Shown here one piece after another: positions 1 to 64,000 of a DNA stretch of 64,000 bases. Position 1 is the first letter of the stretch; every line of letters starts with the position of its first letter. The position numbers were made by a program, and so were the translations under genes. This stretch comes from Flagellimonas aquimarina (GTDB taxonomy: Bacteria > Bacteroidota > Bacteroidia > Flavobacteriales > Flavobacteriaceae), in NCBI RefSeq assembly GCF_003149745.1, contig NZ_QGEG01000001.1:1178001-1242000 (forward strand), given 5' to 3'. The notes beneath the pieces are model-generated. The model saw only the letters and a list, made by a program, of their open reading frames with translations. It ran no database searches and had not been told where the DNA came from.

Positions 1-888
1 GGGGATTCCTCTGCTTCGGTGCCCTTTGCAACTATTTTTACTGGAATGATGTTGGTACAATTGTTTTATTGGGGAACAAACCAGCAGATAATACAACGGG
101 CATTAGGCGCAAAAAATTTAAAAGAGGGCCAAAAAGGTCTTTTGTTAGGGTCTTTTATTAAGATTCTGGGACCGCTTATTGTTGTTTTGCCAGGAATTGT
201 CGCCTATCATATGTTTCAAGGAAGTCTGGAGGTTCCAGATCAAGCGTACCCCGCGTTGGTGAATAAGGTTTTGCCAGATTACTTAATAGGCTTTTTTGCG
301 GCAGTTTTGTTCGGTGCTATTTTGAGTTCTTTTAACAGTGTTCTTAATAGTTCTGTAACCCTTTTTGGAATTGATATTTACAAAGAGCATATTAACAAAG
401 AGGCACCAGAACTTACAGTGGTTAAATACGGAAAGATATTTGGAATTGTTTTGGCCTTGGCCGCCATGTTCATAGCACCATTGATTGCTAATGCCGGAAG
501 TCTTTTTGCCTATTTGCAGGAAGTAAACGGTATATATAGCATTCCTATTCTTACGATTATTGTGGTGGGTTATCTTACCAAAAAGGTGCCTGCAATAGCC
601 GCTAAAATTGGTATTGTTTCGGGTTCATTGCTATATATACTAAGTCAGTTTATTCTAAAACCTTTTGTGTTTGGTGAAGATAACTACCCTCACTTTCTTC
701 ATGTGATGGCAATACTTTTCGTTTTGAATATTTTGATTATGCTGTTGATTGGAAAACTTTATCCAAGAGAGGAGCCTTATGTGCAAAAATATACGGAACA
801 GGTGGATATTCAGCCTTTTAAATATGTAAAAGAGGTTGGTATTGGAATATGTGTAGTAGTAATAGGAATCTATATCTATTTTGCATAA
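1..888 (+). CDS. Sodium/solute symporter (SSS family), 5' partial
   Basis: The reading frame is open from base 1, so the N-terminal half lies outside the window; a GTG at 19 is not a credible start. The visible 295 residues are strongly hydrophobic with about seven membrane segments and carry SSS-family features: the NQQIIQRALGAKNLKEGQKG loop and the segment FGAILSSFNSVLNSSVTLFG followed by IDIYK, both typical of SLC5-like Na+/sugar symporters. A second SSS gene is at 2619-4163, on the other strand. This one ends tail-to-tail with the cytochrome gene at 917. Its place beside the sulfo-sugar locus suggests uptake of a sugar or sugar sulfonate, but the substrate is inferred. The family assignment is secure. 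Confidence 0.85.
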   Translation, partial: GDSSASVPFATIFTGMMLVQLFYWGTNQQIIQRALGAKNLKEGQKGLLLGSFIKILGPLIVVLPGIVAYHMFQGSLEVPDQAYPALVNKVLPDYLIGFFAAVLFGAILSSFNSVLNSSVTLFGIDIYKEHINKEAPELTVVKYGKIFGIVLALAAMFIAPLIANAGSLFAYLQEVNGIYSIPILTIIVVGYLTKKVPAIAAKIGIVSGSLLYILSQFILKPFVFGEDNYPHFLHVMAILFVLNILIMLLIGKLYPREEPYVQKYTEQVDIQPFKYVKEVGIGICVVVIGIYIYFA

Positions 889-916
889 AGGGGATAGGAT
901 ATTAAAAGGGAACAGC

Positions 917-1384
917 CTAGTCTTTTAGTGAATACCATTCAACATTGGTCAACACTTCCCTACGGCCTTTTTTCTGTGGGGCATAATTAATTGCTAGGTA
1001 ATTGACAATAGCCTCTTCTTGATTACCCAGGTCCCATAAATTCTGGGTTTCCTGCATCCAACGAATAGTGGCTATCCAGCCTTCTTTGGTCATCCTATTT
1101 TGTGTGACCAGTTTGGCAGAATGGCAATTGGTACAATTCTGAATCACCTCTGCGAGTCCTTCTTCATCCACAAATCCTGTCTCCATATGAATCCCATTTT
1201 CAATTTTCCCCTCAACTTGTGGTATGGCTATTATTTCAGTTTCTTCAGGTTTATTGTGGAGAATAGAAGGATTCAAAGCCACATAAATAAATGCAAAAAC
1301 AGCAATGCCAATTAAACCAAAAGCTATAATAAGCTTATGGTAAAGCCTGCGCACTTGTTGTTTGAATTTATTTTCGTGGGACAT
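917..1384 (-). CDS. Membrane-anchored monohaem cytochrome c, likely sulfite dehydrogenase electron acceptor
   Basis: 155 residues: one N-terminal membrane anchor (about 17-39) and a periplasmic domain with a single haem c site CTNCH at residues 84-88. Met98 and Met110 are candidate sixth haem ligands. The gene starts 2 bp after the sulfite dehydrogenase gene and is the last of the minus-strand series, so the two are almost certainly co-transcribed. In SorAB-type systems a monohaem cytochrome takes electrons from the Mo enzyme and passes them to the respiratory chain, and the pairing here fits that. The membrane anchor differs from the soluble SorB subunit but suits delivery to a membrane oxidase. 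The haem protein call is firm; the partnership is inferred from adjacency. Confidence 0.85.
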   Translation of the reverse strand: MSHENKFKQQVRRLYHKLIIAFGLIGIAVFAFIYVALNPSILHNKPEETEIIAIPQVEGKIENGIHMETGFVDEEGLAEVIQNCTNCHSAKLVTQNRMTKEGWIATIRWMQETQNLWDLGNQEEAIVNYLAINYAPQKKGRREVLTNVEWYSLKD

Positions 1385-1386
1385 TG

Positions 1387-2610
1387 CTAAATCACCTTAA
1401 TTGCAATTCTATGACAGGCATTGTTTAGATATCCTTTTGGATTCCAACCGGGCAACAGCATGGGTTGGCCATTGCCTTGAGAGTCAGTGGCCCTTGCCCA
1501 AACTTCATAATATCCTTTTTTTGGGAAATCGCTAATTTTTGCTGAGAAATGTTGCCATGCTAACCGGTTTACCGGTTTTTCAATTGTGCAGTTATTCCAA
1601 GTAGAACCAAAATCTACCGAATACTCCATCTTAGAAACTTCCAACTCACCTGCCCAAGCATGACCTCTAATGTTCAAGGATTGTCCCTCTTTGATCATAG
1701 CTCCAGACTTTGGGTAGGTAATCAATGACTTTACCGGCATAGATTCAATAATGCACATATCTTCATCGGCAACTTTTTCACCCGGAGCAACAGGTTCGCA
1801 CGGCACACGGTAAGAAGTCCCGGTCATTTTGGCACCATCATGTTCCTTGTTCCTAACACTAATTCCATTTACCCACTTTCCAGATGTAGATGCTGGCCAA
1901 CCACCTGAAACCAATCTTAAGGGATACCCATGAGCCAGCGGAATATCTTCACCATTCATTTGAAATGCAAGGAGTGTTTCATCTTGCTGGGCCTTAGCAA
2001 TAGGAACGCCTCTAGAAATAGGTTCTTTTTCAGGATTCCTGCTCAAATGAATATCTGCAGCGTGATAGCCAATATATACTGCATCGCTTTTAAGCCCAAC
2101 ATCTTCCAATACATCCTTTAGCCGAACTCCGGTCCAATTGGCACAAGATACAGCGCCAATGGTCCATTGATTGCCCTTTGCTGGGGGATTGAATTCACTG
2201 CGTCCATTTCCACCACATTCTAGAGTTAATTGGTAGGTGTATTGTTGAAATTTGGTCTTTAATTCTGATAAGGAGTAGGTTTTTGGTTTTTTAACCGATT
2301 CCCCATCAATTGTCAAAGACCAGTTATTTACATCTATATTTTCTGGGATAAGGCCATTGTTCCTTATAAACATAAATTTATTTGGCGTGATCTTATCATC
2401 CAAGAGATGGGCTTTCGCTTCAATGTTCCATGGTTTTGTATTAAGAACCGTCATATCAGAATCCTTTTTAAACAATTTAAAAGGATCTGGGTCTTGAAGT
2501 GCCAATGGAGTGTAACCTAATGGGACCTCATGTCCAAAGACGATTTCGGCTCCAAGAATAGTACTAAAAGTACCTAAGGCTCCTTTACTAATGAAACTTC
2601 GTCTTTTCAT
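1387..2610 (-). CDS. Periplasmic molybdopterin sulfite dehydrogenase (SorA/SoxC-like)
   Basis: 407 residues of the sulfite oxidase family. The N-terminus KRRSFIS is a twin-arginine type signal, so the folded Mo enzyme is probably exported by Tat. The Mo-ligand cysteine is Cys132 in LECGGNGRSEF; FIRNN (81-85) and GKWVNGI (about 244-250) are further cofactor-binding motifs. Residues about 290-407 form the C-terminal dimerisation domain of the family. There is no cytochrome b5 domain, as in bacterial SorA and SoxC. The predicted reaction is sulfite to sulfate with electrons passed to the cytochrome encoded 2 bp downstream. Neighbours that release sulfite from a sulfonate explain why it sits here. 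Other members of the family act on other substrates, so sulfite specificity is inferred from context. Confidence 0.85.
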   Translation of the reverse strand: MKRRSFISKGALGTFSTILGAEIVFGHEVPLGYTPLALQDPDPFKLFKKDSDMTVLNTKPWNIEAKAHLLDDKITPNKFMFIRNNGLIPENIDVNNWSLTIDGESVKKPKTYSLSELKTKFQQYTYQLTLECGGNGRSEFNPPAKGNQWTIGAVSCANWTGVRLKDVLEDVGLKSDAVYIGYHAADIHLSRNPEKEPISRGVPIAKAQQDETLLAFQMNGEDIPLAHGYPLRLVSGGWPASTSGKWVNGISVRNKEHDGAKMTGTSYRVPCEPVAPGEKVADEDMCIIESMPVKSLITYPKSGAMIKEGQSLNIRGHAWAGELEVSKMEYSVDFGSTWNNCTIEKPVNRLAWQHFSAKISDFPKKGYYEVWARATDSQGNGQPMLLPGWNPKGYLNNACHRIAIKVI

Positions 2611-2618
2611 TATCTACT

Positions 2619-4163
2619 TTAGTGAAATATGATATGTAATGCAATTAATGATAAAGCCATTCCAATACCAGCTTTGGCTAGCATGGGCGAAGCTGGTTCA
2701 GGCTTTAATTTATCTTTAATAAATCCAGTTCTAGACCCTAGCCAAACAATTGCAAATCCAATTAAAATAACCCACATGGCTCTAACAAAATAGTTCATGT
2801 CCGGGAAATATTCTAAAAAGAAGAACTGCAAAGGAACCGTGGCAGCAAAACCAAACAGCGCAACCCTGTGCTTAGGAAAGGCAAGGAACGCAGCGGCACT
2901 AATTAAGACCACAATACCACAATTAATAAAATACCTTAATTGATTAAGTGTATGTGTAAACGCAGCGCCTGGATCTTGAAATTTTAAATATAACAGTACG
3001 ACACCGATAATAGAACCAGAAATAAAAGCTATTAATATGGCATTTTTTCCAGATCTAACCACCTGTTGGTCAGATGCTTTTTTATTCACATATACTTTGT
3101 AAATATCTATGGACCATAAGGTTGCCAAAGAGTTGAATGTAGAATCCACAGTACTCATCAATGAGGCAAACAAGGCGCACAAAATAAGACCTTTAACTCC
3201 TACTGGAAGGTAAGTGTTCACCAAATATGGAAAAGCAGCGTCTGGTTCTGGCAATCCATTTTCCCCTAAAATACCAACCAAGGCAATTCCTGGTAGAATA
3301 ATAATGGCCGCCATAAAATACTTCATAAGCCCTCCAACCATTAATCCAATCTGAACATCTTTTAAACTTTTAGCAGCCAATGAGCGCTGAACAACGGATT
3401 GGTTTGCACACCAATAATTGATATTTAATAGGAAAGCTCCAAATATATGTGTCCATGGTAGCGTATCATGATCTGCCGGTAAGTGCAAATGCATCAAGTC
3501 ACCTGTCTTAGTGTATAATTCGGACCAGCCTCCAAGATGATGTATTGCAATGAACAATACTACCACACCACCTGTCAAAAGAATTGCAAATTGAATAACA
3601 TCTGTTCTAACTACAGCCGCCAATCCTCCAAAGTAAGTATAGGTTGCAGAGAAAAGCCCTAAGAAAACAATCAGTATTGCTATTCTCATTAATCTATCTT
3701 GATGTATAAAAGATAGGAAATCTCCAAAGACCAAATCTACCGAGTAAGCCCCCCAGAACAATGCAGCACCCAATGTAATAGTGGAGAACAAAAGAATATT
3801 GGAAGCTGAATACAACAAGGCAACTGTGCTGCCCAGTCTTGTTTTAATAAATTGGGTTATTGTTATGATCTTTTCCCTTAAATACATGGGAACAAAGATG
3901 AAAGCTGCCAATAACAGCCCTTGTATTGCATTGATTTCAAAATTTGCTTGTGCTAACCCATACAAATAGGCAGAACCCATAAAACCAAGGAATTGATACC
4001 CTTGGACATTGGTGGCAATAGTTGAGAACGCAATTGAAGGCCAACGCAGATTTCTTCCGCTTAGAAAGTATTCCTCTGTAGTAGCTTCTTTTGAAGTTCT
4101 TCCTGTAATCGCCGTAACGAATACAATAATAAAATAAGCACTGACAATTAGTAAATCGATCAT
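2619..4163 (-). CDS. Sodium/solute symporter (SSS family)
   Basis: 514 residues, about 13-14 membrane segments, full length for the family. It begins MIDLLIVSAYFIIVFVTAIT and contains SGRNLRWPSIAFSTIATNVQ, the NYWCANQSVVQRSLAAKSLK loop and STVDSTFNSLATLWSIDIYK, all characteristic of SLC5-like Na+/sugar symporters. It lies between the monooxygenase gene (149 bp upstream) and the sulfite dehydrogenase gene (8 bp downstream), so it is probably expressed with both. By position it is the best candidate importer for the sulfo-sugar or its glycoside across the inner membrane. Known sulfoquinovose loci in Proteobacteria use ABC or MFS-type carriers, so an SSS carrier would be a substitution. Substrate is inference. 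Confidence 0.87.
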   Translation of the reverse strand: MIDLLIVSAYFIIVFVTAITGRTSKEATTEEYFLSGRNLRWPSIAFSTIATNVQGYQFLGFMGSAYLYGLAQANFEINAIQGLLLAAFIFVPMYLREKIITITQFIKTRLGSTVALLYSASNILLFSTITLGAALFWGAYSVDLVFGDFLSFIHQDRLMRIAILIVFLGLFSATYTYFGGLAAVVRTDVIQFAILLTGGVVVLFIAIHHLGGWSELYTKTGDLMHLHLPADHDTLPWTHIFGAFLLNINYWCANQSVVQRSLAAKSLKDVQIGLMVGGLMKYFMAAIIILPGIALVGILGENGLPEPDAAFPYLVNTYLPVGVKGLILCALFASLMSTVDSTFNSLATLWSIDIYKVYVNKKASDQQVVRSGKNAILIAFISGSIIGVVLLYLKFQDPGAAFTHTLNQLRYFINCGIVVLISAAAFLAFPKHRVALFGFAATVPLQFFFLEYFPDMNYFVRAMWVILIGFAIVWLGSRTGFIKDKLKPEPASPMLAKAGIGMALSLIALHIIFH

Positions 4164-4311
4164 AGACTATGTAATTAGGTAAGTTAATCCCATAGCACAA
4201 GAATCCAAGTTGTAATCTAACATAATTGGTTTGGTATTAGTGGTTGGTTATGGAATAGTTCTTAATTATGTAATATACTATTTTGTTTCTAAAATCAGCA
4301 CTTAGAGCCTG

Positions 4312-5469
4312 TTAAATACGCACTCCGGCGCCTAAAGGACTCATTGGTTCTTCTTCTGATACTTTTCCTTGTGCCACCGGCATGGAAAATGTCTTTAAAC
4401 GTGGCAAGACCAATTTGGCAAATCGCTCACATTCTTCCTTATGTGGATATCCCGAGAAGATAAATGCCCTAATCCCCATATCCATGTAACGATTGAGTTT
4501 TGCTACAATTTGATCAGGATTTCCAACAAGTGCAGCCCCGCATCCAGAACGCCCTCTACCTATTCCTGTCCACATATTTGGTTCTACATAACCATCATCT
4601 TCAGCAATTTCGCGCATTTCTGCCTGTCTACTAACACCATACGATTTTGCATCCAGAGCTCTTTCTCGCATTTCTTTTCCTTGTTCTACGCCTAATTTTG
4701 AAACAATACTGTCCGCGTATTCCCTTGCTTCTTCCTCGGTTTCTCGAACAACTACATGAACCCTAAGTCCAAAATCTACTTTTCTACCATAACTGGCAGC
4801 TTTGGCGCTCATGTTTTTCATTAATTTTCTTAGATTCCCTTCGGTTTCTGGCCACATTAGATAAACGTCGCAATGCTCGGCACATAGGTCTACCGCTGCT
4901 GGGGAATACCCGCCAAAATAAAGTAAAGGCCCACCATTTTGATAAGGTTTAACAGGATCAGATGATAGTTTCATGTTATAGAATTGACCTTTGTGGTCAA
5001 TCTCGTCTTGTGTCCACCCTTGTTTAAGGATCTCTATAACTTCTCTTGATCTTTGATAACGGTCTTCAGAAGACATTTCTTCGCCAGGAAGAGGAGAAGA
5101 GATAATATTGATAACAAATCGACCTTTAAGAATATGGTCGATAGTCGCCAACGTTCTTCCCAACATTGGAGGGTGAATTTCCCCACAACGCACAGCAGCC
5201 AATAAATTGATTTGCTTTGTCATAGGGCCAACAGCTGCAACAAAAGGCAGAGTATCCTGCCCAACCTGATATGAAGAGGGACATAAAATATTTCTGAACC
5301 CGTTTTTGTCCGCAGTCAATAATATTTCAGATGTATTTTCAAATGTACTTTTGTGGTCCATGCTACGCTCGCCCAAATAGCGATCATCACCGTTGCAAAT
5401 TGGAGCAAACCATGATACTTCTGCTCCTTCTAAATGTGGAGACCTAATTTCTATTTTGGAATTTTCCAT
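4312..5469 (-). CDS. FMNH2-dependent alkanesulfonate/sulfoquinovose monooxygenase (SsuD/SmoC-like)
   Basis: 385 residues of the bacterial luciferase-like family, close to SsuD and SmoC. Residues corresponding to those important in E. coli SsuD are present: Cys63 (ILCPSS), Arg236 and His238 (LRVHVV), Arg307 in TGIGRGRSGCGAALVGNP, and Tyr341 in SGYPHKEE. The enzyme would use reduced FMN and O2 to split the C-S bond of a sulfonate, releasing sulfite and an aldehyde. With sulfoquinovose the product is 6-oxo-glucose, the substrate of an aldo/keto reductase such as the one encoded just upstream. An FMN reductase, sulfite-handling genes and a sugar-type regulator surround it. The gene begins 21 bp after the reductase gene. 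A plain alkanesulfonate monooxygenase is the alternative, but the sugar-type context argues against it. Confidence 0.85.
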   Translation of the reverse strand: MENSKIEIRSPHLEGAEVSWFAPICNGDDRYLGERSMDHKSTFENTSEILLTADKNGFRNILCPSSYQVGQDTLPFVAAVGPMTKQINLLAAVRCGEIHPPMLGRTLATIDHILKGRFVINIISSPLPGEEMSSEDRYQRSREVIEILKQGWTQDEIDHKGQFYNMKLSSDPVKPYQNGGPLLYFGGYSPAAVDLCAEHCDVYLMWPETEGNLRKLMKNMSAKAASYGRKVDFGLRVHVVVRETEEEAREYADSIVSKLGVEQGKEMRERALDAKSYGVSRQAEMREIAEDDGYVEPNMWTGIGRGRSGCGAALVGNPDQIVAKLNRYMDMGIRAFIFSGYPHKEECERFAKLVLPRLKTFSMPVAQGKVSEEEPMSPLGAGVRI

Positions 5470-5490
5470 TTCTCTTTCTTTATATTTTGT

Positions 5491-6387
5491 TTAATCTATT
5501 TCTCTTCCTAAGGCGGATTCCCAGAGCATATACCATTCTTCATGAGTCAATGATATATCCAATGCTTTATGTGCTGCCTGGATACGTTCAAGTTTTGAAG
5601 TTCCCAATACCGGAACTATACCTGCAGGATGCTTTCTAAGCCAAGCATAAAGAATCTGATCTGTTGCTGCGTTATATTTTTTCGCTAATACAGCTAAGAT
5701 TTTTTGAATGTTCTTGATTTTACTGTCCTTACTATCTTTAAAAAGCACCCCCCCACCCAATGGAGACCAAGCAGATGGGATTACCTTAAGTTTTTGACAC
5801 TGATCCAAAGTGCCATCTTCAAAAGCGTTTCGTTGTAAAAGTGAAATTTCAACTTGATTGGTAACTAATGGAGTCAATGAGTTTAGCAATTCAAATTGCG
5901 AAGGTGAAAAATTTGAAACACCAAATGCCAATACTTTACCCTCCTTTTTCAATTTTGAAAATACCTCAGCTATTTCATGAGGGTCAAAGAGGTAATCTGG
6001 TCTATGCATCAGCATTACATCTATATAATCCGTTTGTAAACTGGTCAATGATTTCTCTACGGATGCTTCTATATGACTTGCAGTTAAATCATATGACTTT
6101 ATTTTATGCTCAGGTCGATTCCCAGAAATCAACTTTATTCCACACTTGGTGGTAATCCGCATTTTTTTCCTTAGATCTTTTCTGGATTTTAGTACACTGC
6201 CAAAATCTTCTTCAGTGGTGTAATGTCCATAAATGTCCGCGTGGTCAAAATCAACAAGGCCTAAATCCAAGCACCCTTCAATGAAGTGTTCATATTCGGA
6301 TGTGGAAAGATTACTTCCCCATGACCCCAGTCGCATTGTGCCGATTATATATGGCGAAATACTGTCTTTTGTCAGTTTCATGTACAT
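5491..6387 (-). CDS. Aldo/keto reductase, candidate 6-oxo-glucose reductase (SmoB-like)
   Basis: 298 residues with a complete AKR (beta/alpha)8 barrel. The catalytic tetrad is visible: Asp48 and Tyr53 in FDHADIYG, Lys81 in TTKCG and His128 in VMLMHRPD. VLAFGVSNFSPSQ and VPVLGTSK are the usual cofactor-side motifs, and overall it resembles YdhF-type AKRs. It is the first gene of the minus-strand operon that continues with the monooxygenase, symporter and sulfite dehydrogenase. In the sulfoquinovose monooxygenase pathway an AKR reduces 6-oxo-glucose to glucose, and that is the proposed role. A TAnnTTTG box at 6409-6416 and an operator at 6432-6449 lie upstream. Met3 (6381) is an alternative start. 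Family call is firm; substrate is inferred. Confidence 0.87.
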   Translation of the reverse strand: MYMKLTKDSISPYIIGTMRLGSWGSNLSTSEYEHFIEGCLDLGLVDFDHADIYGHYTTEEDFGSVLKSRKDLRKKMRITTKCGIKLISGNRPEHKIKSYDLTASHIEASVEKSLTSLQTDYIDVMLMHRPDYLFDPHEIAEVFSKLKKEGKVLAFGVSNFSPSQFELLNSLTPLVTNQVEISLLQRNAFEDGTLDQCQKLKVIPSAWSPLGGGVLFKDSKDSKIKNIQKILAVLAKKYNAATDQILYAWLRKHPAGIVPVLGTSKLERIQAAHKALDISLTHEEWYMLWESALGREID

Positions 6388-6408
6388 TTAATGATAGCTG
6401 TTAATGGC

Positions 6409-6416
6409 CAAATTTA
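6409..6416 (-). promoter_or_regulatory. -7 promoter box for the AKR-monooxygenase-symporter-SorA operon
   Basis: On the minus strand the sequence is TAAATTTG, an exact match to the Bacteroidota -7 consensus TAnnTTTG. It is about 22 bp upstream of the aldo/keto reductase ATG. The expected -33 position (about 20 bp further upstream) falls inside the palindrome at 6432-6449, so a repressor bound there would cover the promoter. Confidence 0.55.
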
Positions 6417-6431
6417 AATAAATTAATGATA

Positions 6432-6449
6432 AATGTAAACGTTTACATT
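6432..6449. promoter_or_regulatory. LacI-family operator between the divergent genes of the sulfo-sugar locus
   Basis: AATGTAAACGTTTACATT is a perfect 18-bp palindrome with the central CG and GTAAACG/CGTTTAC half-sites typical of LacI/CcpA-family operators. It lies between the divergent aldo/keto reductase (minus) and FMN reductase (plus) genes and overlaps the -33 region of the former. A second copy with one mismatched pair is at 9065-9080. The nearest LacI gene (7050-8048) is the likely binder. Confidence 0.75.
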
Positions 6450-6506
6450 ATAAAAATTCATAATTTTACCCCATAAATATTAAGTTTAATTTCTTTTGTC
6501 ATATAA

Positions 6507-7049
6507 ATGATTACAATTATCTCAGGATCCAATAGAAAAAACAACAAAACCTTGCACTTTGCGAAATACGCTTTTGAAAAACTTCGGTTAGAAGCAGAGG
6601 GCCAAGTAAGATTTTTGGATTTGTCAGAACTTGAAGGAAATGTTGTTTATGAAAACATGTACAAAGATTCTGATCAGCCCAAATTGATTCAGCACATTCA
6701 GGATACTTATTTCATACCATCCACTAAATTTTGGTTTTTTATTCCAGAATATAATGGTAGTTACCCAGGTATTGTAAAGTTGCTTTTGGATGCAATGTCC
6801 GTTAGGGAATACAAGTCGAGCTTTGCAGATAAAAAAGCTTGTATTACGGGAATAGCGTCAGGAAGAGCTGGTAATTTAAGAGGAATGGATCATTTGGCAG
6901 AAGTATTGAACCATTTGGGAATTCATGTTCATCCAAATAAAAACCCTATTTCCTCTATTTTTAAGTTATTGAATGCTGAAGATAACTCGCTCAACCAAGA
7001 TACCGAGGAAACTATTCAGAAACAGGTCCGTCAGATTTTGGAATTTTAA
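6507..7049 (+). CDS. NAD(P)H-dependent FMN reductase (SsuE/SmoA-role flavoprotein)
   Basis: 180 residues with a flavodoxin-like fold. The N-terminal phosphate-binding loop is ISGSNRKNN (residues 5-13) and the isoalloxazine-side motif is PEYNGSYPG (80-88), the hallmark of the NADPH-dependent FMN reductase family. It is divergent from the monooxygenase operon and shares the operator at 6432-6449. The likely job is to supply FMNH2 to the monooxygenase encoded at 4312-5469, as SsuE does for SsuD. The SmoA of Proteobacteria belongs to a different flavin reductase fold, so this would be a replacement of that component. The gene ends one base before the convergent LacI stop codon. Confidence 0.85.
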   Translation: MITIISGSNRKNNKTLHFAKYAFEKLRLEAEGQVRFLDLSELEGNVVYENMYKDSDQPKLIQHIQDTYFIPSTKFWFFIPEYNGSYPGIVKLLLDAMSVREYKSSFADKKACITGIASGRAGNLRGMDHLAEVLNHLGIHVHPNKNPISSIFKLLNAEDNSLNQDTEETIQKQVRQILEF

Positions 7050-8048
7050 CTAGCTGGTAGAATCACGTACTATTAATCTTGGCAATAGTACCTTGGTTTG
7101 AGGGTTAATATTTTTATCCTGTAGATTTTTAATTGCCAAATTGGCGGCCAATTCTCCCATTTGCGAGCATTCCTGATCTATTGTACTAATTTTTGGCTCG
7201 GTTAAATTGGTGAAATCAGCATTGCCAAAAGCAATAAGCTTAACCTGCTCTGGAACAGATACGTCTAATGTTTTAAGAAGATTTAGAGCATGCAGTCCAA
7301 TTTCATCACCAAATGCAAAAACCCCATCGATGTTTGAATTGGCATCAAATGTTTTTTGAAGTATGCCTATATCATTTTGTACATCTGCATTTAGCTCAAT
7401 AATGGAATATTTAATGTTTTTATGCCTGCTTTTTAAAATAGCATCAATAAACCCTTTTCGCCTTTTGTCAAAAATTGAAACTTTAGGGTCGCCTGCAATA
7501 TGAACAAGGTTTCGGCAACCTTGATCAATCAAGTGCTCCGTTGCTAAAATTGCGCCCCTATGATCATCTAAGGTTACAGAGTTTATGTGCTCCAGGTTAG
7601 GAACTCTATCAAAAAAGATTACCGGTACTTTGCTATCCAATATTTTTTGAACAAGAGAAAAGTCTGTTGTTTCCTTAGAAATGGAAATTAGTATACCTTC
7701 AACTTTTAGCTTTAAAAAAGAATTTAAAGCTTCATTTTCTTTTTCTTGTGATTCATGGGATTGCGAAATAATGATATTGTACCCAGAGTCACTGACAATT
7801 TTCTCTATGCCATTAATAATTCCACTGAAAAAGAAGTTGTTCACCTCTGGCACAATAACACCGAGGATTTTGCTTTTTCCACTACGCAGTGCGGCTGCCA
7901 TGATATTGGGTTGGTAATCCAATTCTTCGGCAGCTCTAAGTACTTTTTCCCTTGTTTTTGGGGATACCAGATGACTTTCATTGAAAACTCGTGAAACAGT
8001 AGCTAATGATAGTCCTGTAATTTTGGCGATTTCTTTTATTCCGGCCAT
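7050..8048 (-). CDS. LacI-family transcriptional regulator of the sulfo-sugar locus
   Basis: 332 residues from the ATG at 8048; a TTG three codons earlier (8057) is less likely. The N-terminal helix-turn-helix reads IKEIAKITGLSLATVSRVFN, and the rest is a periplasmic-binding-protein-like effector domain with a C-terminal VRDSTS ending typical of the family. It lies inside the locus, downstream of the exporter gene and convergent with the FMN reductase. The operators at 6432-6449 and 9065-9080 carry GTAAACG-type half-sites expected for such a protein. The effector is probably a sugar or sugar sulfonate, by context only. Repression relieved by sulfoquinovose or a derivative is the simplest model. 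Confidence 0.85.
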   Translation of the reverse strand: MAGIKEIAKITGLSLATVSRVFNESHLVSPKTREKVLRAAEELDYQPNIMAAALRSGKSKILGVIVPEVNNFFFSGIINGIEKIVSDSGYNIIISQSHESQEKENEALNSFLKLKVEGILISISKETTDFSLVQKILDSKVPVIFFDRVPNLEHINSVTLDDHRGAILATEHLIDQGCRNLVHIAGDPKVSIFDKRRKGFIDAILKSRHKNIKYSIIELNADVQNDIGILQKTFDANSNIDGVFAFGDEIGLHALNLLKTLDVSVPEQVKLIAFGNADFTNLTEPKISTIDQECSQMGELAANLAIKNLQDKNINPQTKVLLPRLIVRDSTS

Positions 8049-8077
8049 ATAAATCAACCATTAAGATTGTTCATCAT

Positions 8078-8101
8078 CTTTTTGATAGAATGATCAAAAA
8101 G
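8078..8101 (-). terminator. Inverted repeat between exporter and LacI genes
   Basis: CTTTTTGAT (8078-8086) and ATCAAAAAG (8093-8101) are perfect 9-bp arms around a 6-base loop, directly after the exporter stop codon on the minus strand. The stem is A+T-rich with no clear U-run after it, so it may be a weak terminator or an RNA stabiliser. Spacing and sequence differ from the LacI operators. Confidence 0.35.
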
Positions 8102-8102
8102 A

Positions 8103-9035
8103 TTAGATGTAATTTAAAACATAAAGTAAGGATACAACACCCAAAACTATCCAAGTAAAAATACCAACAATTAAAATATTGAAACCAAGTTTTTTAAGTT
8201 GTGCAATATTAATTTGCAGACCAATTAGGAAAAGTGTAAAAATCAGTGCTTTTCTAGCAACCCAAACAATGTGCTCACTGAAAAGTTCCGCTGATGGGAT
8301 GTATGAATTGATGAGCATAGCCCCGATAAAACCAAAAATAAACCATGGAAAGGTAAACTTCTCTTTAGAATTTGAACCAAAGGAGATAATCAAAACCAAA
8401 GGTATTATCCATAAAGTTCTTACTAGTTTTGTAGTGGTGGCGACATTTAACGCCATTTCTCCGTACACTTCAGCAGCACCCACAACTGAACTTGTATCGT
8501 GAATTGCAATGGCGCTCCAAGTTCCAAATTGCACTTGGCTTAGTTCAAAATAATGACCTATATAGGGAAAAATAAACAACGCTATTGCGTTAAGTAAAAA
8601 TACTATGGCTAGTGAAATTGAGGTTTGGGACGAATCCGCCTTTAGGCTTGGACTAACGGCAGCAATTGCACTACCTCCGCAAATTGCGGTACCTGAGGCT
8701 ACTAATATGGTCGTAATTCTCTCTGATTTGAGAATTTTTCCTACTGCAAATGCAATTATAAAAGTACAGACAATGGTTATAAGAGTAATGAAAAAGCTAT
8801 TGGAACCTACTTCGATGGCCTGTTTCATATGAATACCAAAACCTAAACCTACAACAGATAATTGCAACAAGGTTTTTTGAAACTTCTTGCTGTTTTGAAC
8901 AATATCTTGGTCAGCAATTTTGAAGATTCCACAGATCATACCAACGGCCAAAGCCAAAGCAGGGGATATAAACCCTAAAAGGGTTCCCACCAGCACTAGG
9001 GCAACTAATATGTATGTGACTGTTTTTGAAAGCAT
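8103..9035 (-). CDS. Putative sulfite/sulfate exporter (YeiH/COG2855 family)
   Basis: 310 residues from the ATG at 9035; the longer frame from 9050 begins with TTG and would overlap the promoter box. It is a polytopic membrane protein with about ten segments. TAICGGSAIAAVSPSLKA and IAIHDTSSVVGAA are signature stretches of the UPF0324/COG2855 family. Members of this family (CuyZ/SuyZ type) lie in sulfonate degradation loci and are proposed sulfite exporters. Here it would remove sulfite made by the monooxygenase, or sulfate. An operator identical in core to that at 6432-6449 lies upstream (9065-9080), which ties it to the same regulon. Export substrate is inferred from family and context. Confidence 0.82.
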   Translation of the reverse strand: MLSKTVTYILVALVLVGTLLGFISPALALAVGMICGIFKIADQDIVQNSKKFQKTLLQLSVVGLGFGIHMKQAIEVGSNSFFITLITIVCTFIIAFAVGKILKSERITTILVASGTAICGGSAIAAVSPSLKADSSQTSISLAIVFLLNAIALFIFPYIGHYFELSQVQFGTWSAIAIHDTSSVVGAAEVYGEMALNVATTTKLVRTLWIIPLVLIISFGSNSKEKFTFPWFIFGFIGAMLINSYIPSAELFSEHIVWVARKALIFTLFLIGLQINIAQLKKLGFNILIVGIFTWIVLGVVSLLYVLNYI

Positions 9036-9047
9036 TCTGAACGAACG

Positions 9048-9055
9048 CAAAACTA
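9048..9055 (-). promoter_or_regulatory. -7 promoter box of the exporter gene
   Basis: TAGTTTTG on the minus strand matches TAnnTTTG and ends about 12 bp before the ATG at 9035. This gives a nearly leaderless transcript and supports that start. The LacI operator at 9065-9080 lies immediately upstream. Confidence 0.5.
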
Positions 9056-9064
9056 CAAATAAAA

Positions 9065-9080
9065 ATGAAAACGTTTACAT
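9065..9080. promoter_or_regulatory. Second LacI-family operator of the sulfo-sugar locus
   Basis: ATGAAAACGTTTACAT is a 16-bp palindrome with one mismatched pair. It shares the AAACGTTTACAT core with the perfect operator at 6432-6449. It sits just upstream of the exporter -7 box, so binding should block that promoter. Confidence 0.65.
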
Positions 9081-9099
9081 TTTATTTATATACTTCAAA

Positions 9100-12000
9100 C
9101 TACCTATTGTAGCTATAAATTTTCGGTTTGTCATTATTGATGCCTACAAAAAGAAACTCTTTACCTTTAGCGTCCTTAAAAGGAAGAAGATGCTTGATTT
9201 CACCTTTTACATAAAACCCAGATTCATTATATGGTAACCATTTGAAATCACCATTTTCTTCTGAAAGCAAGACGCTACCGTAGCTAGCGTCGAGTCTACT
9301 GTATTGTGGTTTAAAATCATAATTGTTACCTCCTAATATAATATCAACTCTACCATCGTTATTAACATCTGTGCAATTGATGTCGCATACACATGAAAAT
9401 TGGGTCTCTTTTGGCAAGCGTTTTATCTTAAAATTTCCATTTCCATCATTCAAGGCTATTATACTTTCTGTGGTATTCACCTCTTTTAAAATAGAACTTT
9501 TTAGAATATCAGGATCAAGAAGCTCATCAATGCTCTTTGTGGCATAATCTGAAAATTTGAGATTTTGTTTCTTTAGGGAAACGAGTTGGTTGGTGAGTTC
9601 TCGTTTCATAGAAATAGGAACATCTCTATTTTCAACACTTCTTGTCACTATTTGTTCAATAGTTCCGTTGTTATCAAAATCGTTGATGAATATTTTGGAC
9701 GGAGCTTCGTTTGTACCACTATACACCGAATTACTTCCTTGGTTACCAAGTATCAAATCAATATCTCCATCATTATCCAAGTCTTTAGGATAAACTGTAT
9801 TCCACCAGCCAAGTAAACTGTCCAATGAATTGGCTAAAGGACTAAGTCTTCTTCCATTGTTCTTGAAAATTTTGGGCGACCCCCAATCAGTGGTTAGAAT
9901 AAGGTCTTTTTTTGAATCTCCATCAATGTCTGCCCATTCAGCATCTGTAAGCATTCCAACATTTTTTAAATGAAAAGCCTTACTTTCTGTTACATCAGAA
10001 AAGTTTCCGTCGCCATCATTTTGTAACAGCAAATGTTCAGGGTTTACCCCATAAATACCGGGAACACTTCTACTCCCAATAAATAGGTCCTGGTCACCGT
10101 CTGAATCAAAATCATATGGTGCTATTACCGAGATGTTGGTATTAAGGCTTTTCAAATTATTTGGCCCTTTTGAGAAATTTCCTTTTCCGTCGTTTATATA
10201 AATCCTATTCATATAATTTTTGGCATCACTTGGGATATTGCCCCCAGAACCAACAACCAAATCCATATCGCCATCCCCTTCAATATCCAAGAATGCAGAG
10301 GCAGTATCTTCAAAAAGGCGGTCGGCTCTAAACACATCTTGTACATAAGCCGGTTTAAGTACTCCATTGCCGGAATGTAAATAGATTTTTGCTGGATTTC
10401 CTTTTGCACCTCCAATAAACACGTCTTCATTTCCATCATTATTAATATCAGCTATAGCAATCGTTGGGCCTTCTTGCGAGAGCATTTTTGAGATTAAGCC
10501 TTCATAATCAAAATCTATATGCTTGTCCTCTATATGAGATGTAATTTGTGTGCCTATTTCATTTAAAAAGGGCTGTTTGTTTTCTAGATTATTTCGAAAC
10601 TTGGATGTGGCATCTATTTGTTTTAGGATTAAAGTAGTATTTGCGTTAACGTTCTTAAGAACCTGCATCATGTCATTTGGCCATATTACCCTTAGAGAAT
10701 CTATCTGTGCGTTCTGTCCAAGGCCTATTGTCATTTCATAAGCAACGGAAGACTGAAAACCTCTTGAGGGAATTAGCTCTTGTCTAAGGATTTCATTGCC
10801 CGTAAAAAGCTCTACAATACTTCCAACGCCAAAGGTGTTGGGAGCATCTCCTTTCAATGTCACTTTTAGGTGATTGTTTGAGTTCTTTTCCGCGTTGTTT
10901 TTGTAAACAAAAAGCTCTTGATTAACGTTATTCACAATAATGTCCAAATCTCCATCATTATCCAAATCTCCATATGCTGCTCCATTGGAAAAACTGGGTG
11001 TATTTAGTCCCCAGTCTTCAGAAGAATTTGAAAAAGTCAAATCTCCATTGTTTTTAAATGCATAGTTTGGAATAGGGGTAGATGGCATAGCATTGATTAC
11101 TTCATTTTTTTGATCTTTGTTTCCATAAACGGCCGTTTGTTGCCTTGTAACATCTTCAAAAAAGTCAATAAAGTCCTGATTGGTCAAATCATGATAAATA
11201 CCGTTACATACATAGATGTCCCGATAGCCATCATTATCCATATCAAACAACAAAGCACCCCAACTCCAGTCCGTTCCAGAAACCCCACTGTAATTTGCAA
11301 TTTCTGAAAAGGACCCTCCTTGGTTTAGTTGAAGGGTATTCTGCATATATTGGTAGTAGTAATCATTTTGAAGCTTACGTTGATGGGTATCAAAAGTTTC
11401 AAAAGTGGTTGTGTTTTTGAGGCGCTCATCTCCTTCTGGAAGCATGTCCGTGACAAAAATATCTGATTTCCCATCATTGTTTACATCTGCCATATCCGCA
11501 CCCATTGAGAAAAGGCTGAGATGGTTGGCCCAATCTTTTATGCTCTCTTTAAAAGTCCCATCTTGATTATTGATGTATAAATAATCATGTTCAAAGAAAT
11601 CGTTTGAAACATATATATCTGGATAAAGGTCATTGTTTATGTCACCAATGGTAACCCCCAGGCCAAAACCAACAAGGCTTCCATAGATATTTGCTTCTTC
11701 ACTGACATTTGTGAATATTCCATTGTCATTTCTAAAAAGTTTATCGCCCCCACCTTTTATCTCTTCAATCACGTTCCAGTCTTCTGCTCGTAAATCACGT
11801 TTGTTTTCATACCCCAAACTCGCAACAGGTATAAAGCTGTTATTGAGCATGTATACATCAAGGTCCCCATCTTTATCATAATCAAAAAATGCAGCATGGG
11901 TGGTAAACCCACTATCAGCTAAATTGTAGTGTTCTGCTTTTTCTGTAAAGGATAAGTCGCCATTATTAATGAAGAGCTCATTCTTTTGATCATCCCCTTT

Positions 12001-12435
12001 AATATTCCCTGCATTGCACACATAAATATCGAGTAAACCATCTGCATTGATATCGACCAAAACAACTCCGGTGGACCAAGCTTTGGTGCCAGAAACTCCC
12101 GCGGAATCAGTGATATCCTGAAAAGTAAAATCACCTTTATTAAGAAAGAGCTTGTTTTTTTTTCGGTTGGCGGTCAAATAAATATCTGGAAAGCCATCAT
12201 TATTGATGTCTCCTATGGCCACACCACCTCCGTTATAAAAATTACGGTACAGGAAAATATTAAAATCCTCTTCGTTTTCAATAGTGTTGATAAACGATAT
12301 TCCTGTTTGAGTGCTATCCAAAGCTGTGAAAAGATAATTGCTGGAACCAACATTTTCTTTCGTATTCTTTTTTGAACAGGAAATAGAGGTTAAAATGATA
12401 AGGAATAGAAAATAACCGGAAAGTCTATTTAGCAT
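9100..12435 (-). CDS. Outer-surface lipoprotein with FG-GAP/VCBS repeats and ASPIC/UnbV domain
   Basis: 1111 residues. A lipoprotein signal with Cys20 (LTSISC) is followed by at least a dozen calcium-type repeats such as GDINNDGFPDIYLT, DYDKDGDLDVYMLN and DVNNDGKSDIFVTD in the first half. An ASPIC/UnbV-type domain follows (FGVGSIVELFTG to MTIGLGQNAQIDSLRVIWPN, about residues 535-600), then a second repeat series (DINNDGNEDVFIGG to DVNNDGRVDIILGG). Such proteins form beta-propellers and in Bacteroidota are often encoded beside SusCD pairs, where surface glycan binding is proposed. Here it follows susD after a terminator and a 224-bp gap. No catalytic residue set is recognised. It could serve either the SusCD transporter or the sulfo-sugar locus. 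Confidence 0.85.
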   Translation of the reverse strand: MLNRLSGYFLFLIILTSISCSKKNTKENVGSSNYLFTALDSTQTGISFINTIENEEDFNIFLYRNFYNGGGVAIGDINNDGFPDIYLTANRKKNKLFLNKGDFTFQDITDSAGVSGTKAWSTGVVLVDINADGLLDIYVCNAGNIKGDDQKNELFINNGDLSFTEKAEHYNLADSGFTTHAAFFDYDKDGDLDVYMLNNSFIPVASLGYENKRDLRAEDWNVIEEIKGGGDKLFRNDNGIFTNVSEEANIYGSLVGFGLGVTIGDINNDLYPDIYVSNDFFEHDYLYINNQDGTFKESIKDWANHLSLFSMGADMADVNNDGKSDIFVTDMLPEGDERLKNTTTFETFDTHQRKLQNDYYYQYMQNTLQLNQGGSFSEIANYSGVSGTDWSWGALLFDMDNDGYRDIYVCNGIYHDLTNQDFIDFFEDVTRQQTAVYGNKDQKNEVINAMPSTPIPNYAFKNNGDLTFSNSSEDWGLNTPSFSNGAAYGDLDNDGDLDIIVNNVNQELFVYKNNAEKNSNNHLKVTLKGDAPNTFGVGSIVELFTGNEILRQELIPSRGFQSSVAYEMTIGLGQNAQIDSLRVIWPNDMMQVLKNVNANTTLILKQIDATSKFRNNLENKQPFLNEIGTQITSHIEDKHIDFDYEGLISKMLSQEGPTIAIADINNDGNEDVFIGGAKGNPAKIYLHSGNGVLKPAYVQDVFRADRLFEDTASAFLDIEGDGDMDLVVGSGGNIPSDAKNYMNRIYINDGKGNFSKGPNNLKSLNTNISVIAPYDFDSDGDQDLFIGSRSVPGIYGVNPEHLLLQNDGDGNFSDVTESKAFHLKNVGMLTDAEWADIDGDSKKDLILTTDWGSPKIFKNNGRRLSPLANSLDSLLGWWNTVYPKDLDNDGDIDLILGNQGSNSVYSGTNEAPSKIFINDFDNNGTIEQIVTRSVENRDVPISMKRELTNQLVSLKKQNLKFSDYATKSIDELLDPDILKSSILKEVNTTESIIALNDGNGNFKIKRLPKETQFSCVCDINCTDVNNDGRVDIILGGNNYDFKPQYSRLDASYGSVLLSEENGDFKWLPYNESGFYVKGEIKHLLPFKDAKGKEFLFVGINNDKPKIYSYNR

Positions 12436-12605
12436 CAGATTTAGTATAAGTTTGAATGTTTCAGTGTTGTTATTATACCGTTTAAAGTTTACGGTTAAGA
12501 AGAAATCTAAATATAATATATACTGCTTCGAATGTAATTAATTAGCGTTGATTTTCATAATGGTTGGCTGATATTAACTATTATTAATGCTAAAAAAAGA
12601 ATAAA

Positions 12606-12634
12606 AAAAGAGGGCAGTTTATATGCCCTCTTTT
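12606..12634 (-). terminator. Rho-independent terminator after susD
   Basis: AAAAGAGGGC (12606-12615) and GCCCTCTTTT (12625-12634) form a perfect 10-bp stem with a 9-base loop. On the minus strand the stem is followed by a run of T, as expected downstream of the susD stop at 12659. A shorter T-run on the other strand may allow some activity in both directions. Confidence 0.85.
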
Positions 12635-12658
12635 AAAATTAAATATATTGATAAACTA

Positions 12659-14194
12659 CTAGTAACCTTCGTTCTGCACTAAATTTGGGTTGGTAGCAAT
12701 TGCTGTAGATGGAATAGGATACTTATTCCTAAAATCATCTTGTACAGTCTTGAGCTCCCAAGTGCCTGAAAAAGCACCAAACCGTACTTGATCCTGACGC
12801 CTCCAATTTTCAGCATTAAGCTCTCTCATACGAATGTCCAACATATCATCTAAAGAAACAGAACCCAATGCGGCTGCATTTGCTCTTAACCTGATGTTGT
12901 TAATATCAACCAAAGCGGTATTTGGTGAACCACTTCCTCCACGCAAGGTAGCTTCGGCACGCATTAAAACGGCATCTGAAAGCCTAAAAAAGACTTGGGT
13001 ATTTGAAGGAGTTGGCAATCCATTAGCACCTCTTTGAGGGTATTTTGTAACCCTAAGCCCAGTTCTTTCATTGTTTACCTCTAAACTTTGTAAAAGTTCA
13101 TTTTCATAAACCAAGGGGTTGCCTTGACGGTCAAAAAACTGTTCACCATCACCAGTTAGTTGCTGACCTCTAAGGTATCCTACAGAAACTCCATTTACTT
13201 CAGGACCTGGGAGTCCAATTCTAGCATCTTCTGCTGGATCTTCTGTACCAAACAAACGGAAATTCTCCGTTAAGGTCACGAAACCGTTCCAGCCAGTTTG
13301 ATTAGGGTGCAACATATTGAAAACCCTATTTCCTGAAAAGGTATCCAATGCCCAAATAACTTCTGAATTCCCTACGGACAAATCCCAAATATCAAAATAA
13401 CCGTTAGGGCCAGTACCCGGATCCAGTTCAAAACCTAAATCTTCTATAGCGTTGACATCGGCAATTACTGAATTCATATCTCCTGGGGTTCCTGTAAAGG
13501 CTTCACCATTCAACTGTAGCTTGGCACGTAGCATTCTTGCCATTGCTTCACCAGCTTGAAAAATATCACCATCAGGACCATGACTTGATAAATTACCACT
13601 AGAAAGGGCAGTATTAATATCATCAAGGATAAAAGCGAATGCAGCTGATGCATCCAATACTTCTGGAAACACATCGACTCCATCATTTACTCCTCTAAAG
13701 GGTACTTGACCAAACCAATCTAAAATCCAGAACATATTAAAAGCTCTTAAAACACGTGCTTCGGCAGCAATACCAGCCGGTGCAGCTGATGCAGGGTCCA
13801 ATAACTGTGTAGCAGCTAAAACTTGTGCGTTTCTATTGTTCCAAGCATTTAAAACATAGTTGTGTTGGGCGTCCCAAGTGTGATTGTGAAGGGTTCTCCA
13901 TATACCATTATCACTCCAGTCAACACCACGAGTCAATACAGCGATTCCATCTGCACTTACTTCCATCAGGGCATATTCATTTGCCTGATCGCCCATGTTT
14001 TCAATGTTATTATAAAGTGCTTCCAAAGAGTTGGTTGGACTGGAAACACCTCCAAAGGTCCCTTCTTCCGATTCAATTGATACTGAGTCGCCGAAGTTGG
14101 GCTCCAGATCTGTACATGCTTGTCCAAGTACTAAAGCGCTAGCAACGCCAAAATACTGAACAAGTTTTTTACTAAACATTTTTTTTCTCATCAT
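12659..14194 (-). CDS. susD: SusD/RagB family nutrient-binding lipoprotein
   Basis: 511 residues. A signal peptide ending ALVLGQAC gives a lipidated Cys27. The mature protein has SusD-family features: YALMEVSADGIAVLTRGVDW near the N-terminus, the TPR-like segment around AEARVLRAFNMFWILDWFGQ, and the C-terminal region FFRLSDAVLMRAEATLRGG and RMRELNAENWRRQDQVRFG. SusD proteins cap the SusC barrel on the outer face and bind the incoming glycan. It lies 17 bp after susC. The substrate cannot be read from the sequence; the nearby GH65 and GH13 genes suggest alpha-glucosides, while the adjoining sulfo-sugar locus allows a sulfoquinovosyl glycoside. Confidence 0.93.
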   Translation of the reverse strand: MMRKKMFSKKLVQYFGVASALVLGQACTDLEPNFGDSVSIESEEGTFGGVSSPTNSLEALYNNIENMGDQANEYALMEVSADGIAVLTRGVDWSDNGIWRTLHNHTWDAQHNYVLNAWNNRNAQVLAATQLLDPASAAPAGIAAEARVLRAFNMFWILDWFGQVPFRGVNDGVDVFPEVLDASAAFAFILDDINTALSSGNLSSHGPDGDIFQAGEAMARMLRAKLQLNGEAFTGTPGDMNSVIADVNAIEDLGFELDPGTGPNGYFDIWDLSVGNSEVIWALDTFSGNRVFNMLHPNQTGWNGFVTLTENFRLFGTEDPAEDARIGLPGPEVNGVSVGYLRGQQLTGDGEQFFDRQGNPLVYENELLQSLEVNNERTGLRVTKYPQRGANGLPTPSNTQVFFRLSDAVLMRAEATLRGGSGSPNTALVDINNIRLRANAAALGSVSLDDMLDIRMRELNAENWRRQDQVRFGAFSGTWELKTVQDDFRNKYPIPSTAIATNPNLVQNEGY

Positions 14195-14211
14195 TTTGAA
14201 TTTTTTTTATA

Positions 14212-17200
14212 TTAAAAGCTTGCATTAAAGCCTAATGAAATAGTTGTTGGTCTAGGAAATGCTGTCAAGTCTATACCTAAAGAAGGTACATTATTTAGTT
14301 GCCTGTTAACTGAAACCTCCGGATCTTGTCCGCTATAATCTGTAATTACAAAAAGGTTTTGAGCATTGGCAAAAACTCTTAAACTACTAAAGATACTATT
14401 TTCAGATAATGGGAAATTGTGCCCTATAGTAACATTTTGTAATCTTAGGAACGATCCGTCTTCCAAGAAACGAGTGGAAACTTCAGCTGGATTAAACGGA
14501 TTTTCTACTCCTATGAAAGGAAGTACATCTGCAGTAACATTTCTACCTTGAGAAAGGTTACCAATGGTAAAGAATGCATTTCGGTTGTTGCTATAGATAG
14601 ATTGACCGAATTGCCCATTGAAGAAGATGCTTAAATCCCAATTCTTATATCTGAAATTCTGAGTTATACCCATTGTAATATCCGGCAATGCACTTTCGCC
14701 AACAAAAACTTGGGCACCATCATTTGCAAAGATATTACCGCCATTTTCATCAAGTCCTTGGAATTCCCTTGTGAAAAAGCTAAATAGCGGTTGTCCATTG
14801 GCAATACGTTGTGCAAAAGCACCTGTTAAACCTGGACCATTAATTTGCCCTGTATCAATCGGAGGACCATCATAGTTTTCAATAACATTATCGTTGTACC
14901 CCATGTTGAAATTAAAGTCCCAAGTGAAATCTTCTGTTTCAACCGGAATCACGTTCAAATTAAGTTCAGCCCCGTTATTCTTAATATCTCCATCAATGTT
15001 TTGAAAAAAGAAAGGCTGTACTGCCGGTTGGGCACTCTGGATTTGTAAAAGAAAATCAGTGGTCGTTTTGTTATAGTATTCTACAGAACCGGTAATTCTA
15101 CTATCCAAAAATGCAAAATCGATACCTATGTTAATCTGCTCGGTCTCTTCCCATTTCAAATCAGGATTGTCAAAGGTTACGATTCCAGCAGACGCAGGAG
15201 TAAATACACCTCCATTATTAATGCCTCCAGCATTGGGTCTACCACTACCACCAGGAGGGTTTTCTCCAAATCGTTCACGTTGGGTAAACTGGTTTGACCC
15301 AACTCCTTCTTGGTTACCTACAACCCCATAGGCTGCTCTTAGTTTAAATCTGTCGAAAAACTCTGGAAACCAGTCTTCTTCTGACATTGTCCAAGCAGCA
15401 CCAATTGCACCAAATGTTCCATATTTATTGTTGCCACCAAAACGTGAGGAACCATCAATTCTTACGGTACCAGAAAAGTTAAATTTGCCGTCCATTGAGT
15501 AATTTCCCCTTGCAAAGAAAGACTGTAATTCATCACGAGTTAAAGATGAGTTGAGAGCAAAAGTTTGAGCAGCTGCAATATTGTTGACCATTTGGAAAAG
15601 ATCGTTGGTTCTGAATGCTGCGGCCTCTACAAAAATGGTCTCAGCAACGAATTCTTGGTATGAATGCCCAATAGTGGCAGACAATATATCATCACCAAAC
15701 TCTTTGTTAAAACTAAAATATGATTCCCATGTGCTGTTGGTCAAATCAATTTCATTTAAAACGGCTCTACCTACACCCAAGGTTGAAGCAGAATTAAACA
15801 GTGGTGAAATAGCAGAGTAAGCAGAAGAAGAAGATTTATCTAGACCAATCGATGTTTTAAAACTGATGTTATCTGAAAACCTGTACTCTGCACTTAAATT
15901 AATTAAAGCTCTTAAGGTACTGGATGCGTTTCTGGATAATTCCAAAACGGCCACTGGATTTCTTGTCTCAAAAGTGGGCTGGTTAAAGGATCCGTCAGTG
16001 TTTAGAATCGGTCGTGTTGGATTAAAGGCCCAAACTGTAGAAAGCAAATCTCCCCTTGCATTTGGACTATCTGTAATTGGAGGTCTTTGGGCCTCTATGT
16101 TTGAGATAGTTGCTTGGGTTGACAATGTTAGTTTATCATCAAAGAATCGTTGAGTTGCATTAATACGCGCAGTGAGTCTATCAAAAGTACTATCCTCTAC
16201 TTCACCTTCTTGGTCCTGATACCCGAAAGACATCCTGTAACTACCATTTTCTCCACTTGATCCATAAGAAAGATTATAGTTTTGAGTGAAGGAAGTTCTA
16301 TAAATTTCATCCTGATAATCGTTTCTGGCTCCAAAATCCTGTCCCGTTGCACCCAAATCTGATTGAGCTTGCAAAAATTGATCTACAGACAGCAGATCTA
16401 ATTGATTTGGAATATATCCTATAGAATATGTGGATGAGAATTCAAGAATTCCTTTTTGCGATCGCCCACCTTTGGTAGTTATGAGGACTACACCATTAGC
16501 TCCACGAGAACCATAAATAGCGGTTGCCGAAGCATCTTTAAGAATGTCAATACTTGCGATATCATTCGGATTTAAAAAACTTAATGGATCAAGTGCTGCT
16601 GCATCACCAAAAGGGTTTGTTCCTCCTCCTGTTCCAGCAGATGTACTAGCTCCACTCAATGGAATACCATCGACCACATATAAAGGGTTGTTATTGGCTC
16701 GTACAGAGGCAGTACCCCTAATTCTAACATTTACCGCGGCACCGGGCTCACCCGTGGTGGCTGAAATCTGTACACCAGCCGTTTTACCTTGGATCAATTG
16801 TTGTGGGTTTACAATTACACCCTTGTTAAATTCTTCGGCCTTTACACTTTCAACAGCACCAACAGAAGTTCGTTTTGTTTGTGTACCATAACCTACTACA
16901 ACAACTTCATCCAATTCGTTGGCATCTTCCTGTAAAACAACATTGATTGTTGTCTGTCCATTTACAGCAATCTCTTGCGAAGAGAAACCAATGTAACTAA
17001 AAACGATAACTGCATCAGCAGCAACGTCATTTATGGTATAGTTACCGTCAAAATCAGTCTGCGTACCATTGGTTGTTCCTTTGACAACAACACTAGCTCC
17101 TGGTAAGGGACCGTTTGCATCTGAAACAGTACCAGACACTGTCTGAGCCTTCGCTATACCAAAGCACACAAATGCCCCCAATAACAAAAAGCTTTTAAGT

Positions 17201-17214
17201 AGCGTAATCTTCAT
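14212..17214 (-). CDS. susC: SusC/RagA family TonB-dependent outer-membrane transporter
   Basis: 1000 residues. After a signal peptide (to AKAQ, residue 24) comes a CarboxypepD_reg-like domain (TVSGTVSDANGPLPGASVVV, 25-110), a TonB-box-like stretch ELDEVVVVGYGTQ, the plug (to about 235, with DILKDASATAIYGSRGANGV) and a long beta-barrel ending in GFNASF. It forms an active uptake channel for oligosaccharides with the SusD lipoprotein encoded 17 bp downstream. It is divergent from the LacI gene at 17588. A LacI-type palindrome is at 17309-17324, about 95 bp upstream of the start codon. Family is certain, substrate is not. Confidence 0.95.
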   Translation of the reverse strand: MKITLLKSFLLLGAFVCFGIAKAQTVSGTVSDANGPLPGASVVVKGTTNGTQTDFDGNYTINDVAADAVIVFSYIGFSSQEIAVNGQTTINVVLQEDANELDEVVVVGYGTQTKRTSVGAVESVKAEEFNKGVIVNPQQLIQGKTAGVQISATTGEPGAAVNVRIRGTASVRANNNPLYVVDGIPLSGASTSAGTGGGTNPFGDAAALDPLSFLNPNDIASIDILKDASATAIYGSRGANGVVLITTKGGRSQKGILEFSSTYSIGYIPNQLDLLSVDQFLQAQSDLGATGQDFGARNDYQDEIYRTSFTQNYNLSYGSSGENGSYRMSFGYQDQEGEVEDSTFDRLTARINATQRFFDDKLTLSTQATISNIEAQRPPITDSPNARGDLLSTVWAFNPTRPILNTDGSFNQPTFETRNPVAVLELSRNASSTLRALINLSAEYRFSDNISFKTSIGLDKSSSSAYSAISPLFNSASTLGVGRAVLNEIDLTNSTWESYFSFNKEFGDDILSATIGHSYQEFVAETIFVEAAAFRTNDLFQMVNNIAAAQTFALNSSLTRDELQSFFARGNYSMDGKFNFSGTVRIDGSSRFGGNNKYGTFGAIGAAWTMSEEDWFPEFFDRFKLRAAYGVVGNQEGVGSNQFTQRERFGENPPGGSGRPNAGGINNGGVFTPASAGIVTFDNPDLKWEETEQINIGIDFAFLDSRITGSVEYYNKTTTDFLLQIQSAQPAVQPFFFQNIDGDIKNNGAELNLNVIPVETEDFTWDFNFNMGYNDNVIENYDGPPIDTGQINGPGLTGAFAQRIANGQPLFSFFTREFQGLDENGGNIFANDGAQVFVGESALPDITMGITQNFRYKNWDLSIFFNGQFGQSIYSNNRNAFFTIGNLSQGRNVTADVLPFIGVENPFNPAEVSTRFLEDGSFLRLQNVTIGHNFPLSENSIFSSLRVFANAQNLFVITDYSGQDPEVSVNRQLNNVPSLGIDLTAFPRPTTISLGFNASF

Positions 17215-17587
17215 AAATAATTAATTTTAAGTTTAGTTAATTTTAATTCAAGTGTTAAACATATATAAAAAAAATGTTAATCGAAATTTAAGTATAATGC
17301 AAGATCAAACGAAAACGGTTTCGTGTTAATAACTTTGAAATTGTGAAAGGTTGACAAAACTAAAAGAGTTAATTTATTTAAATCACAATATAATCATCTG
17401 GATTTGATGAAATTCACAATATATGGACTAATATACTATTTTTATTTTTTAGGCAACGTTAACTTCGTTATAAGAGTTTTTTATAAACTTTAAGAATGTT
17501 TTTGTTAAAAAGATTCATTTGAATAGCTTGCTTGTCTTTATTGAGTAATTTCCAAAGCCGAATTAACTAGATAAATCTTCAATATAC
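17215..17587. other. 373-bp intergenic region between divergent susC and LacI genes
   Basis: A strongly A+T-rich spacer. The only clear element is the palindrome at 17309-17324. On the minus strand TTCGTTTG (17306-17313) is one base off TAnnTTTG and overlaps that palindrome, so it is a possible susC -7 box. No small ORF or RNA fold was seen. Confidence 0.5.
17309..17324. promoter_or_regulatory. LacI-type operator upstream of susC
   Basis: ACGAAAACGGTTTCGT is a palindrome with one mismatched pair and a central CG, the usual LacI-family layout. The half-site (CGAAAC) differs from the GTAAAC of the operators at 6432 and 9065. It is therefore more likely read by the adjacent LacI protein (17588-18607) than by the sulfo-sugar regulator. 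Confidence 0.6.
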
Positions 17588-18607
17588 TTGAAAGCAAAGA
17601 TTACATTAAAGGATATCGCCAGAGAACTTGAAGTTTCTATTTCCACTGTTTCCAAAGCTTTGAAGAACAGTGAAGAAATTAGTAGGGATACAAAAGAAAA
17701 AATTCAAGCGTTTGCCAAACTTTACAATTATAAACCTAACAATATTGCAATAAGTCTTAAAAACAAAAGGACTAAAAACATTGGGGTTGTTATTCCTGCA
17801 ATTGTGCATCACTTTTTTACCACAGTGATTAGGGGAATAGAAAAATATGCTAATGCCAAGGGCTACAATGTTATTGTATGTCTGTCAGAAGAATCCTTTG
17901 ACAAAGAAGTCATAAATATGGAAATGCTGGCAAATGGCAGTATTGATGGTTTTATCATGTCCCTATCTTCAGAAACACAACAAAAAGAGGACTACAACCA
18001 TTTAAAGGAAGTTACGGAGCAAGGAATACCTGTGGTGCTCTTTGATCGCATTACAAACGAGGTTGATTGTGATAAAGTAATTATTGATGATCAGTTGGGG
18101 GCATACTTGGCCACTAAGAAATTAATAGGGCAAGGAAGAAAAAAAATAGCACTGATCACAACAGATGATTATTTGAGTGTAAGTAAAGCAAGGACGGAAG
18201 GTTATAGAAAAGCACTTTCTGAAAGTGACCTTGATGTAGATGAATCTAGAATACTTAAACTATCATCAATGGAAATGGATGAGAAGAGCATTGGAGATTT
18301 TTTTGATGCAAATGAAGTGGATGCCGTCCTTTGTGTAAATGAGATATTCACTGTCTTTAGCATGCGTTTGGTCCAAGAAAAAGGACTTAGCATTCCCGAA
18401 GACATATCATTTATTGGCTTCACAGATGGATTGCTTTCCAAATATGCAAACCCCAGCCTAACTGTAGTTGCCCAGCATGGTGAAAAAATGGGCGAGATTT
18501 CTGCACAAATGTTGATAGATAAGGTAGAAAGTGAAAATGAGGAAGAAACATTCCACACTAAAATTTTGGAGCCTACCCTTGTGGTCAGAGATTCCACAAT
18601 TAATTAA
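17588..18607 (+). CDS. LacI-family transcriptional regulator of the alpha-glucoside locus
   Basis: 339 residues with a TTG start; no in-frame ATG lies upstream, and the helix-turn-helix begins almost at once (TLKDIARELEVSISTVSKAL), so a later start would destroy it. The effector domain follows, ending VVRDSTIN. It lies 62 bp before the GH65 phosphorylase ATG on the same strand and is divergent from susC. The family usually responds to a sugar; maltose or a related disaccharide is plausible given the GH65 and GH13 genes. The palindrome at 17309-17324 is the likely target, which would place susCD under its control. Confidence 0.87.
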   Translation: MKAKITLKDIARELEVSISTVSKALKNSEEISRDTKEKIQAFAKLYNYKPNNIAISLKNKRTKNIGVVIPAIVHHFFTTVIRGIEKYANAKGYNVIVCLSEESFDKEVINMEMLANGSIDGFIMSLSSETQQKEDYNHLKEVTEQGIPVVLFDRITNEVDCDKVIIDDQLGAYLATKKLIGQGRKKIALITTDDYLSVSKARTEGYRKALSESDLDVDESRILKLSSMEMDEKSIGDFFDANEVDAVLCVNEIFTVFSMRLVQEKGLSIPEDISFIGFTDGLLSKYANPSLTVVAQHGEKMGEISAQMLIDKVESENEEETFHTKILEPTLVVRDSTIN

Positions 18608-18669
18608 ATTTGTTGAACCCTCTTTCCAGAGGACAGTTAATATTACTTACCAAGCATTACTTTAAATCA

Positions 18670-20973
18670 ATGAATCAGGATTATATAAAATCGGACCTTT
18701 GGTCCATTATAGAAGAAGGTTTTGATGTGGAACAGGTCAAATCTTCCGAAAGTCTTTTTAGTCTGGGCAATGGGGCAATGGGGCAGCGTGCCAATTTTGA
18801 AGAAGAATACTCAGGAGAGACTTTTCAGGGAAGTTATATAGCAGGGGTGTACTATCCAGATAAGACCAGAGTGGGATGGTGGAAAAATGGATACCCAGAA
18901 TATTTTGCCAAAGTTCTTAATGCGCCAAATTGGATAGGTGTAAATGTTTTTATAGATGAAATTTCTCTCGATTTAAATACGTGTAAAAACGTTTCCAATT
19001 TCAGAAGAGAACTTAACATGAAAGAAGGTTGGTACCAAAGGAGCTTTCAGGCTGAGCTGTCTAACACTATTGAGTTAAAGGTTAACATTACCCGTTTTTT
19101 GAGTTTGGAACTTGATGAGGTTGGAGCAATAAAAATGGAGTTGGAGTTGATGAATTCCAATGCAATGGTTAAGCTCGTGCCTTATTTGGATAGTGGGATT
19201 ACCAATGAAGACAGCAACTGGGACGATAAATTTTGGAATACCACGAGGGTCGATAGCAAAAGTAATAGAGCTTACATAGAGGCCCATACAATGAAAACCA
19301 ATTTTGCAACTTGCACCTTTATGCATGCAAATGCCGAATTCGATGGAGTTTCAATATCTCCTAAATTGGAAAAGAAAACAGATACTTTCATCGGACTTGA
19401 ATTTGAAAAAAATGTTTCTAAAGGAGAAAGGATTTCTCTCACAAAGTTCGGGGGATACACCGTTTCTAGAAATCATGAAGCTTCACAACTAGTAGATGTG
19501 GCCAATGTGGTCATGGATCGGGCAACTACCATGGGTTATGACGCCCTTTTGGAAAAACAAAAAGAAGCTTGGGCCAACATTTGGAAAATGAGCGATATCA
19601 CAATAGAAGGTGATGTAAAAGCACAACAAGGCATTCGCTTTAATATTTTTCAGTTAAACCAGACTTATTTAGGAAAAGATTCCCGATTGAACATTGGGCC
19701 AAAAGGATTTACGGGAGAGAAGTATGGCGGAAGCACTTATTGGGATACAGAAGCATACTGTTTACCGTTTTATATGGCCACCAAAAATCAAGAAGTGGCA
19801 TGGAGTTTATTGGAGTATCGTTACAACCATCTGGAAAAAGCCATTGAGAATGCCCAAAAATTGGGCTTCACCAATGGAGCTGCGCTTTACCCCATGGTTA
19901 CCATGAATGGAGAAGAATGCCATAACGAATGGGAAATCACCTTTGAGGAAATCCATAGAAATGGGGCTATTTCCTATGCCATATTCAACTACCATAGATT
20001 TACGGGAGACTACAGCTATATTCCTAAGATGGGATTGGAAGTTTTAATTGGTATCGCAAGATTTTGGCATCAACGCGTTAATTTTTCTCAAGATAAGCAG
20101 AAGTATGTGATGCTGGGTATTACAGGTCCCAATGAATATGAAAATAATGTCAATAACAACTGGTACACTAATTATTTAGCAAAATGGTGTATTGAATATG
20201 CTTTGGAACAGCTTAAAATAGTTGATGATCAGTATCCAAAAGACTATGATCGAGTGGTTTCTAAAACTAGCCTAACTTCTTCTGAAACGGAAGATTGGGC
20301 CAAGGTTGCCAGCAATATGTATTTTCCTTATTCTGAAAAACATGAGGTATTCTTGCAACAAGATGGCTTCTTAGATAAAGATTTGATTAAGGTCGAGGAT
20401 TTGGATAAATCTGATAGACCTATCAATCAAAAGTGGAGTTGGGACCGAATTTTACGGTCTCCATATATAAAGCAAGCAGATGTACTACAGGGATTCTATT
20501 TTTTTGAGGATCACTTTAGCAAGCAATCCTTAGAAAAACATTTTGACTTTTATGAACCATTTACAGTTCATGAGTCTTCCCTATCACCTTGTGTACATAG
20601 TATACAGGCAGCCAAACTAGGCAGAATGGAGCAAGCTTACACCTTTTATCTAAGAACTTCAAGGCTAGACTTGGACGATTATAACAAAGAAGTGGAAGAA
20701 GGCCTGCACATAACATCTATGGCAGGGACTTGGATGAGCATTGTAGAAGGGTTTGGAGGTATGCGCGTGCTAAACGATATGCCTCATTTTACACCGCAGA
20801 TACCAGCACAATGGAAATCGTATTCTTTCAAGGTAAATTTCAGGAACCAAATTATTACCGTTACAATTTCAGAAAAACAAGCAAGTTTTGAAATAACGGG
20901 AGACAAGAACTTAACAATCCAGGTAAATGATAAGCCATTGGTATTGACTCCTGGAAAAAGTGTTCAGGCATGA
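18670..20973 (+). CDS. GH65 disaccharide phosphorylase (maltose/kojibiose/trehalose phosphorylase family)
   Basis: 767 residues from the ATG at 18670; the frame stays open back to a TTG at 18610, but those 20 extra residues do not resemble the family. It begins MNQDYIKSDLWSIIEEGFD, with ESLFSLGNGAMGQRANFEE in the N-terminal domain. The catalytic centre has HNEWEITFEEIHRNG, carrying the general acid Glu, and the phosphate-binding region VHESSLSPCVHS. These enzymes convert an alpha-linked glucose disaccharide and phosphate into beta-glucose 1-phosphate and glucose in the cytoplasm. There is no signal peptide. Maltose is the commonest substrate in Bacteroidota, but the linkage cannot be fixed from motifs. 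No beta-phosphoglucomutase gene lies nearby. The next gene overlaps its stop by 4 bp. Confidence 0.9.
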   Translation: MNQDYIKSDLWSIIEEGFDVEQVKSSESLFSLGNGAMGQRANFEEEYSGETFQGSYIAGVYYPDKTRVGWWKNGYPEYFAKVLNAPNWIGVNVFIDEISLDLNTCKNVSNFRRELNMKEGWYQRSFQAELSNTIELKVNITRFLSLELDEVGAIKMELELMNSNAMVKLVPYLDSGITNEDSNWDDKFWNTTRVDSKSNRAYIEAHTMKTNFATCTFMHANAEFDGVSISPKLEKKTDTFIGLEFEKNVSKGERISLTKFGGYTVSRNHEASQLVDVANVVMDRATTMGYDALLEKQKEAWANIWKMSDITIEGDVKAQQGIRFNIFQLNQTYLGKDSRLNIGPKGFTGEKYGGSTYWDTEAYCLPFYMATKNQEVAWSLLEYRYNHLEKAIENAQKLGFTNGAALYPMVTMNGEECHNEWEITFEEIHRNGAISYAIFNYHRFTGDYSYIPKMGLEVLIGIARFWHQRVNFSQDKQKYVMLGITGPNEYENNVNNNWYTNYLAKWCIEYALEQLKIVDDQYPKDYDRVVSKTSLTSSETEDWAKVASNMYFPYSEKHEVFLQQDGFLDKDLIKVEDLDKSDRPINQKWSWDRILRSPYIKQADVLQGFYFFEDHFSKQSLEKHFDFYEPFTVHESSLSPCVHSIQAAKLGRMEQAYTFYLRTSRLDLDDYNKEVEEGLHITSMAGTWMSIVEGFGGMRVLNDMPHFTPQIPAQWKSYSFKVNFRNQIITVTISEKQASFEITGDKNLTIQVNDKPLVLTPGKSVQA

Positions 20974-22841
20974 AAAGGAATCTCTACATTACCTTTTTGG
21001 TAATTATTGGGATGTTGCATTCATGCGAGCAGAAGGCCGAAAAAAAAACAGTTGAACCAACAATGAAAAAGAAAGCTGTAGTCTATCAGGTATTTACCCG
21101 ACTATTTGGAAATACAAACACCACCAATAAACCATGGGGCACCCTTAAAGAAAACGGGGTTGGTAAGTTTGCTGATTTTACAGACAAAGCACTGTCCGAA
21201 ATTAAGGATTTGGGTATAACGCACATTTGGTATACCGGAGTTCCCCATCATGCACTGATCAATGATTATACCGCTTACGGAATATCAAATGATGACCCAG
21301 ATGTTGTCAAAGGTCGTGCAGGATCCCCTTATGCTGTTAAAGATTATTATAATGTGAACCCAGATTTGGCAGTTGACCCATCTAAAAGATTGGAAGAGTT
21401 TAAGGCATTGATTCAAAGAACGCACAAGGCAAAAATGAAGGTCATTATTGATATTGTTCCCAATCATGTGGCCAGAAATTATGAAGGGTTGACCAACCCC
21501 AATGGAGTTTCGGATTTTGGAGCAAACGATAATGTTTCAGTGGAATACGATGTAAATAACAATTTCTATTATATCCCTGAGACAGAGTTCAAAGTTCCGG
21601 AATGGCAAGATGGATATCTTCCGCTCAATGGAGAACAAAATAGACTTTCAGATTCTAAGTTTAAAGAACGCCCTGCAAAATGGACTGGAAACGGTTCTCG
21701 ATTGGCGCAACCTCATGTTAATGATTGGTACGAGACCGTAAAGGTAAACTACGGTATAAGACCAGATGGCATAAAGGATTTTGAAGACCTTCCAGAAGGT
21801 TTTGATTTGAGGGATTATAAAGCCCATTTTGAATTTTGGAACAACAAAACAATTCCTGATTCTTGGAACAAGTTTAAAGATATTGCGTTGTACTGGCTGG
21901 ACTTTGGAGTAGACGGTTTCCGTTTTGACATGGCTGAAATGGTGCCAGTGGAGTTTTGGAGCTATTTAAACTCCAATATTAAAATGAAAAATCCGGAAGC
22001 TTTTTTATTGGCCGAAGTATATAACCCGCAGCTTTATAGAGACTATATCCATAAAGGGAAAATGGACTATTTATATGATAAGGTTGAGCTCTACGATAGT
22101 ATAAAGCACATCATGAAAGGGTATGGCTGGACAGATCATATTCCTGTTGTCCAAAAAGGAATGGCAGATATAGAGCACCATATGCTTCATTTTTTGGAAA
22201 ACCATGATGAACAGCGTATTGCCAGTCCAGATTTTGCAGGAAATGCTGAGCTTGCAAAACCAGCTATGGTAGTTTCGGCTACCCTAAGTACATCACCTAC
22301 CATGATTTATTTTGGCCAAGAAGTAGGAGAGTCTGGAGCCGAGGGTGCTGGCTTTGGTAAACCTACGCGTACTTCAATTTTTGATTATATAGGAGTTCCC
22401 AGCCATCAAAGGTGGATGAACAATAAAAAATTTGATGGCGGTCAATTGACCCAGGATGAGCTAAAACTCCGAGATTTTTACAAACGCTTGTTGAACTTTA
22501 CAATTGGCAGTGATGCCTTGATGGGAGAATATCAAGAAATCCATTTTTTCAATAAGGACCATACGGAGAATTATGACCATAGGGTACTGTCATATGTTAG
22601 ATGGTCCAATGATGAAAAACTGATAGTGATATCCAACTTTGATGTTGAAGAAAGCTATGCTTTTGAGTTGAAAATCCCAGAAGATGTTATTGCTAAATGG
22701 AATTTAGAGAATCAAGCATATGAGTTAAAAGAAGAACTCTATGGAAAAATCAATAAAACCCTTTTTGTAAAAAATGGATTAGGAAAATTGGAGATAGAGC
22801 TTCAGCCTCTAGAGTCCTTTATTTTTTCGGTAAAAGAATAA
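20970..22841 (+). CDS. GH13 alpha-amylase family lipoprotein
   Basis: 623 residues. The lipoprotein signal ends IIGMLHSC (Cys19), so the enzyme is exported and probably anchored to a membrane. The catalytic domain starts at KKAVVYQVFTRLFGN and contains the GH13 motifs: DIVPNHV, GVDGFRFDMAEM with nucleophile Asp320, LLAEVYNP with acid/base Glu349, and FLENHDEQR with Asp413. A C-terminal beta domain follows. It would cut alpha-glucans or related glucosides outside the cytoplasm. Its ATG overlaps the GH65 stop codon (ATGA), so the two are translationally coupled. Exact specificity (amylase, glucosidase or transferase) is not determined. Confidence 0.92.
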   Translation: MKRNLYITFLVIIGMLHSCEQKAEKKTVEPTMKKKAVVYQVFTRLFGNTNTTNKPWGTLKENGVGKFADFTDKALSEIKDLGITHIWYTGVPHHALINDYTAYGISNDDPDVVKGRAGSPYAVKDYYNVNPDLAVDPSKRLEEFKALIQRTHKAKMKVIIDIVPNHVARNYEGLTNPNGVSDFGANDNVSVEYDVNNNFYYIPETEFKVPEWQDGYLPLNGEQNRLSDSKFKERPAKWTGNGSRLAQPHVNDWYETVKVNYGIRPDGIKDFEDLPEGFDLRDYKAHFEFWNNKTIPDSWNKFKDIALYWLDFGVDGFRFDMAEMVPVEFWSYLNSNIKMKNPEAFLLAEVYNPQLYRDYIHKGKMDYLYDKVELYDSIKHIMKGYGWTDHIPVVQKGMADIEHHMLHFLENHDEQRIASPDFAGNAELAKPAMVVSATLSTSPTMIYFGQEVGESGAEGAGFGKPTRTSIFDYIGVPSHQRWMNNKKFDGGQLTQDELKLRDFYKRLLNFTIGSDALMGEYQEIHFFNKDHTENYDHRVLSYVRWSNDEKLIVISNFDVEESYAFELKIPEDVIAKWNLENQAYELKEELYGKINKTLFVKNGLGKLEIELQPLESFIFSVKE

Positions 22842-22846
22842 AAAAA

Positions 22847-22869
22847 AGCGGATTGCATAGCAATCCGCT
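22847..22869 (-). terminator. Rho-independent terminator of the minus-strand membrane protein gene
   Basis: AGCGGATTGC and GCAATCCGCT form a perfect 10-bp stem with a 3-base loop. On the minus strand it is followed by eight T residues, so it terminates the gene ending at 22895. It also lies 5 bp beyond the GH13 stop and may act on the convergent transcript. Confidence 0.85.
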
Positions 22870-22894
22870 CAAGTTCAAGGTCGGTTAATTTTCC

Positions 22895-23314
22895 TTAAGC
22901 TTTAGGCGCAGTTTTTTGATAAACAAGCGCAATTACGGTACCTACGATTCCATAGAAAATAACTTCTACGATTCCGTTGACCAAGGTTCCTGTCATATCG
23001 GAAGCCCCTATAACCGCATAATTAAGCAAGCCAATACCAAACCCGGTAAAGGCACCTATCCATGCGCCATATTGAAAACCTTCCTTAGCACTATGGTGCC
23101 CTCTGGCCCATTTGCTATAAACAGAACTTAAAACAAAAGCAATAATGACATTGCTTCCTGCAATAAGCCCCATGTTCATCTCTTCATTCATAACGTCTTT
23201 GAGAGCATGGGCCTCAAAAAAATCGGCTAGCAAAAACTCCCAAATACCATATCCTAACAAAAACATTGTTACGAAAGCGGCAAGTGTCGCTAATAAATTA
23301 GATTTTGAAAACAT
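22895..23314 (-). CDS. Small four-helix membrane protein of unknown function
   Basis: 139 residues with about four hydrophobic segments (about 6-27, 48-66, 81-105 and 112-133). It begins MFSKSNLLATLAAFVTMFLL and has glycine-rich helix packing (QYGAWIGAFTGFGIGLLNYA). No catalytic or binding motif is recognised, and I cannot name a family with confidence. It stands alone between the alpha-glucoside operon (convergent) and the GDPD gene (divergent), with its own strong terminator. It is probably an inner-membrane protein. Confidence 0.7.
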   Translation of the reverse strand: MFSKSNLLATLAAFVTMFLLGYGIWEFLLADFFEAHALKDVMNEEMNMGLIAGSNVIIAFVLSSVYSKWARGHHSAKEGFQYGAWIGAFTGFGIGLLNYAVIGASDMTGTLVNGIVEVIFYGIVGTVIALVYQKTAPKA

Positions 23315-23500
23315 GTTAGTTTTTTTATTGGTTAATAATATGATAAAAGTATTAAATAAATTTTAACAAATTGATAAAAATTTATGCTATAAAATAGGAA
23401 TATTTCCAATTATATGCGTTTTGGCCGTTATTTTTGCATCAATTTTATATCTGCCAATCTCATTTTCAAGTTGTATTTTTAGCGGTAAAAACAAATCAAA

Positions 23501-24253
23501 ATGAAAAAAAGCTTACCATTGGCATTGATTGCTGTTTTTTTATTTAATAGTTGTAGCATGATAGATTCTAAACCGTTGGTTATTGGTCATAGAGGGGCTA
23601 TGGGACATGAAACCGAAAATACATTGGCATCAGTTCAAAAAGCTATGGATTTAGGGGTGGATATGATCGAGATAGATGTATTTCAAATACATAGCGGGGA
23701 AACCGTGGTATTTCATGATGAGCGTGTGGAGAGACTTTCAAACAGTGGTGGTAAAATAGAAGATTATAACATAGTTGACCTTAAGCAACTTATCTTAGAT
23801 GGAAACCACAAAATACCAATGTTGCAGGATGTGCTTAAGTTGATTAACAACCAAGTTGCATTAAACATTGAACTTAAAGGGAGCAATACTGCACTTAGGG
23901 TGGATTTCATTACAAGTGTGTACATAAGGGATAGGGGCTGGTCTCCTGAAAATATTATAATCTCAAGTTTTAAATGGGACGAGTTGAGAAAAATGCGGGA
24001 ACTTAATAAAGATGTTCAAATTGCTGTTTTAACAGAAGGGGACCCTTTAGAGGCAATTTCTGTGGCAAAAGAATTAAATGCAATTGCGATAAATCCCAAT
24101 TATAAAACATTGAATGAAGATAATACGGAAAAAATTCATGAAGCAGGATTTAAGATCTACACATGGACGGTAAACGAACCTGAAGACATTCAAAAAATGA
24201 TGGATTATGGAGTGGACGGAATTATCACAAATTATCCCGAACGGGTAAATTAA
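23501..24253 (+). CDS. Glycerophosphodiester phosphodiesterase lipoprotein
   Basis: 250 residues. The lipoprotein signal has Cys18 (FLFNSCSM). The GDPD domain is clear: VIGHRGAMGHETENTL with the catalytic His, the metal ligands in DMIEIDVF, the second catalytic His in VVFHDE, LNIELKG, and the C-terminal TWTVNEPEDIQKMMDYGVDG then IITNYP. It hydrolyses glycerophosphodiesters to glycerol 3-phosphate and an alcohol in the periplasm or at the membrane. It overlaps the following flavoprotein gene by one base. glpF and glpK follow on the other strand, so this stretch is a glycerol/glycerophosphodiester group. Function call is firm. Confidence 0.9.
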   Translation: MKKSLPLALIAVFLFNSCSMIDSKPLVIGHRGAMGHETENTLASVQKAMDLGVDMIEIDVFQIHSGETVVFHDERVERLSNSGGKIEDYNIVDLKQLILDGNHKIPMLQDVLKLINNQVALNIELKGSNTALRVDFITSVYIRDRGWSPENIIISSFKWDELRKMRELNKDVQIAVLTEGDPLEAISVAKELNAIAINPNYKTLNEDNTEKIHEAGFKIYTWTVNEPEDIQKMMDYGVDGIITNYPERVN

Positions 24254-25524
24254 TGTATGATGTCATTATTGTTGGTGGAGGTGCTGCGGGATTTTATGCT
24301 TCGATTCAAATTGCCGAACATGCCCCACAATTAAAAATCGCCATTTTTGAAAGGGGTAAAACCGTACTTTCTAAGGTAAAGGTTTCTGGAGGTGGTCGTT
24401 GTAATGTTACGCACGGGGAGTTTTCTGCACATGATTTGGTCACCAATTACCCCAGAGGTCAAAAAGAACTGTTGGGTCCCTTTCATACCTATGCTCCAGG
24501 GGATGTAATGTCCTTTTTTGAGGAAAGAAGGGTTCCATTAAAAATAGAAGCGGACGGAAGGGTTTTTCCGCAAAGTAATTCTTCACAGACCATTATTGAT
24601 TGTCTTGTTGGCGAAGCAGAGCGCTTAGGCATCAAGGTTCTTAAAAATAGTGCTGTAAAACAATTCAACAAAAACGAAAATGGAGAAGGGTGGCAGATAA
24701 CAACAATGAACAAGCATTATCAATGTAAAAAAATGTTGCTAGCAACAGGTAGCAATCCAAAAATTTGGAGACAGTTGGAAGCATTGGGGCACACGATTGT
24801 TCCTCCTGTTCCATCTTTGTTCACTTTTAACATTAATGATGAAAGAATAGCTGGAATTCAGGGAATAAGTACCTATGCAACTGCAGAAGTTCCACCAAAA
24901 AAAATCTTTTCATCTAAGATCGGAGTCAAATTAAGAAGTATTCCAAAGGAAGAACCTGTCCTTCGGTCCGAAGGGCCGGTTTTAATAACACATTGGGGAT
25001 TGAGCGGTCCTGCCATTTTAAAACTCTCGGCATGGGGGGCCAATATTTTACATGATTATCATTATGTGTTTAGAGTAAATATTAACTGGACTCCGGAATA
25101 TACCACGGGTTCAATGGAACTGTTGTTAAGAGAAATAAAAGAAGTTGAAGCAAAGAAAACTGTTTTGCGGACCAACGCGGTGGATATTCCCAGAAGACTT
25201 TGGACAAATCTTGTAAAAGCTTCAGGAATTGAAAAAGATTTGAAATGGGCGGACCTCACCAAGGAAAAGCTTCAAAATTTAGCAGAGCAACTAACCGCAT
25301 GCTCGTTTAGGGTAGAGGGGAAAAGTACGTTTAAAGAAGAATTTGTAACTGCTGGAGGAGTGGATTTAAAGGAAATCAACTTTAAAACGTTTGGTAGTAA
25401 AATACATCCAAATCTTTATTTTGCCGGTGAAATAATCAATGTGGATGCCATAACGGGAGGCTTCAATTTTCAAAATGCTTGGACAGGTGCTTACATAGCG
25501 GCAAAGGCTATTGCTTTAGAATGA
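24253..25524 (+). CDS. NAD(P)/FAD-dependent oxidoreductase, HI0933/BaiN-like
   Basis: 423 residues. The N-terminal Rossmann dinucleotide fold is VIIVGGGAAGFYASIQIAE. The family signature KVKVSGGGRCNVTHGEF follows, with RVFPQSNSSQTIID, and the C-terminal EFVTAGGVDLKEI and LYFAGEIINVDAITGGFNFQ, which bind FAD. Proteins of this type are common, mostly of unknown physiological role; BaiN of gut clostridia reduces a bile acid intermediate, but that role should not be transferred here. Translation is coupled to the GDPD gene (TAATG). It ends one base before the convergent glpF stop. Confidence 0.85.
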   Translation: MYDVIIVGGGAAGFYASIQIAEHAPQLKIAIFERGKTVLSKVKVSGGGRCNVTHGEFSAHDLVTNYPRGQKELLGPFHTYAPGDVMSFFEERRVPLKIEADGRVFPQSNSSQTIIDCLVGEAERLGIKVLKNSAVKQFNKNENGEGWQITTMNKHYQCKKMLLATGSNPKIWRQLEALGHTIVPPVPSLFTFNINDERIAGIQGISTYATAEVPPKKIFSSKIGVKLRSIPKEEPVLRSEGPVLITHWGLSGPAILKLSAWGANILHDYHYVFRVNINWTPEYTTGSMELLLREIKEVEAKKTVLRTNAVDIPRRLWTNLVKASGIEKDLKWADLTKEKLQNLAEQLTACSFRVEGKSTFKEEFVTAGGVDLKEINFKTFGSKIHPNLYFAGEIINVDAITGGFNFQNAWTGAYIAAKAIALE

Positions 25525-25525
25525 T

Positions 25526-26254
25526 TTATTGTAAAAACATAGCAATTCCGGCAGCCAAAGCACCGCCCAAAATTGGACCTACAACAGGAATCCAAGAATA
25601 TCCCCAACCATGCGAGCCTTTGTTTTTAATAGGAACTAAAGCATGGACTATTCGTGGTCCAAGGTCGCGAGCAGGATTAATGGCATAACCAGTGGTGCCC
25701 CCCAAAGACAAGCCAATTCCCCATACGATCAGCGCAACTGGCAAAGCACCCAAAGATCCCAAACCAATAATGGTATTGTCTTTTGTAGCAACGGCATCAG
25801 TAAAATATAACACGGCAAATACCAATACAAAAGTTCCCAAAACTTCCGTTAGAAGATTTAAAAAAGTATTGGGAATGGCAGGAGCATTGCAAAAAACACC
25901 TCTTTTACTATTTCCATCTTCCGTAGCATCAAAATGGTCTTTGTTCATTAACCAAACAAAGAAGGCTCCAAGCATGGCGCCAATAAACTGGGCTATAATG
26001 TAGTTGGGCACATCGTAAATAGAAAATTCCCCCGCCAATGCCAATCCAATGGTAACCGCAGGGTTTAGGTGAGCTCCGCTATGGGGTCCTGCAACAACAA
26101 CACCAGTGTATACGGCAAATGCCCACCCTGTTGTAATCACTATCCAGCCAGAGCCACTTCCGTAGGTTTTTTGTAACGAAACGTTTGCATTTACGCCACA
26201 ACCCAATAAAATCAATAGAAATGTGCCAACAATCTCGGAGATAAAAGGAGTCAT
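25526..26254 (-). CDS. glpF: Glycerol uptake facilitator (MIP/aquaporin family)
   Basis: 242 residues, six membrane helices. Both pore half-helices are visible: SGAHLNPAVTIG in the first half and YAINPARDLGPR in the second. The Asp after the second NPAR motif and the long insertion before it point to an aquaglyceroporin rather than a water-only channel. It follows glpK by 36 bp on the same strand, so the pair forms a glycerol facilitator-kinase operon. It lets glycerol diffuse through the inner membrane, where GlpK traps it. Confidence 0.93.
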   Translation of the reverse strand: MTPFISEIVGTFLLILLGCGVNANVSLQKTYGSGSGWIVITTGWAFAVYTGVVVAGPHSGAHLNPAVTIGLALAGEFSIYDVPNYIIAQFIGAMLGAFFVWLMNKDHFDATEDGNSKRGVFCNAPAIPNTFLNLLTEVLGTFVLVFAVLYFTDAVATKDNTIIGLGSLGALPVALIVWGIGLSLGGTTGYAINPARDLGPRIVHALVPIKNKGSHGWGYSWIPVVGPILGGALAAGIAMFLQ

Positions 26255-26290
26255 AATAAGTCTTGGTTAAAGGTTATTAGTCGCTGCAAT

Positions 26291-27787
26291 CTAGGATTTT
26301 CCTGTCCAATATTCCAGTGCTTTAATGGCTTTGTACCATCCTTGAATGCCTTCTTCAATGGGTTTCCTTTCTGTAGATGGGTTAAAGTGAACATCGGTTT
26401 GCCATATATCCTGAATTTCCTCAGGGCTTTCCCAATAACCAACTGCCAATCCTGCTAGGTAAGCGGCACCCATAACCGTGGTTTCCACAATTTTTGGGCG
26501 AACTGTGATCGTGTTCAGGACATCAGACTGAAATTGCATGAGCATATTGTTTACGGTTGCACCTCCATCAACCCTTAACTCTTTAATGGAAATTCCAGAA
26601 TCGGCTTCCATAGCTTTTAAAATGTCCATAGTCTGGTATGCAATGGATTCCAATGCCGCCCTTGCAATATGGGCATCAGTGCTTCCTCTGGTCAACCCAA
26701 AAATAGTTCCCTGGGCGTACTGGTTCCAATGTGGTGCGCCCAATCCAGCAAATGCGGGAACAAAATAGACACCTTCGGAACTATCAACCGAACTGGCCAG
26801 TTGCTCCACCTCAGAAGAAGTTTTTATAATTTTCAAACTATCCCGTAACCACTGTACAACAGCTCCAGCAATGAAGATACTTCCTTCTAATGCATAGGTA
26901 GTTTTTCCATTTATTTTCCATGCTACGGTTGTAAGCAGATTGTTTTTGGAAACAATGGGTTTTTCTCCAATGTTCATAAGCATAAAACAGCCTGTGCCAT
27001 AGGTGTTTTTCACCATACCTTGTTTGGTGCACATTTGACCAAACAATGCCGCTTGCTGATCACCTGCAATACCCGCAATTGGAATTTTGGCAGCGAAAAA
27101 ATTTGGGCTTGTATGACCATAAACCTCACTGGATTGTTTTACTTCCGGTAACATACTTTTTGGAATGGTTAAAAGCTCCAAAAGTTCATCATCCCAATCC
27201 ATAGTGTTGATGTTGAATATTAAGGAACGGCAAGCGTTGGTTACGTCGGTAATATGAAGCTTTCCTTCTGTCATCTTCCAAATAAGCCAGGTATCAATAG
27301 TTCCCAGCACTAAATCACCTGCTTCTGCTTTTTCTCTGGCTCCTTCCACATTGTCCAGAATCCATTTCACCTTTGTGCCAGAGAAGTAGGAATCTATGAC
27401 CAAGCCTGTTTTTTCGCGGATCATTTCAGACTTTCCTTGACTTTTAAGTTCATCACAGTATCCAGAGGTTCGTTTGTCTTGCCAAACAATTGCATTGTAA
27501 ACAGGTTCACCGGTATTTCTGTCCCAAACCACAACGGTCTCACGCTGATTTGTAATTCCTATGGCAGCCAATTGTTCACCTTTTAGCCCTTTTTTGCTTA
27601 CGGCTTCGGCAGCCATTCCAGCTTGGGTCGCCCAAATTTCATTGGCGTCATGCTCTACCCATCCTGGTTTTGGGAAGATTTGTGTGAACTCTTTTTGTGC
27701 TACAGAGATTATAGCTCCCTTTTTATCAAAAACTACGGCTCTAGAACTTGTTGTGCCTTGATCTAAGGCAAGGATATATTGATTCAT
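26291..27787 (-). CDS. glpK: Glycerol kinase
   Basis: 498 residues, the usual length. [18 protein letters not shown] is the N-terminal ATP-binding signature of FGGY kinases; [42 protein letters not shown] and [15 protein letters not shown] are specific to glycerol kinase. It phosphorylates glycerol to sn-glycerol 3-phosphate using ATP. It is transcribed ahead of glpF. No glpD gene is in the window. The upstream promoter was not resolved. Together with GDPD it feeds glycerol from lipid or glycoside breakdown into metabolism. Confidence 0.96.
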
Positions 27788-27858
27788 TTAGTTTAATTTA
27801 ATGCGTTTGAATTTACTAAAATAAATCGGAGTAGTTTTATTCGTCAAGATTATAAATT

Positions 27859-28398
27859 ATGAAAACATATATAGCACTCTTGAGGGGAATTAATGTAAGC
27901 GGCCAAAAGAAAATTAAAATGGTCGATTTAAAGCAGACTCTGGAAAACAGTGGACTACAAAATGTAAAAACCTATATTCAAAGTGGGAATATTGTTTTTG
28001 ATAGCGAGACTACTGAAACTGATATCCTTCAAGATACTATTTATGATGCAATTTTAAACGATTTTACTTTTGAAGTGCCAGTGTTAGTTAAAACGAGCGA
28101 TCAAATGGAACAGATTTTGGCTGCAAACCCTTTTGCGGATGAAGTGGAAACCAACAGACTGTACTTTGTGCTGCTAAAAAAACCTCCATCTCAAAGCTTG
28201 GTGGATGAGTTTAGCCAGTTAAATTTTGTGAACGAGGACTTTAAAGTAACCAATGCATGTGTTTATTTGTGCTGTAAAAAAGGATACGGGAATGCCAAGC
28301 TCAACAACAATCTTGTAGAAAGAAAGATAAAAGTACAAGCCACAACACGTAATTTAAAGACGATGCAAAAGTTGGTTGAGATGACAAAAGAAGCTTAG
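27859..28398 (+). CDS. DUF1697 family protein
   Basis: 179 residues, full length for the family. It begins TYIALLRGINVSGQKKIKM, the DUF1697 signature, and continues with VKTYIQSGNIVF, VPVLVKTSDQMEQILAANPF and the C-terminal KIKVQATTRNLKTMQKLVEM. The biochemical role is not known. It is divergent from glpK and convergent with the TspO gene, 17 bp stop to stop. No membrane segment or signal peptide, so it is cytoplasmic. Confidence 0.88.
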   Translation: MKTYIALLRGINVSGQKKIKMVDLKQTLENSGLQNVKTYIQSGNIVFDSETTETDILQDTIYDAILNDFTFEVPVLVKTSDQMEQILAANPFADEVETNRLYFVLLKKPPSQSLVDEFSQLNFVNEDFKVTNACVYLCCKKGYGNAKLNNNLVERKIKVQATTRNLKTMQKLVEMTKEA

Positions 28399-28415
28399 AC
28401 ATCCAATCGGAAAAA

Positions 28416-28889
28416 TCAATTCAATTCCCAGATTTTATAGTTAAGCAGGGAAGCAAAGAGAACCCACATTAAATAAGGGATTAGCAAAAAGGCGGCTGTT
28501 TTACTTACTACCTTGAACCATTTTATCGTCAAAATAATTAGAGTCAAGAGAAGAAGGATCACCAGTAGAGCCCAAGAAGGACTTTTGAACCCAAAGAAAA
28601 CAATGCTCCAAAGCGCATTAAAAAGAAGTTGAAAACCAAAGTGATAAAGAGCAGTCTTTACCCAGATATGATGAAAACCTTTAGACCAAACTATTCCGGC
28701 GGCAATACCCATTAAGATATAAAGTGATGTCCATACAGGTGCAAAAATCCAATTGGGAGGATTAAAATTTGGCTTGTTCAAGGTCAGATACCAATCATTC
28801 ACAGAACTCTGTGTAGCAAAGCTGGATAAAAAACCTATAAGCAGGCAAACGGTAATAGCAATTAGGATGTAAACAACCTTTTTCTTCAT
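28416..28889 (-). CDS. tspO: TspO/MBR family membrane protein
   Basis: 157 residues from the ATG at 28889; a GTG three codons upstream (28898) is a less likely start. Five membrane helices. The family hallmarks are LNKPNFNPPNWIFAPVWTSL followed by YILMGIAAG, and the conserved ALWSIVFFG and YLMWVLFASLLN. TspO proteins bind porphyrins and sterol-like ligands and influence tetrapyrrole or stress responses; the bacterial role varies. The neighbours give no further hint, since the gene stands between DUF1697 (convergent) and mvaD (divergent). Confidence 0.92.
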   Translation of the reverse strand: MKKKVVYILIAITVCLLIGFLSSFATQSSVNDWYLTLNKPNFNPPNWIFAPVWTSLYILMGIAAGIVWSKGFHHIWVKTALYHFGFQLLFNALWSIVFFGFKSPSWALLVILLLLTLIILTIKWFKVVSKTAAFLLIPYLMWVLFASLLNYKIWELN

Positions 28890-28958
28890 GATTGGCACAA
28901 TTCCCCCTAAAATAAGAATTTATTTGTACCCATATTCCTTCAAGCGCCTTGCATCTTT

Positions 28959-28966
28959 TATATTTG
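28959..28966 (+). promoter_or_regulatory. -7 promoter box of mvaD
   Basis: TATATTTG matches TAnnTTTG exactly, 16 bp before the ATG at 28983. A clear -33 element at normal spacing was not found. Confidence 0.4.
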
Positions 28967-28982
28967 TCCAAATATTTTTCTA

Positions 28983-30077
28983 ATGACAGAAAAAGACTTT
29001 CTTCCCAACGCGTATGCTAATTTGCCAGCAAGAGGAAAAGTAAAATGGAAAGCCCCCAGTAATATTGCTTTGGTAAAGTATTGGGGAAAAAGAGCAAATC
29101 AAATTCCGGCCAATCCTTCCATCAGTTTTACATTGGATGCCTGTGCAACCACAACATCTGTTGAGTACACTAAAAAGGAGGATATTTCACAATTCTCTTT
29201 TGATTTGTTTTTTGAAGGAAAGCCCAAAGAAGATTTCAAACCCAAGATCCTAACCTTTTTTGAGCGAATAGAAGAATACTTGCCGTTCCTAAAAAAATAT
29301 CACTTTATAATTGAAACCTCCAACTCCTTTCCTCATAGCAGTGGCATTGCTTCGTCTGCTAGCGGAATGGCAGCTTTGGCACTATGTTTAGTGGACATTG
29401 AGAAAAGTATAGATAAAGGTATTACGGATACTTTTTTCTTGAAAAAAGCATCTTTTTTAGCACGTTTGGGTTCAGGAAGTGCATGTAGAAGTGTTAAAGG
29501 TGATCTGGTCCAATGGGGAGAGCACAAGGGTATTGCTGAAAGCTCCAATCTATATGGGGTTGACTACCCCTTTAGAGTTAATCCCGTTTTTAAAAACTTT
29601 CATGATAGTATTTTGTTAGTGCACAAGGGGCAAAAACAGGTCAGTAGTACTGTGGGCCATAATTTAATGCATGACCATCCTTATGCTGAAAGGCGCTTCG
29701 CGCAGGCACATGATAATTTGGATAAACTTAAAAAAGTGTTTGAATCTGGTGATTTGGAGGAATTTGTCAATATTGTTGAAAGTGAGGCTTTAACCTTACA
29801 TGCCATGATGATGACCAGCATGCCTTACTTTGTTTTAATGAAACCAGATACGTTGCAAATCATCAATAAAATCTGGAATTTTAGGGAAGAAACCAATGTG
29901 CCCATTTGCTTTACATTGGATGCAGGCGCAAATGTACATGTGTTATATCCAGAATCGGTAAAGGAGAAAGTAACCCAATTTATTCAGGATGAATTGGTTG
30001 CGCATTGTGAGAATGGTCATTATATTTGCGACCGAATTGGGAGCGGAGCAAAAAAATTAATTGTTCATGAGGAGTAA
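28983..30077 (+). CDS. mvaD: Diphosphomevalonate decarboxylase
   Basis: 364 residues of the GHMP superfamily. WKAPSNIALVKYWGKRANQ and NPSISFTLDACATTTSV at the N-terminus and SSGIASSASGMAALALCL (the phosphate-binding loop) are diagnostic; RLGSGSACRSVKG and FTLDAGANVHVLYP are conserved active-site regions. The enzyme converts mevalonate 5-diphosphate to isopentenyl diphosphate with ATP. A mevalonate kinase-like gene and a UbiA prenyltransferase follow on the same strand, so this is an isoprenoid block. Use of the mevalonate rather than the MEP route is common in Flavobacteriaceae. Confidence 0.95.
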   Translation: MTEKDFLPNAYANLPARGKVKWKAPSNIALVKYWGKRANQIPANPSISFTLDACATTTSVEYTKKEDISQFSFDLFFEGKPKEDFKPKILTFFERIEEYLPFLKKYHFIIETSNSFPHSSGIASSASGMAALALCLVDIEKSIDKGITDTFFLKKASFLARLGSGSACRSVKGDLVQWGEHKGIAESSNLYGVDYPFRVNPVFKNFHDSILLVHKGQKQVSSTVGHNLMHDHPYAERRFAQAHDNLDKLKKVFESGDLEEFVNIVESEALTLHAMMMTSMPYFVLMKPDTLQIINKIWNFREETNVPICFTLDAGANVHVLYPESVKEKVTQFIQDELVAHCENGHYICDRIGSGAKKLIVHEE

Positions 30078-30169
30078 TTAAGAATGATGAACGACGTTAA
30101 TTAAAGTCGATTGACGTTTTAAAGTAAGGAATAGCTATTTAAAACAAATATTGTTTATCTTTAAAACGC

Positions 30170-30202
30170 TTTGCATTAAACAAAATTGGATTTATATCTT
30201 TG
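30170..30202 (+). promoter_or_regulatory. Flavobacterial promoter upstream of the mevalonate kinase gene
   Basis: TTTG at 30170-30173 (-33) and TATCTTTG at 30195-30202 (-7, exact TAnnTTTG) are spaced by 21 bp. Transcription should start within a few bases of the ATG at 30212, giving a nearly leaderless mRNA, and this favours that ATG over the TTG at 30200. Confidence 0.65.
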
Positions 30203-30211
30203 TATCAATCA

Positions 30212-31150
30212 ATGAAAGGACCCTTATTTTATTCTAAAATTCTACTTTTTGGTGAGTATGGGATTATTAAAGATTCCAAAGGACTTTCTATTCCTTATAA
30301 TTTTTTCAAAGGGGCTCTAAAGACAGATGAAAACCCATCTGATTTGGCTCAAAAATCAAATGAAAGTTTAACGGCATACGTTCATTACCTTTCAAAATTG
30401 GAAAGAGAAGAACAAGGTCTTGTTTCTTTTGATTTGGAAACCTTGGCCAATGATGTGGAAAGAGGAATGTATTTTGATAGTTCTATTCCCCAAGGTTACG
30501 GCATTGGAAGCAGTGGGGCTTTGGTGGCGGCTATTTATGATAAATATGCCACTGATAAAATAACGGTTCTCGAGAATCTGACCCGTGAAAAATTACTGAG
30601 ACTAAAAGAGATTTTTGGAAAGATGGAATCGTTCTTTCACGGTAAATCTTCAGGACTTGATCCATTGAACAGTTATCTAAGTCTGCCAATCCTTATTAAT
30701 TCCAAGGATAATATAGAATCCACTAGCATTCCTTCACAGAATATAGAAGGCAAAGGAGCGGTTTTTTTATTGGATAGTGGAATTACAGGAGAGACAGCAC
30801 CTATGGTACAGATTTTCATGGAAAAAATGAAACAAGAAGGATTTCGTAGTATGATCAAAAATCAGTTCATTAAGCATACAGACGCTTGTGTAGAGGATTT
30901 TTTGAACGGAAATATGAAATCACTTTTTGGAAACCTAAAACAACTTTCCAATGTTGTGTTTGATAATTTCAAACCCATGATTCCATCTAAATTTCACAAA
31001 CTTTGGCAACAAGGTATAGAGACCAATGATTACTATCTAAAGCTATGTGGATCTGGCGGTGGAGGCTATATTTTGGGCTTTACGCAAGATTTTGATAAAG
31101 CTAAGAAAGCCCTCAAAGGACACAATTTGGAAGTGGTCTACAACTTCTAA
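30212..31150 (+). CDS. GHMP kinase, probable mevalonate kinase
   Basis: 312 residues from the ATG at 30212, just after a strong promoter. FYSKILLFGEYGIIKDSKGL is the N-terminal GHMP motif, GYGIGSSGALVAAIYDKY (about 93-110) the ATP-binding loop with the P-x-GxGSSG pattern, and KLCGSGGGGYILGFT the C-terminal glycine-rich motif. It is most like flavobacterial mevalonate kinases. Phosphomevalonate kinase is also possible because the family is divergent in this phylum. Its position two genes around mvaD supports a role in the mevalonate route. The next gene follows after 9 bp. Confidence 0.82.
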   Translation: MKGPLFYSKILLFGEYGIIKDSKGLSIPYNFFKGALKTDENPSDLAQKSNESLTAYVHYLSKLEREEQGLVSFDLETLANDVERGMYFDSSIPQGYGIGSSGALVAAIYDKYATDKITVLENLTREKLLRLKEIFGKMESFFHGKSSGLDPLNSYLSLPILINSKDNIESTSIPSQNIEGKGAVFLLDSGITGETAPMVQIFMEKMKQEGFRSMIKNQFIKHTDACVEDFLNGNMKSLFGNLKQLSNVVFDNFKPMIPSKFHKLWQQGIETNDYYLKLCGSGGGGYILGFTQDFDKAKKALKGHNLEVVYNF

Positions 31151-31159
31151 AACAATCAA

Positions 31160-32065
31160 ATGCTTAATAGAAAAAATAAACTCCTGCTGTTTAAGCTATT
31201 GAGTTTGTTTTCCGTTGTCAGAGGTTATAACATTCTGGTTATTACACTGGCTCAATATTTAGCATCAATTTATATCCTTGCTCCAAATTTACCGTTAAGG
31301 ACAGTAGTCTTGGACATCAATCTTTTTCTTATTGTCACGGCTTCCGCTTTGGTAATTGCAAGTGGATATATCATCAATAATTTTTACGATGCGGAAAAGG
31401 ACTTGATCAATAAACCAACTAAGACCATGTTGGATAGACTTGTAAGCCAGCGGTTCAAGCTTACAACGTATTTCATTCTTAATTTTTTGGCTGTTCTTGC
31501 GGCAAGTTATATTTCGTTTAGGGCCGTAATGTTTTTTTCGTCCTACATTTTTGGGATTTGGTTGTACTCGCACAAATTAAAACGTGTTCCCTTTATAGGT
31601 AACTTGGTTTCGTCCTCTCTGGCAATAACCCCGTTTTTTGTTGTTTTTGTGTATTACGGAAACTTTGAGACGGTAATTTTTGTTCATGCCCTTTTTCTGT
31701 TTTTGCTGATTTTAGCGCGTGAAATGATCAAGGATCTAGAGAATATGGCGGGAGATATGGCCCAAAACTACAGAACAATACCAATAATCTACGGCGCCAA
31801 GGTTTCAAAAGCACTTATCGGGTTATTGATTATTTTAACTTTGGTCCCCTCACTTTTATTGATCAACACTTTTGATGTTGGTTATATGTATGTATATTTT
31901 TTGGCCTGCATTGTACTCTTGGGGCTTTTTATCATTTTGTTATGGAAGGCCACGGGTAAAAAGCATTATGTTTGGTTGCACAATATTCTAAAATTCATCA
32001 TTGTCGCCGGTGTTTTTAGTATTTTATTAATTGATGTTGATTTGGTTTTAAATCGAATTTTATAA
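31160..32065 (+). CDS. UbiA-family prenyltransferase, geranylgeranylglycerol-phosphate synthase-like
   Basis: 301 residues, about eight to nine membrane helices. The first Asp-rich motif reads NNFYDAEKDLINKP (prenyl diphosphate/Mg binding) and the second is LAREMIKDLENMAGDMAQNY. These features place it in the UbiA superfamily, in the group usually annotated geranylgeranylglycerol-phosphate geranylgeranyltransferase in Flavobacteria. It would attach a polyprenyl group to an acceptor in the membrane; the true acceptor is not known. It sits between a mevalonate kinase-like gene and a nitrilase gene that starts at its stop codon (TAATG). Confidence 0.85.
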   Translation: MLNRKNKLLLFKLLSLFSVVRGYNILVITLAQYLASIYILAPNLPLRTVVLDINLFLIVTASALVIASGYIINNFYDAEKDLINKPTKTMLDRLVSQRFKLTTYFILNFLAVLAASYISFRAVMFFSSYIFGIWLYSHKLKRVPFIGNLVSSSLAITPFFVVFVYYGNFETVIFVHALFLFLLILAREMIKDLENMAGDMAQNYRTIPIIYGAKVSKALIGLLIILTLVPSLLLINTFDVGYMYVYFLACIVLLGLFIILLWKATGKKHYVWLHNILKFIIVAGVFSILLIDVDLVLNRIL

Positions 32066-33015
32066 TGGAAAACCTGTTGAAAGTGGCAATGGCACAGATT
32101 GCCCCAGTTTGGTTGAACAAACAAGCAACCATAGAAAAAATTGAAAATGCAATACAAGAAGCGGCAAAGGAAAAAGCGGAACTGATTGTTTTTGGCGAGG
32201 CTTTCTTACCCGGATATCCCTTTTGGCTGGCTCATACGGAAGGAGCAGCTTGGGACTTGAAAGTCAATAAGGAATTACATGCCCATTATACCAGAAATTC
32301 AATTCAGATTGAAGAAGGCGAATTGGATACAATTTGCAAATTGGCCAAAGAAAATGGGATGGCAATATATTTGGGTATGATGGAGCGGGCCAAAGATCGT
32401 GGCGGTCATAGCTTATATTGTTCTTTGGTGTATATAGATCAAAAAGGAGAGATAAAATCCGTACACAGAAAGTTACAGCCTACCTATGACGAGCGCCTTA
32501 CTTGGGCTCCCGGCGATGGCCATGGACTAAAAGTGCATCCATTAAAACAATTCACGGTCGGGGGGCTTAACTGTTGGGAGAATTGGATGCCTTTACCACG
32601 TGCAGCCTTATATGGCCAAGGAGAAAATTTACACGTAGCCGTATGGCCGGGAGGGCTGCATAATACCAAAGACATTACCAGGTTCGTTGCTCGGGAGTCT
32701 AGGAGTTTTGTGATTTCGGTTTCTTCGTTGATGAACACTTCCAACTTTCCCAAAGACACTCCGCATTTGGATAAAATCTTGGAAAAAGCACCAGAGGTGC
32801 TTGCCGATGGAGGTTCCGCTATTGCGGGCCCAGATGGGGAATGGATTGTTGAACCAGTTGTGAATTCTGAAGGATTGATCTACCAGACCCTGGATTTTAA
32901 TCGAGTTTATGAAGAAAGACAAAATTTTGATCCTGTTGGACATTACTCTAGGCCAGACGTAACCAAATTATATGTAAATAGAGAAAGACAATCCACTGTA
33001 GACTTCAAAGATTAG
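32065..33015 (+). CDS. Nitrilase-superfamily carbon-nitrogen hydrolase
   Basis: 316 residues with the Glu-Lys-Cys triad: Glu45 in VFGEAFLPGYPFW, Lys in HRKLQPTYDERLTWAPGDG and Cys in GGLNCWENWMPLPR. The motif spacing and the CWEN context match true nitrilase-type enzymes (aliphatic or aryl nitrilases and cyanide hydratases) rather than amidases or omega-amidase. It would hydrolyse an organic nitrile to a carboxylate and ammonia. It overlaps the UbiA gene by one base, which implies coupled translation, although no functional link is obvious. No signal peptide. Confidence 0.88.
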   Translation: MENLLKVAMAQIAPVWLNKQATIEKIENAIQEAAKEKAELIVFGEAFLPGYPFWLAHTEGAAWDLKVNKELHAHYTRNSIQIEEGELDTICKLAKENGMAIYLGMMERAKDRGGHSLYCSLVYIDQKGEIKSVHRKLQPTYDERLTWAPGDGHGLKVHPLKQFTVGGLNCWENWMPLPRAALYGQGENLHVAVWPGGLHNTKDITRFVARESRSFVISVSSLMNTSNFPKDTPHLDKILEKAPEVLADGGSAIAGPDGEWIVEPVVNSEGLIYQTLDFNRVYEERQNFDPVGHYSRPDVTKLYVNRERQSTVDFKD

Positions 33016-33017
33016 TT

Positions 33018-33058
33018 TTAGGGTCGTGGCCTGATCATACATATAAAAACGACCCTAA
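33018..33058 (+). terminator. Inverted repeat after the nitrilase gene
   Basis: TTAGGGTCGT (33018-33027) and ACGACCCTAA (33049-33058) are perfect 10-bp arms with a 21-base loop, beginning 2 bp after the nitrilase stop. No U-run follows, so it may be a weak terminator or a 3' stabiliser. Confidence 0.45.
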
Positions 33059-33107
33059 TTAATGACCAAGGCCGCTTTTATATATATGCATTGCTATCTT
33101 TAGTCTT

Positions 33108-33623
33108 TTATTCTCTTATAGGTATCATGTTGGAAATATCCACAGGAAAGCTGTCATATTTATTATATAGTTTTAAATATTTTTCTGGGTCAATGGGAAC
33201 TTCATTTAACGTTTCGTGCAAACCTTTAAAGAATCCTTCCCGCTTTTGAGAAGGGTTGAAAATTAATGTCAGTTTTACGGTTTCATTAGTGTCGTTTTTA
33301 AATCCATGAGGCGTAAATCTGGGAATATATGCAACAGTTCCTGGTTCAGCTTGATATTCTTTGTCTGCAACTTGCATGGTTAAAACGCCTTCGTTCACAA
33401 TAAAAGTTTCATCCATAAATCTATGGTAGTGTAATTTTGCGCCTATAGCCATGGGGGGCAAAGAGATTTCATAAATACCCAATTGATCATTGGACATTTT
33501 ACTGGTGACTTTAAATGTTATTGAAATAGTGTTTAGCTCAAGTTTTTCTCCTTCATTTGGTTTGATGATGGTTGCATTATCTTTTAAGTCGTCTTCAAAG
33601 TAATTTTCTTTAATTGTATTCAT
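33108..33623 (-). CDS. Cupin-domain protein
   Basis: 171 residues. One cupin barrel: motif 1 is KLHYHRFMDETFIVNEGVL (two His and a Glu for metal) and motif 2 has PRFTPHGFKND with the third His. The C-terminal 50 residues are an extra tail (GFFKGLHETLNEVPIDPEKY). It overlaps the azoreductase gene by 14 bp and follows it on the same strand. With the ECF sigma gene upstream, this forms a three-gene group. It could be a metal-dependent dioxygenase or a small-molecule sensor. Confidence 0.82.
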   Translation of the reverse strand: MNTIKENYFEDDLKDNATIIKPNEGEKLELNTISITFKVTSKMSNDQLGIYEISLPPMAIGAKLHYHRFMDETFIVNEGVLTMQVADKEYQAEPGTVAYIPRFTPHGFKNDTNETVKLTLIFNPSQKREGFFKGLHETLNEVPIDPEKYLKLYNKYDSFPVDISNMIPIRE

Positions 33624-34239
33624 TGCTTAGTTTTTTGAATGATTGGTTGATACTGTTTTGTAATACGAGTTTATTTTGTTCCACTATGCTGCGGTCACCT
33701 GTGCCTTCCAATGAAAACAGTTCTTTGGTCTTTATTCCCATATGTCCCAAAATTGCCTGAAGGTATGGTTCTTGAAAATCGTACTGCTCCATTGGCGAAC
33801 CTTTATAGGTGCCTCCTTTTGCGGTTATCAGATAAGCTATTTTCTTTTCCAGCAAACCGTAATAACCACCTTCATTGATATTGAAAGTATGTCCAATCCT
33901 TACAATTTGGTCCAAATATGCTTTTAGGTTAGAAGGAATGTTCAAATTGTACAAAGGACTATTGATTAAGATTTCATCAGCAGATTTTAATTCTGCAATT
34001 AGTTCATCCGATAGAGCAGTGGCTTTTTTATGTTCTTGAGTCATGGACTCAACCGGAGTATAAAATCCCTCAATAGTGTTGTTTTGAATATGAGGTAATT
34101 GTTGTTTTGCAAGGTCTCTGCGAATAACTGCTCCTTCAGGGTTTGCTTTTATCCAGTTTCTCTCAAAGTGATCCGCTAGCTCCCTAGAGTGAGAACCAGT
34201 AATCCTGGAGCTGCAATCTATTCGTAATAATGTTTTCAT
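33610..34239 (-). CDS. azoR: FMN-dependent NADH-azoreductase/quinone reductase
   Basis: 209 residues with flavodoxin-like fold. LRIDCSSRITGSHSRELADH is the FMN phosphate site, SADEILINSPLYNLNIPSNL and KAYLDQIVRIGHTFNI the central motif, and YLITAKGGTY the isoalloxazine site, all typical of AzoR. The enzyme reduces quinones and azo compounds with NADH. It follows the ECF sigma factor gene by 57 bp. ECF41-type sigma genes are usually paired with a redox or carboxymuconolactone-type gene that they control, so this gene is a likely target. Confidence 0.9.
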   Translation of the reverse strand: MKTLLRIDCSSRITGSHSRELADHFERNWIKANPEGAVIRRDLAKQQLPHIQNNTIEGFYTPVESMTQEHKKATALSDELIAELKSADEILINSPLYNLNIPSNLKAYLDQIVRIGHTFNINEGGYYGLLEKKIAYLITAKGGTYKGSPMEQYDFQEPYLQAILGHMGIKTKELFSLEGTGDRSIVEQNKLVLQNSINQSFKKLSNEYN

Positions 34240-34296
34240 CTATTGATGTTTTAAATTCAATAGAATGACAAAACGGAAAGAAAAAACGTGACGGAT

Positions 34297-35127
34297 TTAT
34301 AGAAAAAGGGATTTTAGTTTATTTGGGTCAACTATAGAGTAGATGCTTTTGATTTTCATTCCTTCCAATTCAAAAACTTGGCAATTATATAAAAGTTCAT
34401 TTTGATAATATAAGATTGCAGGTTGATGATTTACAGAACTGATTCTAAATTTAAGTCCGGTTAAAAAGGCCCTATATACATATAATAACAATTTGGAAGT
34501 GTTGGTTATCCCCGTTGTCAGCTCCCTTACTACTTTAATGTTTTTACCGCCATCGGCAGCCAATAGAATATCTTCCGACAGCAGTTTTTCCAGAGCGGTA
34601 ATGTCTCCATTTTTTATTGCATGGATGTAATGCTCTATAGGTTCAATGTTTTGCGCATGATTGTTAAGATTGCCTGTCTTATGGTTTGCCATCTTTGCTT
34701 TTGCCCTGCTTAACAGTTTTCTGGAGTTTTCGATTGTGAAACCAATGGTTTCTGCAATTTCTTTGTGAGAATAGTCAAAAGCTTCTTTTAAAATGAAGAC
34801 AGCTCGCTCTTTTGCCGTTAGCTTTTCAAGAAGAACAAGCATTGAGTAGGACAATATCTCTTCTTTGTTAATGTTTTCGTCTGCATTTTCTGTTGAAAAT
34901 GGTTCAGGTAGGTATACGTTGTTTGTTGTGAATTTATCTCTCTTCTTTCTTAGATTAATAGATTGGTTGATTACCGATTTGATTAAATACCCAAACTCAT
35001 TTTCAATGTGCTCCTTATCTATGGAAAGGTATTTTACCAGAATATCTTGAACAGCATCTTTTGCATCTTCGGATGAGCCAATAATATTATAGGCGTAGGG
35101 GAATAATTTGTTTTGATAATTTTTCAA
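34297..35127 (-). CDS. ECF41-like RNA polymerase sigma factor with SnoaL-like C-terminal domain
   Basis: 276 residues from a TTG start; an in-frame stop lies just upstream and region 2 begins immediately, so this start is favoured. Sigma region 2 is FPYAYNIIGSSEDAKDAVQD, region 4 is KLTAKERAVFILKEAFDYSH with KEIAETIGFTIENSRKLLSR. Residues about 165-276 form a SnoaL/NTF2-like domain (HYIHAIKNGDITALEKLLSE onwards). This is the ECF41 layout, where the C-terminal domain controls sigma activity instead of a separate anti-sigma factor. The adjacent azoreductase and cupin genes are probable targets. Inducing signal unknown. Confidence 0.88.
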   Translation of the reverse strand: MKNYQNKLFPYAYNIIGSSEDAKDAVQDILVKYLSIDKEHIENEFGYLIKSVINQSINLRKKRDKFTTNNVYLPEPFSTENADENINKEEILSYSMLVLLEKLTAKERAVFILKEAFDYSHKEIAETIGFTIENSRKLLSRAKAKMANHKTGNLNNHAQNIEPIEHYIHAIKNGDITALEKLLSEDILLAADGGKNIKVVRELTTGITNTSKLLLYVYRAFLTGLKFRISSVNHQPAILYYQNELLYNCQVFELEGMKIKSIYSIVDPNKLKSLFL

Positions 35128-35282
35128 ACCTGGTATTTATGTTATGTGGGTATGACAATTTGAATAATAAAAACGTGACATTTTGATTGAAATTGGTGAT
35201 TAGGACATGAACTTTTTTTTGCACAACGCATACTTGAAGTTCGGAAATTTTATCAAGCCTGCCCAAGGATTACCAATCTGTA

Positions 35283-35311
35283 TTTTTAGGCAATAGAAAA
35301 CACTACCTTTG
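35283..35311 (+). promoter_or_regulatory. Promoter of the pseudouridine synthase gene
   Basis: TACCTTTG (35304-35311) matches TAnnTTTG, with a T-rich -33-like stretch at 35283-35287. Start of transcription would be about 10 bp before the ATG at 35329. Confidence 0.45.
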
Positions 35312-35328
35312 CAAAAAATTAATGACTG

Positions 35329-36168
35329 ATGGCGAAATCAGACTATAACAGAGACCGAAAATCTTCCAACAGAGCAGGAGGGGACAACAAGAGAAAGCAG
35401 TTTTCCAAAGGAAAACCACCCAGAAAGAAAACTACACCACAAAAACCATCCAATCCAGATGAGATTAGATTAAACAGGTATGTGGCCAATGCGGGCGTAT
35501 GTTCCAGAAGGGAAGCAGATACCTATATTGCCGCAGGGAGTGTTTCGGTCAATGGCAAGGTGATATCAGAAATGGGCTATAAGGTTAAACGAACAGATGA
35601 CGTTCGTTTTGATGGCCGAAAACTGAACCCAGAAAAGAAAGAATATATTCTACTTAACAAACCCAAAAACTTTATCACCACCACAAATGATGAAAAGGGA
35701 AGGCGTACGGTAATGGAACTCATTTCCAGCGCTTCCAAATCCCGTTTGTTGCCCGTTGGGCGTTTAGACAGAAATACCACGGGACTTCTACTCTTTACAA
35801 ATGATGGGGATATGACCAAAAAGTTGACCCACCCCACACATGGCGTTCGCAAAATCTACCATGCACACTTGGACAAAAACCTAACGCTAGCAGATTTGCG
35901 CAAGATAGAAGAAGGATTGGAACTCGAGGATGGAACTGTACGAGTGGATGACATCAGTTATATTCAAGGAGCACCTAAAAGAGAAATAGGAATTGAGATC
36001 CATAGTGGACGCAACCGCATTGTCCGCCGTATTTTTGAGCATTTAGGCTATACCGTGACCAAGTTGGACCGGGTTATTTTTGCGGGCTTGACCAAAAAAG
36101 ATTTGCCACGCGGCCATTGGCGTCCTTTAACAGAACAAGAGGTCATTAATTTGGGGATGATCAAGTAA
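35329..36168 (+). CDS. rRNA pseudouridine synthase, RsuA/RluB/RluE/RluF family
   Basis: 279 residues. A Lys/Arg-rich N-terminal tail (1-40) comes before an S4 RNA-binding domain (IRLNRYVANAGVCSRREADT, about 45-105). The catalytic domain contains LLPVGRLDRNTTGLLLFTND with the catalytic Asp, HPTHGVRKIYHAHLDK, and the C-terminal GRNRIVRRIFEHLGYTVTKL. It isomerises a specific uridine in ribosomal RNA; RluB-type (23S) is most likely, but the site cannot be assigned from the sequence. The gene is monocistronic with its own promoter. Confidence 0.92.
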   Translation: MAKSDYNRDRKSSNRAGGDNKRKQFSKGKPPRKKTTPQKPSNPDEIRLNRYVANAGVCSRREADTYIAAGSVSVNGKVISEMGYKVKRTDDVRFDGRKLNPEKKEYILLNKPKNFITTTNDEKGRRTVMELISSASKSRLLPVGRLDRNTTGLLLFTNDGDMTKKLTHPTHGVRKIYHAHLDKNLTLADLRKIEEGLELEDGTVRVDDISYIQGAPKREIGIEIHSGRNRIVRRIFEHLGYTVTKLDRVIFAGLTKKDLPRGHWRPLTEQEVINLGMIK

Positions 36169-36216
36169 TTTTAAGGGGAAGATTTTCCGGATTTCACTTA
36201 TCGTTGTATGGTGTCG

Positions 36217-36260
36217 TAGCATCCCGCAGGGTGCTATGCACTATACCCATTGTTGGGGTG
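36217..36260 (+). terminator. Hairpin-rich spacer after the pseudouridine synthase gene
   Basis: TAGCATCCC (36217-36225) pairs with GGGTGCTA (36229-36236) with one bulge, and ACCC (36245-36248) pairs with GGGT (36256-36259), followed by a T-rich tract. It may end rsuA-type transcription. It also holds the left copy (36252-36260) of a 9-bp inverted repeat flanking the HerA-like gene. Confidence 0.4.
36252..36260 (+). repeat. Left copy of 9-bp inverted repeat flanking the HerA-like gene
   Basis: GTTGGGGTG, 6 bp beyond the HerA-like stop codon. The inverted partner CACCCCAAC is at 38386-38394. Confidence 0.4.
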
Positions 36261-36266
36261 TTGTTT

Positions 36267-38363
36267 TTATTTCTTTTCTTCTTCAATTTCTGGTTCAGTT
36301 ATCTCTGGAACTTCAAATATCATGGGAACATTTGATTTTAAAGCTTTTCCCGCTGCAATTGCCTGTCTAAACTTGAGGTTTGGAAGAACGCTTGCAATAC
36401 CTTGACCAAAATAGTTCGAGAGGAATTCACTACTGGTTTTGTCAAATTCCTGAAATGATATAATTGTATTGCATTGAGTTAGTACAGTTTTTGAAACATT
36501 GGCTGTCCTTTGAGCAATTACCATTAAACCAACATCATATTTACGTCCTTGTAATGCAATTTGAGCAATACTGTTAAGTAAAGACTGTGAGGATTTGTCT
36601 GCTATGCCAACAAAATTCCATTCTGGAATTACTGTATGTGCTTCTTCAAGTACTATGCAAACTTTGTGTCCAAAGCACTTTTGAGACTTTGCTATTACGA
36701 ACAAAGCTTTAAATAGCTGTCTAGTATACTCCAAAATACTTGCAGTATTGGAAACATCAGGAAGTTCAAAAATGCTAATTCTAGAATCATCGGTTTTTAA
36801 AAAGGTTTCTAGAGCATGATTTAAAGTTGACTTAATAAACTCGTCTGCCTTCTTTAATTTTTCCTTATCCTGCTGATTTCCGAACTTTTCTAATTCGTTT
36901 GAGACCCATTCAAATGTTTTGTAGAGTTCATCATCCTTGTCTTCCGCAACAATTTTTGCTGGAGTTAAGTCTGCAAATTTTCCTTTGTATTCTCCTGTAA
37001 AATCAATGCAGATAACTTTGATTGTCTCATCCTTTAAATACTCTCTAATAAGATTACGGGCAAATATTGATTTACCTGTACCTGTCACTCCAAGAACTGC
37101 TGTATGGTGCGTAAGGGCCAACTCCTTATCTATTATTACTGGGAAATTGGTATTAGGGATATGTCCAATCTGGAATTCTGTATCAGCTATTGCAACATCC
37201 TGAATTTTTGAAGAAATATAGACAGGAGAGTTTATTTCAGGAACCCATCCAAACTGTTCGAACCTTACTTTTTCATGATTCCAAGTTCCTAATTGTATTG
37301 CTTCTCCAACTATTAAACCTGTTTCATTTTTGTTTTCTAGTTGCTCAATTCTAGTTATTCCTTCTACAATTTGATAATAAACAGAGGTGCCTTTAACTCT
37401 AACTTCTAAAAGTTGGCCATCTTCAACAGAGGCCTTGGAATTATAAACGAATTTGATTTTTTGAATTGAAGAGTTTTCGGTAATTATACCTACAAATGTT
37501 TCTAGATATTCATTCTCTGGAACATCAGAGATTTTGTAAATGATATCGTCAGTATGCCCTTTAAGTATAGGCTTATTTTCAAAAATTTTATTGATTTCAG
37601 CAGTCGTTAAAACCTTTATCCATTGTTGTTCATTTAGCAGATAAGTGTCTAAGATTATGCCTTTTCTAACTTGACGAGTATCATCAATAGAGTAAACAAA
37701 CTCAACAAAATCGAAGAGCTTAATTGTCTGTTTTCGTTCTGAAAATAATTTGACAAGAAAAGTGTTTTTTGATTGAACACCCAAGATTGAACCGAGCGCA
37801 TTTTCTTGTTTTTCTGATTCTTTTGGTTCAAATAGATTATTGAAGATAACTGCAATTGCTGGAATGTTGAGTATCATGAAAATAACCCAATACAATAGCA
37901 AAGCGTTAAATCCGTCACTTCCTAATCCAAATTGATTTAATGCTCCCCAAAGAAAGAAAGCCGAGAATAGTGTTTGAGGTTTTCCTATTTCTCTATTTAC
38001 TCTTGAAAAAAATTGTATCCATTTATTCTCTTGAGTTAAAGGATTATTTCTCACCCACATTAATATGTAGCTACTCAGGGCTAGATACAAGGTTATTCCA
38101 AGGAAAAGCCAAAAGACCCAATTCCTATTTTCTTCAGAAATTAATAGGAGAGATATTCCTGCGGTAACGGCATTTATAAAAATACTTGAGTCCTTCGAAA
38201 AATGAGGTTGGTCAATTAAGGAAAGTAATATTAAAAGTAAAAATCCCGAAGTGAACCAAAAGTCATTGAGTAAGAAATCAAAATCATGCGTAACGAATCT
38301 TCCTACTCCAATTAAAAGAAGTAAAGAGAGTCCGAGAAATATGAGCCTTGTTCTCTTATTCAT
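36267..38363 (-). CDS. Membrane-anchored HerA-like ATPase
   Basis: 698 residues in two parts. Residues about 1-180 carry about six hydrophobic segments (for example FLGLSLLLLIGVGRF and WVFWLFLGITLYLALSSYIL). The rest is a soluble HerA/DUF87-type ATPase: a HAS-barrel-like region, Walker A GVTGTGKS near residue 430, Walker B VCIVLEEAHT near 565, and the HerA motif QGRKYDVGLMVIAQRTANVS. HerA enzymes are hexameric DNA translocases, often with NurA or with defence effectors such as SIR2; no NurA or effector gene is adjacent. The gene sits alone between housekeeping genes, flanked by a 9-bp inverted repeat, which suggests an acquired cassette. A role in DNA transport or antiphage defence is possible but unproven. 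Confidence 0.85.
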   Translation of the reverse strand: MNKRTRLIFLGLSLLLLIGVGRFVTHDFDFLLNDFWFTSGFLLLILLSLIDQPHFSKDSSIFINAVTAGISLLLISEENRNWVFWLFLGITLYLALSSYILMWVRNNPLTQENKWIQFFSRVNREIGKPQTLFSAFFLWGALNQFGLGSDGFNALLLYWVIFMILNIPAIAVIFNNLFEPKESEKQENALGSILGVQSKNTFLVKLFSERKQTIKLFDFVEFVYSIDDTRQVRKGIILDTYLLNEQQWIKVLTTAEINKIFENKPILKGHTDDIIYKISDVPENEYLETFVGIITENSSIQKIKFVYNSKASVEDGQLLEVRVKGTSVYYQIVEGITRIEQLENKNETGLIVGEAIQLGTWNHEKVRFEQFGWVPEINSPVYISSKIQDVAIADTEFQIGHIPNTNFPVIIDKELALTHHTAVLGVTGTGKSIFARNLIREYLKDETIKVICIDFTGEYKGKFADLTPAKIVAEDKDDELYKTFEWVSNELEKFGNQQDKEKLKKADEFIKSTLNHALETFLKTDDSRISIFELPDVSNTASILEYTRQLFKALFVIAKSQKCFGHKVCIVLEEAHTVIPEWNFVGIADKSSQSLLNSIAQIALQGRKYDVGLMVIAQRTANVSKTVLTQCNTIISFQEFDKTSSEFLSNYFGQGIASVLPNLKFRQAIAAGKALKSNVPMIFEVPEITEPEIEEEKK

Positions 38364-38385
38364 TTTTTTGTGTCTTTAGTCAATG

Positions 38386-38394
38386 CACCCCAAC
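38386..38394 (-). repeat. Right copy of 9-bp inverted repeat flanking the HerA-like gene
   Basis: CACCCCAAC, 22 bp upstream of the HerA-like ATG. It is the reverse complement of 36252-36260. It could mark cassette ends, but a 9-bp match can arise by chance. Confidence 0.4.
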
Positions 38395-38544
38395 TATAAA
38401 GGATATGAAATCGTTGATAATGATTTATATCCATCAGATAAGTGAAGTTAGCGAATTTTAGTTTTAAATACCTTCTTGAATTAACAGAAACCCCTTACAA
38501 ATAAATTATTATAAAAGAAAGTTAGATGGTACCCGCCGAACAAA

Positions 38545-39837
38545 TCATTGTTGCCAATCCAGAGCTGTTTCCATTTTTTTCTTGATCCCTTCCAAACACA
38601 AATTCCCCAAACTGCCCTCATGGGAATGTTTTACATTTTTTTTGGGCTTAAAGGTTCCTGCTTCAATTTCTGCCCCCATTTTTTTGTAGGCATCTCTAAA
38701 TGGCATGCCGTTGGTAACCATTTCGTTTAACGTGTCTACACTAAAAAGATAATCGTATTTGGGGTCGTCTAAAATAGTGGTGTTGACCTTTATTTCCTTT
38801 AAGCTAAAATGCATCAGTTCCAAACACGCCTTTATATCTTGAATGGCAGGAACGATCACTTCCTTGACCAATTGCAGGTCACGATGATATCCACTGGGCA
38901 AATTATTGGTAATCAAGGTCAATTGATTGGGTACCGCTTGGATTTTGTTGCATTTGGCCCGTATGAGTTCAAAAACATCCGGGTTCTTTTTATGGGGCAT
39001 AATGCTACTGCCGGTGGTCAACTCATCCGGAAAAGAGATGAAATCAAAATTCTGGCTCATGTACAAACAGATGTCCATTGCTAATTTTGACAATGTTGAG
39101 GCTACACTGGAAATCCCAAAGGCGGTGGCTTTTTCTACTTTTCCACGCCCCATTTGGGCTGCCACCACATTGTATTTCAAGGTTTCAAAACCCATTGCCG
39201 ATGAGGTGAAAGTTCTGTCTATAGGAAAGGAACTACCGTAGCCAGCAGCACTGCCCAAGGGGTTTTGGTCAGCTATTTTGTATGCGGCATGTATAAAATA
39301 AAGGTCATCAATTAGGCTTTCCGCGTATGCCGAAAACCAAAGTCCAAAAGAAGATGGCATGGCAATCTGTAAATGGGTATAGCCAGGAAGCAAAACGGAT
39401 TGGTGTTTTTCTGCCAAATTCAATAACAGATCAAAGAGGATTCTAACTTCACTTTTGATTTCCGTCAATTCATTTTTAAGGTATAGTTGCATCGCCACCA
39501 ACACTTGATCGTTTCTAGAACGTGCCGTATGGATTTTCTTTCCTGTATCGCCCAGTTTTTCAATGAGCAAAAATTCTATTTTGGAATGCATGTCCTCAAA
39601 GTCATCTTCAATGGTGAACAATCCATCTTCAATACTGTTTGCGATTTTATCCAACTCTGTTACCAAGCTATCGGCCTCATCTGTGGTAATCAACCCCACG
39701 TTGCCAAGCATTTTGGCGTGCGCTTGCGAAGCAATGACATCATATTTTGCCAAGAGCAAATCCAGTTGCCTGTCGTTACCGACCGTAAAATGGTCAATTT
39801 TTTTGTCTGTACTGAATCCTTTGTCCCAGAGTTTCAT
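38545..39837 (-). CDS. argH: Argininosuccinate lyase
   Basis: 430 residues of the fumarase/aspartase superfamily. The signature GSSIMPHKKNPDVFELIRAK carries the mobile catalytic loop, HSKIEFLLIE and TARSRNDQVLVAMQLYLK are substrate-binding regions, and LLPGYTHLQIAMPSSFGLWF holds the catalytic His region. It cleaves argininosuccinate to arginine and fumarate, the last step of the pathway. It is the final gene of the ten-gene operon and overlaps the ACT-domain gene by 4 bp. No terminator was recognised in the 180 bp after it. Confidence 0.96.
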   Translation of the reverse strand: MKLWDKGFSTDKKIDHFTVGNDRQLDLLLAKYDVIASQAHAKMLGNVGLITTDEADSLVTELDKIANSIEDGLFTIEDDFEDMHSKIEFLLIEKLGDTGKKIHTARSRNDQVLVAMQLYLKNELTEIKSEVRILFDLLLNLAEKHQSVLLPGYTHLQIAMPSSFGLWFSAYAESLIDDLYFIHAAYKIADQNPLGSAAGYGSSFPIDRTFTSSAMGFETLKYNVVAAQMGRGKVEKATAFGISSVASTLSKLAMDICLYMSQNFDFISFPDELTTGSSIMPHKKNPDVFELIRAKCNKIQAVPNQLTLITNNLPSGYHRDLQLVKEVIVPAIQDIKACLELMHFSLKEIKVNTTILDDPKYDYLFSVDTLNEMVTNGMPFRDAYKKMGAEIEAGTFKPKKNVKHSHEGSLGNLCLEGIKKKMETALDWQQ

Positions 39838-40244
39838 AGTTTCAATTTAGTGGTATGTGTCAATTTTAGTAAAACGTCCATGGCTTTCTTCGCATCTAGC
39901 TTGTCTATAAAGATGTGGTCATGATAATATGCGGCAACTACATTACAACTGATTTGTTTTTCTGCCAGAGCATTTGAAACTGCAGCGGTGAGCCCAACGG
40001 ATTGCAAAGAAGAATGAACCATTAGGGTAATACATGAGGCAATATAGTCGTAATTGAGATGTAGCTTATCCGCATTTTCCTTTTTTAAAATGAGGGTGAT
40101 TCCTTCTTTTTCTTTAAAAGTACCGTGAACGACGGTCAGGTCTATTTGAAAAGATTCTGGCACACTGACAAAAACGTAGCTTTCTTCATGAAGAACGGGT
40201 TTCATTTTAGATAAAATTGCGACTAGATTTGTTTCTCCTGACAT
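39834..40244 (-). CDS. ACT-domain protein (DUF2241/COG3602-like) of the arginine operon
   Basis: 136 residues made of two ACT-like modules. ESYVFVSVPESFQIDLTVVH and TLILKKENADKLHL belong to the first; CITLMVHSSLQSVGLTAAVS and NALAEKQISCNVVAAYYHDH belong to the second. ACT domains bind amino acids and commonly regulate biosynthetic enzymes. Here the gene lies between argE and argH with a 4-bp overlap to the latter. A role in sensing arginine or proline, or in controlling a pathway enzyme, is a reasonable inference, but no ligand is shown by sequence. Confidence 0.85.
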   Translation of the reverse strand: MSGETNLVAILSKMKPVLHEESYVFVSVPESFQIDLTVVHGTFKEKEGITLILKKENADKLHLNYDYIASCITLMVHSSLQSVGLTAAVSNALAEKQISCNVVAAYYHDHIFIDKLDAKKAMDVLLKLTHTTKLKL

Positions 40245-40248
40245 TGAA

Positions 40249-41325
40249 CTACGAATTAATTAGAAACCCTCTTAAAATTTTGATGTACAAGTCTATTCCT
40301 TCCCCAATTTCGTTCACATAAATGAATTCATTGGCAGAGTGTGACCTGGTGCTATCTCCTGGCCCCAATTTTACAGATTGGCAACTTAAAGCGGCCTGGT
40401 CTGATAGTGTAGGGGAGCCATAGGTTTTTCTTCCCAATGCAATACCGCTTTTCACTAAATCATGTTCAGGGTCTATGGCGGAAGAGTTTAATCGTAACGA
40501 ACGAGGCGTCATTGTACAAGGCGCTTCATTTTGTAGGATATTGGCAATTTCTTGATTGGAATAACAATCATTGACGCGTACATCTACCACCAAATCTACT
40601 TGTGCAGGTACCACATTATGTTGATTTCCCGCATTGATTTGGGTCACCGTTAGTTTCACCTCGCCCAAAGCATCAGAAATCTTTTCAAAAGAATAATCTT
40701 TAAACCAATCAAGGACTTTAATGGTATTGTATATAGAATTGTTGGTATTAGGATGTGCTGCATGAGATGGGGTGCCCTCTACAACGGCATCAAAAACAAT
40801 GAGGCCTTTTTCGGCTATGGCCAAATCCATTAAGGTGGGCTCTCCCACAACGGCAACATCAATTTTAGGAAGAATGGGCAATAATGCTGTTAAGCTCTTT
40901 TCACCGGCATCTTCTTCTTCGGCAGTAGCTGCCATGATGATATTATGCGTCAAATGTTCTTGCTCATAAAAATGTACAAAAGTGGCCAAAAGAGAAACTA
41001 GGCAACCTCCAGCATCATTACTGCCCAAGCCAAACAATTTTCCGTCTTCAATATGCGGACTAAAAGGGTTCTTGGTGTATGCACTATTGGGTTTTACGGT
41101 ATCATGATGGGAGTTTAAGAGCAAGGTGGGCTTGTTTTCATCAAAGTGCTTGTTAAAGGCATATATGTTGTTAAATTGTCTTTGGGTTTTAACACCAAAG
41201 CTCGACAACCATTCTGTAATTGCTTGTGCGGTTTGATCTTCTTCCCCAGAAAAAGAAGGGGTGGCAATCAGTTGCTGAAGCAGCTCGATAGCTCTTTTGG
41301 TCAATATTTCTTGATTGATGTTCAT
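40249..41325 (-). CDS. argE: M20-family N-acyl-ornithine/citrulline deacylase
   Basis: 358 residues of the M20 metallopeptidase family. The metal site motifs are LLLNSHHDTVKP, GLGSNDAGGCLVSLLA and ATAEEEDAGE, plus a late His in STRSHSANEFIYV. It removes the acyl group that protects the amino group during arginine synthesis. Because the carbamoyltransferase in this operon is of the acyl-ornithine type, the substrate is probably N-acylcitrulline rather than N-acylornithine. The acyl group may be succinyl, given Ser90 in that enzyme. It overlaps argB by 4 bp. Confidence 0.9.
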   Translation of the reverse strand: MNINQEILTKRAIELLQQLIATPSFSGEEDQTAQAITEWLSSFGVKTQRQFNNIYAFNKHFDENKPTLLLNSHHDTVKPNSAYTKNPFSPHIEDGKLFGLGSNDAGGCLVSLLATFVHFYEQEHLTHNIIMAATAEEEDAGEKSLTALLPILPKIDVAVVGEPTLMDLAIAEKGLIVFDAVVEGTPSHAAHPNTNNSIYNTIKVLDWFKDYSFEKISDALGEVKLTVTQINAGNQHNVVPAQVDLVVDVRVNDCYSNQEIANILQNEAPCTMTPRSLRLNSSAIDPEHDLVKSGIALGRKTYGSPTLSDQAALSCQSVKLGPGDSTRSHSANEFIYVNEIGEGIDLYIKILRGFLINS

Positions 41326-42101
41326 AAGGTCAATGTGGTGAAATTTGTAGTTGTTCCTTGAAGCATGGTACTATCTCCGATACAGACTTGCTTTACATTC
41401 TTTTGAAGCGCTTGGAAGCAATTGTGCATTTTTGGAAGCATCCCATCCGCTATTACTCCATCTGCTAAAAGCTCATTGTATTTTTTGGAATCTATATGTT
41501 CAATTACCGAGTTTTCGTCATCAATGTTTTGCAATACACCTTGCTTTTCAAAACAATAATATAAGGTAGTTTCAAATTGGGTTGACATGCCAGAAGCTAA
41601 TTCAGCTGCTATTGTATCTGCATTGGTATTGAACAGCTGTCCTTTGCCATCATGACTCAACGCACAGAAAACAGGTGTAAATTCTGCGTTTAATAAACTG
41701 GAAATGTTGTTTGAGTTTACAGCATCCACATCTCCAACAAGGCCAAAATCAATTTCTTTGACAGGTCTTTTATGTGCCACAATTGAATTTCCGTCTGCCC
41801 CGCTCATTCCAATGGCATTGCAATTAAGGGCTTGAAGCTGTGCAACTATTTTTTTGCTCACCAACCCACCATAGACCATGATCGCAACATCTAGACTTTG
41901 CGCATCCGTTATTCTGCGACCGTTTGTCATTTTGGCTTCGATACCTAGCTTATTGCCAATCTCAGTCGCTTTTTTGCCGCCGCCATGGACCAAAATTTTG
42001 AGTCCGTCCATATTGGAAAACAATTCCAACAAATATGAAAGCCCTTGTTCATCTTCAATAATATTGCCTCCTATTTTTACAATGGATAATTTAGTTTTCA
42101 T
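41322..42101 (-). CDS. argB: N-acylglutamate kinase
   Basis: 259 residues of the amino acid kinase family. SIVKIGGNIIEDEQG and ILVHGGGKKATEIGNKLG hold the phosphate-binding glycines, TNGRRITDAQSLDVAIMVYG the substrate side and FNTNADTIAAELASGM the late catalytic Asp region. It phosphorylates the gamma-carboxylate of N-acetyl- or N-succinylglutamate. It overlaps argF' by 11 bp. There is no N-terminal arginine-sensing helix extension, so classic feedback inhibition by arginine is less likely, which leaves the leader ORF or ACT protein as control points. Confidence 0.93.
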   Translation of the reverse strand: MKTKLSIVKIGGNIIEDEQGLSYLLELFSNMDGLKILVHGGGKKATEIGNKLGIEAKMTNGRRITDAQSLDVAIMVYGGLVSKKIVAQLQALNCNAIGMSGADGNSIVAHKRPVKEIDFGLVGDVDAVNSNNISSLLNAEFTPVFCALSHDGKGQLFNTNADTIAAELASGMSTQFETTLYYCFEKQGVLQNIDDENSVIEHIDSKKYNELLADGVIADGMLPKMHNCFQALQKNVKQVCIGDSTMLQGTTTNFTTLTL

Positions 42102-43035
42102 GGTTCTCCAATATTTTTTTCAAGACCAGTTGCGCTGCAAAGGTTCTATTGTTTGCTTGCTCTATTACCAGGGATTGGTTTTTGTCCAAAACAGCATCTT
42201 CAACCACAACATTTCTGCGAACAGGAAGGCAGTGCATAAATTTAGCGTGACCCAATTTTTTTTCTGTCATCATCCAGTTGGTATTCTGATGCAGAACTTG
42301 CCCATAGTCTTCATAACTGCTCCAGTTCTTTACATAAATAAAATCTGCATTTTCCAAGGCCGTCTCTTGATCATATTCAATTTGGCAGCCATTGGTGATT
42401 TCTGGATTTAACTCATATCCTTTGGGATGTGTAATGATGAAATCGGCTTCTTGTTTTTTCATCATCTGCACAAATGAATTGGCTACTGCATGTGGCAAAG
42501 CTTTTGGATGGGGCGCCCATGATAAAACCACTTTAGGCTTTGATTTGGTTTTATGCTCGGCCAGGGTAATGGCATCTGCAAGGGCCTGTAATGGGTGGGC
42601 CACCGAGCTTTCCATATTCACTATTGGGATAGATGCATGTTTTGCAAAGCCGGTTAGCACCTCTTCCGCTTCATCCGTTATCTTATCTTCTAATTTGGCA
42701 AACGCCCTTATGGCAACAATATCGCAGAACTGAGAAACTACCCTGGCAGCTTCTTTAATATGTTCAGAGGTTCCCTGGTTCATCATGGTTCCATCTTCAT
42801 ATTCCAAGGCCCAACCCTCGCTGCCAAAATTCATGATCATGACTTCCATTCCCAAATACATTGCCGCTTTTTGGGTGCTCAATCGTGTTCTAAGGCTATT
42901 ATTAAAAAATAGTAAACAGATTGTTTTTTGTTTGCCCAAATGTTGAAACCCATAGGGACTTTTTTTCAATGCTATTGCTTCATCAACCCAATTGGGAAGA
43001 GAATCAATATCGTTTATGGATAGGTAATGTTTCAT
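42091..43035 (-). CDS. argF': N-acyl-L-ornithine carbamoyltransferase, probably N-succinyl type
   Basis: 314 residues. LLFFNNSLRTRLSTQKAAMY replaces the STRT motif of ordinary ornithine carbamoyltransferase and is diagnostic for acyl-ornithine enzymes; MHCLPVRRNVVVEDAVLD near the C-terminus also fits. The residue that discriminates acetyl- from succinylornithine (Glu92 in the Xanthomonas enzyme, Pro90 in Bacteroides fragilis) is Ser90 here, in NQGTSEHIKEAARV. From memory of the published swap, replacing Glu92 with Ser, Pro, Ala or Val gave succinylornithine activity, so the succinyl route is predicted. It shares one base with argD and overlaps argB by 11 bp. Confidence 0.92.
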   Translation of the reverse strand: MKHYLSINDIDSLPNWVDEAIALKKSPYGFQHLGKQKTICLLFFNNSLRTRLSTQKAAMYLGMEVMIMNFGSEGWALEYEDGTMMNQGTSEHIKEAARVVSQFCDIVAIRAFAKLEDKITDEAEEVLTGFAKHASIPIVNMESSVAHPLQALADAITLAEHKTKSKPKVVLSWAPHPKALPHAVANSFVQMMKKQEADFIITHPKGYELNPEITNGCQIEYDQETALENADFIYVKNWSSYEDYGQVLHQNTNWMMTEKKLGHAKFMHCLPVRRNVVVEDAVLDKNQSLVIEQANNRTFAAQLVLKKILENHEN

Positions 43036-44159
43036 TATAATTCTTTTTTTAGGGCTTCAAAGAATAAATCAATATGCGTTTTAGTAATGTTCAGGGCCGG
43101 TAAAAACCGGAGCAATTGCTTGTTTTTTGCCCCACCGGTAAAAACATGCTGATTGTAGATCAACTTTTTCCTTAAATCGGCAACCTCAAAGTTAAATTCA
43201 AGCCCCAACATTAACCCTCTCCCCTTTATTTTTTTTATCTGTGGAATTTCTAATGCTTTTTCTTTGAAATAGATTTCCAAAGCCTCTGCATTTTTAATCA
43301 AACCTTCTTTTTTCAATACTTCCAAAACGGCCATGGTAGCCGCACATGCCAAATGATTGCCTCCAAAAGTAGTTCCTAAAAGCCCATAACTTGCTTTGAT
43401 AGTTTTATGGATTAAAACACCGCCAACAGGAAAACCATTCCCCATTCCTTTTGCTATGGTAATGATATCTGGTTGAACAGTATGATGCTGAAATGCAAAA
43501 AACTTACCACTTCGACCAAAACCGGATTGTACTTCGTCCGCAATTAAAACAACGCCATTTTCTTTACATTTTTCTGCAATAAATTGATAGAATTCTGTTG
43601 TAGGTTCATCCAACCCCCCAACGCCTTGAATTGCCTCTAAAATTACTGCACAGTATGCATTTGAAGTAATTGCATTTTCAAATCCTTTGAAGTCATTTAA
43701 TGAAAGAAAAGTTACTTGTTGTTGCTTGTTTATTGGGGCAATTATATTGGGATTGTCCGTTGTGGCCACTGCAGCGGAGGTTCTGCCATGAAAACTATTG
43801 TTAAATGCGATGACTTTGGATTTTCCAGTTTTAAAGGAAGCCATTTTCAGTGCATTTTCATTGGCTTCTGCGCCAGAATTGCACATAAAAAGATTATAGT
43901 CTTCGCATTCAGAAGCTACTCCTAATTTAGTGGCAAGTTCTTGTTGCAAGGGGTTTTGAACAGAGTTGCTATAAAATCCGATATTATCCAACTGCTCTTT
44001 AAGTCGGTTTACGTAATGTGGATGCGAATGTCCTATAGAAATCACAGCGTGCCCGCCATAAAAATCAAGATATTTTTGGCCCTTGTTATCTATTACCTCA
44101 ATACCTTTTGCAGATACTGGAGTAACATCATAAAGTGGGTATACATCAAATAGCTCCAT
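43035..44159 (-). CDS. argD: N-acylornithine aminotransferase
   Basis: 374 residues, class III PLP-dependent aminotransferase. YLDFYGGHAVISIGHSHPHY, FMCNSGAEANENALKMA, VAFNNSFHGRTSAAVATTDN, VLIADEVQSGFGRSGKFFAF and IAKGMGNGFPVGGVLIHK (with the PLP lysine) are all present. It converts N-acylglutamate semialdehyde to N-acylornithine with glutamate as donor. It starts 6 bp after proC and abuts argF'. It is shorter at the C-terminus than E. coli ArgD but keeps all catalytic motifs. Confidence 0.94.
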   Translation of the reverse strand: MELFDVYPLYDVTPVSAKGIEVIDNKGQKYLDFYGGHAVISIGHSHPHYVNRLKEQLDNIGFYSNSVQNPLQQELATKLGVASECEDYNLFMCNSGAEANENALKMASFKTGKSKVIAFNNSFHGRTSAAVATTDNPNIIAPINKQQQVTFLSLNDFKGFENAITSNAYCAVILEAIQGVGGLDEPTTEFYQFIAEKCKENGVVLIADEVQSGFGRSGKFFAFQHHTVQPDIITIAKGMGNGFPVGGVLIHKTIKASYGLLGTTFGGNHLACAATMAVLEVLKKEGLIKNAEALEIYFKEKALEIPQIKKIKGRGLMLGLEFNFEVADLRKKLIYNQHVFTGGAKNKQLLRFLPALNITKTHIDLFFEALKKEL

Positions 44160-44165
44160 AATTTT

Positions 44166-44960
44166 TTACCCTTTTTTGATGTGGCTTATTTTTTCAAATG
44201 AGGCAACAATTCCTCTGATCAAAGAAGAACTTAAGCCTTGGTGCTCCATTTCATTAAGTCCCTCAATGGTACAGCCTTTTGGAGTTGTAACCCTATCAAT
44301 TTCTTCTTCGGGATGACTACCGGACTCTATTAAAAGACTTGCAGCGCCGTTGCATGTGTGCATGGCCAATTCTTGAGCCTCCTTGGCATCAAAGCCAAGT
44401 TGAATTGCCCCTTGTGTGGTTGCCCGAATCAAGCGCATCCAAAACGCAATACCGCTAGCACATATTACAGTGGCTGCTTGCATCTGGTCCTCTGGAATTT
44501 CCAAGGTATGACCCATTCTGTTGAAAATGGCTTTGGCCAAATCGATTCGTTTCTTTCCAAGTTCATTGGTGCACAGGCAGGTCATGGAATTACCCACAGA
44601 AATTGCAGTGTTGGGCATGCTTCGAATAATATACCTTTCTGACCCTATAATTTCTTCAATTTTGGAAATACTAAAGCCGGTTATGGTGCTAATGATGACG
44701 TGCTTTTCGGTCAATAAATCTTTAACCTGCTCTAAAATTGCAGCAAAATGGCCCGGTTGTACCGCAAAAATTAAAACATCTGATTTTTTTACAGCTTCTT
44801 GATTGTCAGAAGTGACGGTCACGTTGCCATACTTTTCAAAATCCTTGATTTCTGTAGTATTTCTTTTGGTAAGATACATGGTGGTGGCGCCATTGCTATG
44901 CAAAACTCCTTTTGCGACTGCCAATCCTAAATTTCCTGCTCCTATTATTGCTATTTTCAT
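44166..44960 (-). CDS. proC: Pyrroline-5-carboxylate reductase
   Basis: 264 residues. The Rossmann motif IAIIGAGNLGLAVAKGV is at the N-terminus; SMPNTAISVGNSMTCLC and the C-terminal VTTPKGCTIEGLNEMEHQGL are P5C reductase signatures. It makes proline from pyrroline-5-carboxylate with NAD(P)H. Its presence within the arginine genes, between argC and argD with gaps of 13 and 6 bp, links proline and arginine synthesis in one transcript. The leader peptide upstream of the operon is rich in both Arg and Pro codons. Confidence 0.95.
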   Translation of the reverse strand: MKIAIIGAGNLGLAVAKGVLHSNGATTMYLTKRNTTEIKDFEKYGNVTVTSDNQEAVKKSDVLIFAVQPGHFAAILEQVKDLLTEKHVIISTITGFSISKIEEIIGSERYIIRSMPNTAISVGNSMTCLCTNELGKKRIDLAKAIFNRMGHTLEIPEDQMQAATVICASGIAFWMRLIRATTQGAIQLGFDAKEAQELAMHTCNGAASLLIESGSHPEEEIDRVTTPKGCTIEGLNEMEHQGLSSSLIRGIVASFEKISHIKKG

Positions 44961-44973
44961 TTTGATTTTCTTT

Positions 44974-45948
44974 TTAAAATACCCCTGCTTTCAATCGCAA
45001 TCCAAGACTTTCATCAAAACCAAACATTAAATTCATGTTCTGAACGGCTTGCCCAGATGCCCCTTTTATTAGGTTGTCAATGGCAGATGTTATTAATAAT
45101 TGGTCCTGGTGCTTATGTAAATGAATATGGCATTGATTGGTATTCACCACTTGTTTTAAATGAATGGGTTCTTCTGATATATGAGTAAAAACTGCGTTTG
45201 AATAAAATGTAGAATATTTTTTTTTTGCTTCATCCAACGAACCTTCAAACTTGGTGTAAGCCGTGGCTAAAATACCTCTTGTAAAATTTCCTCTATTGGG
45301 CAAAAAGAACAGTTTACCAATTGGGTTTCCAAAAGAATCTAAACTCTCACCAATTTCCCCTAAATGTTGATGGGTAAAAGGTTTGTACCAGGAAACATTG
45401 TTATTTCGCCAGCTAAAGTGTGATGTGGACGATAAGCCTACTCCTGCGCCAGTACTGCCGGTTACTGCATTTATATGAACGTCATTAGGCAATAACTCTG
45501 CTTTTGCCAAGGGCAACAGCGCCAATTGAATTGCCGTTGCAAAGCACCCCGGATTGGCTATATTTTCAGATTTTTTTATTTCCTCCCTATTCAGTTCTGG
45601 CAATCCATAGATAAACACTTTTTTGCTTAAGGCATTATCTTTTTGTAATCTAAAATCATTGCTCAAATCTATGATTCTAGTGTTGGCGGCAAAGTTGTTT
45701 TCTTCCAAGAACTTTGTTGAATTGCCATGGCCAAGACATAAAAAAACTAAGTCAACTTTGGGATTTACTTCTCCCGTAAATTTTAAATCGGTCAATCCCA
45801 ATAGATCTTGGTGGGCGGAGCTAACCAATTTTCCTGCACGCGTAGTGCTATAGATAAAATCAATATCGGCTTCTGGATGATTCAATAGAATTCTGATCAA
45901 TTCTCCGCCAGTATACCCTGAGCCTCCTATTATTCCTGTCTTAATCAT
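44974..45948 (-). CDS. argC: N-acyl-gamma-glutamyl-phosphate reductase
   Basis: 324 residues. The N-terminal NADPH site is TGIIGGSGYTGGELIRILLN, the active-site Cys is in NIANPGCFATAIQLALLPLA, and GLSSTSHFSWRNNNVSWYKP with FTHQHLGEI carries the active-site His. It reduces N-acylglutamyl phosphate to the semialdehyde. It overlaps argG by 8 bp. Its type-1 length and motifs are normal. The acyl group is probably succinyl if the prediction from argF' holds. Confidence 0.94.
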   Translation of the reverse strand: MIKTGIIGGSGYTGGELIRILLNHPEADIDFIYSTTRAGKLVSSAHQDLLGLTDLKFTGEVNPKVDLVFLCLGHGNSTKFLEENNFAANTRIIDLSNDFRLQKDNALSKKVFIYGLPELNREEIKKSENIANPGCFATAIQLALLPLAKAELLPNDVHINAVTGSTGAGVGLSSTSHFSWRNNNVSWYKPFTHQHLGEIGESLDSFGNPIGKLFFLPNRGNFTRGILATAYTKFEGSLDEAKKKYSTFYSNAVFTHISEEPIHLKQVVNTNQCHIHLHKHQDQLLITSAIDNLIKGASGQAVQNMNLMFGFDESLGLRLKAGVF

Positions 45949-47131
45949 TGCTTTGATTTACATGGTTCGCAATTTTTCCGGAATTGGAAAGTATTTTAAT
46001 AAACCCTTTTGCATCATTGGCGGTCCAACCTTTGTTCATTTCACCATAACTTCCAAAAGAGGCATTCATTAAATCATTTTTGGAAGAGATTCCATTCAAT
46101 TCAAATCGGTAAGGATGCAGTGTTACAAAAACATCACCAGTAACATTTTTTTGAGTGTCTTCTAGAAATACTTCAATATTCCTCATTACTTCGTCCAGAT
46201 AATTTCCTTCATGCAGCAACATGCCATAAAAATTCCCCAGCTGTTCTTTTTGATATTGCTGCCACTTGCTTAAAGTGTGTTTTTCAAGTAAATGATGCGC
46301 TTTAATTATGATAAGTGGTGCAGCGGCCTCAAAGCCCACTCTTCCTTTAATTCCAATAATCGTGTCTCCCACATGAATGTCTCTGCCAATGGCATATTTT
46401 GCAGCTATTTCTGAGAGTTTTTCAATATTCTCAACGGGAGTTGCGCTTTCACCATCAATAGCGGTAAGTTCACCTTTTTTAAAACTAAGCTTGAGCTCCT
46501 TTGAAAATTCTTTTTCCAATTGACTTGGGTACGCCGTTTCGGGCAATGGTAAATGCGAGGTTAACGTTTCATCACCTCCAACAGAGGTGCCCCATAATCC
46601 TCGATTGATGGAGTATTTTGCTTTTTCCCACGGATAATCAACTCCATTTTTTTGTAAATAAGCAATTTCAGCTTCTCTTGATAGTTTATTATCTCTGATT
46701 GGAGTGATTATTTCAATTTCTGGAGCTATGATTTGAAAAATCATATCAAATCTTACCTGATCGTTTCCTGCGCCTGTGCTGCCATGGGCTATATAGTTTG
46801 CTCCAATTTTTTTAGCGTGATTTACAATTTCTATGGCTTGAACAATACGTTCCGCACTTACCGAAAGAGGATAGGTGTTGTTCTTGAGAACATTTCCAAA
46901 GACAAGGTACTTTACCACTTTTTCGTAAAAATTGGAAATGGCATTTATAGAAGTATAGGATGTAGCACCTAGATCCAGTGCTTTTTGCTGTATGCTTGTA
47001 ATTTCCGCTTTGGAAAAACCACCTGTGTTCACACTTACAGCATTGACTTCAAATCCTTCTTCTTTTGATAAATATTTTGCGCAGTAGGATGTATCTAACC
47101 CTCCGCTATAGGCTAAAACTAGTTTTTTCAT
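45941..47131 (-). CDS. argG: Argininosuccinate synthase
   Basis: 396 residues. The PP-loop AYSGGLDTSYCAKYL is at residues 5-19; YIAHGSTGAGNDQVRFD, YSINRGLWGTSVGGDE and IHVGDTIIGIKGRVGFEAAA are further family motifs. It joins citrulline and aspartate with ATP to form argininosuccinate. It is the second gene of the operon, overlapping the GNAT gene by 4 bp (ATGA). Placement of the late-step enzymes argG and argH at opposite ends of one operon is typical of Bacteroidota. Confidence 0.94.
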   Translation of the reverse strand: MKKLVLAYSGGLDTSYCAKYLSKEEGFEVNAVSVNTGGFSKAEITSIQQKALDLGATSYTSINAISNFYEKVVKYLVFGNVLKNNTYPLSVSAERIVQAIEIVNHAKKIGANYIAHGSTGAGNDQVRFDMIFQIIAPEIEIITPIRDNKLSREAEIAYLQKNGVDYPWEKAKYSINRGLWGTSVGGDETLTSHLPLPETAYPSQLEKEFSKELKLSFKKGELTAIDGESATPVENIEKLSEIAAKYAIGRDIHVGDTIIGIKGRVGFEAAAPLIIIKAHHLLEKHTLSKWQQYQKEQLGNFYGMLLHEGNYLDEVMRNIEVFLEDTQKNVTGDVFVTLHPYRFELNGISSKNDLMNASFGSYGEMNKGWTANDAKGFIKILSNSGKIANHVNQSND

Positions 47132-47754
47132 TTTGCTTTCTTTTTTAGAAAGAGGTTTTCCTTAATTCGTTTCAATCTTTGAAACGCTTTGCCATTAAGT
47201 CTTTTCGGTTCAGTCTTTGATTCAGTTTTTGATGTGTTTGGATTGTAAAGCATTCCGGTGCACAGGCACATGTTTCGCTCCGTCCTGGTAAGGATGTCAA
47301 AGTTCTTGCAGGTCTGGCAACCTTTCCAAAACTCTGGGTCATCTGTAAGTTCTGAAAATGTAACAGGTTTGTACCCTAGTTCATAATTCATTTTCATTAC
47401 TGCCAAACCGGTTGTGATTCCAAAGATTTTGGCATCAGGGAATTTTTGTTTGGAAAGCTCAAAAATTGCTTTTTTAATTTGTTTGGCCAATCCTTGTTTT
47501 CTGTAGTCTGGGTGTACGATCAAACCGGAGTTTGCAACAAAGTTTTTGTTTCCCCAGACTTCAATGTAACAGAATCCAGCGAACTTTTCACCGTCCAACG
47601 CAATTACCGCATTGGCATTCTCTAGACGTTTTATAATATATTCTGGCGTACGTTGTGCAATACCGGTACCACGGACTTTTGCCGATTCTGTGATGGTATC
47701 GCTAATGATTTGAGCGTATTTAAAATGTGACTCGTTAGCAACTATAATTTCCAT
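47128..47754 (-). CDS. GNAT acyltransferase with Cys-rich tail, candidate N-acylglutamate synthase
   Basis: 208 residues, first structural gene of the arginine operon. The GNAT core has VANSGLIVHPDYRKQGLAKQ, the acyl-CoA pyrophosphate loop, and ITTGLAVMKMNYELGYKP. After it come four closely spaced cysteines (CQTCKNFDILTRTERNMCLC), the pattern of a small metal-binding knuckle, and a basic tail. No classic argA or argJ gene is present in the operon, so this is the best candidate for acylating glutamate. If the pathway uses succinyl intermediates it would use succinyl-CoA. The fold is firm; the reaction is inferred from the operon position. Confidence 0.82.
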   Translation of the reverse strand: MEIIVANESHFKYAQIISDTITESAKVRGTGIAQRTPEYIIKRLENANAVIALDGEKFAGFCYIEVWGNKNFVANSGLIVHPDYRKQGLAKQIKKAIFELSKQKFPDAKIFGITTGLAVMKMNYELGYKPVTFSELTDDPEFWKGCQTCKNFDILTRTERNMCLCTGMLYNPNTSKTESKTEPKRLNGKAFQRLKRIKENLFLKKKAK

Positions 47755-47805
47755 TGCTACTTTGTTTTTAACTAATAAATAATTGAAATCTGTTTGAGGT
47801 ATTGC

Positions 47806-47878
47806 GGAAATGGACTCACCTATTTCCAGGGATATAGTGCACCCTTACGGGCGACGACGTGGAGAGAATGGACGCACT
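47806..47878 (-). promoter_or_regulatory. Candidate attenuator fold between the leader ORF and the arginine operon
   Basis: Read on the minus strand, AGTGCGTCC (47878-47870) can pair with GGGTGCACT (47844-47836) over nine pairs including two G-U. A competing hairpin pairs CGCCC (47853-47849) with GGGTG (47844-47840) around a GUAA tetraloop that holds the leader stop codon. A third hairpin GGAAAT/ATTTCC (47827-47822 and 47811-47806) lies before the first gene. The first two exclude each other. No U-run is seen, so the outcome may act on translation or Rho. Confidence 0.45.
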
Positions 47879-47925
47879 GGAGCAAAGCTGCTCAAGATGA
47901 ATAATATGTATTGTTGTCCTTTCAT
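47845..47925 (-). CDS. 26-residue Arg/Pro-rich leader peptide of the arginine-proline operon
   Basis: A short ORF from ATG at 47925 to TAA at 47845-47847, 90 bp before the GNAT gene. It starts MKGQQYILFILSS and ends APVRPFSPRRRP. Three consecutive Arg codons (CGT CGT CGC) and a Pro codon come immediately before the stop; in total 4 of 26 residues are Arg and 4 are Pro, all in the last eleven. The operon downstream makes arginine and, through proC, proline. This is the arrangement of leader peptides where the ribosome stalls when the end product's charged tRNA is scarce. The region between it and the first gene can form alternative hairpins. Expression is not proven, and the promoter was not clearly identified. 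Confidence 0.65.
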   Translation of the reverse strand: MKGQQYILFILSSFAPVRPFSPRRRP

Positions 47926-47971
47926 TATGGGTTAAAAGTACAAATTAATTCCAGTTGGCATAGAAAAGGAG

Positions 47972-49336
47972 TTATTTTTTAAAGAAATGTAACTTTTTTT
48001 CTCCTTTACCTATTAATTCATAAATAAGGAACCCAAAGACTAGAATATACTCAATTGCCAACAACCACAAATTTTCAATATAATCGGGATTTGAATAGGC
48101 ATAATAGCTCAAAATGGCGGCAAAAGACCAAACAATGGCGTACTGATATCTGGTAAACATGCTTAGCACCAGTAAAAAAACAATATACCAAGGATGCACA
48201 GTGCTCGATAGAAAGTAATAGCTAGAAAGTACAATCAACATTGAGGTGATTAGGACATTGTAATTCTGGTTTTTTCTAAAAAGGGCAATCAGTACTGTTC
48301 CAATGATTACGGAGATGGCAATGACTTTACCGTAGACTTTAATTAGTTCCCAAGGCTTGGCGTCAAAATAATTAACGGCCACCTTTTTTATGGCATTATA
48401 TATTCCGGCATTAAACTCAAAGTTGGAGAACCAAAGCCCTACGGTTTCTGAATAGTTGTTGACAAACACCTGAGAATAAAAGGGAAGCAATAGAATGAGA
48501 CATGTAGCTCCAACCAAAATATAAAACAAGGTACTTTTCTTAAAACCAAAGTATTTTAAAAAAAGGGGCAAAAATAAAATCGGCACCAGTTTTACCATAA
48601 TGGAAAGGGCGTATACGGGAGCTCCCCAAACCCATTTGTTGCAGGCAATTAGATATAATGACCAAACAAAGAAAAATAGCATTACCCCTTCAAAATGCAA
48701 ATTTCCCGTTAATTCAATAATGACCAGTGGATTTAGAAAATACCAAAAAGCCATATGATTTGATTTGTTGAGGTTTTGGAGCAACTTCCTTCCAAAATAG
48801 AGTATACCAATATCTGCAAAAATGATGGTAAGCCTCATTACAATTATAGACCCCAGAATGCTTCCCCCTCCCAGTAAAGTGGCAATGGTAAATATGAGTT
48901 GATTTATAGGGGGGTAATTACTGAAGTGCTTGGCGCTTAAATCGCCCATGCCAGCAAACAGTTCGTGTGCATGTGCAATAGGCAGTTCCTCTTGAAGTAT
49001 GAGTTGGTTTGGTAAGTGGATATAAGGGTTGATACCATTTTTAATCAGTTCCCCATCCCAAATAAACCGATAAAAATCTTGAGAAAGGTTTGGTTCTACA
49101 AAGAGAAAAACCAAACGAAATAGAATTCCAGTGACCAATAAGAACTTAAAGTTCCATTTTTCAAATTGGATCAACTTATAGTAAAAGAAAAAAAGAGCGG
49201 TAAAAAGCCCTAGCAGTTTTAGGAAATCCTGACGGTCTAAATCAAAAGCAAAAACAGCATAAAATAGCGTACAGGCTAAAACTATGATAATAGCGTAGGC
49301 ATGAAGCTTCCAAAATTTTATAATTTGATGCGGCAT
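47972..49336 (-). CDS. GT-C type polytopic glycosyltransferase (DUF2029/GT87-like)
   Basis: 454 residues, about 11-12 membrane helices. The first extracytoplasmic loop has EPNLSQDFYRFIWDGELIKN with an acidic pair typical of GT-C enzymes that use polyprenyl-phosphate sugars. GINPYIHLPN and YFLSSTVHPWYIVFLLVLSM are also characteristic of the GT87/mannosyltransferase-like group. It would add a sugar to a lipid or glycan on the outer face of the inner membrane. The DPM-like glycosyltransferase at 53140 could make the polyprenyl-phosphate donor. It ends 46 bp upstream of the arginine leader on the same strand but is not functionally related. Confidence 0.8.
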   Translation of the reverse strand: MPHQIIKFWKLHAYAIIIVLACTLFYAVFAFDLDRQDFLKLLGLFTALFFFYYKLIQFEKWNFKFLLVTGILFRLVFLFVEPNLSQDFYRFIWDGELIKNGINPYIHLPNQLILQEELPIAHAHELFAGMGDLSAKHFSNYPPINQLIFTIATLLGGGSILGSIIVMRLTIIFADIGILYFGRKLLQNLNKSNHMAFWYFLNPLVIIELTGNLHFEGVMLFFFVWSLYLIACNKWVWGAPVYALSIMVKLVPILFLPLFLKYFGFKKSTLFYILVGATCLILLLPFYSQVFVNNYSETVGLWFSNFEFNAGIYNAIKKVAVNYFDAKPWELIKVYGKVIAISVIIGTVLIALFRKNQNYNVLITSMLIVLSSYYFLSSTVHPWYIVFLLVLSMFTRYQYAIVWSFAAILSYYAYSNPDYIENLWLLAIEYILVFGFLIYELIGKGEKKLHFFKK

Positions 49337-49410
49337 TGTAAACGAACGGCTCTTGTGCCTGCAAAGAATACAAAATTTTACTTGATTAAAAACATTTGAA
49401 TGTTATAATA

Positions 49411-49446
49411 ACCCGCTGCGCATTTAAAAACTTAAAAACAGCGGGT
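49411..49446 (-). terminator. Inverted repeat after the GyrI-like gene
   Basis: ACCCGCTG (49411-49418) and CAGCGGGT (49439-49446) are perfect 8-bp arms with a 20-base loop, 15 bp beyond the stop codon on the minus strand. The tail is A+T-rich but without a clean U-run. Confidence 0.5.
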
Positions 49447-49460
49447 CGTATTTGTTGTTT

Positions 49461-49922
49461 TTATTCTGTTGCAATAAGTATTTCAGCTTCACCATCGGTA
49501 GGGTTTATTGCTTTCTCGCCATACACCTCTATGTCCGTGGTATATGTTCTTTTTAACTCGGTATTCCAGATATCCATCCAAGTATTGATCACTGCATCTT
49601 TGGTTAGGTCTCCTTTGGCAACAAATTGCGTGTAGTTGGCAGCAGGAACCATTTTTACCGTCATATCTTCTGGTATATTGTCTAGATTGGATACGTTGCA
49701 ACCTATAACTATGGTATAAGGTTTTGTATGATCCCCTTCATAATCGGTGTAAAGTGCGTAAAGGGTTTCATCCGTTTTATTTGGAATTCGGTTCAATGTA
49801 TTTTCGGACATGAATTTTTCCCAAAGTTGTGGAATGTCCTTTTCAGCTTTCCCTTTGTTATTAGATGTTCTGGCAGAAATACCAACGATAGTCAATGCGT
49901 CTTTTTTTGTGATTGTCATCAT
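49461..49922 (-). CDS. GyrI-like small-molecule binding (AraC effector-binding) protein
   Basis: 153 residues, a stand-alone GyrI-like/SOUL-type effector domain: IVGISARTSNNKGKAEKDIP, TLYALYTDYEGDHTKPYTIV, and VKMVPAANYTQFVAKGDLTK with VINTWMDIWN near the end. Such proteins bind hydrophobic ligands or act as sensors. In Flavobacteria they are frequently encoded beside a WYL-type regulator; here one is present at 50865 but separated by an outer-membrane protein gene on the opposite strand. A TATTTTTG box on the minus strand (49942-49949) is a possible promoter. Confidence 0.85.
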   Translation of the reverse strand: MMTITKKDALTIVGISARTSNNKGKAEKDIPQLWEKFMSENTLNRIPNKTDETLYALYTDYEGDHTKPYTIVIGCNVSNLDNIPEDMTVKMVPAANYTQFVAKGDLTKDAVINTWMDIWNTELKRTYTTDIEVYGEKAINPTDGEAEILIATE

Positions 49923-50071
49923 GATAAATTTAAGATTTACACAAAAATATTGGCAGGTTATGACAAGGGTGTGTCAGGGGTGTTTGGAATTCGTCAAGTC
50001 ATATCCATTAAGTATTAATTTGCCTTAATTTTTTAAGCCATAATCTAAGAACTTTACTTGTTAAACAATAC

Positions 50072-50089
50072 GCTTCTTTTAAAAGAAGC
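50072..50089. repeat. Perfect 18-bp palindrome upstream of the barrel protein gene
   Basis: GCTTCTTTTAAAAGAAGC, a perfect inverted repeat in the spacer before the gene at 50127. It may be a hairpin at the end of a cassette or a protein-binding site. It does not resemble the LacI-type operators. Confidence 0.5.
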
Positions 50090-50126
50090 ATATCTGAATT
50101 ATTAGGCAAAATTAAAAATTAAAAAA

Positions 50127-50702
50127 ATGAAAAGAATTCTCATCTTATTATCCATCATTTCATTTACCGCTACTTTTTCTCAAAAAAAGAATTTTAGCTT
50201 AGAAATAGGTTATCCCTTAGAGCTGTCAGACGGGAATCCAACAGGATTAAGTGGAGTTATAAATTCAAAGATAAAGTACAGGTTTTGGGATGCGGAATCA
50301 TTCAGGATCGGTACTTCTTATTCAATCGATTTATTGACAGGAGACTTAATTTTTCAAAATGAAAAGGAATCATTTATATCCCATCATTTCAATTTATTTG
50401 GAGAAGTTCCATTGAATTCGACTAAAAAATTACTTTCCTCATTAGGAGTTGGATATTCTGTGCATAGTTATTTCATAACTACAAATATCTACAGTGAATC
50501 GGGTCCGGTGATTTCTGAAACTGAAAAGAGTAATGTTGGAGGATTCAATATAAATTTTGGTGGAACCTATGACATTTTCAAGAATTTCTTCGTCCAAGGA
50601 AATTTTCAATTTATCAGATTATATGTAGAGAGTTTTATAATTGAAGAAAAGAATGGTTTTAATACAAATCGATTGAAATTTGGGGTTGGATACAGATTTT
50701 AA
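50127..50702 (+). CDS. Predicted outer-membrane beta-barrel protein, unknown function
   Basis: 191 residues. A signal peptide (MKRILILLSIISFTATFS) precedes a sequence of alternating polar and hydrophobic residues with regular aromatic positions and a C-terminal FGVGYRF, the usual end of a small outer-membrane barrel. No named family is recognised. It is the only plus-strand gene between two minus-strand genes (GyrI-like and WYL) that are normally neighbours. Its flanks hold a perfect palindrome upstream and a complex inverted-repeat region downstream (50701-50864), so it looks like an inserted cassette. Confidence 0.65.
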   Translation: MKRILILLSIISFTATFSQKKNFSLEIGYPLELSDGNPTGLSGVINSKIKYRFWDAESFRIGTSYSIDLLTGDLIFQNEKESFISHHFNLFGEVPLNSTKKLLSSLGVGYSVHSYFITTNIYSESGPVISETEKSNVGGFNINFGGTYDIFKNFFVQGNFQFIRLYVESFIIEEKNGFNTNRLKFGVGYRF

Positions 50703-50703
50703 A

Positions 50704-50775
50704 AAGTTGCCAAACAAACGCTATAATTAATAGTGGCATTTTCGGCAATTTGGATCCTATAAGCCGTATACGGCT
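50704..50775. repeat. Inverted-repeat-rich element after the barrel protein gene
   Basis: It contains TTGCC at its start, a CGCTAT/ATAGTG hairpin with TGCC/GGCA outer arms, and a perfect 14-bp palindrome AGCCGTATACGGCT at 50762-50775. The nested stem-loops next to a single ORFan-like gene recall a recombination-site-like or dispersed intergenic element. I have an impression of similar sequence in other Flavobacteria but cannot confirm it here. Confidence 0.45.
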
Positions 50776-50864
50776 GGATTTGCCACAGCAGGAAATTTAA
50801 CGATTTCCAACACCTCCCCAAATTATAGCCTTGAGTAATAGGTATCATCAAAATAAATTTCTTT

Positions 50865-51584
50865 TTAATTTTCTGAATCGGAATAATTCTCATTGTATTT
50901 TTCATACGACTTATAATACTCTTTCAGTGTCATGTTGTGCGATTCAAACTTTTCCAATGTGTTGGTGATATTTTGAATGTGATCTATTCTAAATACCCTA
51001 AAAGCCTTTCTGAGCCTGCAATATGCAATGAGCAACCAGTTTTCTTGGGTGCTGTACAAAGCAAAGGGCTCTATGTTTCTATTGGAACGTTTTTTATCCA
51101 AGGACAGGTATTCCATATTCAAAACTTCAAAATTTGTAATGGAAGATTGAATGCGCATTAAGTAATTACTGGTCTTTTGGTTGGAATAGTTATTGCTAAA
51201 ATAGATTCGCTCGGTTAGTAGACTTACCTTTTCTTTTTGGGAACCTTTTAAAAGTGCTTTAATTTTTAGAATGGCCTCTGTGTAATTTTGTACAAAAGAA
51301 GTGTCTTTGTTTTTAAGGATCAATTGTTCTGCGGTAACAAGCGCATTTGCTTCATCTTCGGTAAACATTACAGGGGGTAATTTATAACCCTCCATCATGC
51401 TATACCCTTTCCCTTCTTCTGTAACCACAGGGACCCCAGATTTTTCCAGGGTACGAATGTCCCTGTAAATGGTTCTAATGCTAACGTTATGCTTTTCTGC
51501 AAGCATTTTTGCGGTAACAATTCTTGAGGATTGCAATTGAGTTAGAATAGCCGTAAGTCTTGAAAGTCTTGGTTTTTCTTCCAC
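50865..51584 (-). CDS. HTH-WYL domain transcriptional regulator (YafY-like)
   Basis: 239 residues from a GTG start; no in-frame ATG lies upstream. The N-terminal winged helix reads RLTAILTQLQSSRIVTAKML and AEKHNVSIRTIYRDIRTLEK. The middle holds the WYL domain (NIEPFALYSTQENWLLIAYC with RLRKAFRVFRIDHI), which senses small ligands or nucleic acid fragments. YafY-like proteins are usually autorepressors of a neighbouring gene, often a GyrI-like protein, which here lies at 49461 beyond a putative insertion. A CAAAAATA (TATTTTTG on the minus strand) box is at 51622-51629. Confidence 0.88.
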   Translation of the reverse strand: MEEKPRLSRLTAILTQLQSSRIVTAKMLAEKHNVSIRTIYRDIRTLEKSGVPVVTEEGKGYSMMEGYKLPPVMFTEDEANALVTAEQLILKNKDTSFVQNYTEAILKIKALLKGSQKEKVSLLTERIYFSNNYSNQKTSNYLMRIQSSITNFEVLNMEYLSLDKKRSNRNIEPFALYSTQENWLLIAYCRLRKAFRVFRIDHIQNITNTLEKFESHNMTLKEYYKSYEKYNENYSDSEN

Positions 51585-51653
51585 ACTGAGATATTTTTAA
51601 TTCTAAAATCCGAGAAGATTCCAAAAATAAAATTAATAAAGAAGAAAATAGAA

Positions 51654-53138
51654 TTAGGCTTTAGCGGTAAGTGATTTAAAAAACACAAACCCGAATCCTA
51701 AGAACAACATTAAATGAAATGGGAACAGTCCGTAATCATTTAATGGAACCGCACTGTACATTCCAAAAAGAAAATAGACCATCAAAGCAAATTCCAAAAT
51801 CATGTTTGGAGATAGTTTCTTGGCTAGATACTTGTTGCCTTTCCAGCTATCTGTTAAACTGTTAATGTTGAATTTTGGAGTGCGCACAAACTCACTTCTC
51901 TTGCCCATATGTCCTTCCAATACCGCAACAGAGTTGTGTAAGGAGAAGCCCAAAGCAACAGAGAAAAAGGTAAAGAACAGTTTTATGTAGTCTATAAAAT
52001 TATCAAAACCACTGCCTTGTATGCTTTTGTACGTAAACCAGTAGCAGATGAACAGAATAATGGTACTTACAATGAAGAAACTTGTAACTTCAAAAATCCA
52101 ACCTAAGTGACCATAACTGTTTTTTATGTAAAGCATGGGAATACTTAAAAGAGCTACGATAAAAACGCAAAGGAACATGGAGCTATTTAGCAAATGCATT
52201 ACACCATGGAACTTTGTTTTAAAAGGTATATTTTTGGCAGTGATAACGCTCCAAACAGTTTTTCTAAAGTTTTCGGCACCACCTTTGTTCCAACGGAACT
52301 GTTGTGAGCGGGCAGCACTTATTACAACAGGAAGCTCTGCTGGTGTCTCCACATCTTCCAAATATTTAAACTTCCAATTTTTTAATTGGGCACGGTAGCT
52401 CAAATCCAAATCTTCGGTCAACGTATCCCCTTCCCAGTTACCTGCATCCAAAATGCATTCTTTTCTCCAAATTCCCGCTGTTCCGTTAAAATTGATGAAA
52501 TGTCCTTTTGAATTTCTTCCTACCTGCTCTAGTGTAAAATGCGCATCCAAAGCAAATGCTTGAATTCTGGTTAGGGTAGAATAGTCTCTATTAATATGTC
52601 CCCATCTGGTTTGAACAACACCAATTTCTTCATCCTTAAAATAGGGAACGGTCTTTTTTAACCAATCGCTTTCTGGAAGAAAATCTGCGTCAAAAATGGC
52701 CACAAATTCTCCTTTTGCAATTACCAAACCTTCTTTAAGAGCACCTGCTTTGTACCCTTGGCGGTTCTCTCTTCGGATATGCGTTATGTCCAGACCGGTT
52801 TTTTGGAGGTCTTTTACCCTTTGGGCTGTTTCAATTACAGTATCATCTGTAGAATCATCCAAAACTTGGATTTCCAGTTTACTTTTTGGATATTCTATTT
52901 TTGATATGTTTTCCAACAGGCGTTCCATGACATATTCCTCATTATAAATGGGAAGCTGTATGGTAACAAATGGAATTTCTTTAGGATCTAAGAGGTTGAA
53001 CTTAGGAGCTTCTTCATTTCTTCTTTTGTTGCTTAAATAGTTGACCAAAAGATTTAACTGCGCCAAACTATAGCAGAAAATTAGAACTAAGGCTGTACTG
53101 TAAATAGCGATGATAATAAAAGCGATCGTAAGTCCCAT
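51654..53138 (-). CDS. Processive GT2 glycosyltransferase, cellulose/mannan synthase-like
   Basis: 494 residues. An N-terminal membrane helix comes before a GT2 domain with VTIQLPIYNEEYVMERLLEN, VLDDSTDDT, the DxD-type AIFDADFLPESDWLKK, the catalytic Asp in TLTEDLDLSYRAQLKNW, and the QQFRW motif with SAARSQQFRWNKGGAENFRK. Three to four C-terminal helices follow. This D,D,D,QxxRW layout marks processive beta-glycan synthases; the size and motif spacing resemble glucomannan 4-beta-mannosyltransferase (CslA-like) proteins. It is 1 bp from the DPM-like gene upstream. Product and export route are unknown; no BcsB or BcsC gene lies nearby. Confidence 0.88.
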   Translation of the reverse strand: MGLTIAFIIIAIYSTALVLIFCYSLAQLNLLVNYLSNKRRNEEAPKFNLLDPKEIPFVTIQLPIYNEEYVMERLLENISKIEYPKSKLEIQVLDDSTDDTVIETAQRVKDLQKTGLDITHIRRENRQGYKAGALKEGLVIAKGEFVAIFDADFLPESDWLKKTVPYFKDEEIGVVQTRWGHINRDYSTLTRIQAFALDAHFTLEQVGRNSKGHFINFNGTAGIWRKECILDAGNWEGDTLTEDLDLSYRAQLKNWKFKYLEDVETPAELPVVISAARSQQFRWNKGGAENFRKTVWSVITAKNIPFKTKFHGVMHLLNSSMFLCVFIVALLSIPMLYIKNSYGHLGWIFEVTSFFIVSTIILFICYWFTYKSIQGSGFDNFIDYIKLFFTFFSVALGFSLHNSVAVLEGHMGKRSEFVRTPKFNINSLTDSWKGNKYLAKKLSPNMILEFALMVYFLFGMYSAVPLNDYGLFPFHLMLFLGFGFVFFKSLTAKA

Positions 53139-53139
53139 A

Positions 53140-53829
53140 TTATTTTAAACTGTATTTAAAAATCCAACCTAGAATTTTTATGCCTGCAAATATAGCACCT
53201 TTTACGGTTCCTGAAACTTTTGAGACACCTATTCTCTTTTTATAACGCACTGGTACTTCGGTATATGCTAATTTTTTACGTAAAGCTTTTAACTGCATCT
53301 CTACCGTCCAGCCATACGTTTTGTCCTGCATTTCCAATTCTTTGAGCTTTTCGTATTTAATCGCTCTAAAAGGGCCTAAGTCCGTAAATTTTGCCCTAAA
53401 AAACAACCGCATTAAAAAAGTAGCTAATTCATTGCCAAAGATTTGCGGAAAGGTCATTGATCCCGCTTCGCGTAGTTCTTTTTTTCGTGCACCTATGACA
53501 AAATCCATGTTCTGGTTTAAGATTGGGGCTACTATTTTATCCAGCTCTTCTGGATAGTCAGAATAGTCTCCGTCAATAAATACGATGATATCCGGTGCTT
53601 TGGATTGTTTGTCGATATAATCCATCCCCTTTAAACAGGCAAAACCATAGCCTCTTTGGTTTTCGGTTAATACCGTTGCACCTGCTTTTTGTGCATTTTC
53701 AATGGTATCGTCTGTAGAACCATTGTTGACCACAATAATTTCAGAAACTGATTTTGGCAATTCTGATACCACCTTTCCTATGGAATCTCCCTCGTTTACT
53801 GCGGGAATTATAACTTTAATATCTGCCAT
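53140..53829 (-). CDS. GT2 glycosyltransferase, dolichol/undecaprenyl-phosphate sugar synthase-like
   Basis: 229 residues. DIKVIIPAVNEGDSIGKVVS, IIVVNNGSTDDTIENAQKAG and IVFIDGDYSDYPEELDKIVA are the GT2 nucleotide-sugar motifs, and GPFRAIKYEKLKELEM with YGWTVEMQLKALRKKL follows. It lacks C-terminal membrane helices and resembles polyprenyl-phosphate-hexose synthases. It could supply a lipid-linked sugar to the GT-C enzyme at 47972. The gene shares one base with the preceding MORN-repeat gene and is followed after 1 bp by the processive GT2 gene. Confidence 0.87.
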   Translation of the reverse strand: MADIKVIIPAVNEGDSIGKVVSELPKSVSEIIVVNNGSTDDTIENAQKAGATVLTENQRGYGFACLKGMDYIDKQSKAPDIIVFIDGDYSDYPEELDKIVAPILNQNMDFVIGARKKELREAGSMTFPQIFGNELATFLMRLFFRAKFTDLGPFRAIKYEKLKELEMQDKTYGWTVEMQLKALRKKLAYTEVPVRYKKRIGVSKVSGTVKGAIFAGIKILGWIFKYSLK

Positions 53830-54311
53830 TACTTTAAATCGGATAAGTTATTTTCCTTTTTAAAGCCGCTAAAACTAAACCATTCTTTTATTTTTTTTCC
53901 GTTTTTATATTTTTCAGCGGATTTTAATTCCTCATCCATGTATTTAAGGCAGTATCCATTTTTGATGCCATTTTTTAATTGACATTTATGGTCCACTTTC
54001 TCATTTTCATCATAAAAAAGCCACCACTTTACCTTTTTGCCATTTTTCAAATGGCCTTCCATTTCCAGTTTCCCGTTTTTATCATGAAAATACCAATAGC
54101 CTTCACGAACGTTCATTTTATAATGCCCCTGTTCCATAATGTTGCCATTGGAGAAGAAATATTTCCAGAACTCTTCCTTGGAATCGCCAACCTTCCAACC
54201 TTGGGCCTTTAGGGTTCCATTATCGTAATACTCACGCCTGTATTCCTTTTTTGATATATCACTTATGCCAAAGCAAAGCAGTAGAAAGCCAAGAACAATA
54301 AATCGTATCAT
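53829..54311 (-). CDS. MORN-repeat (YwqK-like) protein
   Basis: 160 residues. An N-terminal hydrophobic stretch (RFIVLGFLLLCFGISD) may be a signal peptide or membrane anchor. Five or six degenerate MORN-like repeats of about 23 residues follow, for example WKYFFSNGNIMEQGHYKMNV, REGYWYFHDKNGKLEMEGHL and KWWLFYDENEKVDHKCQLKN. MORN-like repeats form extended beta sheets; members are annotated as YwqK-type antitoxins, but no toxin gene is adjacent, so that role is doubtful here. It lies 1 bp after the polyferredoxin gene and is likely part of the same transcript. Confidence 0.8.
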   Translation of the reverse strand: MIRFIVLGFLLLCFGISDISKKEYRREYYDNGTLKAQGWKVGDSKEEFWKYFFSNGNIMEQGHYKMNVREGYWYFHDKNGKLEMEGHLKNGKKVKWWLFYDENEKVDHKCQLKNGIKNGYCLKYMDEELKSAEKYKNGKKIKEWFSFSGFKKENNLSDLK

Positions 54312-54312
54312 C

Positions 54313-55917
54313 TTATTTTTTGTTCACCAATGTCATCAAATCAACATCGTTCCCCAACAATACTTGGTTGCTGTCTATACGGCCTTGTAAGGGTCCGTTT
54401 TCCAATTTTAATACCCCTCTTGGGCATACGGCAGAACAAATTCCGCATCCTACGCAGCTAGAGCGAACTATGTTCTCTCCTTTTTGGGCATATGCGCGAA
54501 CATCGATTCCCATTTCACAGTAAGTAGAACAATTACCACATGAAATACATTGTCCGCCGTTTGTGGTAATTCTGAATTTTGAAAACAATCGTTGCTGAAA
54601 ACCTAGAATGGCCGCCATTGGACACCCAAAACGACACCAAACACGATTCCCAAAAATTGGATAGAAACCTGTACCTATTACACCAGAGAAAATGCTTCCT
54701 ATTAAAAAAGAATATGATTTGCGCAGCGTTTCTGATTTAAACAAAAACACTTGGCCATCACCACTAAAAAAATGGAATCCAATTAAAGCAAGGATAATGA
54801 CCAGATAGCCAACGGCTCCATATTTTGCATCTTTTTGAAATTGCTCTCTTTTAAAGATCATTACCAGAGCAAAAACAGAGGTCAACAAAACCCCTACACC
54901 TATCAAGAAAGTGCTCTTGGTCAACCAATATTTGCTGGTATCATTACCTAAATAGGAATAAATGACAGCAGTGGTCATTAAGGTTACAAAAACAACAACA
55001 CTGTGCACTACCCATCGCTCAATTTTCCAGGCCTTTACGGTCTTATCGCTCAATTGACGGAAAGAATCTCCTGCAGTTTCTGCCAGTCCACCACAACCAC
55101 ATACCCATGAACAGTACCAACGTTTGCCATATTTATATGTAAGTATTGGACTGATAACAAAAATTGAAAGTATTCCGAAAATCAAAAGCCCAAAACCGAT
55201 ATCACCAGAACTCAAAAAACCTTTAATGCGATACCCTTCAAAATTGTAATAATTTAAAGGCCACATATTTTTAAGGTCATAATAAGGCAGGCTACCCCCA
55301 TTAAGGACAGAACTTCCATTCAATCTTGCCATCAATTCAGGAATTATGAACGCGAATGCCGTTTGAAAAAACATGACACTCATAGTGCGTATTCTTTCAT
55401 ATCTATTATGGCGGTACTTCCACATAAACTTAATCCCGAAAGCAAGTATTGCAACCGTATATAACGTTCCGTAAACAAACCATTGGCTTGCCGGGTTGCC
55501 ACTTAACGCCCTGCTTAGGGGATCAAATAAGCCAATAACTCCTGTATTGTCTCCTTTTTGAACAAGGCCCAGATATTCTGGATAGAAATAAAGAATAATG
55601 TAAAATGAGGTTAAGGAAATACCAGCGATCCATCCCCAAAAGCCTTTGCTCGAAATTGATTTGAACCAAACACCATCATTTTTAATTCCAGGCTCCTTTT
55701 TGGAGTACATATCCCAAGAGAACCAAATGGTGCCTGTAGTAATGGCAGCCAAAGAAATACTAAGCCAAAGTGCTTTGTTCGGGAAATTAACATTGAAAGC
55801 AGCCAGCAAAATAATTGCCAAACCAGATAAACCTATGAGGGTGGCAATTTTTTGGTTTCTACTTAGTTCTTTTGGTGGTTGACCAGTTAAGGCCATGCTT
55901 CTGTCGTAAGTGCTCAT
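54313..55917 (-). CDS. Membrane-bound polyferredoxin (NapH/NosR/CcoG-like 4Fe-4S protein)
   Basis: 534 residues with about nine membrane segments. Cysteine-rich sites are GCGGLAETAG (after WCSWVC), WCRFGCPMAAILGF, and two ferredoxin clusters near the C-terminus: CISCGNCSTYCEMGI and CVGCGICSAVCPRGVLKL. This is the layout of membrane electron-transfer proteins that pass electrons from the quinone pool or to a periplasmic redox partner. It lies 5 bp after the FAD oxidoreductase gene, so the two may form an electron-transfer chain. Its link to the following glycosyltransferase genes is unclear. Confidence 0.85.
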   Translation of the reverse strand: MSTYDRSMALTGQPPKELSRNQKIATLIGLSGLAIILLAAFNVNFPNKALWLSISLAAITTGTIWFSWDMYSKKEPGIKNDGVWFKSISSKGFWGWIAGISLTSFYIILYFYPEYLGLVQKGDNTGVIGLFDPLSRALSGNPASQWFVYGTLYTVAILAFGIKFMWKYRHNRYERIRTMSVMFFQTAFAFIIPELMARLNGSSVLNGGSLPYYDLKNMWPLNYYNFEGYRIKGFLSSGDIGFGLLIFGILSIFVISPILTYKYGKRWYCSWVCGCGGLAETAGDSFRQLSDKTVKAWKIERWVVHSVVVFVTLMTTAVIYSYLGNDTSKYWLTKSTFLIGVGVLLTSVFALVMIFKREQFQKDAKYGAVGYLVIILALIGFHFFSGDGQVFLFKSETLRKSYSFLIGSIFSGVIGTGFYPIFGNRVWCRFGCPMAAILGFQQRLFSKFRITTNGGQCISCGNCSTYCEMGIDVRAYAQKGENIVRSSCVGCGICSAVCPRGVLKLENGPLQGRIDSNQVLLGNDVDLMTLVNKK

Positions 55918-55922
55918 TTGGT

Positions 55923-57272
55923 CTAGTTGATTTGAAAGATTCTTTTTAAACTCTTCTTTTTTGTTTTTATGGATTTCTGGAAATCCGCATTGTATTTGGA
56001 AACAATCTCAGTTTCGTAGTTCTTATAGAACTCAGGATCAAAATTGGCATCTATAAGGTGTTCCATAACATAATCAACATCTTTTTCTTGATTTAGCCAC
56101 CTGTCAAAAATTTCATGACGCATACGTATGCCAAAGGTGTTAATGCCTAAAAATTGATTGTTTTCCTTATTAAAAGCTATTGTAATGCATACTTTTTCTT
56201 CAGGGTGCCTCCAATGAAAGTGTTCTTCATAATCCTTCATTCCTCTTTCGGAAAAGACCCAACCATAGGTTTGATATTCAATATCCAAAAACTTTGCGGA
56301 GTTGAACCAATGTCCCGGTTTGTATTCCAGTTGATTGCCGCAAATGGTCTGGGCAACTGTTTCGCCCATCATTCTTCCGGTATACCAGACAGCTTCAATA
56401 GGCCTTCTATTTCCAATGGCTTCATGCTGTTCTGCACAATCGCCAATGGCATAAATATCTTCCACATTGGTCTCTAAAAAACGGTTGACTTTTACTCCAC
56501 GGCCCAATTCAATTCCGGAACCTTTTAAAAAGTCAACATTTGGCGTAACCCCAGCGGTAAGTCCAACCATATTGCAAGGAAGCTCTTCTCCGGTTTCAGC
56601 TATTATGACTGATTTGACCTTGCCATTTTCATCGGCTACGATTTCCTTTAGATTTGTTCCAAGGCGTAAATCGATATGATGCTCTAGAATGTGCTCATTT
56701 ATCAATTGTGATTCCCCGCTAGGAAGAACCCCGTTCCAAAAACTATCTTCCCTTACTAAAAAGGTTACAGGAATATCCCTGCTCCTTAGCATTTCTGCAA
56801 GTTCAATACCAATTAAACCACCACCAACAATTACCGCTCTTTTACATACCTCCTTATTGGGGGCATTTACCTCCAAAAGGTCTAAATCTTGTTTTGAATA
56901 GAGTCCTTGCGCCCCATGTAAATCTTGGCCTGGCCACCCAAACTTGTTGGGCTTGGAGCCTGTTGCTATTATTAGTTTGTCATAGTTTATGGCTCTGGAC
57001 CCATCGACCAACAATTGCTTTTCCTTTGGATCTACTTGTGTCACGTACCCTCTTACCAATTCAATCCTGTTTTTCTCCCAGAACCAATTCTCGTAGGGCT
57101 GAATATGGTCAAACTTCATATGCCCCATATAAACATACATTAAGGCAGTTCTTGAAAAGAAATAATCCGTTTCACCAGAAATAATAATGATTCTTTTGTC
57201 TGAAAGTTTTCGGATATGTCTTGCTGCAGAAACTCCTGCAATACCATTTCCGATAATAACAATGTTCTCCAT
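55923..57272 (-). CDS. NAD(P)/FAD-dependent pyridine nucleotide-disulfide-type oxidoreductase
   Basis: 449 residues. The FAD fold is VIIGNGIAGVSAARHIRKL at the N-terminus and the NAD(P) fold is AVIVGGGLIGIELAEMLRSR (about residues 147-166). The C-terminal FAD motif is NVEDIYAIGDCAEQHEAIGN. There is no redox-active CxxxxC pair in the FAD domain, so it is not a disulfide reductase; it resembles NAD(P)H-rubredoxin or nitrite reductase-type FAD subunits. It is followed by a membrane polyferredoxin gene after 5 bp. It likely moves electrons from NAD(P)H into that Fe-S chain. Final acceptor unknown. Confidence 0.88.
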   Translation of the reverse strand: MENIVIIGNGIAGVSAARHIRKLSDKRIIIISGETDYFFSRTALMYVYMGHMKFDHIQPYENWFWEKNRIELVRGYVTQVDPKEKQLLVDGSRAINYDKLIIATGSKPNKFGWPGQDLHGAQGLYSKQDLDLLEVNAPNKEVCKRAVIVGGGLIGIELAEMLRSRDIPVTFLVREDSFWNGVLPSGESQLINEHILEHHIDLRLGTNLKEIVADENGKVKSVIIAETGEELPCNMVGLTAGVTPNVDFLKGSGIELGRGVKVNRFLETNVEDIYAIGDCAEQHEAIGNRRPIEAVWYTGRMMGETVAQTICGNQLEYKPGHWFNSAKFLDIEYQTYGWVFSERGMKDYEEHFHWRHPEEKVCITIAFNKENNQFLGINTFGIRMRHEIFDRWLNQEKDVDYVMEHLIDANFDPEFYKNYETEIVSKYNADFQKSIKTKKKSLKRIFQIN

Positions 57273-57507
57273 GAGATTGTTTTGGTTGTGGCTAATGTGT
57301 CGTCCTTAAATATAGGAACTTAACACGAGCTCTTAATTTAGAAAGAATTTAAATTTTAAAGGTTACCGTAAGGTTCTTGCGCAAATTCGAACGCCTAAGT
57401 ATTTGATTCATAAAGTCTTAAATAAATCATAAAATGTTAAAAACACTGTATGTTAAAAAAAAGGGATGCGACAGAAGCTGCAGTTTAATCAACTAAAAAT
57501 TTAAAAG

Positions 57508-58230
57508 ATGATATCAAATAAAACACTGACCACTTTTTTATTCGCGATTACCTTTCAGATAGGACTTGCACAAAACACCCCTGAGTTTTTCAGCAAGGCA
57601 GATTCTTTTTTTAAAACCTATGTGAAAAACGGGAGAGTTGCATACAAAGACATAAAAGCAAATCCGGAGGGTTTAAACGAGCTTTTGAGTTTGGCAAAAG
57701 GAATTTCCCTTTCAAAAAGTGATACAAAGACATATCAAGCCTTTTGGATAAATGGATACAATTTATCTGTAATAAAAGGAATTGTAGATAATTACCCAAT
57801 AAAGTCCCCCTTAGATAAAGCTGGCTTTTTTGATAAGGTAACATATGACATAGGAGGAGAGCACATCACCTTAAATGATATTGAAAATAAGCTGCTTAGA
57901 GCAAATTTTCCTAAGGAGGCCAGATTTCATTTTGTACTTGTCTGTGCAGGGTTAGGCTGTCCACCAATAATAAGCAATGCCTATTTGCCAAACACCTTGG
58001 ATGCCCAGTTACAGGAACAAACAGAATTGTCTTTGAACGATTCAAATTTTATTAGGCTCAAAGGCAAAAAGGTGAATCTCTCCCAGATTTTTGAATGGTA
58101 CAACAAAGATTTTACCCAAGAAGGAAAAAGCTTGGTGGATTTTGTGAACCAATACAGAAAAGAAAAAATAGACTCCAACACCAAAGTGGGATACTACCCC
58201 TACGACTGGACATTGAACGAAACCAAATAA
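57508..58230 (+). CDS. Secreted DUF547 protein
   Basis: 240 residues with a signal peptide (FLFAITFQIGLAQ). DUF547 features are RVAYKDIKANPEGLNELLSL, TYQAFWINGYNLSVIKGIVD, the nearly invariant FVLVCAGLGCPPIISNAYLP, and the final VGYYPYDWTLNE. DUF547 has a papain-like/NlpC-like cysteine protease ancestry, and the Cys in VCAG and GCPP may be functional. A second copy is at 63221. It leads a plus-strand series running to 62520, divergent from the FAD oxidoreductase operon. Confidence 0.85.
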   Translation: MISNKTLTTFLFAITFQIGLAQNTPEFFSKADSFFKTYVKNGRVAYKDIKANPEGLNELLSLAKGISLSKSDTKTYQAFWINGYNLSVIKGIVDNYPIKSPLDKAGFFDKVTYDIGGEHITLNDIENKLLRANFPKEARFHFVLVCAGLGCPPIISNAYLPNTLDAQLQEQTELSLNDSNFIRLKGKKVNLSQIFEWYNKDFTQEGKSLVDFVNQYRKEKIDSNTKVGYYPYDWTLNETK

Positions 58231-58251
58231 AAATTTTATACAACAACAATC

Positions 58252-59157
58252 ATGAAAAATTTTAAAAATCATATACTGTTTTCAGGAATTCTTATGTGCT
58301 CTTTTATAGGGTTTTCACAAAATGACACGGATAACCAGAGTAGGAGCAACATTCAACAGTATACCCCATCAAAACTAATAGGAAAAGGACAATGGGACCT
58401 TAAATGGTTCAACAATCTTTACACTCAAACGGAGAGTACGTTTTCTGATGGAACAGAACCTAGACAAACGTTTTTTACCTCTACTTTAGAAGTTTATACA
58501 GGGGTTGGGTCAAACAAAAGATGGAATGTTGGAGCTATTTTCGAATTCCGTTCCAATGTAGTTGCAGACCGCAGCGCTTTGGACGTTTTTAAGTTTGATG
58601 GCGAAACAGGAACTGCACGTTCAGGACTCACATCTTTTGCTCCATCTGTAAAATTTGTGCCATTTGCATCATTAAGTAACTTCTCAATTCAAAGTTCGTT
58701 GTTCATTCCTTTAGTGGATAACGAAACAGAAGACTTCTTGCCTGTAAATGGTAACGGAGGAGTATTTCTGGACCAAAATGGGTTTATATGGCAAAATAGG
58801 TTTTTCTATGATTACACTTTTCCAGGAGATAAATGGCAATTATTTACAGAGTTGAATACGGAATTGAGTTTTGGCGACAAGGAAGAAAGCTTTGCCAATA
58901 ACAGCTTAAACTTAACGCCAGGAGTATTTCTTAGCTATTTTCCAAGCTCTAAGTTTACAGTCTTGGCTTTGGCACAACATTCTCAGCGGATTGATTTAGG
59001 GAACGATTTTGCACAAGATTTCACTGCTTTGGGAGGTGGTGTAAAATATCAATTGACCCAAGCATTAAATATTGAAGGGCTTTACACCAATTTTGTAAGA
59101 GGTAGTAATACAGGTCTTGGAGAAACATTTAACATAGGATTACGGGCTATTTTTTAA
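58252..59157 (+). CDS. Outer-membrane beta-barrel protein, unknown function
   Basis: 301 residues. Signal peptide ending GFSQ, then repeated amphipathic beta strands with many aromatic residues (KWFNNLYTQTES, WQNRFFYDYTFPGDKWQLFT) and a C-terminal FNIGLRAIF typical of outer-membrane barrels. No named family was recognised. It starts 22 bp after the DUF547 gene and precedes the GH113-like gene by 46 bp, so it is probably part of the same operon. Confidence 0.7.
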   Translation: MKNFKNHILFSGILMCSFIGFSQNDTDNQSRSNIQQYTPSKLIGKGQWDLKWFNNLYTQTESTFSDGTEPRQTFFTSTLEVYTGVGSNKRWNVGAIFEFRSNVVADRSALDVFKFDGETGTARSGLTSFAPSVKFVPFASLSNFSIQSSLFIPLVDNETEDFLPVNGNGGVFLDQNGFIWQNRFFYDYTFPGDKWQLFTELNTELSFGDKEESFANNSLNLTPGVFLSYFPSSKFTVLALAQHSQRIDLGNDFAQDFTALGGGVKYQLTQALNIEGLYTNFVRGSNTGLGETFNIGLRAIF

Positions 59158-59203
59158 AGACTAAGCCTTAAAAGGTTATTTTAGGAGTCTTAATTTTTTA
59201 ACT

Positions 59204-60220
59204 ATGAAAAGATTAGGGCTCCTTTGCTTATGTCTACTCCAGTTTTCATGCAATAGTCAAAACGTTGAAAAAATAAACGGGGTTAGTTTTGTTGGTTCCA
59301 GAGATGAGGTCAGGCAGGTTCATGTAGACCCTGTTCTTGAAGTAAATGCTAATTACGCTGCGGTAATGCCTTTTGGTTTTGCTAGAAATCTAAATTCACC
59401 AAATATCATTTTTGATACAGAAAGACAATGGTTTGGAGAAACAAAACGTGGTGCAAGACAGTACATTGAACTGCTTCAGAAAAATGGAGTTAAGATTATG
59501 CTCAAACCGCAAATTTGGATATGGAGGGGAGAGTTTACAGGAGATATGACAATGAAATCTGAAGAAGATTGGAAAATTCTTGAAGAATCTTACAGTAAAT
59601 TCATTTTGACTTATGCAGAGCTGGCAGAAGAAACAAATACTGAAATTTATTGCATTGGCACTGAGTTGGATGAATTTGTAAAAAATAGACCGGCATACTG
59701 GCAAGCTTTAGTGGATCAAGTGAGAAGTATTTACAAAGGAAAACTTACATATGCCGCCAATTGGGACGAATATGTAAGAACACCTTTTTGGCAAAAATTG
59801 GACTATATAGGAGTGGATGCATATTTTCCGTTGTCCGAGGAGCGTTACCCTACATTGGAGGAATTGAAGTCTGGATGGCAGCGTTGGAAATCTAAATTAG
59901 TTGATTTATCTAAGAAAAATAAAAGACCAATCCTTTTCACAGAGTTTGGGTATCGTAGCATGGATTATACAGCTAAAAAACCGTGGTTGGTTGATAGAAA
60001 TCAGATGGATGTGAATCTTGATGCGCAAGCTGATGCAACGCAAGCGGTTTTTGAAGAATTTTGGAAGGAAGATTGGTTTGCTGGAGGGTTTGTTTGGAAG
60101 TGGTTTATCAATCATGATGTTTCTGGAGGAGAAGAAGACAATAGATTTACTCCACAAAATAAACCTGCTGAGTCTGTAATTCGTAAACACTATACAACTT
60201 TGCAGGAATCCAAATTCTAA
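59204..60220 (+). CDS. GH113-like glycoside hydrolase lipoprotein
   Basis: 338 residues. The lipoprotein signal has Cys16 (LLQFSC). The (beta/alpha)8 barrel has GTELDEF with the candidate acid/base Glu and LFTEFGYRSMDY with the candidate nucleophile Glu; KIMLKPQIWIWRGEF is another conserved strand. This matches the GH113 clan (beta-mannanases; some members act on galactosaminogalactan-like polymers). The nearby processive GT2 gene resembles mannan synthases, so the enzyme may process or release the polymer it makes. Substrate unproven. Confidence 0.82.
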   Translation: MKRLGLLCLCLLQFSCNSQNVEKINGVSFVGSRDEVRQVHVDPVLEVNANYAAVMPFGFARNLNSPNIIFDTERQWFGETKRGARQYIELLQKNGVKIMLKPQIWIWRGEFTGDMTMKSEEDWKILEESYSKFILTYAELAEETNTEIYCIGTELDEFVKNRPAYWQALVDQVRSIYKGKLTYAANWDEYVRTPFWQKLDYIGVDAYFPLSEERYPTLEELKSGWQRWKSKLVDLSKKNKRPILFTEFGYRSMDYTAKKPWLVDRNQMDVNLDAQADATQAVFEEFWKEDWFAGGFVWKWFINHDVSGGEEDNRFTPQNKPAESVIRKHYTTLQESKF

Positions 60221-60238
60221 TTTATCGTATAACTCACC

Positions 60239-61501
60239 ATGATGCGTATTGCCCTTGCTTTTTTTCTTGTGCTAGTTGTGGGCATGGCATACGGTCAAAA
60301 CGAAGTTGTTGACGTAAAGGTCCAGGGAAATAAAAGAACCAAAACTTCCTTCATAAAAAAAATCACAAAACTTAAGGCAGGAATGAAATTGGATTCTTCA
60401 CTTATTGAAGAAGACATTTACAGGTTAAAAAGACTGCCATCGGTATCTCATGCTTATTTTCAAGTTTTTCCTGCTAACACTGAAGGTGATTATAATGTGT
60501 TTTATGGTATAGAAGAGAATTTTACATTGATTCCTTTTGCTAGCGTGTATACTTCCAATAATGATGAATTTGCCTTTAGAATTGGATTACAGGAATTCAA
60601 TGTTTTTGGCAATAACATTACTTTGGGCGGGTTTTATCAAAGAGATGTTTTTAATTCCATCGGGGCACATCTTAGAGCCCCATATCTATTCAGCAATAAA
60701 TTGGGACTTGCACTAAGTTATCAAGACTTAACCACTCAAGAGCCAGTTTTCTTAGATGCCGGAACTGCAGATTATAAATACAACAATGAGTCTTTTGAAG
60801 TTCTTGGGCTTTATGAGATAAATTTTAAACATCGATTGGAGTTTGGAATCAATTTTTTTACAGAGGATTACCGCTATCTTTTTGGAAGCACAGACCCAGA
60901 TGTTCCGCAGGCGTTAAACGTAAACAAGCACTTGTTCAAGTTTATTTATAATTATGACGCAATAAAATACTACTATCAATATTTATCTGGATTTAAGAGT
61001 ACGCTCAATCTTCAATATGTAAATAGCGCCAATGAACAATTGCCGGAGTTCGTGATAGGCTTTAATGATTTCACCTATTTTTTTAGGGTAGGTCAAAAAG
61101 GAAATTGGGCAAATAGATTGCGTTTAGGGCTTTCCAGTAATTTGGATACTCCATTTGCTCCATTTGCTGTAGACAACAATTTAAACATTCGTGGAGTTGG
61201 AAACACTATTGACAGAGGCACGGCCGCTATAGTTCTAAACACGGAGTATAGGCACACGCTTATGGACAAGGATTGGTTTGTTCTACAGAGCAACATTTTT
61301 GTTGATGGTGGTACATGGAGAAATCCCGGCGGAGATTTTAGCGACTTTGGAGATGATCAAAATTTAAGGGTTTATCCCGGAATTGGGGTCAGATTTATCC
61401 ATAAGAAGATTTTTAATGCAATTTTTAGAATAGACTATGGTCATGGCGTCACCAATGGGGCTTCCAAGGGAATAGTTTTTGGAATTGGGCAATATTTTTA
61501 A
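60239..61501 (+). CDS. Omp85/BamA-like outer-membrane protein with one POTRA domain
   Basis: 420 residues. Signal peptide to AYGQ, one POTRA domain (residues about 22-95: VVDVKVQGNKRTKTSFIKKI, EDIYRLKRLPSVSHAYFQVF), then a barrel with the conserved LNIRGVGNTIDRGTAAIVLN segment near the C-terminus, corresponding to the RGF motif region, and a final GIGQYF. Omp85 proteins with few POTRA domains insert or export proteins or lipids. It starts 18 bp after the GH113-like gene. It is too short to be the essential BamA and is probably a specialised member. Confidence 0.83.
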   Translation: MMRIALAFFLVLVVGMAYGQNEVVDVKVQGNKRTKTSFIKKITKLKAGMKLDSSLIEEDIYRLKRLPSVSHAYFQVFPANTEGDYNVFYGIEENFTLIPFASVYTSNNDEFAFRIGLQEFNVFGNNITLGGFYQRDVFNSIGAHLRAPYLFSNKLGLALSYQDLTTQEPVFLDAGTADYKYNNESFEVLGLYEINFKHRLEFGINFFTEDYRYLFGSTDPDVPQALNVNKHLFKFIYNYDAIKYYYQYLSGFKSTLNLQYVNSANEQLPEFVIGFNDFTYFFRVGQKGNWANRLRLGLSSNLDTPFAPFAVDNNLNIRGVGNTIDRGTAAIVLNTEYRHTLMDKDWFVLQSNIFVDGGTWRNPGGDFSDFGDDQNLRVYPGIGVRFIHKKIFNAIFRIDYGHGVTNGASKGIVFGIGQYF

Positions 61502-61587
61502 TTATTTATAATGTATTTCATCGATGATTTTTGCATTTCATCGATTTTTACCATATTTGCAAAGCACCTCAGCAACAAGAAACAACT

Positions 61588-62520
61588 ATGAAGTTAATAC
61601 CAGCATTTTTGCTGTGGCTAGGCATGTCTTTTATGCTTTTTGCACAGGATAATTATTATACAGTTACTGCAGAAAAGGGTGACGGAATTTTTTCCATACT
61701 TAGAAAACAAGGCCTAGATCCTGTTAAGTATTACGAAGCATTCATCACATTAAACACCAAAGACATTAAGGATGGAAGCATGTTGCATGTAGGAAGGGAA
61801 TATAGGATTCCGAAGGCCCCGGACTCTTTTAAAAATACTGGAGTGCGGGTGCAAGTGGCTGAAGGGACTGAAAACCCTATTTTTGATACTGAACTTGCCA
61901 AAATGTCCCATAAGAGTAGTGCACTCAAGGACGCTGTGTATTATTTGATAGCCGAAGACCAGACCAAGAAAGAAAACAAATTTGTTAGTGATATTACAAA
62001 GAGTTTGGCGGCAGATCTAATGGTTCATGGCGCAACAGTTTTTATTATAGAAAATAAGGACGCAAAGATTGCCAATAGTAGTTCTTTGACAGGAGTGGAA
62101 AAAATGGGCTGGTATGTTGAAACCATAAACAAACGTTACCTGCAAAATACTGGAAAGTACCAAAGACTACTCATTATAAGAGCCAATGGCATAATTAAGA
62201 ACGGAAACATAGATGTGGCTGTGTACCATCATAACAAAAGCGAAAAAGGGCAGCGTTTTGCTCAAAACATCCAGAATGTTTTTAAAGAGAACAGCATTTC
62301 AAATCGTTCTTATCAAGACATCAACATGATTTTTAAAGACAAGAACAGTCTCTATTTGGCTAAAAACACCTTACCTGCAGTAAGTTTGCTAACTATAGAT
62401 GGCGGCTCTAAAACCAGTGGAAAGGATGGAATTCAGGTACATTCAGATAAAAAATCCTTTGCAAGTTTGATTACTAGCGGAATTTTAAAGGACTACGCTG
62501 ATTTAGAAATAGAAAACTAG
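61588..62520 (+). CDS. LysM protein with degenerate Amidase_3 fold
   Basis: 310 residues from the ATG at 61588; an in-frame TTG at 61531 is rejected because the signal peptide (FLLWLGMSFMLFAQ) starts right after the ATG. A LysM-like motif follows (YYTVTAEKGDGIFSILRKQG and MLHVGREYRIP). The rest resembles N-acetylmuramoyl-L-alanine amidase: NKFVSDITKSLAADLMVHGA, LLIIRANG, RFAQNIQNVFKE and TLPAVSLLTIDGG. The zinc-binding His of the normal GHGG and SIHAN motifs is missing (EDQT and IIRAN instead), so it is probably inactive as an amidase and may bind peptidoglycan or regulate another amidase. Confidence 0.72.
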   Translation: MKLIPAFLLWLGMSFMLFAQDNYYTVTAEKGDGIFSILRKQGLDPVKYYEAFITLNTKDIKDGSMLHVGREYRIPKAPDSFKNTGVRVQVAEGTENPIFDTELAKMSHKSSALKDAVYYLIAEDQTKKENKFVSDITKSLAADLMVHGATVFIIENKDAKIANSSSLTGVEKMGWYVETINKRYLQNTGKYQRLLIIRANGIIKNGNIDVAVYHHNKSEKGQRFAQNIQNVFKENSISNRSYQDINMIFKDKNSLYLAKNTLPAVSLLTIDGGSKTSGKDGIQVHSDKKSFASLITSGILKDYADLEIEN

Positions 62521-62523
62521 CTT

Positions 62524-63234
62524 TTATGGGTTCAAGATATGTTTTGAATAGTATTGAAAAAGCTCATCTGGTCCAGCTCCAAGATAGTTTTTTAGGTGAA
62601 TCATTGCAAAATGGAACTGCACTCTTATCCATCCTATTTCCCGGTATTTTCTGGCTGAAGTGATCACATGGTCAGGAAGAATTTTAAACTTGGTCTGCCC
62701 ATAAAGTCTTTTTATAAATTCTGTGTCTTCGTAAATTAAGTATTCCTCATTGAACCCTTCAGTTTTATTAAATAAACCATTTTGAATAAATAGGGACTGA
62801 TCGCCTCCCCTGCATAATGTATGGTTTATTCTTGATAGCCATGCAAAAGTTCGTAAAATCGGATTTTTGGTATCAAACTGCATTCTAAAACACCCCGATT
62901 GATGGCCTTGCTCAATAGCTTCAAGGATAAATCTGTCAAAGCCTTTAGGGGGATAGGTATCTGCATGTAGAAAGTAAAGAATTTCTCCAGAAGCATGTTC
63001 AGCGCCTAAATTCATTTGTCTGGCGCGGCCTTTTTTGGAATGAACTACTGTTGTTCCATATTGCAAGGCAATACTGATGGTTTTGTCCGTGCTTCCACCG
63101 TCAATGCAAATCACCTCCAAAACATTTTTTGTAGTACTATTGAGTTTTAGGTGTTTCAGTAATTTGCCTAAATAAGCTTCCTCATTAAATACGGGAATAA
63201 GAATGCTTATTGTTTTGGATTTATTTTGCTTCAT
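62524..63234 (-). CDS. GT2 glycosyltransferase, TIGR04283 type
   Basis: 236 residues. ISILIPVFNEEAYLGKLLKH, VICIDGGSTDKTISIALQYG, KGRARQMNLGAEHASGEILY and FLHADTYPPKGFD are the family's GT2 motifs, and FRMQFDTKNPILRTFAWLSR with RGGDQSLFIQNGLF is typical of TIGR04283 proteins. Some members are encoded with arsenosugar synthesis genes. It follows the DUF547 gene, overlapping it by 14 bp, and ends 4 bp beyond the convergent LysM gene. Sugar donor and acceptor unknown. Confidence 0.87.
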   Translation of the reverse strand: MKQNKSKTISILIPVFNEEAYLGKLLKHLKLNSTTKNVLEVICIDGGSTDKTISIALQYGTTVVHSKKGRARQMNLGAEHASGEILYFLHADTYPPKGFDRFILEAIEQGHQSGCFRMQFDTKNPILRTFAWLSRINHTLCRGGDQSLFIQNGLFNKTEGFNEEYLIYEDTEFIKRLYGQTKFKILPDHVITSARKYREIGWIRVQFHFAMIHLKNYLGAGPDELFQYYSKHILNP

Positions 63235-64000
63235 TTAAGCTCCAATCATAGTCCAAGTATTCAACTTTTGCGTCTTTGCTTGTTGGATTGTCCAAGTAGG
63301 TATTGATATATTCCAACAATGAGGTATTGCTTGTAAAATCGTTTTTGTACCACCTAAATATTTTTGAAAGCTGGGCAGTACCATTTTCAAACCGATTTCG
63401 TTTTTTGTCATTTACAAAATCTATAGTGGCCTTAGAAAGTAGCCTTTCCAAGTTTTGTTCGGTAAAAGCTGAGTTAAGAAGTTTTGGGCATGAATAAGAA
63501 GCGCAGTTGATGGCAAAATGGATTCTTGGTTCATTCATTTTGCGCAATATTTTATGTTCAATATCATTTAAGGAAGTAACCTTTTCGTTTATTGAAATCC
63601 ATTCCTTCTTCCATCTATTGGGAATATCCTTGATGCTTTTGATAGGGTAGTTGTCAACAATCAACTTTACTGTTGCCGCATTGTAAAGGTTAATATAGAA
63701 TGCCAATTTTTCATTCTTGCTCCAAGTAGCAGATGGTGCATTCTGCGACAATAGTTTTAAATATGCCTCTAAACTGGCAACATCCTTTTTAAATCCAGCA
63801 TAGTCAACATTGCCGTCATCATCCACAAATTTTTTCAATAGATCGTTCCAGGTGCTATGGTCCAATACTAAAATTTTGGGCGTTTCTTCCTCAGTTTTGG
63901 CCTTAATTTTTATTGTCGATGTCTTTGGAGCACCAACTATTTCAGAAGTGTCTTTGGATATGCTGACAGGCTTGGTTGTTTTATTTACGGATTGAACAGT
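63221..64000 (-). CDS. DUF547 protein, 5' partial at window edge
   Basis: At least 259 residues; the frame stays open to base 64000, and the TTG at 63865 is not a credible start. The visible N-terminus is a Lys/Thr/Ser-rich linker (about 45 residues), so a signal peptide is expected beyond the edge. DUF547 motifs are NVDYAGFKKDVASLEAYLKL, KLAFYINLYNAATVKLIVDN, FAINCASYSCPKLLNSAFTE and the final VEYLDYDWSLNE. It overlaps the TIGR04283-type gene by 14 bp and is paralogous to the DUF547 gene at 57508 (both share a final YDWxLNE). Confidence 0.85.
   Translation of the reverse strand, partial: TVQSVNKTTKPVSISKDTSEIVGAPKTSTIKIKAKTEEETPKILVLDHSTWNDLLKKFVDDDGNVDYAGFKKDVASLEAYLKLLSQNAPSATWSKNEKLAFYINLYNAATVKLIVDNYPIKSIKDIPNRWKKEWISINEKVTSLNDIEHKILRKMNEPRIHFAINCASYSCPKLLNSAFTEQNLERLLSKATIDFVNDKKRNRFENGTAQLSKIFRWYKNDFTSNTSLLEYINTYLDNPTSKDAKVEYLDYDWSLNEAK

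Follow-up and report, generated by a model that had tools for sequence, protein, structure and literature searches.

An arginine-codon leader peptide with two conserved hairpins precedes the arginine operon of Flavobacteriaceae and is a probable terminator-less attenuator

The arginine operon of Flagellimonas aquimarina is preceded by a short open reading frame (ORF) that ends in a run of arginine codons and is followed by two hairpins conserved across the Flavobacteriaceae; comparative sequence analysis suggests to us that this arrangement is probably an arginine attenuator that works in cis through the ribosome and has no terminator. The ORF lies on the minus strand of the window analyzed here (a 64,000-nt stretch of contig NZ_QGEG01000001.1), has 26 codons specifying MKGQQYILFILSSFAPVRPFSPRRRP and terminates with CGT CGT CGC CCG TAA (Table 1), which bears out a preliminary description of this DNA that had placed such an ORF ahead of ten arg/proC genes. 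It is situated within a 217-nt gap, with a GT87-like gene on one side and, on the other, an operon whose gene order is GNAT acetyltransferase, argG, argC, proC, argD, argF' (N-acetylornithine carbamoyltransferase-like), argB, argE-like, ACT-domain protein and argH. A putative -7 promoter element is found about 15 nt upstream of the leader ATG. The ACT-domain protein encoded between the argE-like gene and argH (39837-40244, minus strand) has two such domains, ACT_3 and ACT_7, and is a possible amino-acid sensor.

Table 1. Positions within the window of the leader, its hairpins and the operon genes
Feature	Position	Strand	Remarks
Possible -7 promoter element TAATTTG	47941..47947	-	Resembles the Bacteroidota consensus TAnnTTTG
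Leader peptide ORF	47845..47925	-	Open frame and start codon in 94/94 family loci; RRP-type ORF in 79/80 named relatives
P0 hairpin GAGCA-GCTT-TGCTC, within the leader ORF	47880..47893	-	Top covarying signal in the helix scan
Arg codon triplet CGT CGT CGC	47851..47859	-	Arg occupancy 99%, 94% and 68% at the last three Arg positions
P1 hairpin CGCCC-GTAA-GGGTG	47840..47853	-	93.6% of cells paired
P1-P2 linker, 12 nt	47828..47839	-	11-14 nt in 90/92 loci
P2 hairpin GGAAAT-(A)-GG-TGAGT-CC-ATTTCC	47806..47827	-	Pentaloop consensus U-N-N-G-Y
First gene, GNAT acetyltransferase (208 aa)	47131..47754	-	
argG	45944..47131	-	
argC	44977..45948	-	
proC	44169..44960	-	
argD, argF', argB, argE-like, ACT-domain protein, argH	38548..44159	-	

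The decisive evidence is conservation, the Arg-Arg-Arg-Pro 12-mer being weak by itself (0.23 chance matches are expected at no more than two mismatches). R1, a covariance model of the two hairpins (P1 and P2), matches 97 of 151 Flavobacteriaceae genomes, once per genome and immediately before the arginine operon, save for three weak, chance-like matches; the weak matches in the family (genomes G075, G028 and G056) adjoin unrelated genes and were rejected. The genome of the window itself has a single match. The GNAT gene that opens the operon was detected in 100 of the 151 genomes, with the upstream DNA read for most of them, and a comparison of the two tables places the R1 element at the operon in 93 of these 100 and leaves seven without it. 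Upstream of this gene the family shows a near-universal string: CGYCGCCC-GTAA-GGGTG, a linker and GGAAC-(UUA)-GG-TGNGT-CC-GGTTCC. Among 80 named relatives (from Flagellimonas, Allomuricauda, Zobellia, Maribacter, Arenibacter and others), the P2 core is present in every one and a leader ORF of the RRRP or RRP type in 79, the leaders nearest to that of the window being those of Flagellimonas and Allomuricauda. The arginine-codon leader ORF is thus kept before orthologous operons together with covarying hairpins, and on this point the attenuator proposed in the preliminary description is upheld and survives the refuting condition set there, a lack of conservation of the ORF or its Arg codons.

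The distribution of the element has some exceptions and outer limits. In one genome (G085), the first gene has been swapped for a different acetyltransferase-like protein and the element still precedes argG, while one genus (g129) has a GNAT-argG operon without the leader element, apparently through loss of the attenuator. Beyond the Flavobacteriaceae, R1 yielded two weak matches at E<=0.01, one within a coding gene and one elsewhere, both of which we judge to be chance. A search against Rfam (release 15) returned no covariance-model match in the window at E<=1, and for the loci of 20 relatives just two, both under the gathering score and to unrelated families. A search of openly accessible articles brought up no account of an arginine leader in Bacteroidota.

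The 5' arm of P1 is formed by the last Arg codon and the Pro codon, and the stop codon UAA sits inside its loop. Its sequence is nearly invariant, in part because it codes for Arg-Pro, and covariation is consequently thin, with a compensatory CAC:GUG in three loci. P2, which was the third hairpin of the preliminary description, covaries strongly: all six pairs of its outer helix show changes on both sides, with 97.9% of cells paired in the 94-locus alignment, and the arms visibly differ between loci (GGAAAT/ATTTCC, GGAGTT/AACTCC and GGAGAT/ATCTCC). For the whole structure, 82 cells are changed on both sides against 16.7 ± 3.5 in shuffled alignments and at most 20 when the structure is slid along, a comparison to be read with the bias towards the structure that comes from fitting the alignment to R1. 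Both P1 and P2 form in the minimum-energy fold, and the leader as a whole is no stabler than its shuffles (z = -0.06). The linker between them is, across the family, 59% T and 6% G. The AGGTGA of P2 was considered as an extended Shine-Dalgarno sequence and ruled out, as GA..TC variants retain the pair and lose the motif. Within the ORF, a further hairpin, P0, lies about 30 nt before P1, and the helix scan of 89 loci recovered 10-15 distinct stems for it at a single position; a hairpin in this region scores at P<=0.1 against shuffles in 52 of 94 loci, with its 3' end mostly 25-33 nt before P1. In 10 other families, a U-N-N-G-Y pentaloop hairpin resembling P2 was present at 14 of 64 loci, compared with 0.24 on average in shuffles, a contrast that is an upper estimate since the pattern was picked after viewing some of those loci. 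The stop-codon hairpin is a trend only in other families (8 of 35 at P<=0.1). A pairing of the P2 loop with the 3' arm of P1 seems plausible on visual inspection for a few of the other families, was not seen in Flavobacteriaceae and was discarded.

These structures could be parts of a classical attenuator of the trp/his type, in which two exclusive folds decide whether an intrinsic terminator forms. On paper, CGTCC (47874-47870) can pair with the same GGGTG that CGCCC (47853-47849) uses in P1, and these were the mutually exclusive pairings of the preliminary description; moreover, the linker after P1 is U-rich, with at least five T within 8 nt 3' of P1 in 55 of 92 loci, so that in some species P1 might conceivably bring about weak intrinsic termination. 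However, only the P1 half of the supposed switch is conserved. The CGTCC partner is missing in many Flagellimonas and Allomuricauda leaders, which read PISPF where that of the window reads PVRPF and thereby lack the upstream Arg-Pro codons, and across 89 loci no alternative helix involving the P1 arms, P2 or the flanks was conserved in the helix scan, which hence gave no sign of a conserved, mutually exclusive antiterminator. Before the first gene, the terminator scan of this part of the window detected no hairpin with a U-run, in agreement with the earlier remark that a U-run is lacking; short T-runs do follow P2. The same scan does score the his leader of this genome, which served as a positive control: upstream of hisG (locus L298 on contig C2), an HHHH leader, MRNKNTHHHHFYTCTQAR, is followed by the intrinsic terminator AACCCGTTTGAGAAATCAAACGGGTT-TTGTTTTT. 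From this leader and its terminator, we infer that textbook ribosome-mediated attenuation operates in the lineage. The histidine attenuator is conserved in the genus (L293-L311); for the thr operon, taken as a second control, no leader was found in the stretch examined. Given the above, a classical switch before the arginine operon appears unlikely.

A translational output, with the stalled ribosome changing how accessible the first-gene start is, or with reinitiation coupled to the leader, would fit the distance from the leader stop to that start, which is alike in most loci (about 85-100 nt). Against it, the distance from P2 to the start ranges from 41 to 241 nt, and the A/U-rich region around the start codon is left unpaired by the fold, which disfavors simple translational occlusion. 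The helix scan likewise recovered no conserved helix with the first-gene start region, and thus no partner by which the start could be sequestered. We therefore regard translational control as improbable; the lack of a terminator, the unpaired start region and the variable P2-to-start distance together favor control of transcript elongation.

The comparative evidence indicates that the leader ORF is translated. In the R1-aligned loci, the RRP frame runs uninterrupted over 20 codons or more, with the start mostly 24-31 codons upstream, and the stop directly follows the Pro codon in 79 of 94 loci and lies 3-9 codons later in the remainder. The Arg occupancies in Table 1 derive from 174 leaders, and the other two frames are near zero. 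The 704 Arg codons of the leaders comprise 361 CGC, 314 CGT, 13 AGG, 11 CGA, 4 AGA and 1 CGG, which is to say that CGT and CGC account for 675 of them (96%), against 24% in the genes of the window, where AGA leads with 44% (usage here being that of the window's long ORFs); this bias remains outside the part overlapping P1 (341 of 367 Arg codons). In other Bacteroidia families, a short ORF whose end is Arg-rich is seen upstream of the orthologous GNAT gene in 42 of 64 loci, against 7-12 of 64 after shuffling, as exemplified by MFLKTKHIANKLPSFARPFRPSRRPHGGIC, ...NFSPVRRRRYFFRV, ...LPVRPVFYIRR and ...RRPFSRRPARV. Several of these leaders use AGG codons and some have AGA or CGA codons, which argues that it is the amino acid, and not one nucleotide string, that is under selection. 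The locus hence presents a short ORF with clustered codons for the amino acid that its operon produces, as attenuators do, and we predict that the amino acid sensed is arginine, not proline.

The same observations bear on readings in which the codons are not what is sensed. P1 and P2 might form a ligand- or protein-binding RNA, such as a small arginine aptamer or a repressor site, with the ORF secondary; the near-invariant loop and the bulge of P2, unneeded by a plain stem, and the similar pentaloop in 10 other families speak for this, but the conservation in the aligned loci of the ORF together with its Arg codons, start codon and approximate length, and the persistence of Arg codons with different nucleotides in other families, make it a doubtful candidate. 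A nascent-chain arrest peptide, in which the ribosome would be halted at the stop codon by ...RRRP itself, would account for an Arg/Pro-rich C-terminus adjoining the stop in a leader of usually 24-31 codons; residues other than Arg are, however, poorly conserved and the ends vary (RRP, RRT, RRLVRV, RRPLGV and RR followed by the stop), which renders it very unlikely. Joint sensing of arginine and proline, as first suggested to match proC in the operon, can largely be set aside, for although Pro codons are common within the last 11 codons, the final Pro changes to Thr or Leu along with P1 (RRT, RRL), many leaders outside the Flavobacteriaceae do without it, and no single upstream Pro position exceeds 30%.

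The probable terminator-less attenuator thus returns as the preferred reading, and the regulatory setting accords with it: ArgR (PF01316) is absent from all 151 Flavobacteriaceae genomes, with control genomes positive, making cis-acting control more plausible as the main regulator. Under such a mechanism, a scarcity of charged tRNA-Arg would stall the ribosome on the CGY run, where it would enclose the 5' arm of P1 and prevent this hairpin from forming. When arginine is plentiful, the ribosome would reach the UAA in the P1 loop and depart, allowing P1 to reform. P1 with a linker of 12-13 nt has what we take to be the geometry of a hairpin-stabilized RNA polymerase pause, comparable to the his and trp leader pauses. 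Its formation would hold the polymerase, permitting early termination, for which the lack of an intrinsic terminator makes dependence on Rho most likely. Pausing and Rho would most likely constitute the output step, with the geometry and the missing terminator pointing to these steps; the spacer between P2 and the start of the first gene is G-poor (15% C, 8% G), which bears on Rho only indirectly. At the termination step, the target of P2 is probably the polymerase, Rho or another factor, and P0 may assist the ribosome in keeping up with the polymerase. More speculatively, P1 and P2 might constitute a new attenuation signal, a stop-codon hairpin coupled to a U-N-N-G-Y hairpin that turns the position of the ribosome into readthrough, with no intrinsic terminator involved, via a trans-acting factor recognizing P2; such a signal would be conserved across the Bacteroidia before the arginine operon and would replace ArgR in the Flavobacteriaceae, a proposal that we put forward only tentatively.

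The arginine element probably acts as an attenuator, although two of the traits that define the classical type are absent from it. With attenuators of the his, trp and leu type it shares regulatory codons that cluster within a leader ORF ahead of the matching operon; it differs from them in having neither an intrinsic terminator nor a conserved terminator/antiterminator switch, and in the stop codon placed in a hairpin loop and the conserved pentaloop hairpin P2. A leader ORF with sensing codons and the absence of an intrinsic terminator are the traits by which it falls in with the Rho-dependent leader-peptide attenuators. In Salmonella orf34-speF, a leader ORF with consecutive Arg codons senses arginine and Rho is involved (PMC6386406). 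That leader resembles the present one in its consecutive Arg codons, its lack of an intrinsic terminator and a hairpin downstream of the stop, and is unlike it in serving a gammaproteobacterial ornithine decarboxylase and in operating additionally through sequestration of the ribosome-binding site (RBS) and RNase G decay (PMC6386406). The Salmonella mgtL leader of mgtCBR, which is Rho-dependent and has Pro codons, appears similar in tying leader translation to early termination without a U-run, a likeness drawn from the literature only; its signals are magnesium and proline, and its RNA is different. The rbfL leader peptide of S. aureus also senses arginine by Arg codons (PMC13009471), but these are the rare AGA and AGG, the paused ribosome blocks the rbf RBS, and the leader does not belong to an arginine operon and is without P1 and P2 (PMC13009471). 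Within the same family, leader-peptide attenuation of amino-acid operons was inferred in F. psychrophilum from transcriptome data, hisG and pheA elements being named in the text (PMC9723704); the structured leaders of that study have no Rfam matches, and its main text names no arginine element (PMC9723704).

A second Arg-rich ORF was picked up further upstream in 46 loci, a few of them probably by chance, and most of these ORFs are of a Flavobacterium-like MxxxKNKIR..PGLP.R.RRR type, found some 180-320 nt ahead of the GNAT start (L030-L081, for example L049 and L053). The start of this ORF can often pair with an A/U-rich stretch after its own stop (14 of 46 at P<=0.02), with sequences that differ between genera, raising the possibility of a long A/U-rich helix enclosing the ORF. 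At such tandem loci, the P1-associated ORF starts in many cases with GTG or TTG. Since as many as half of the aligned loci have a second Arg leader upstream, the two may form a tandem sensor.

For the Flavobacteriaceae, which lack ArgR, the leader offers a testable answer to how arginine synthesis is controlled in about two thirds of the sampled genera. A single genome would then combine two modes of control by leader peptides: the textbook attenuator of the his operon and, before the arginine operon, one that has no terminator.
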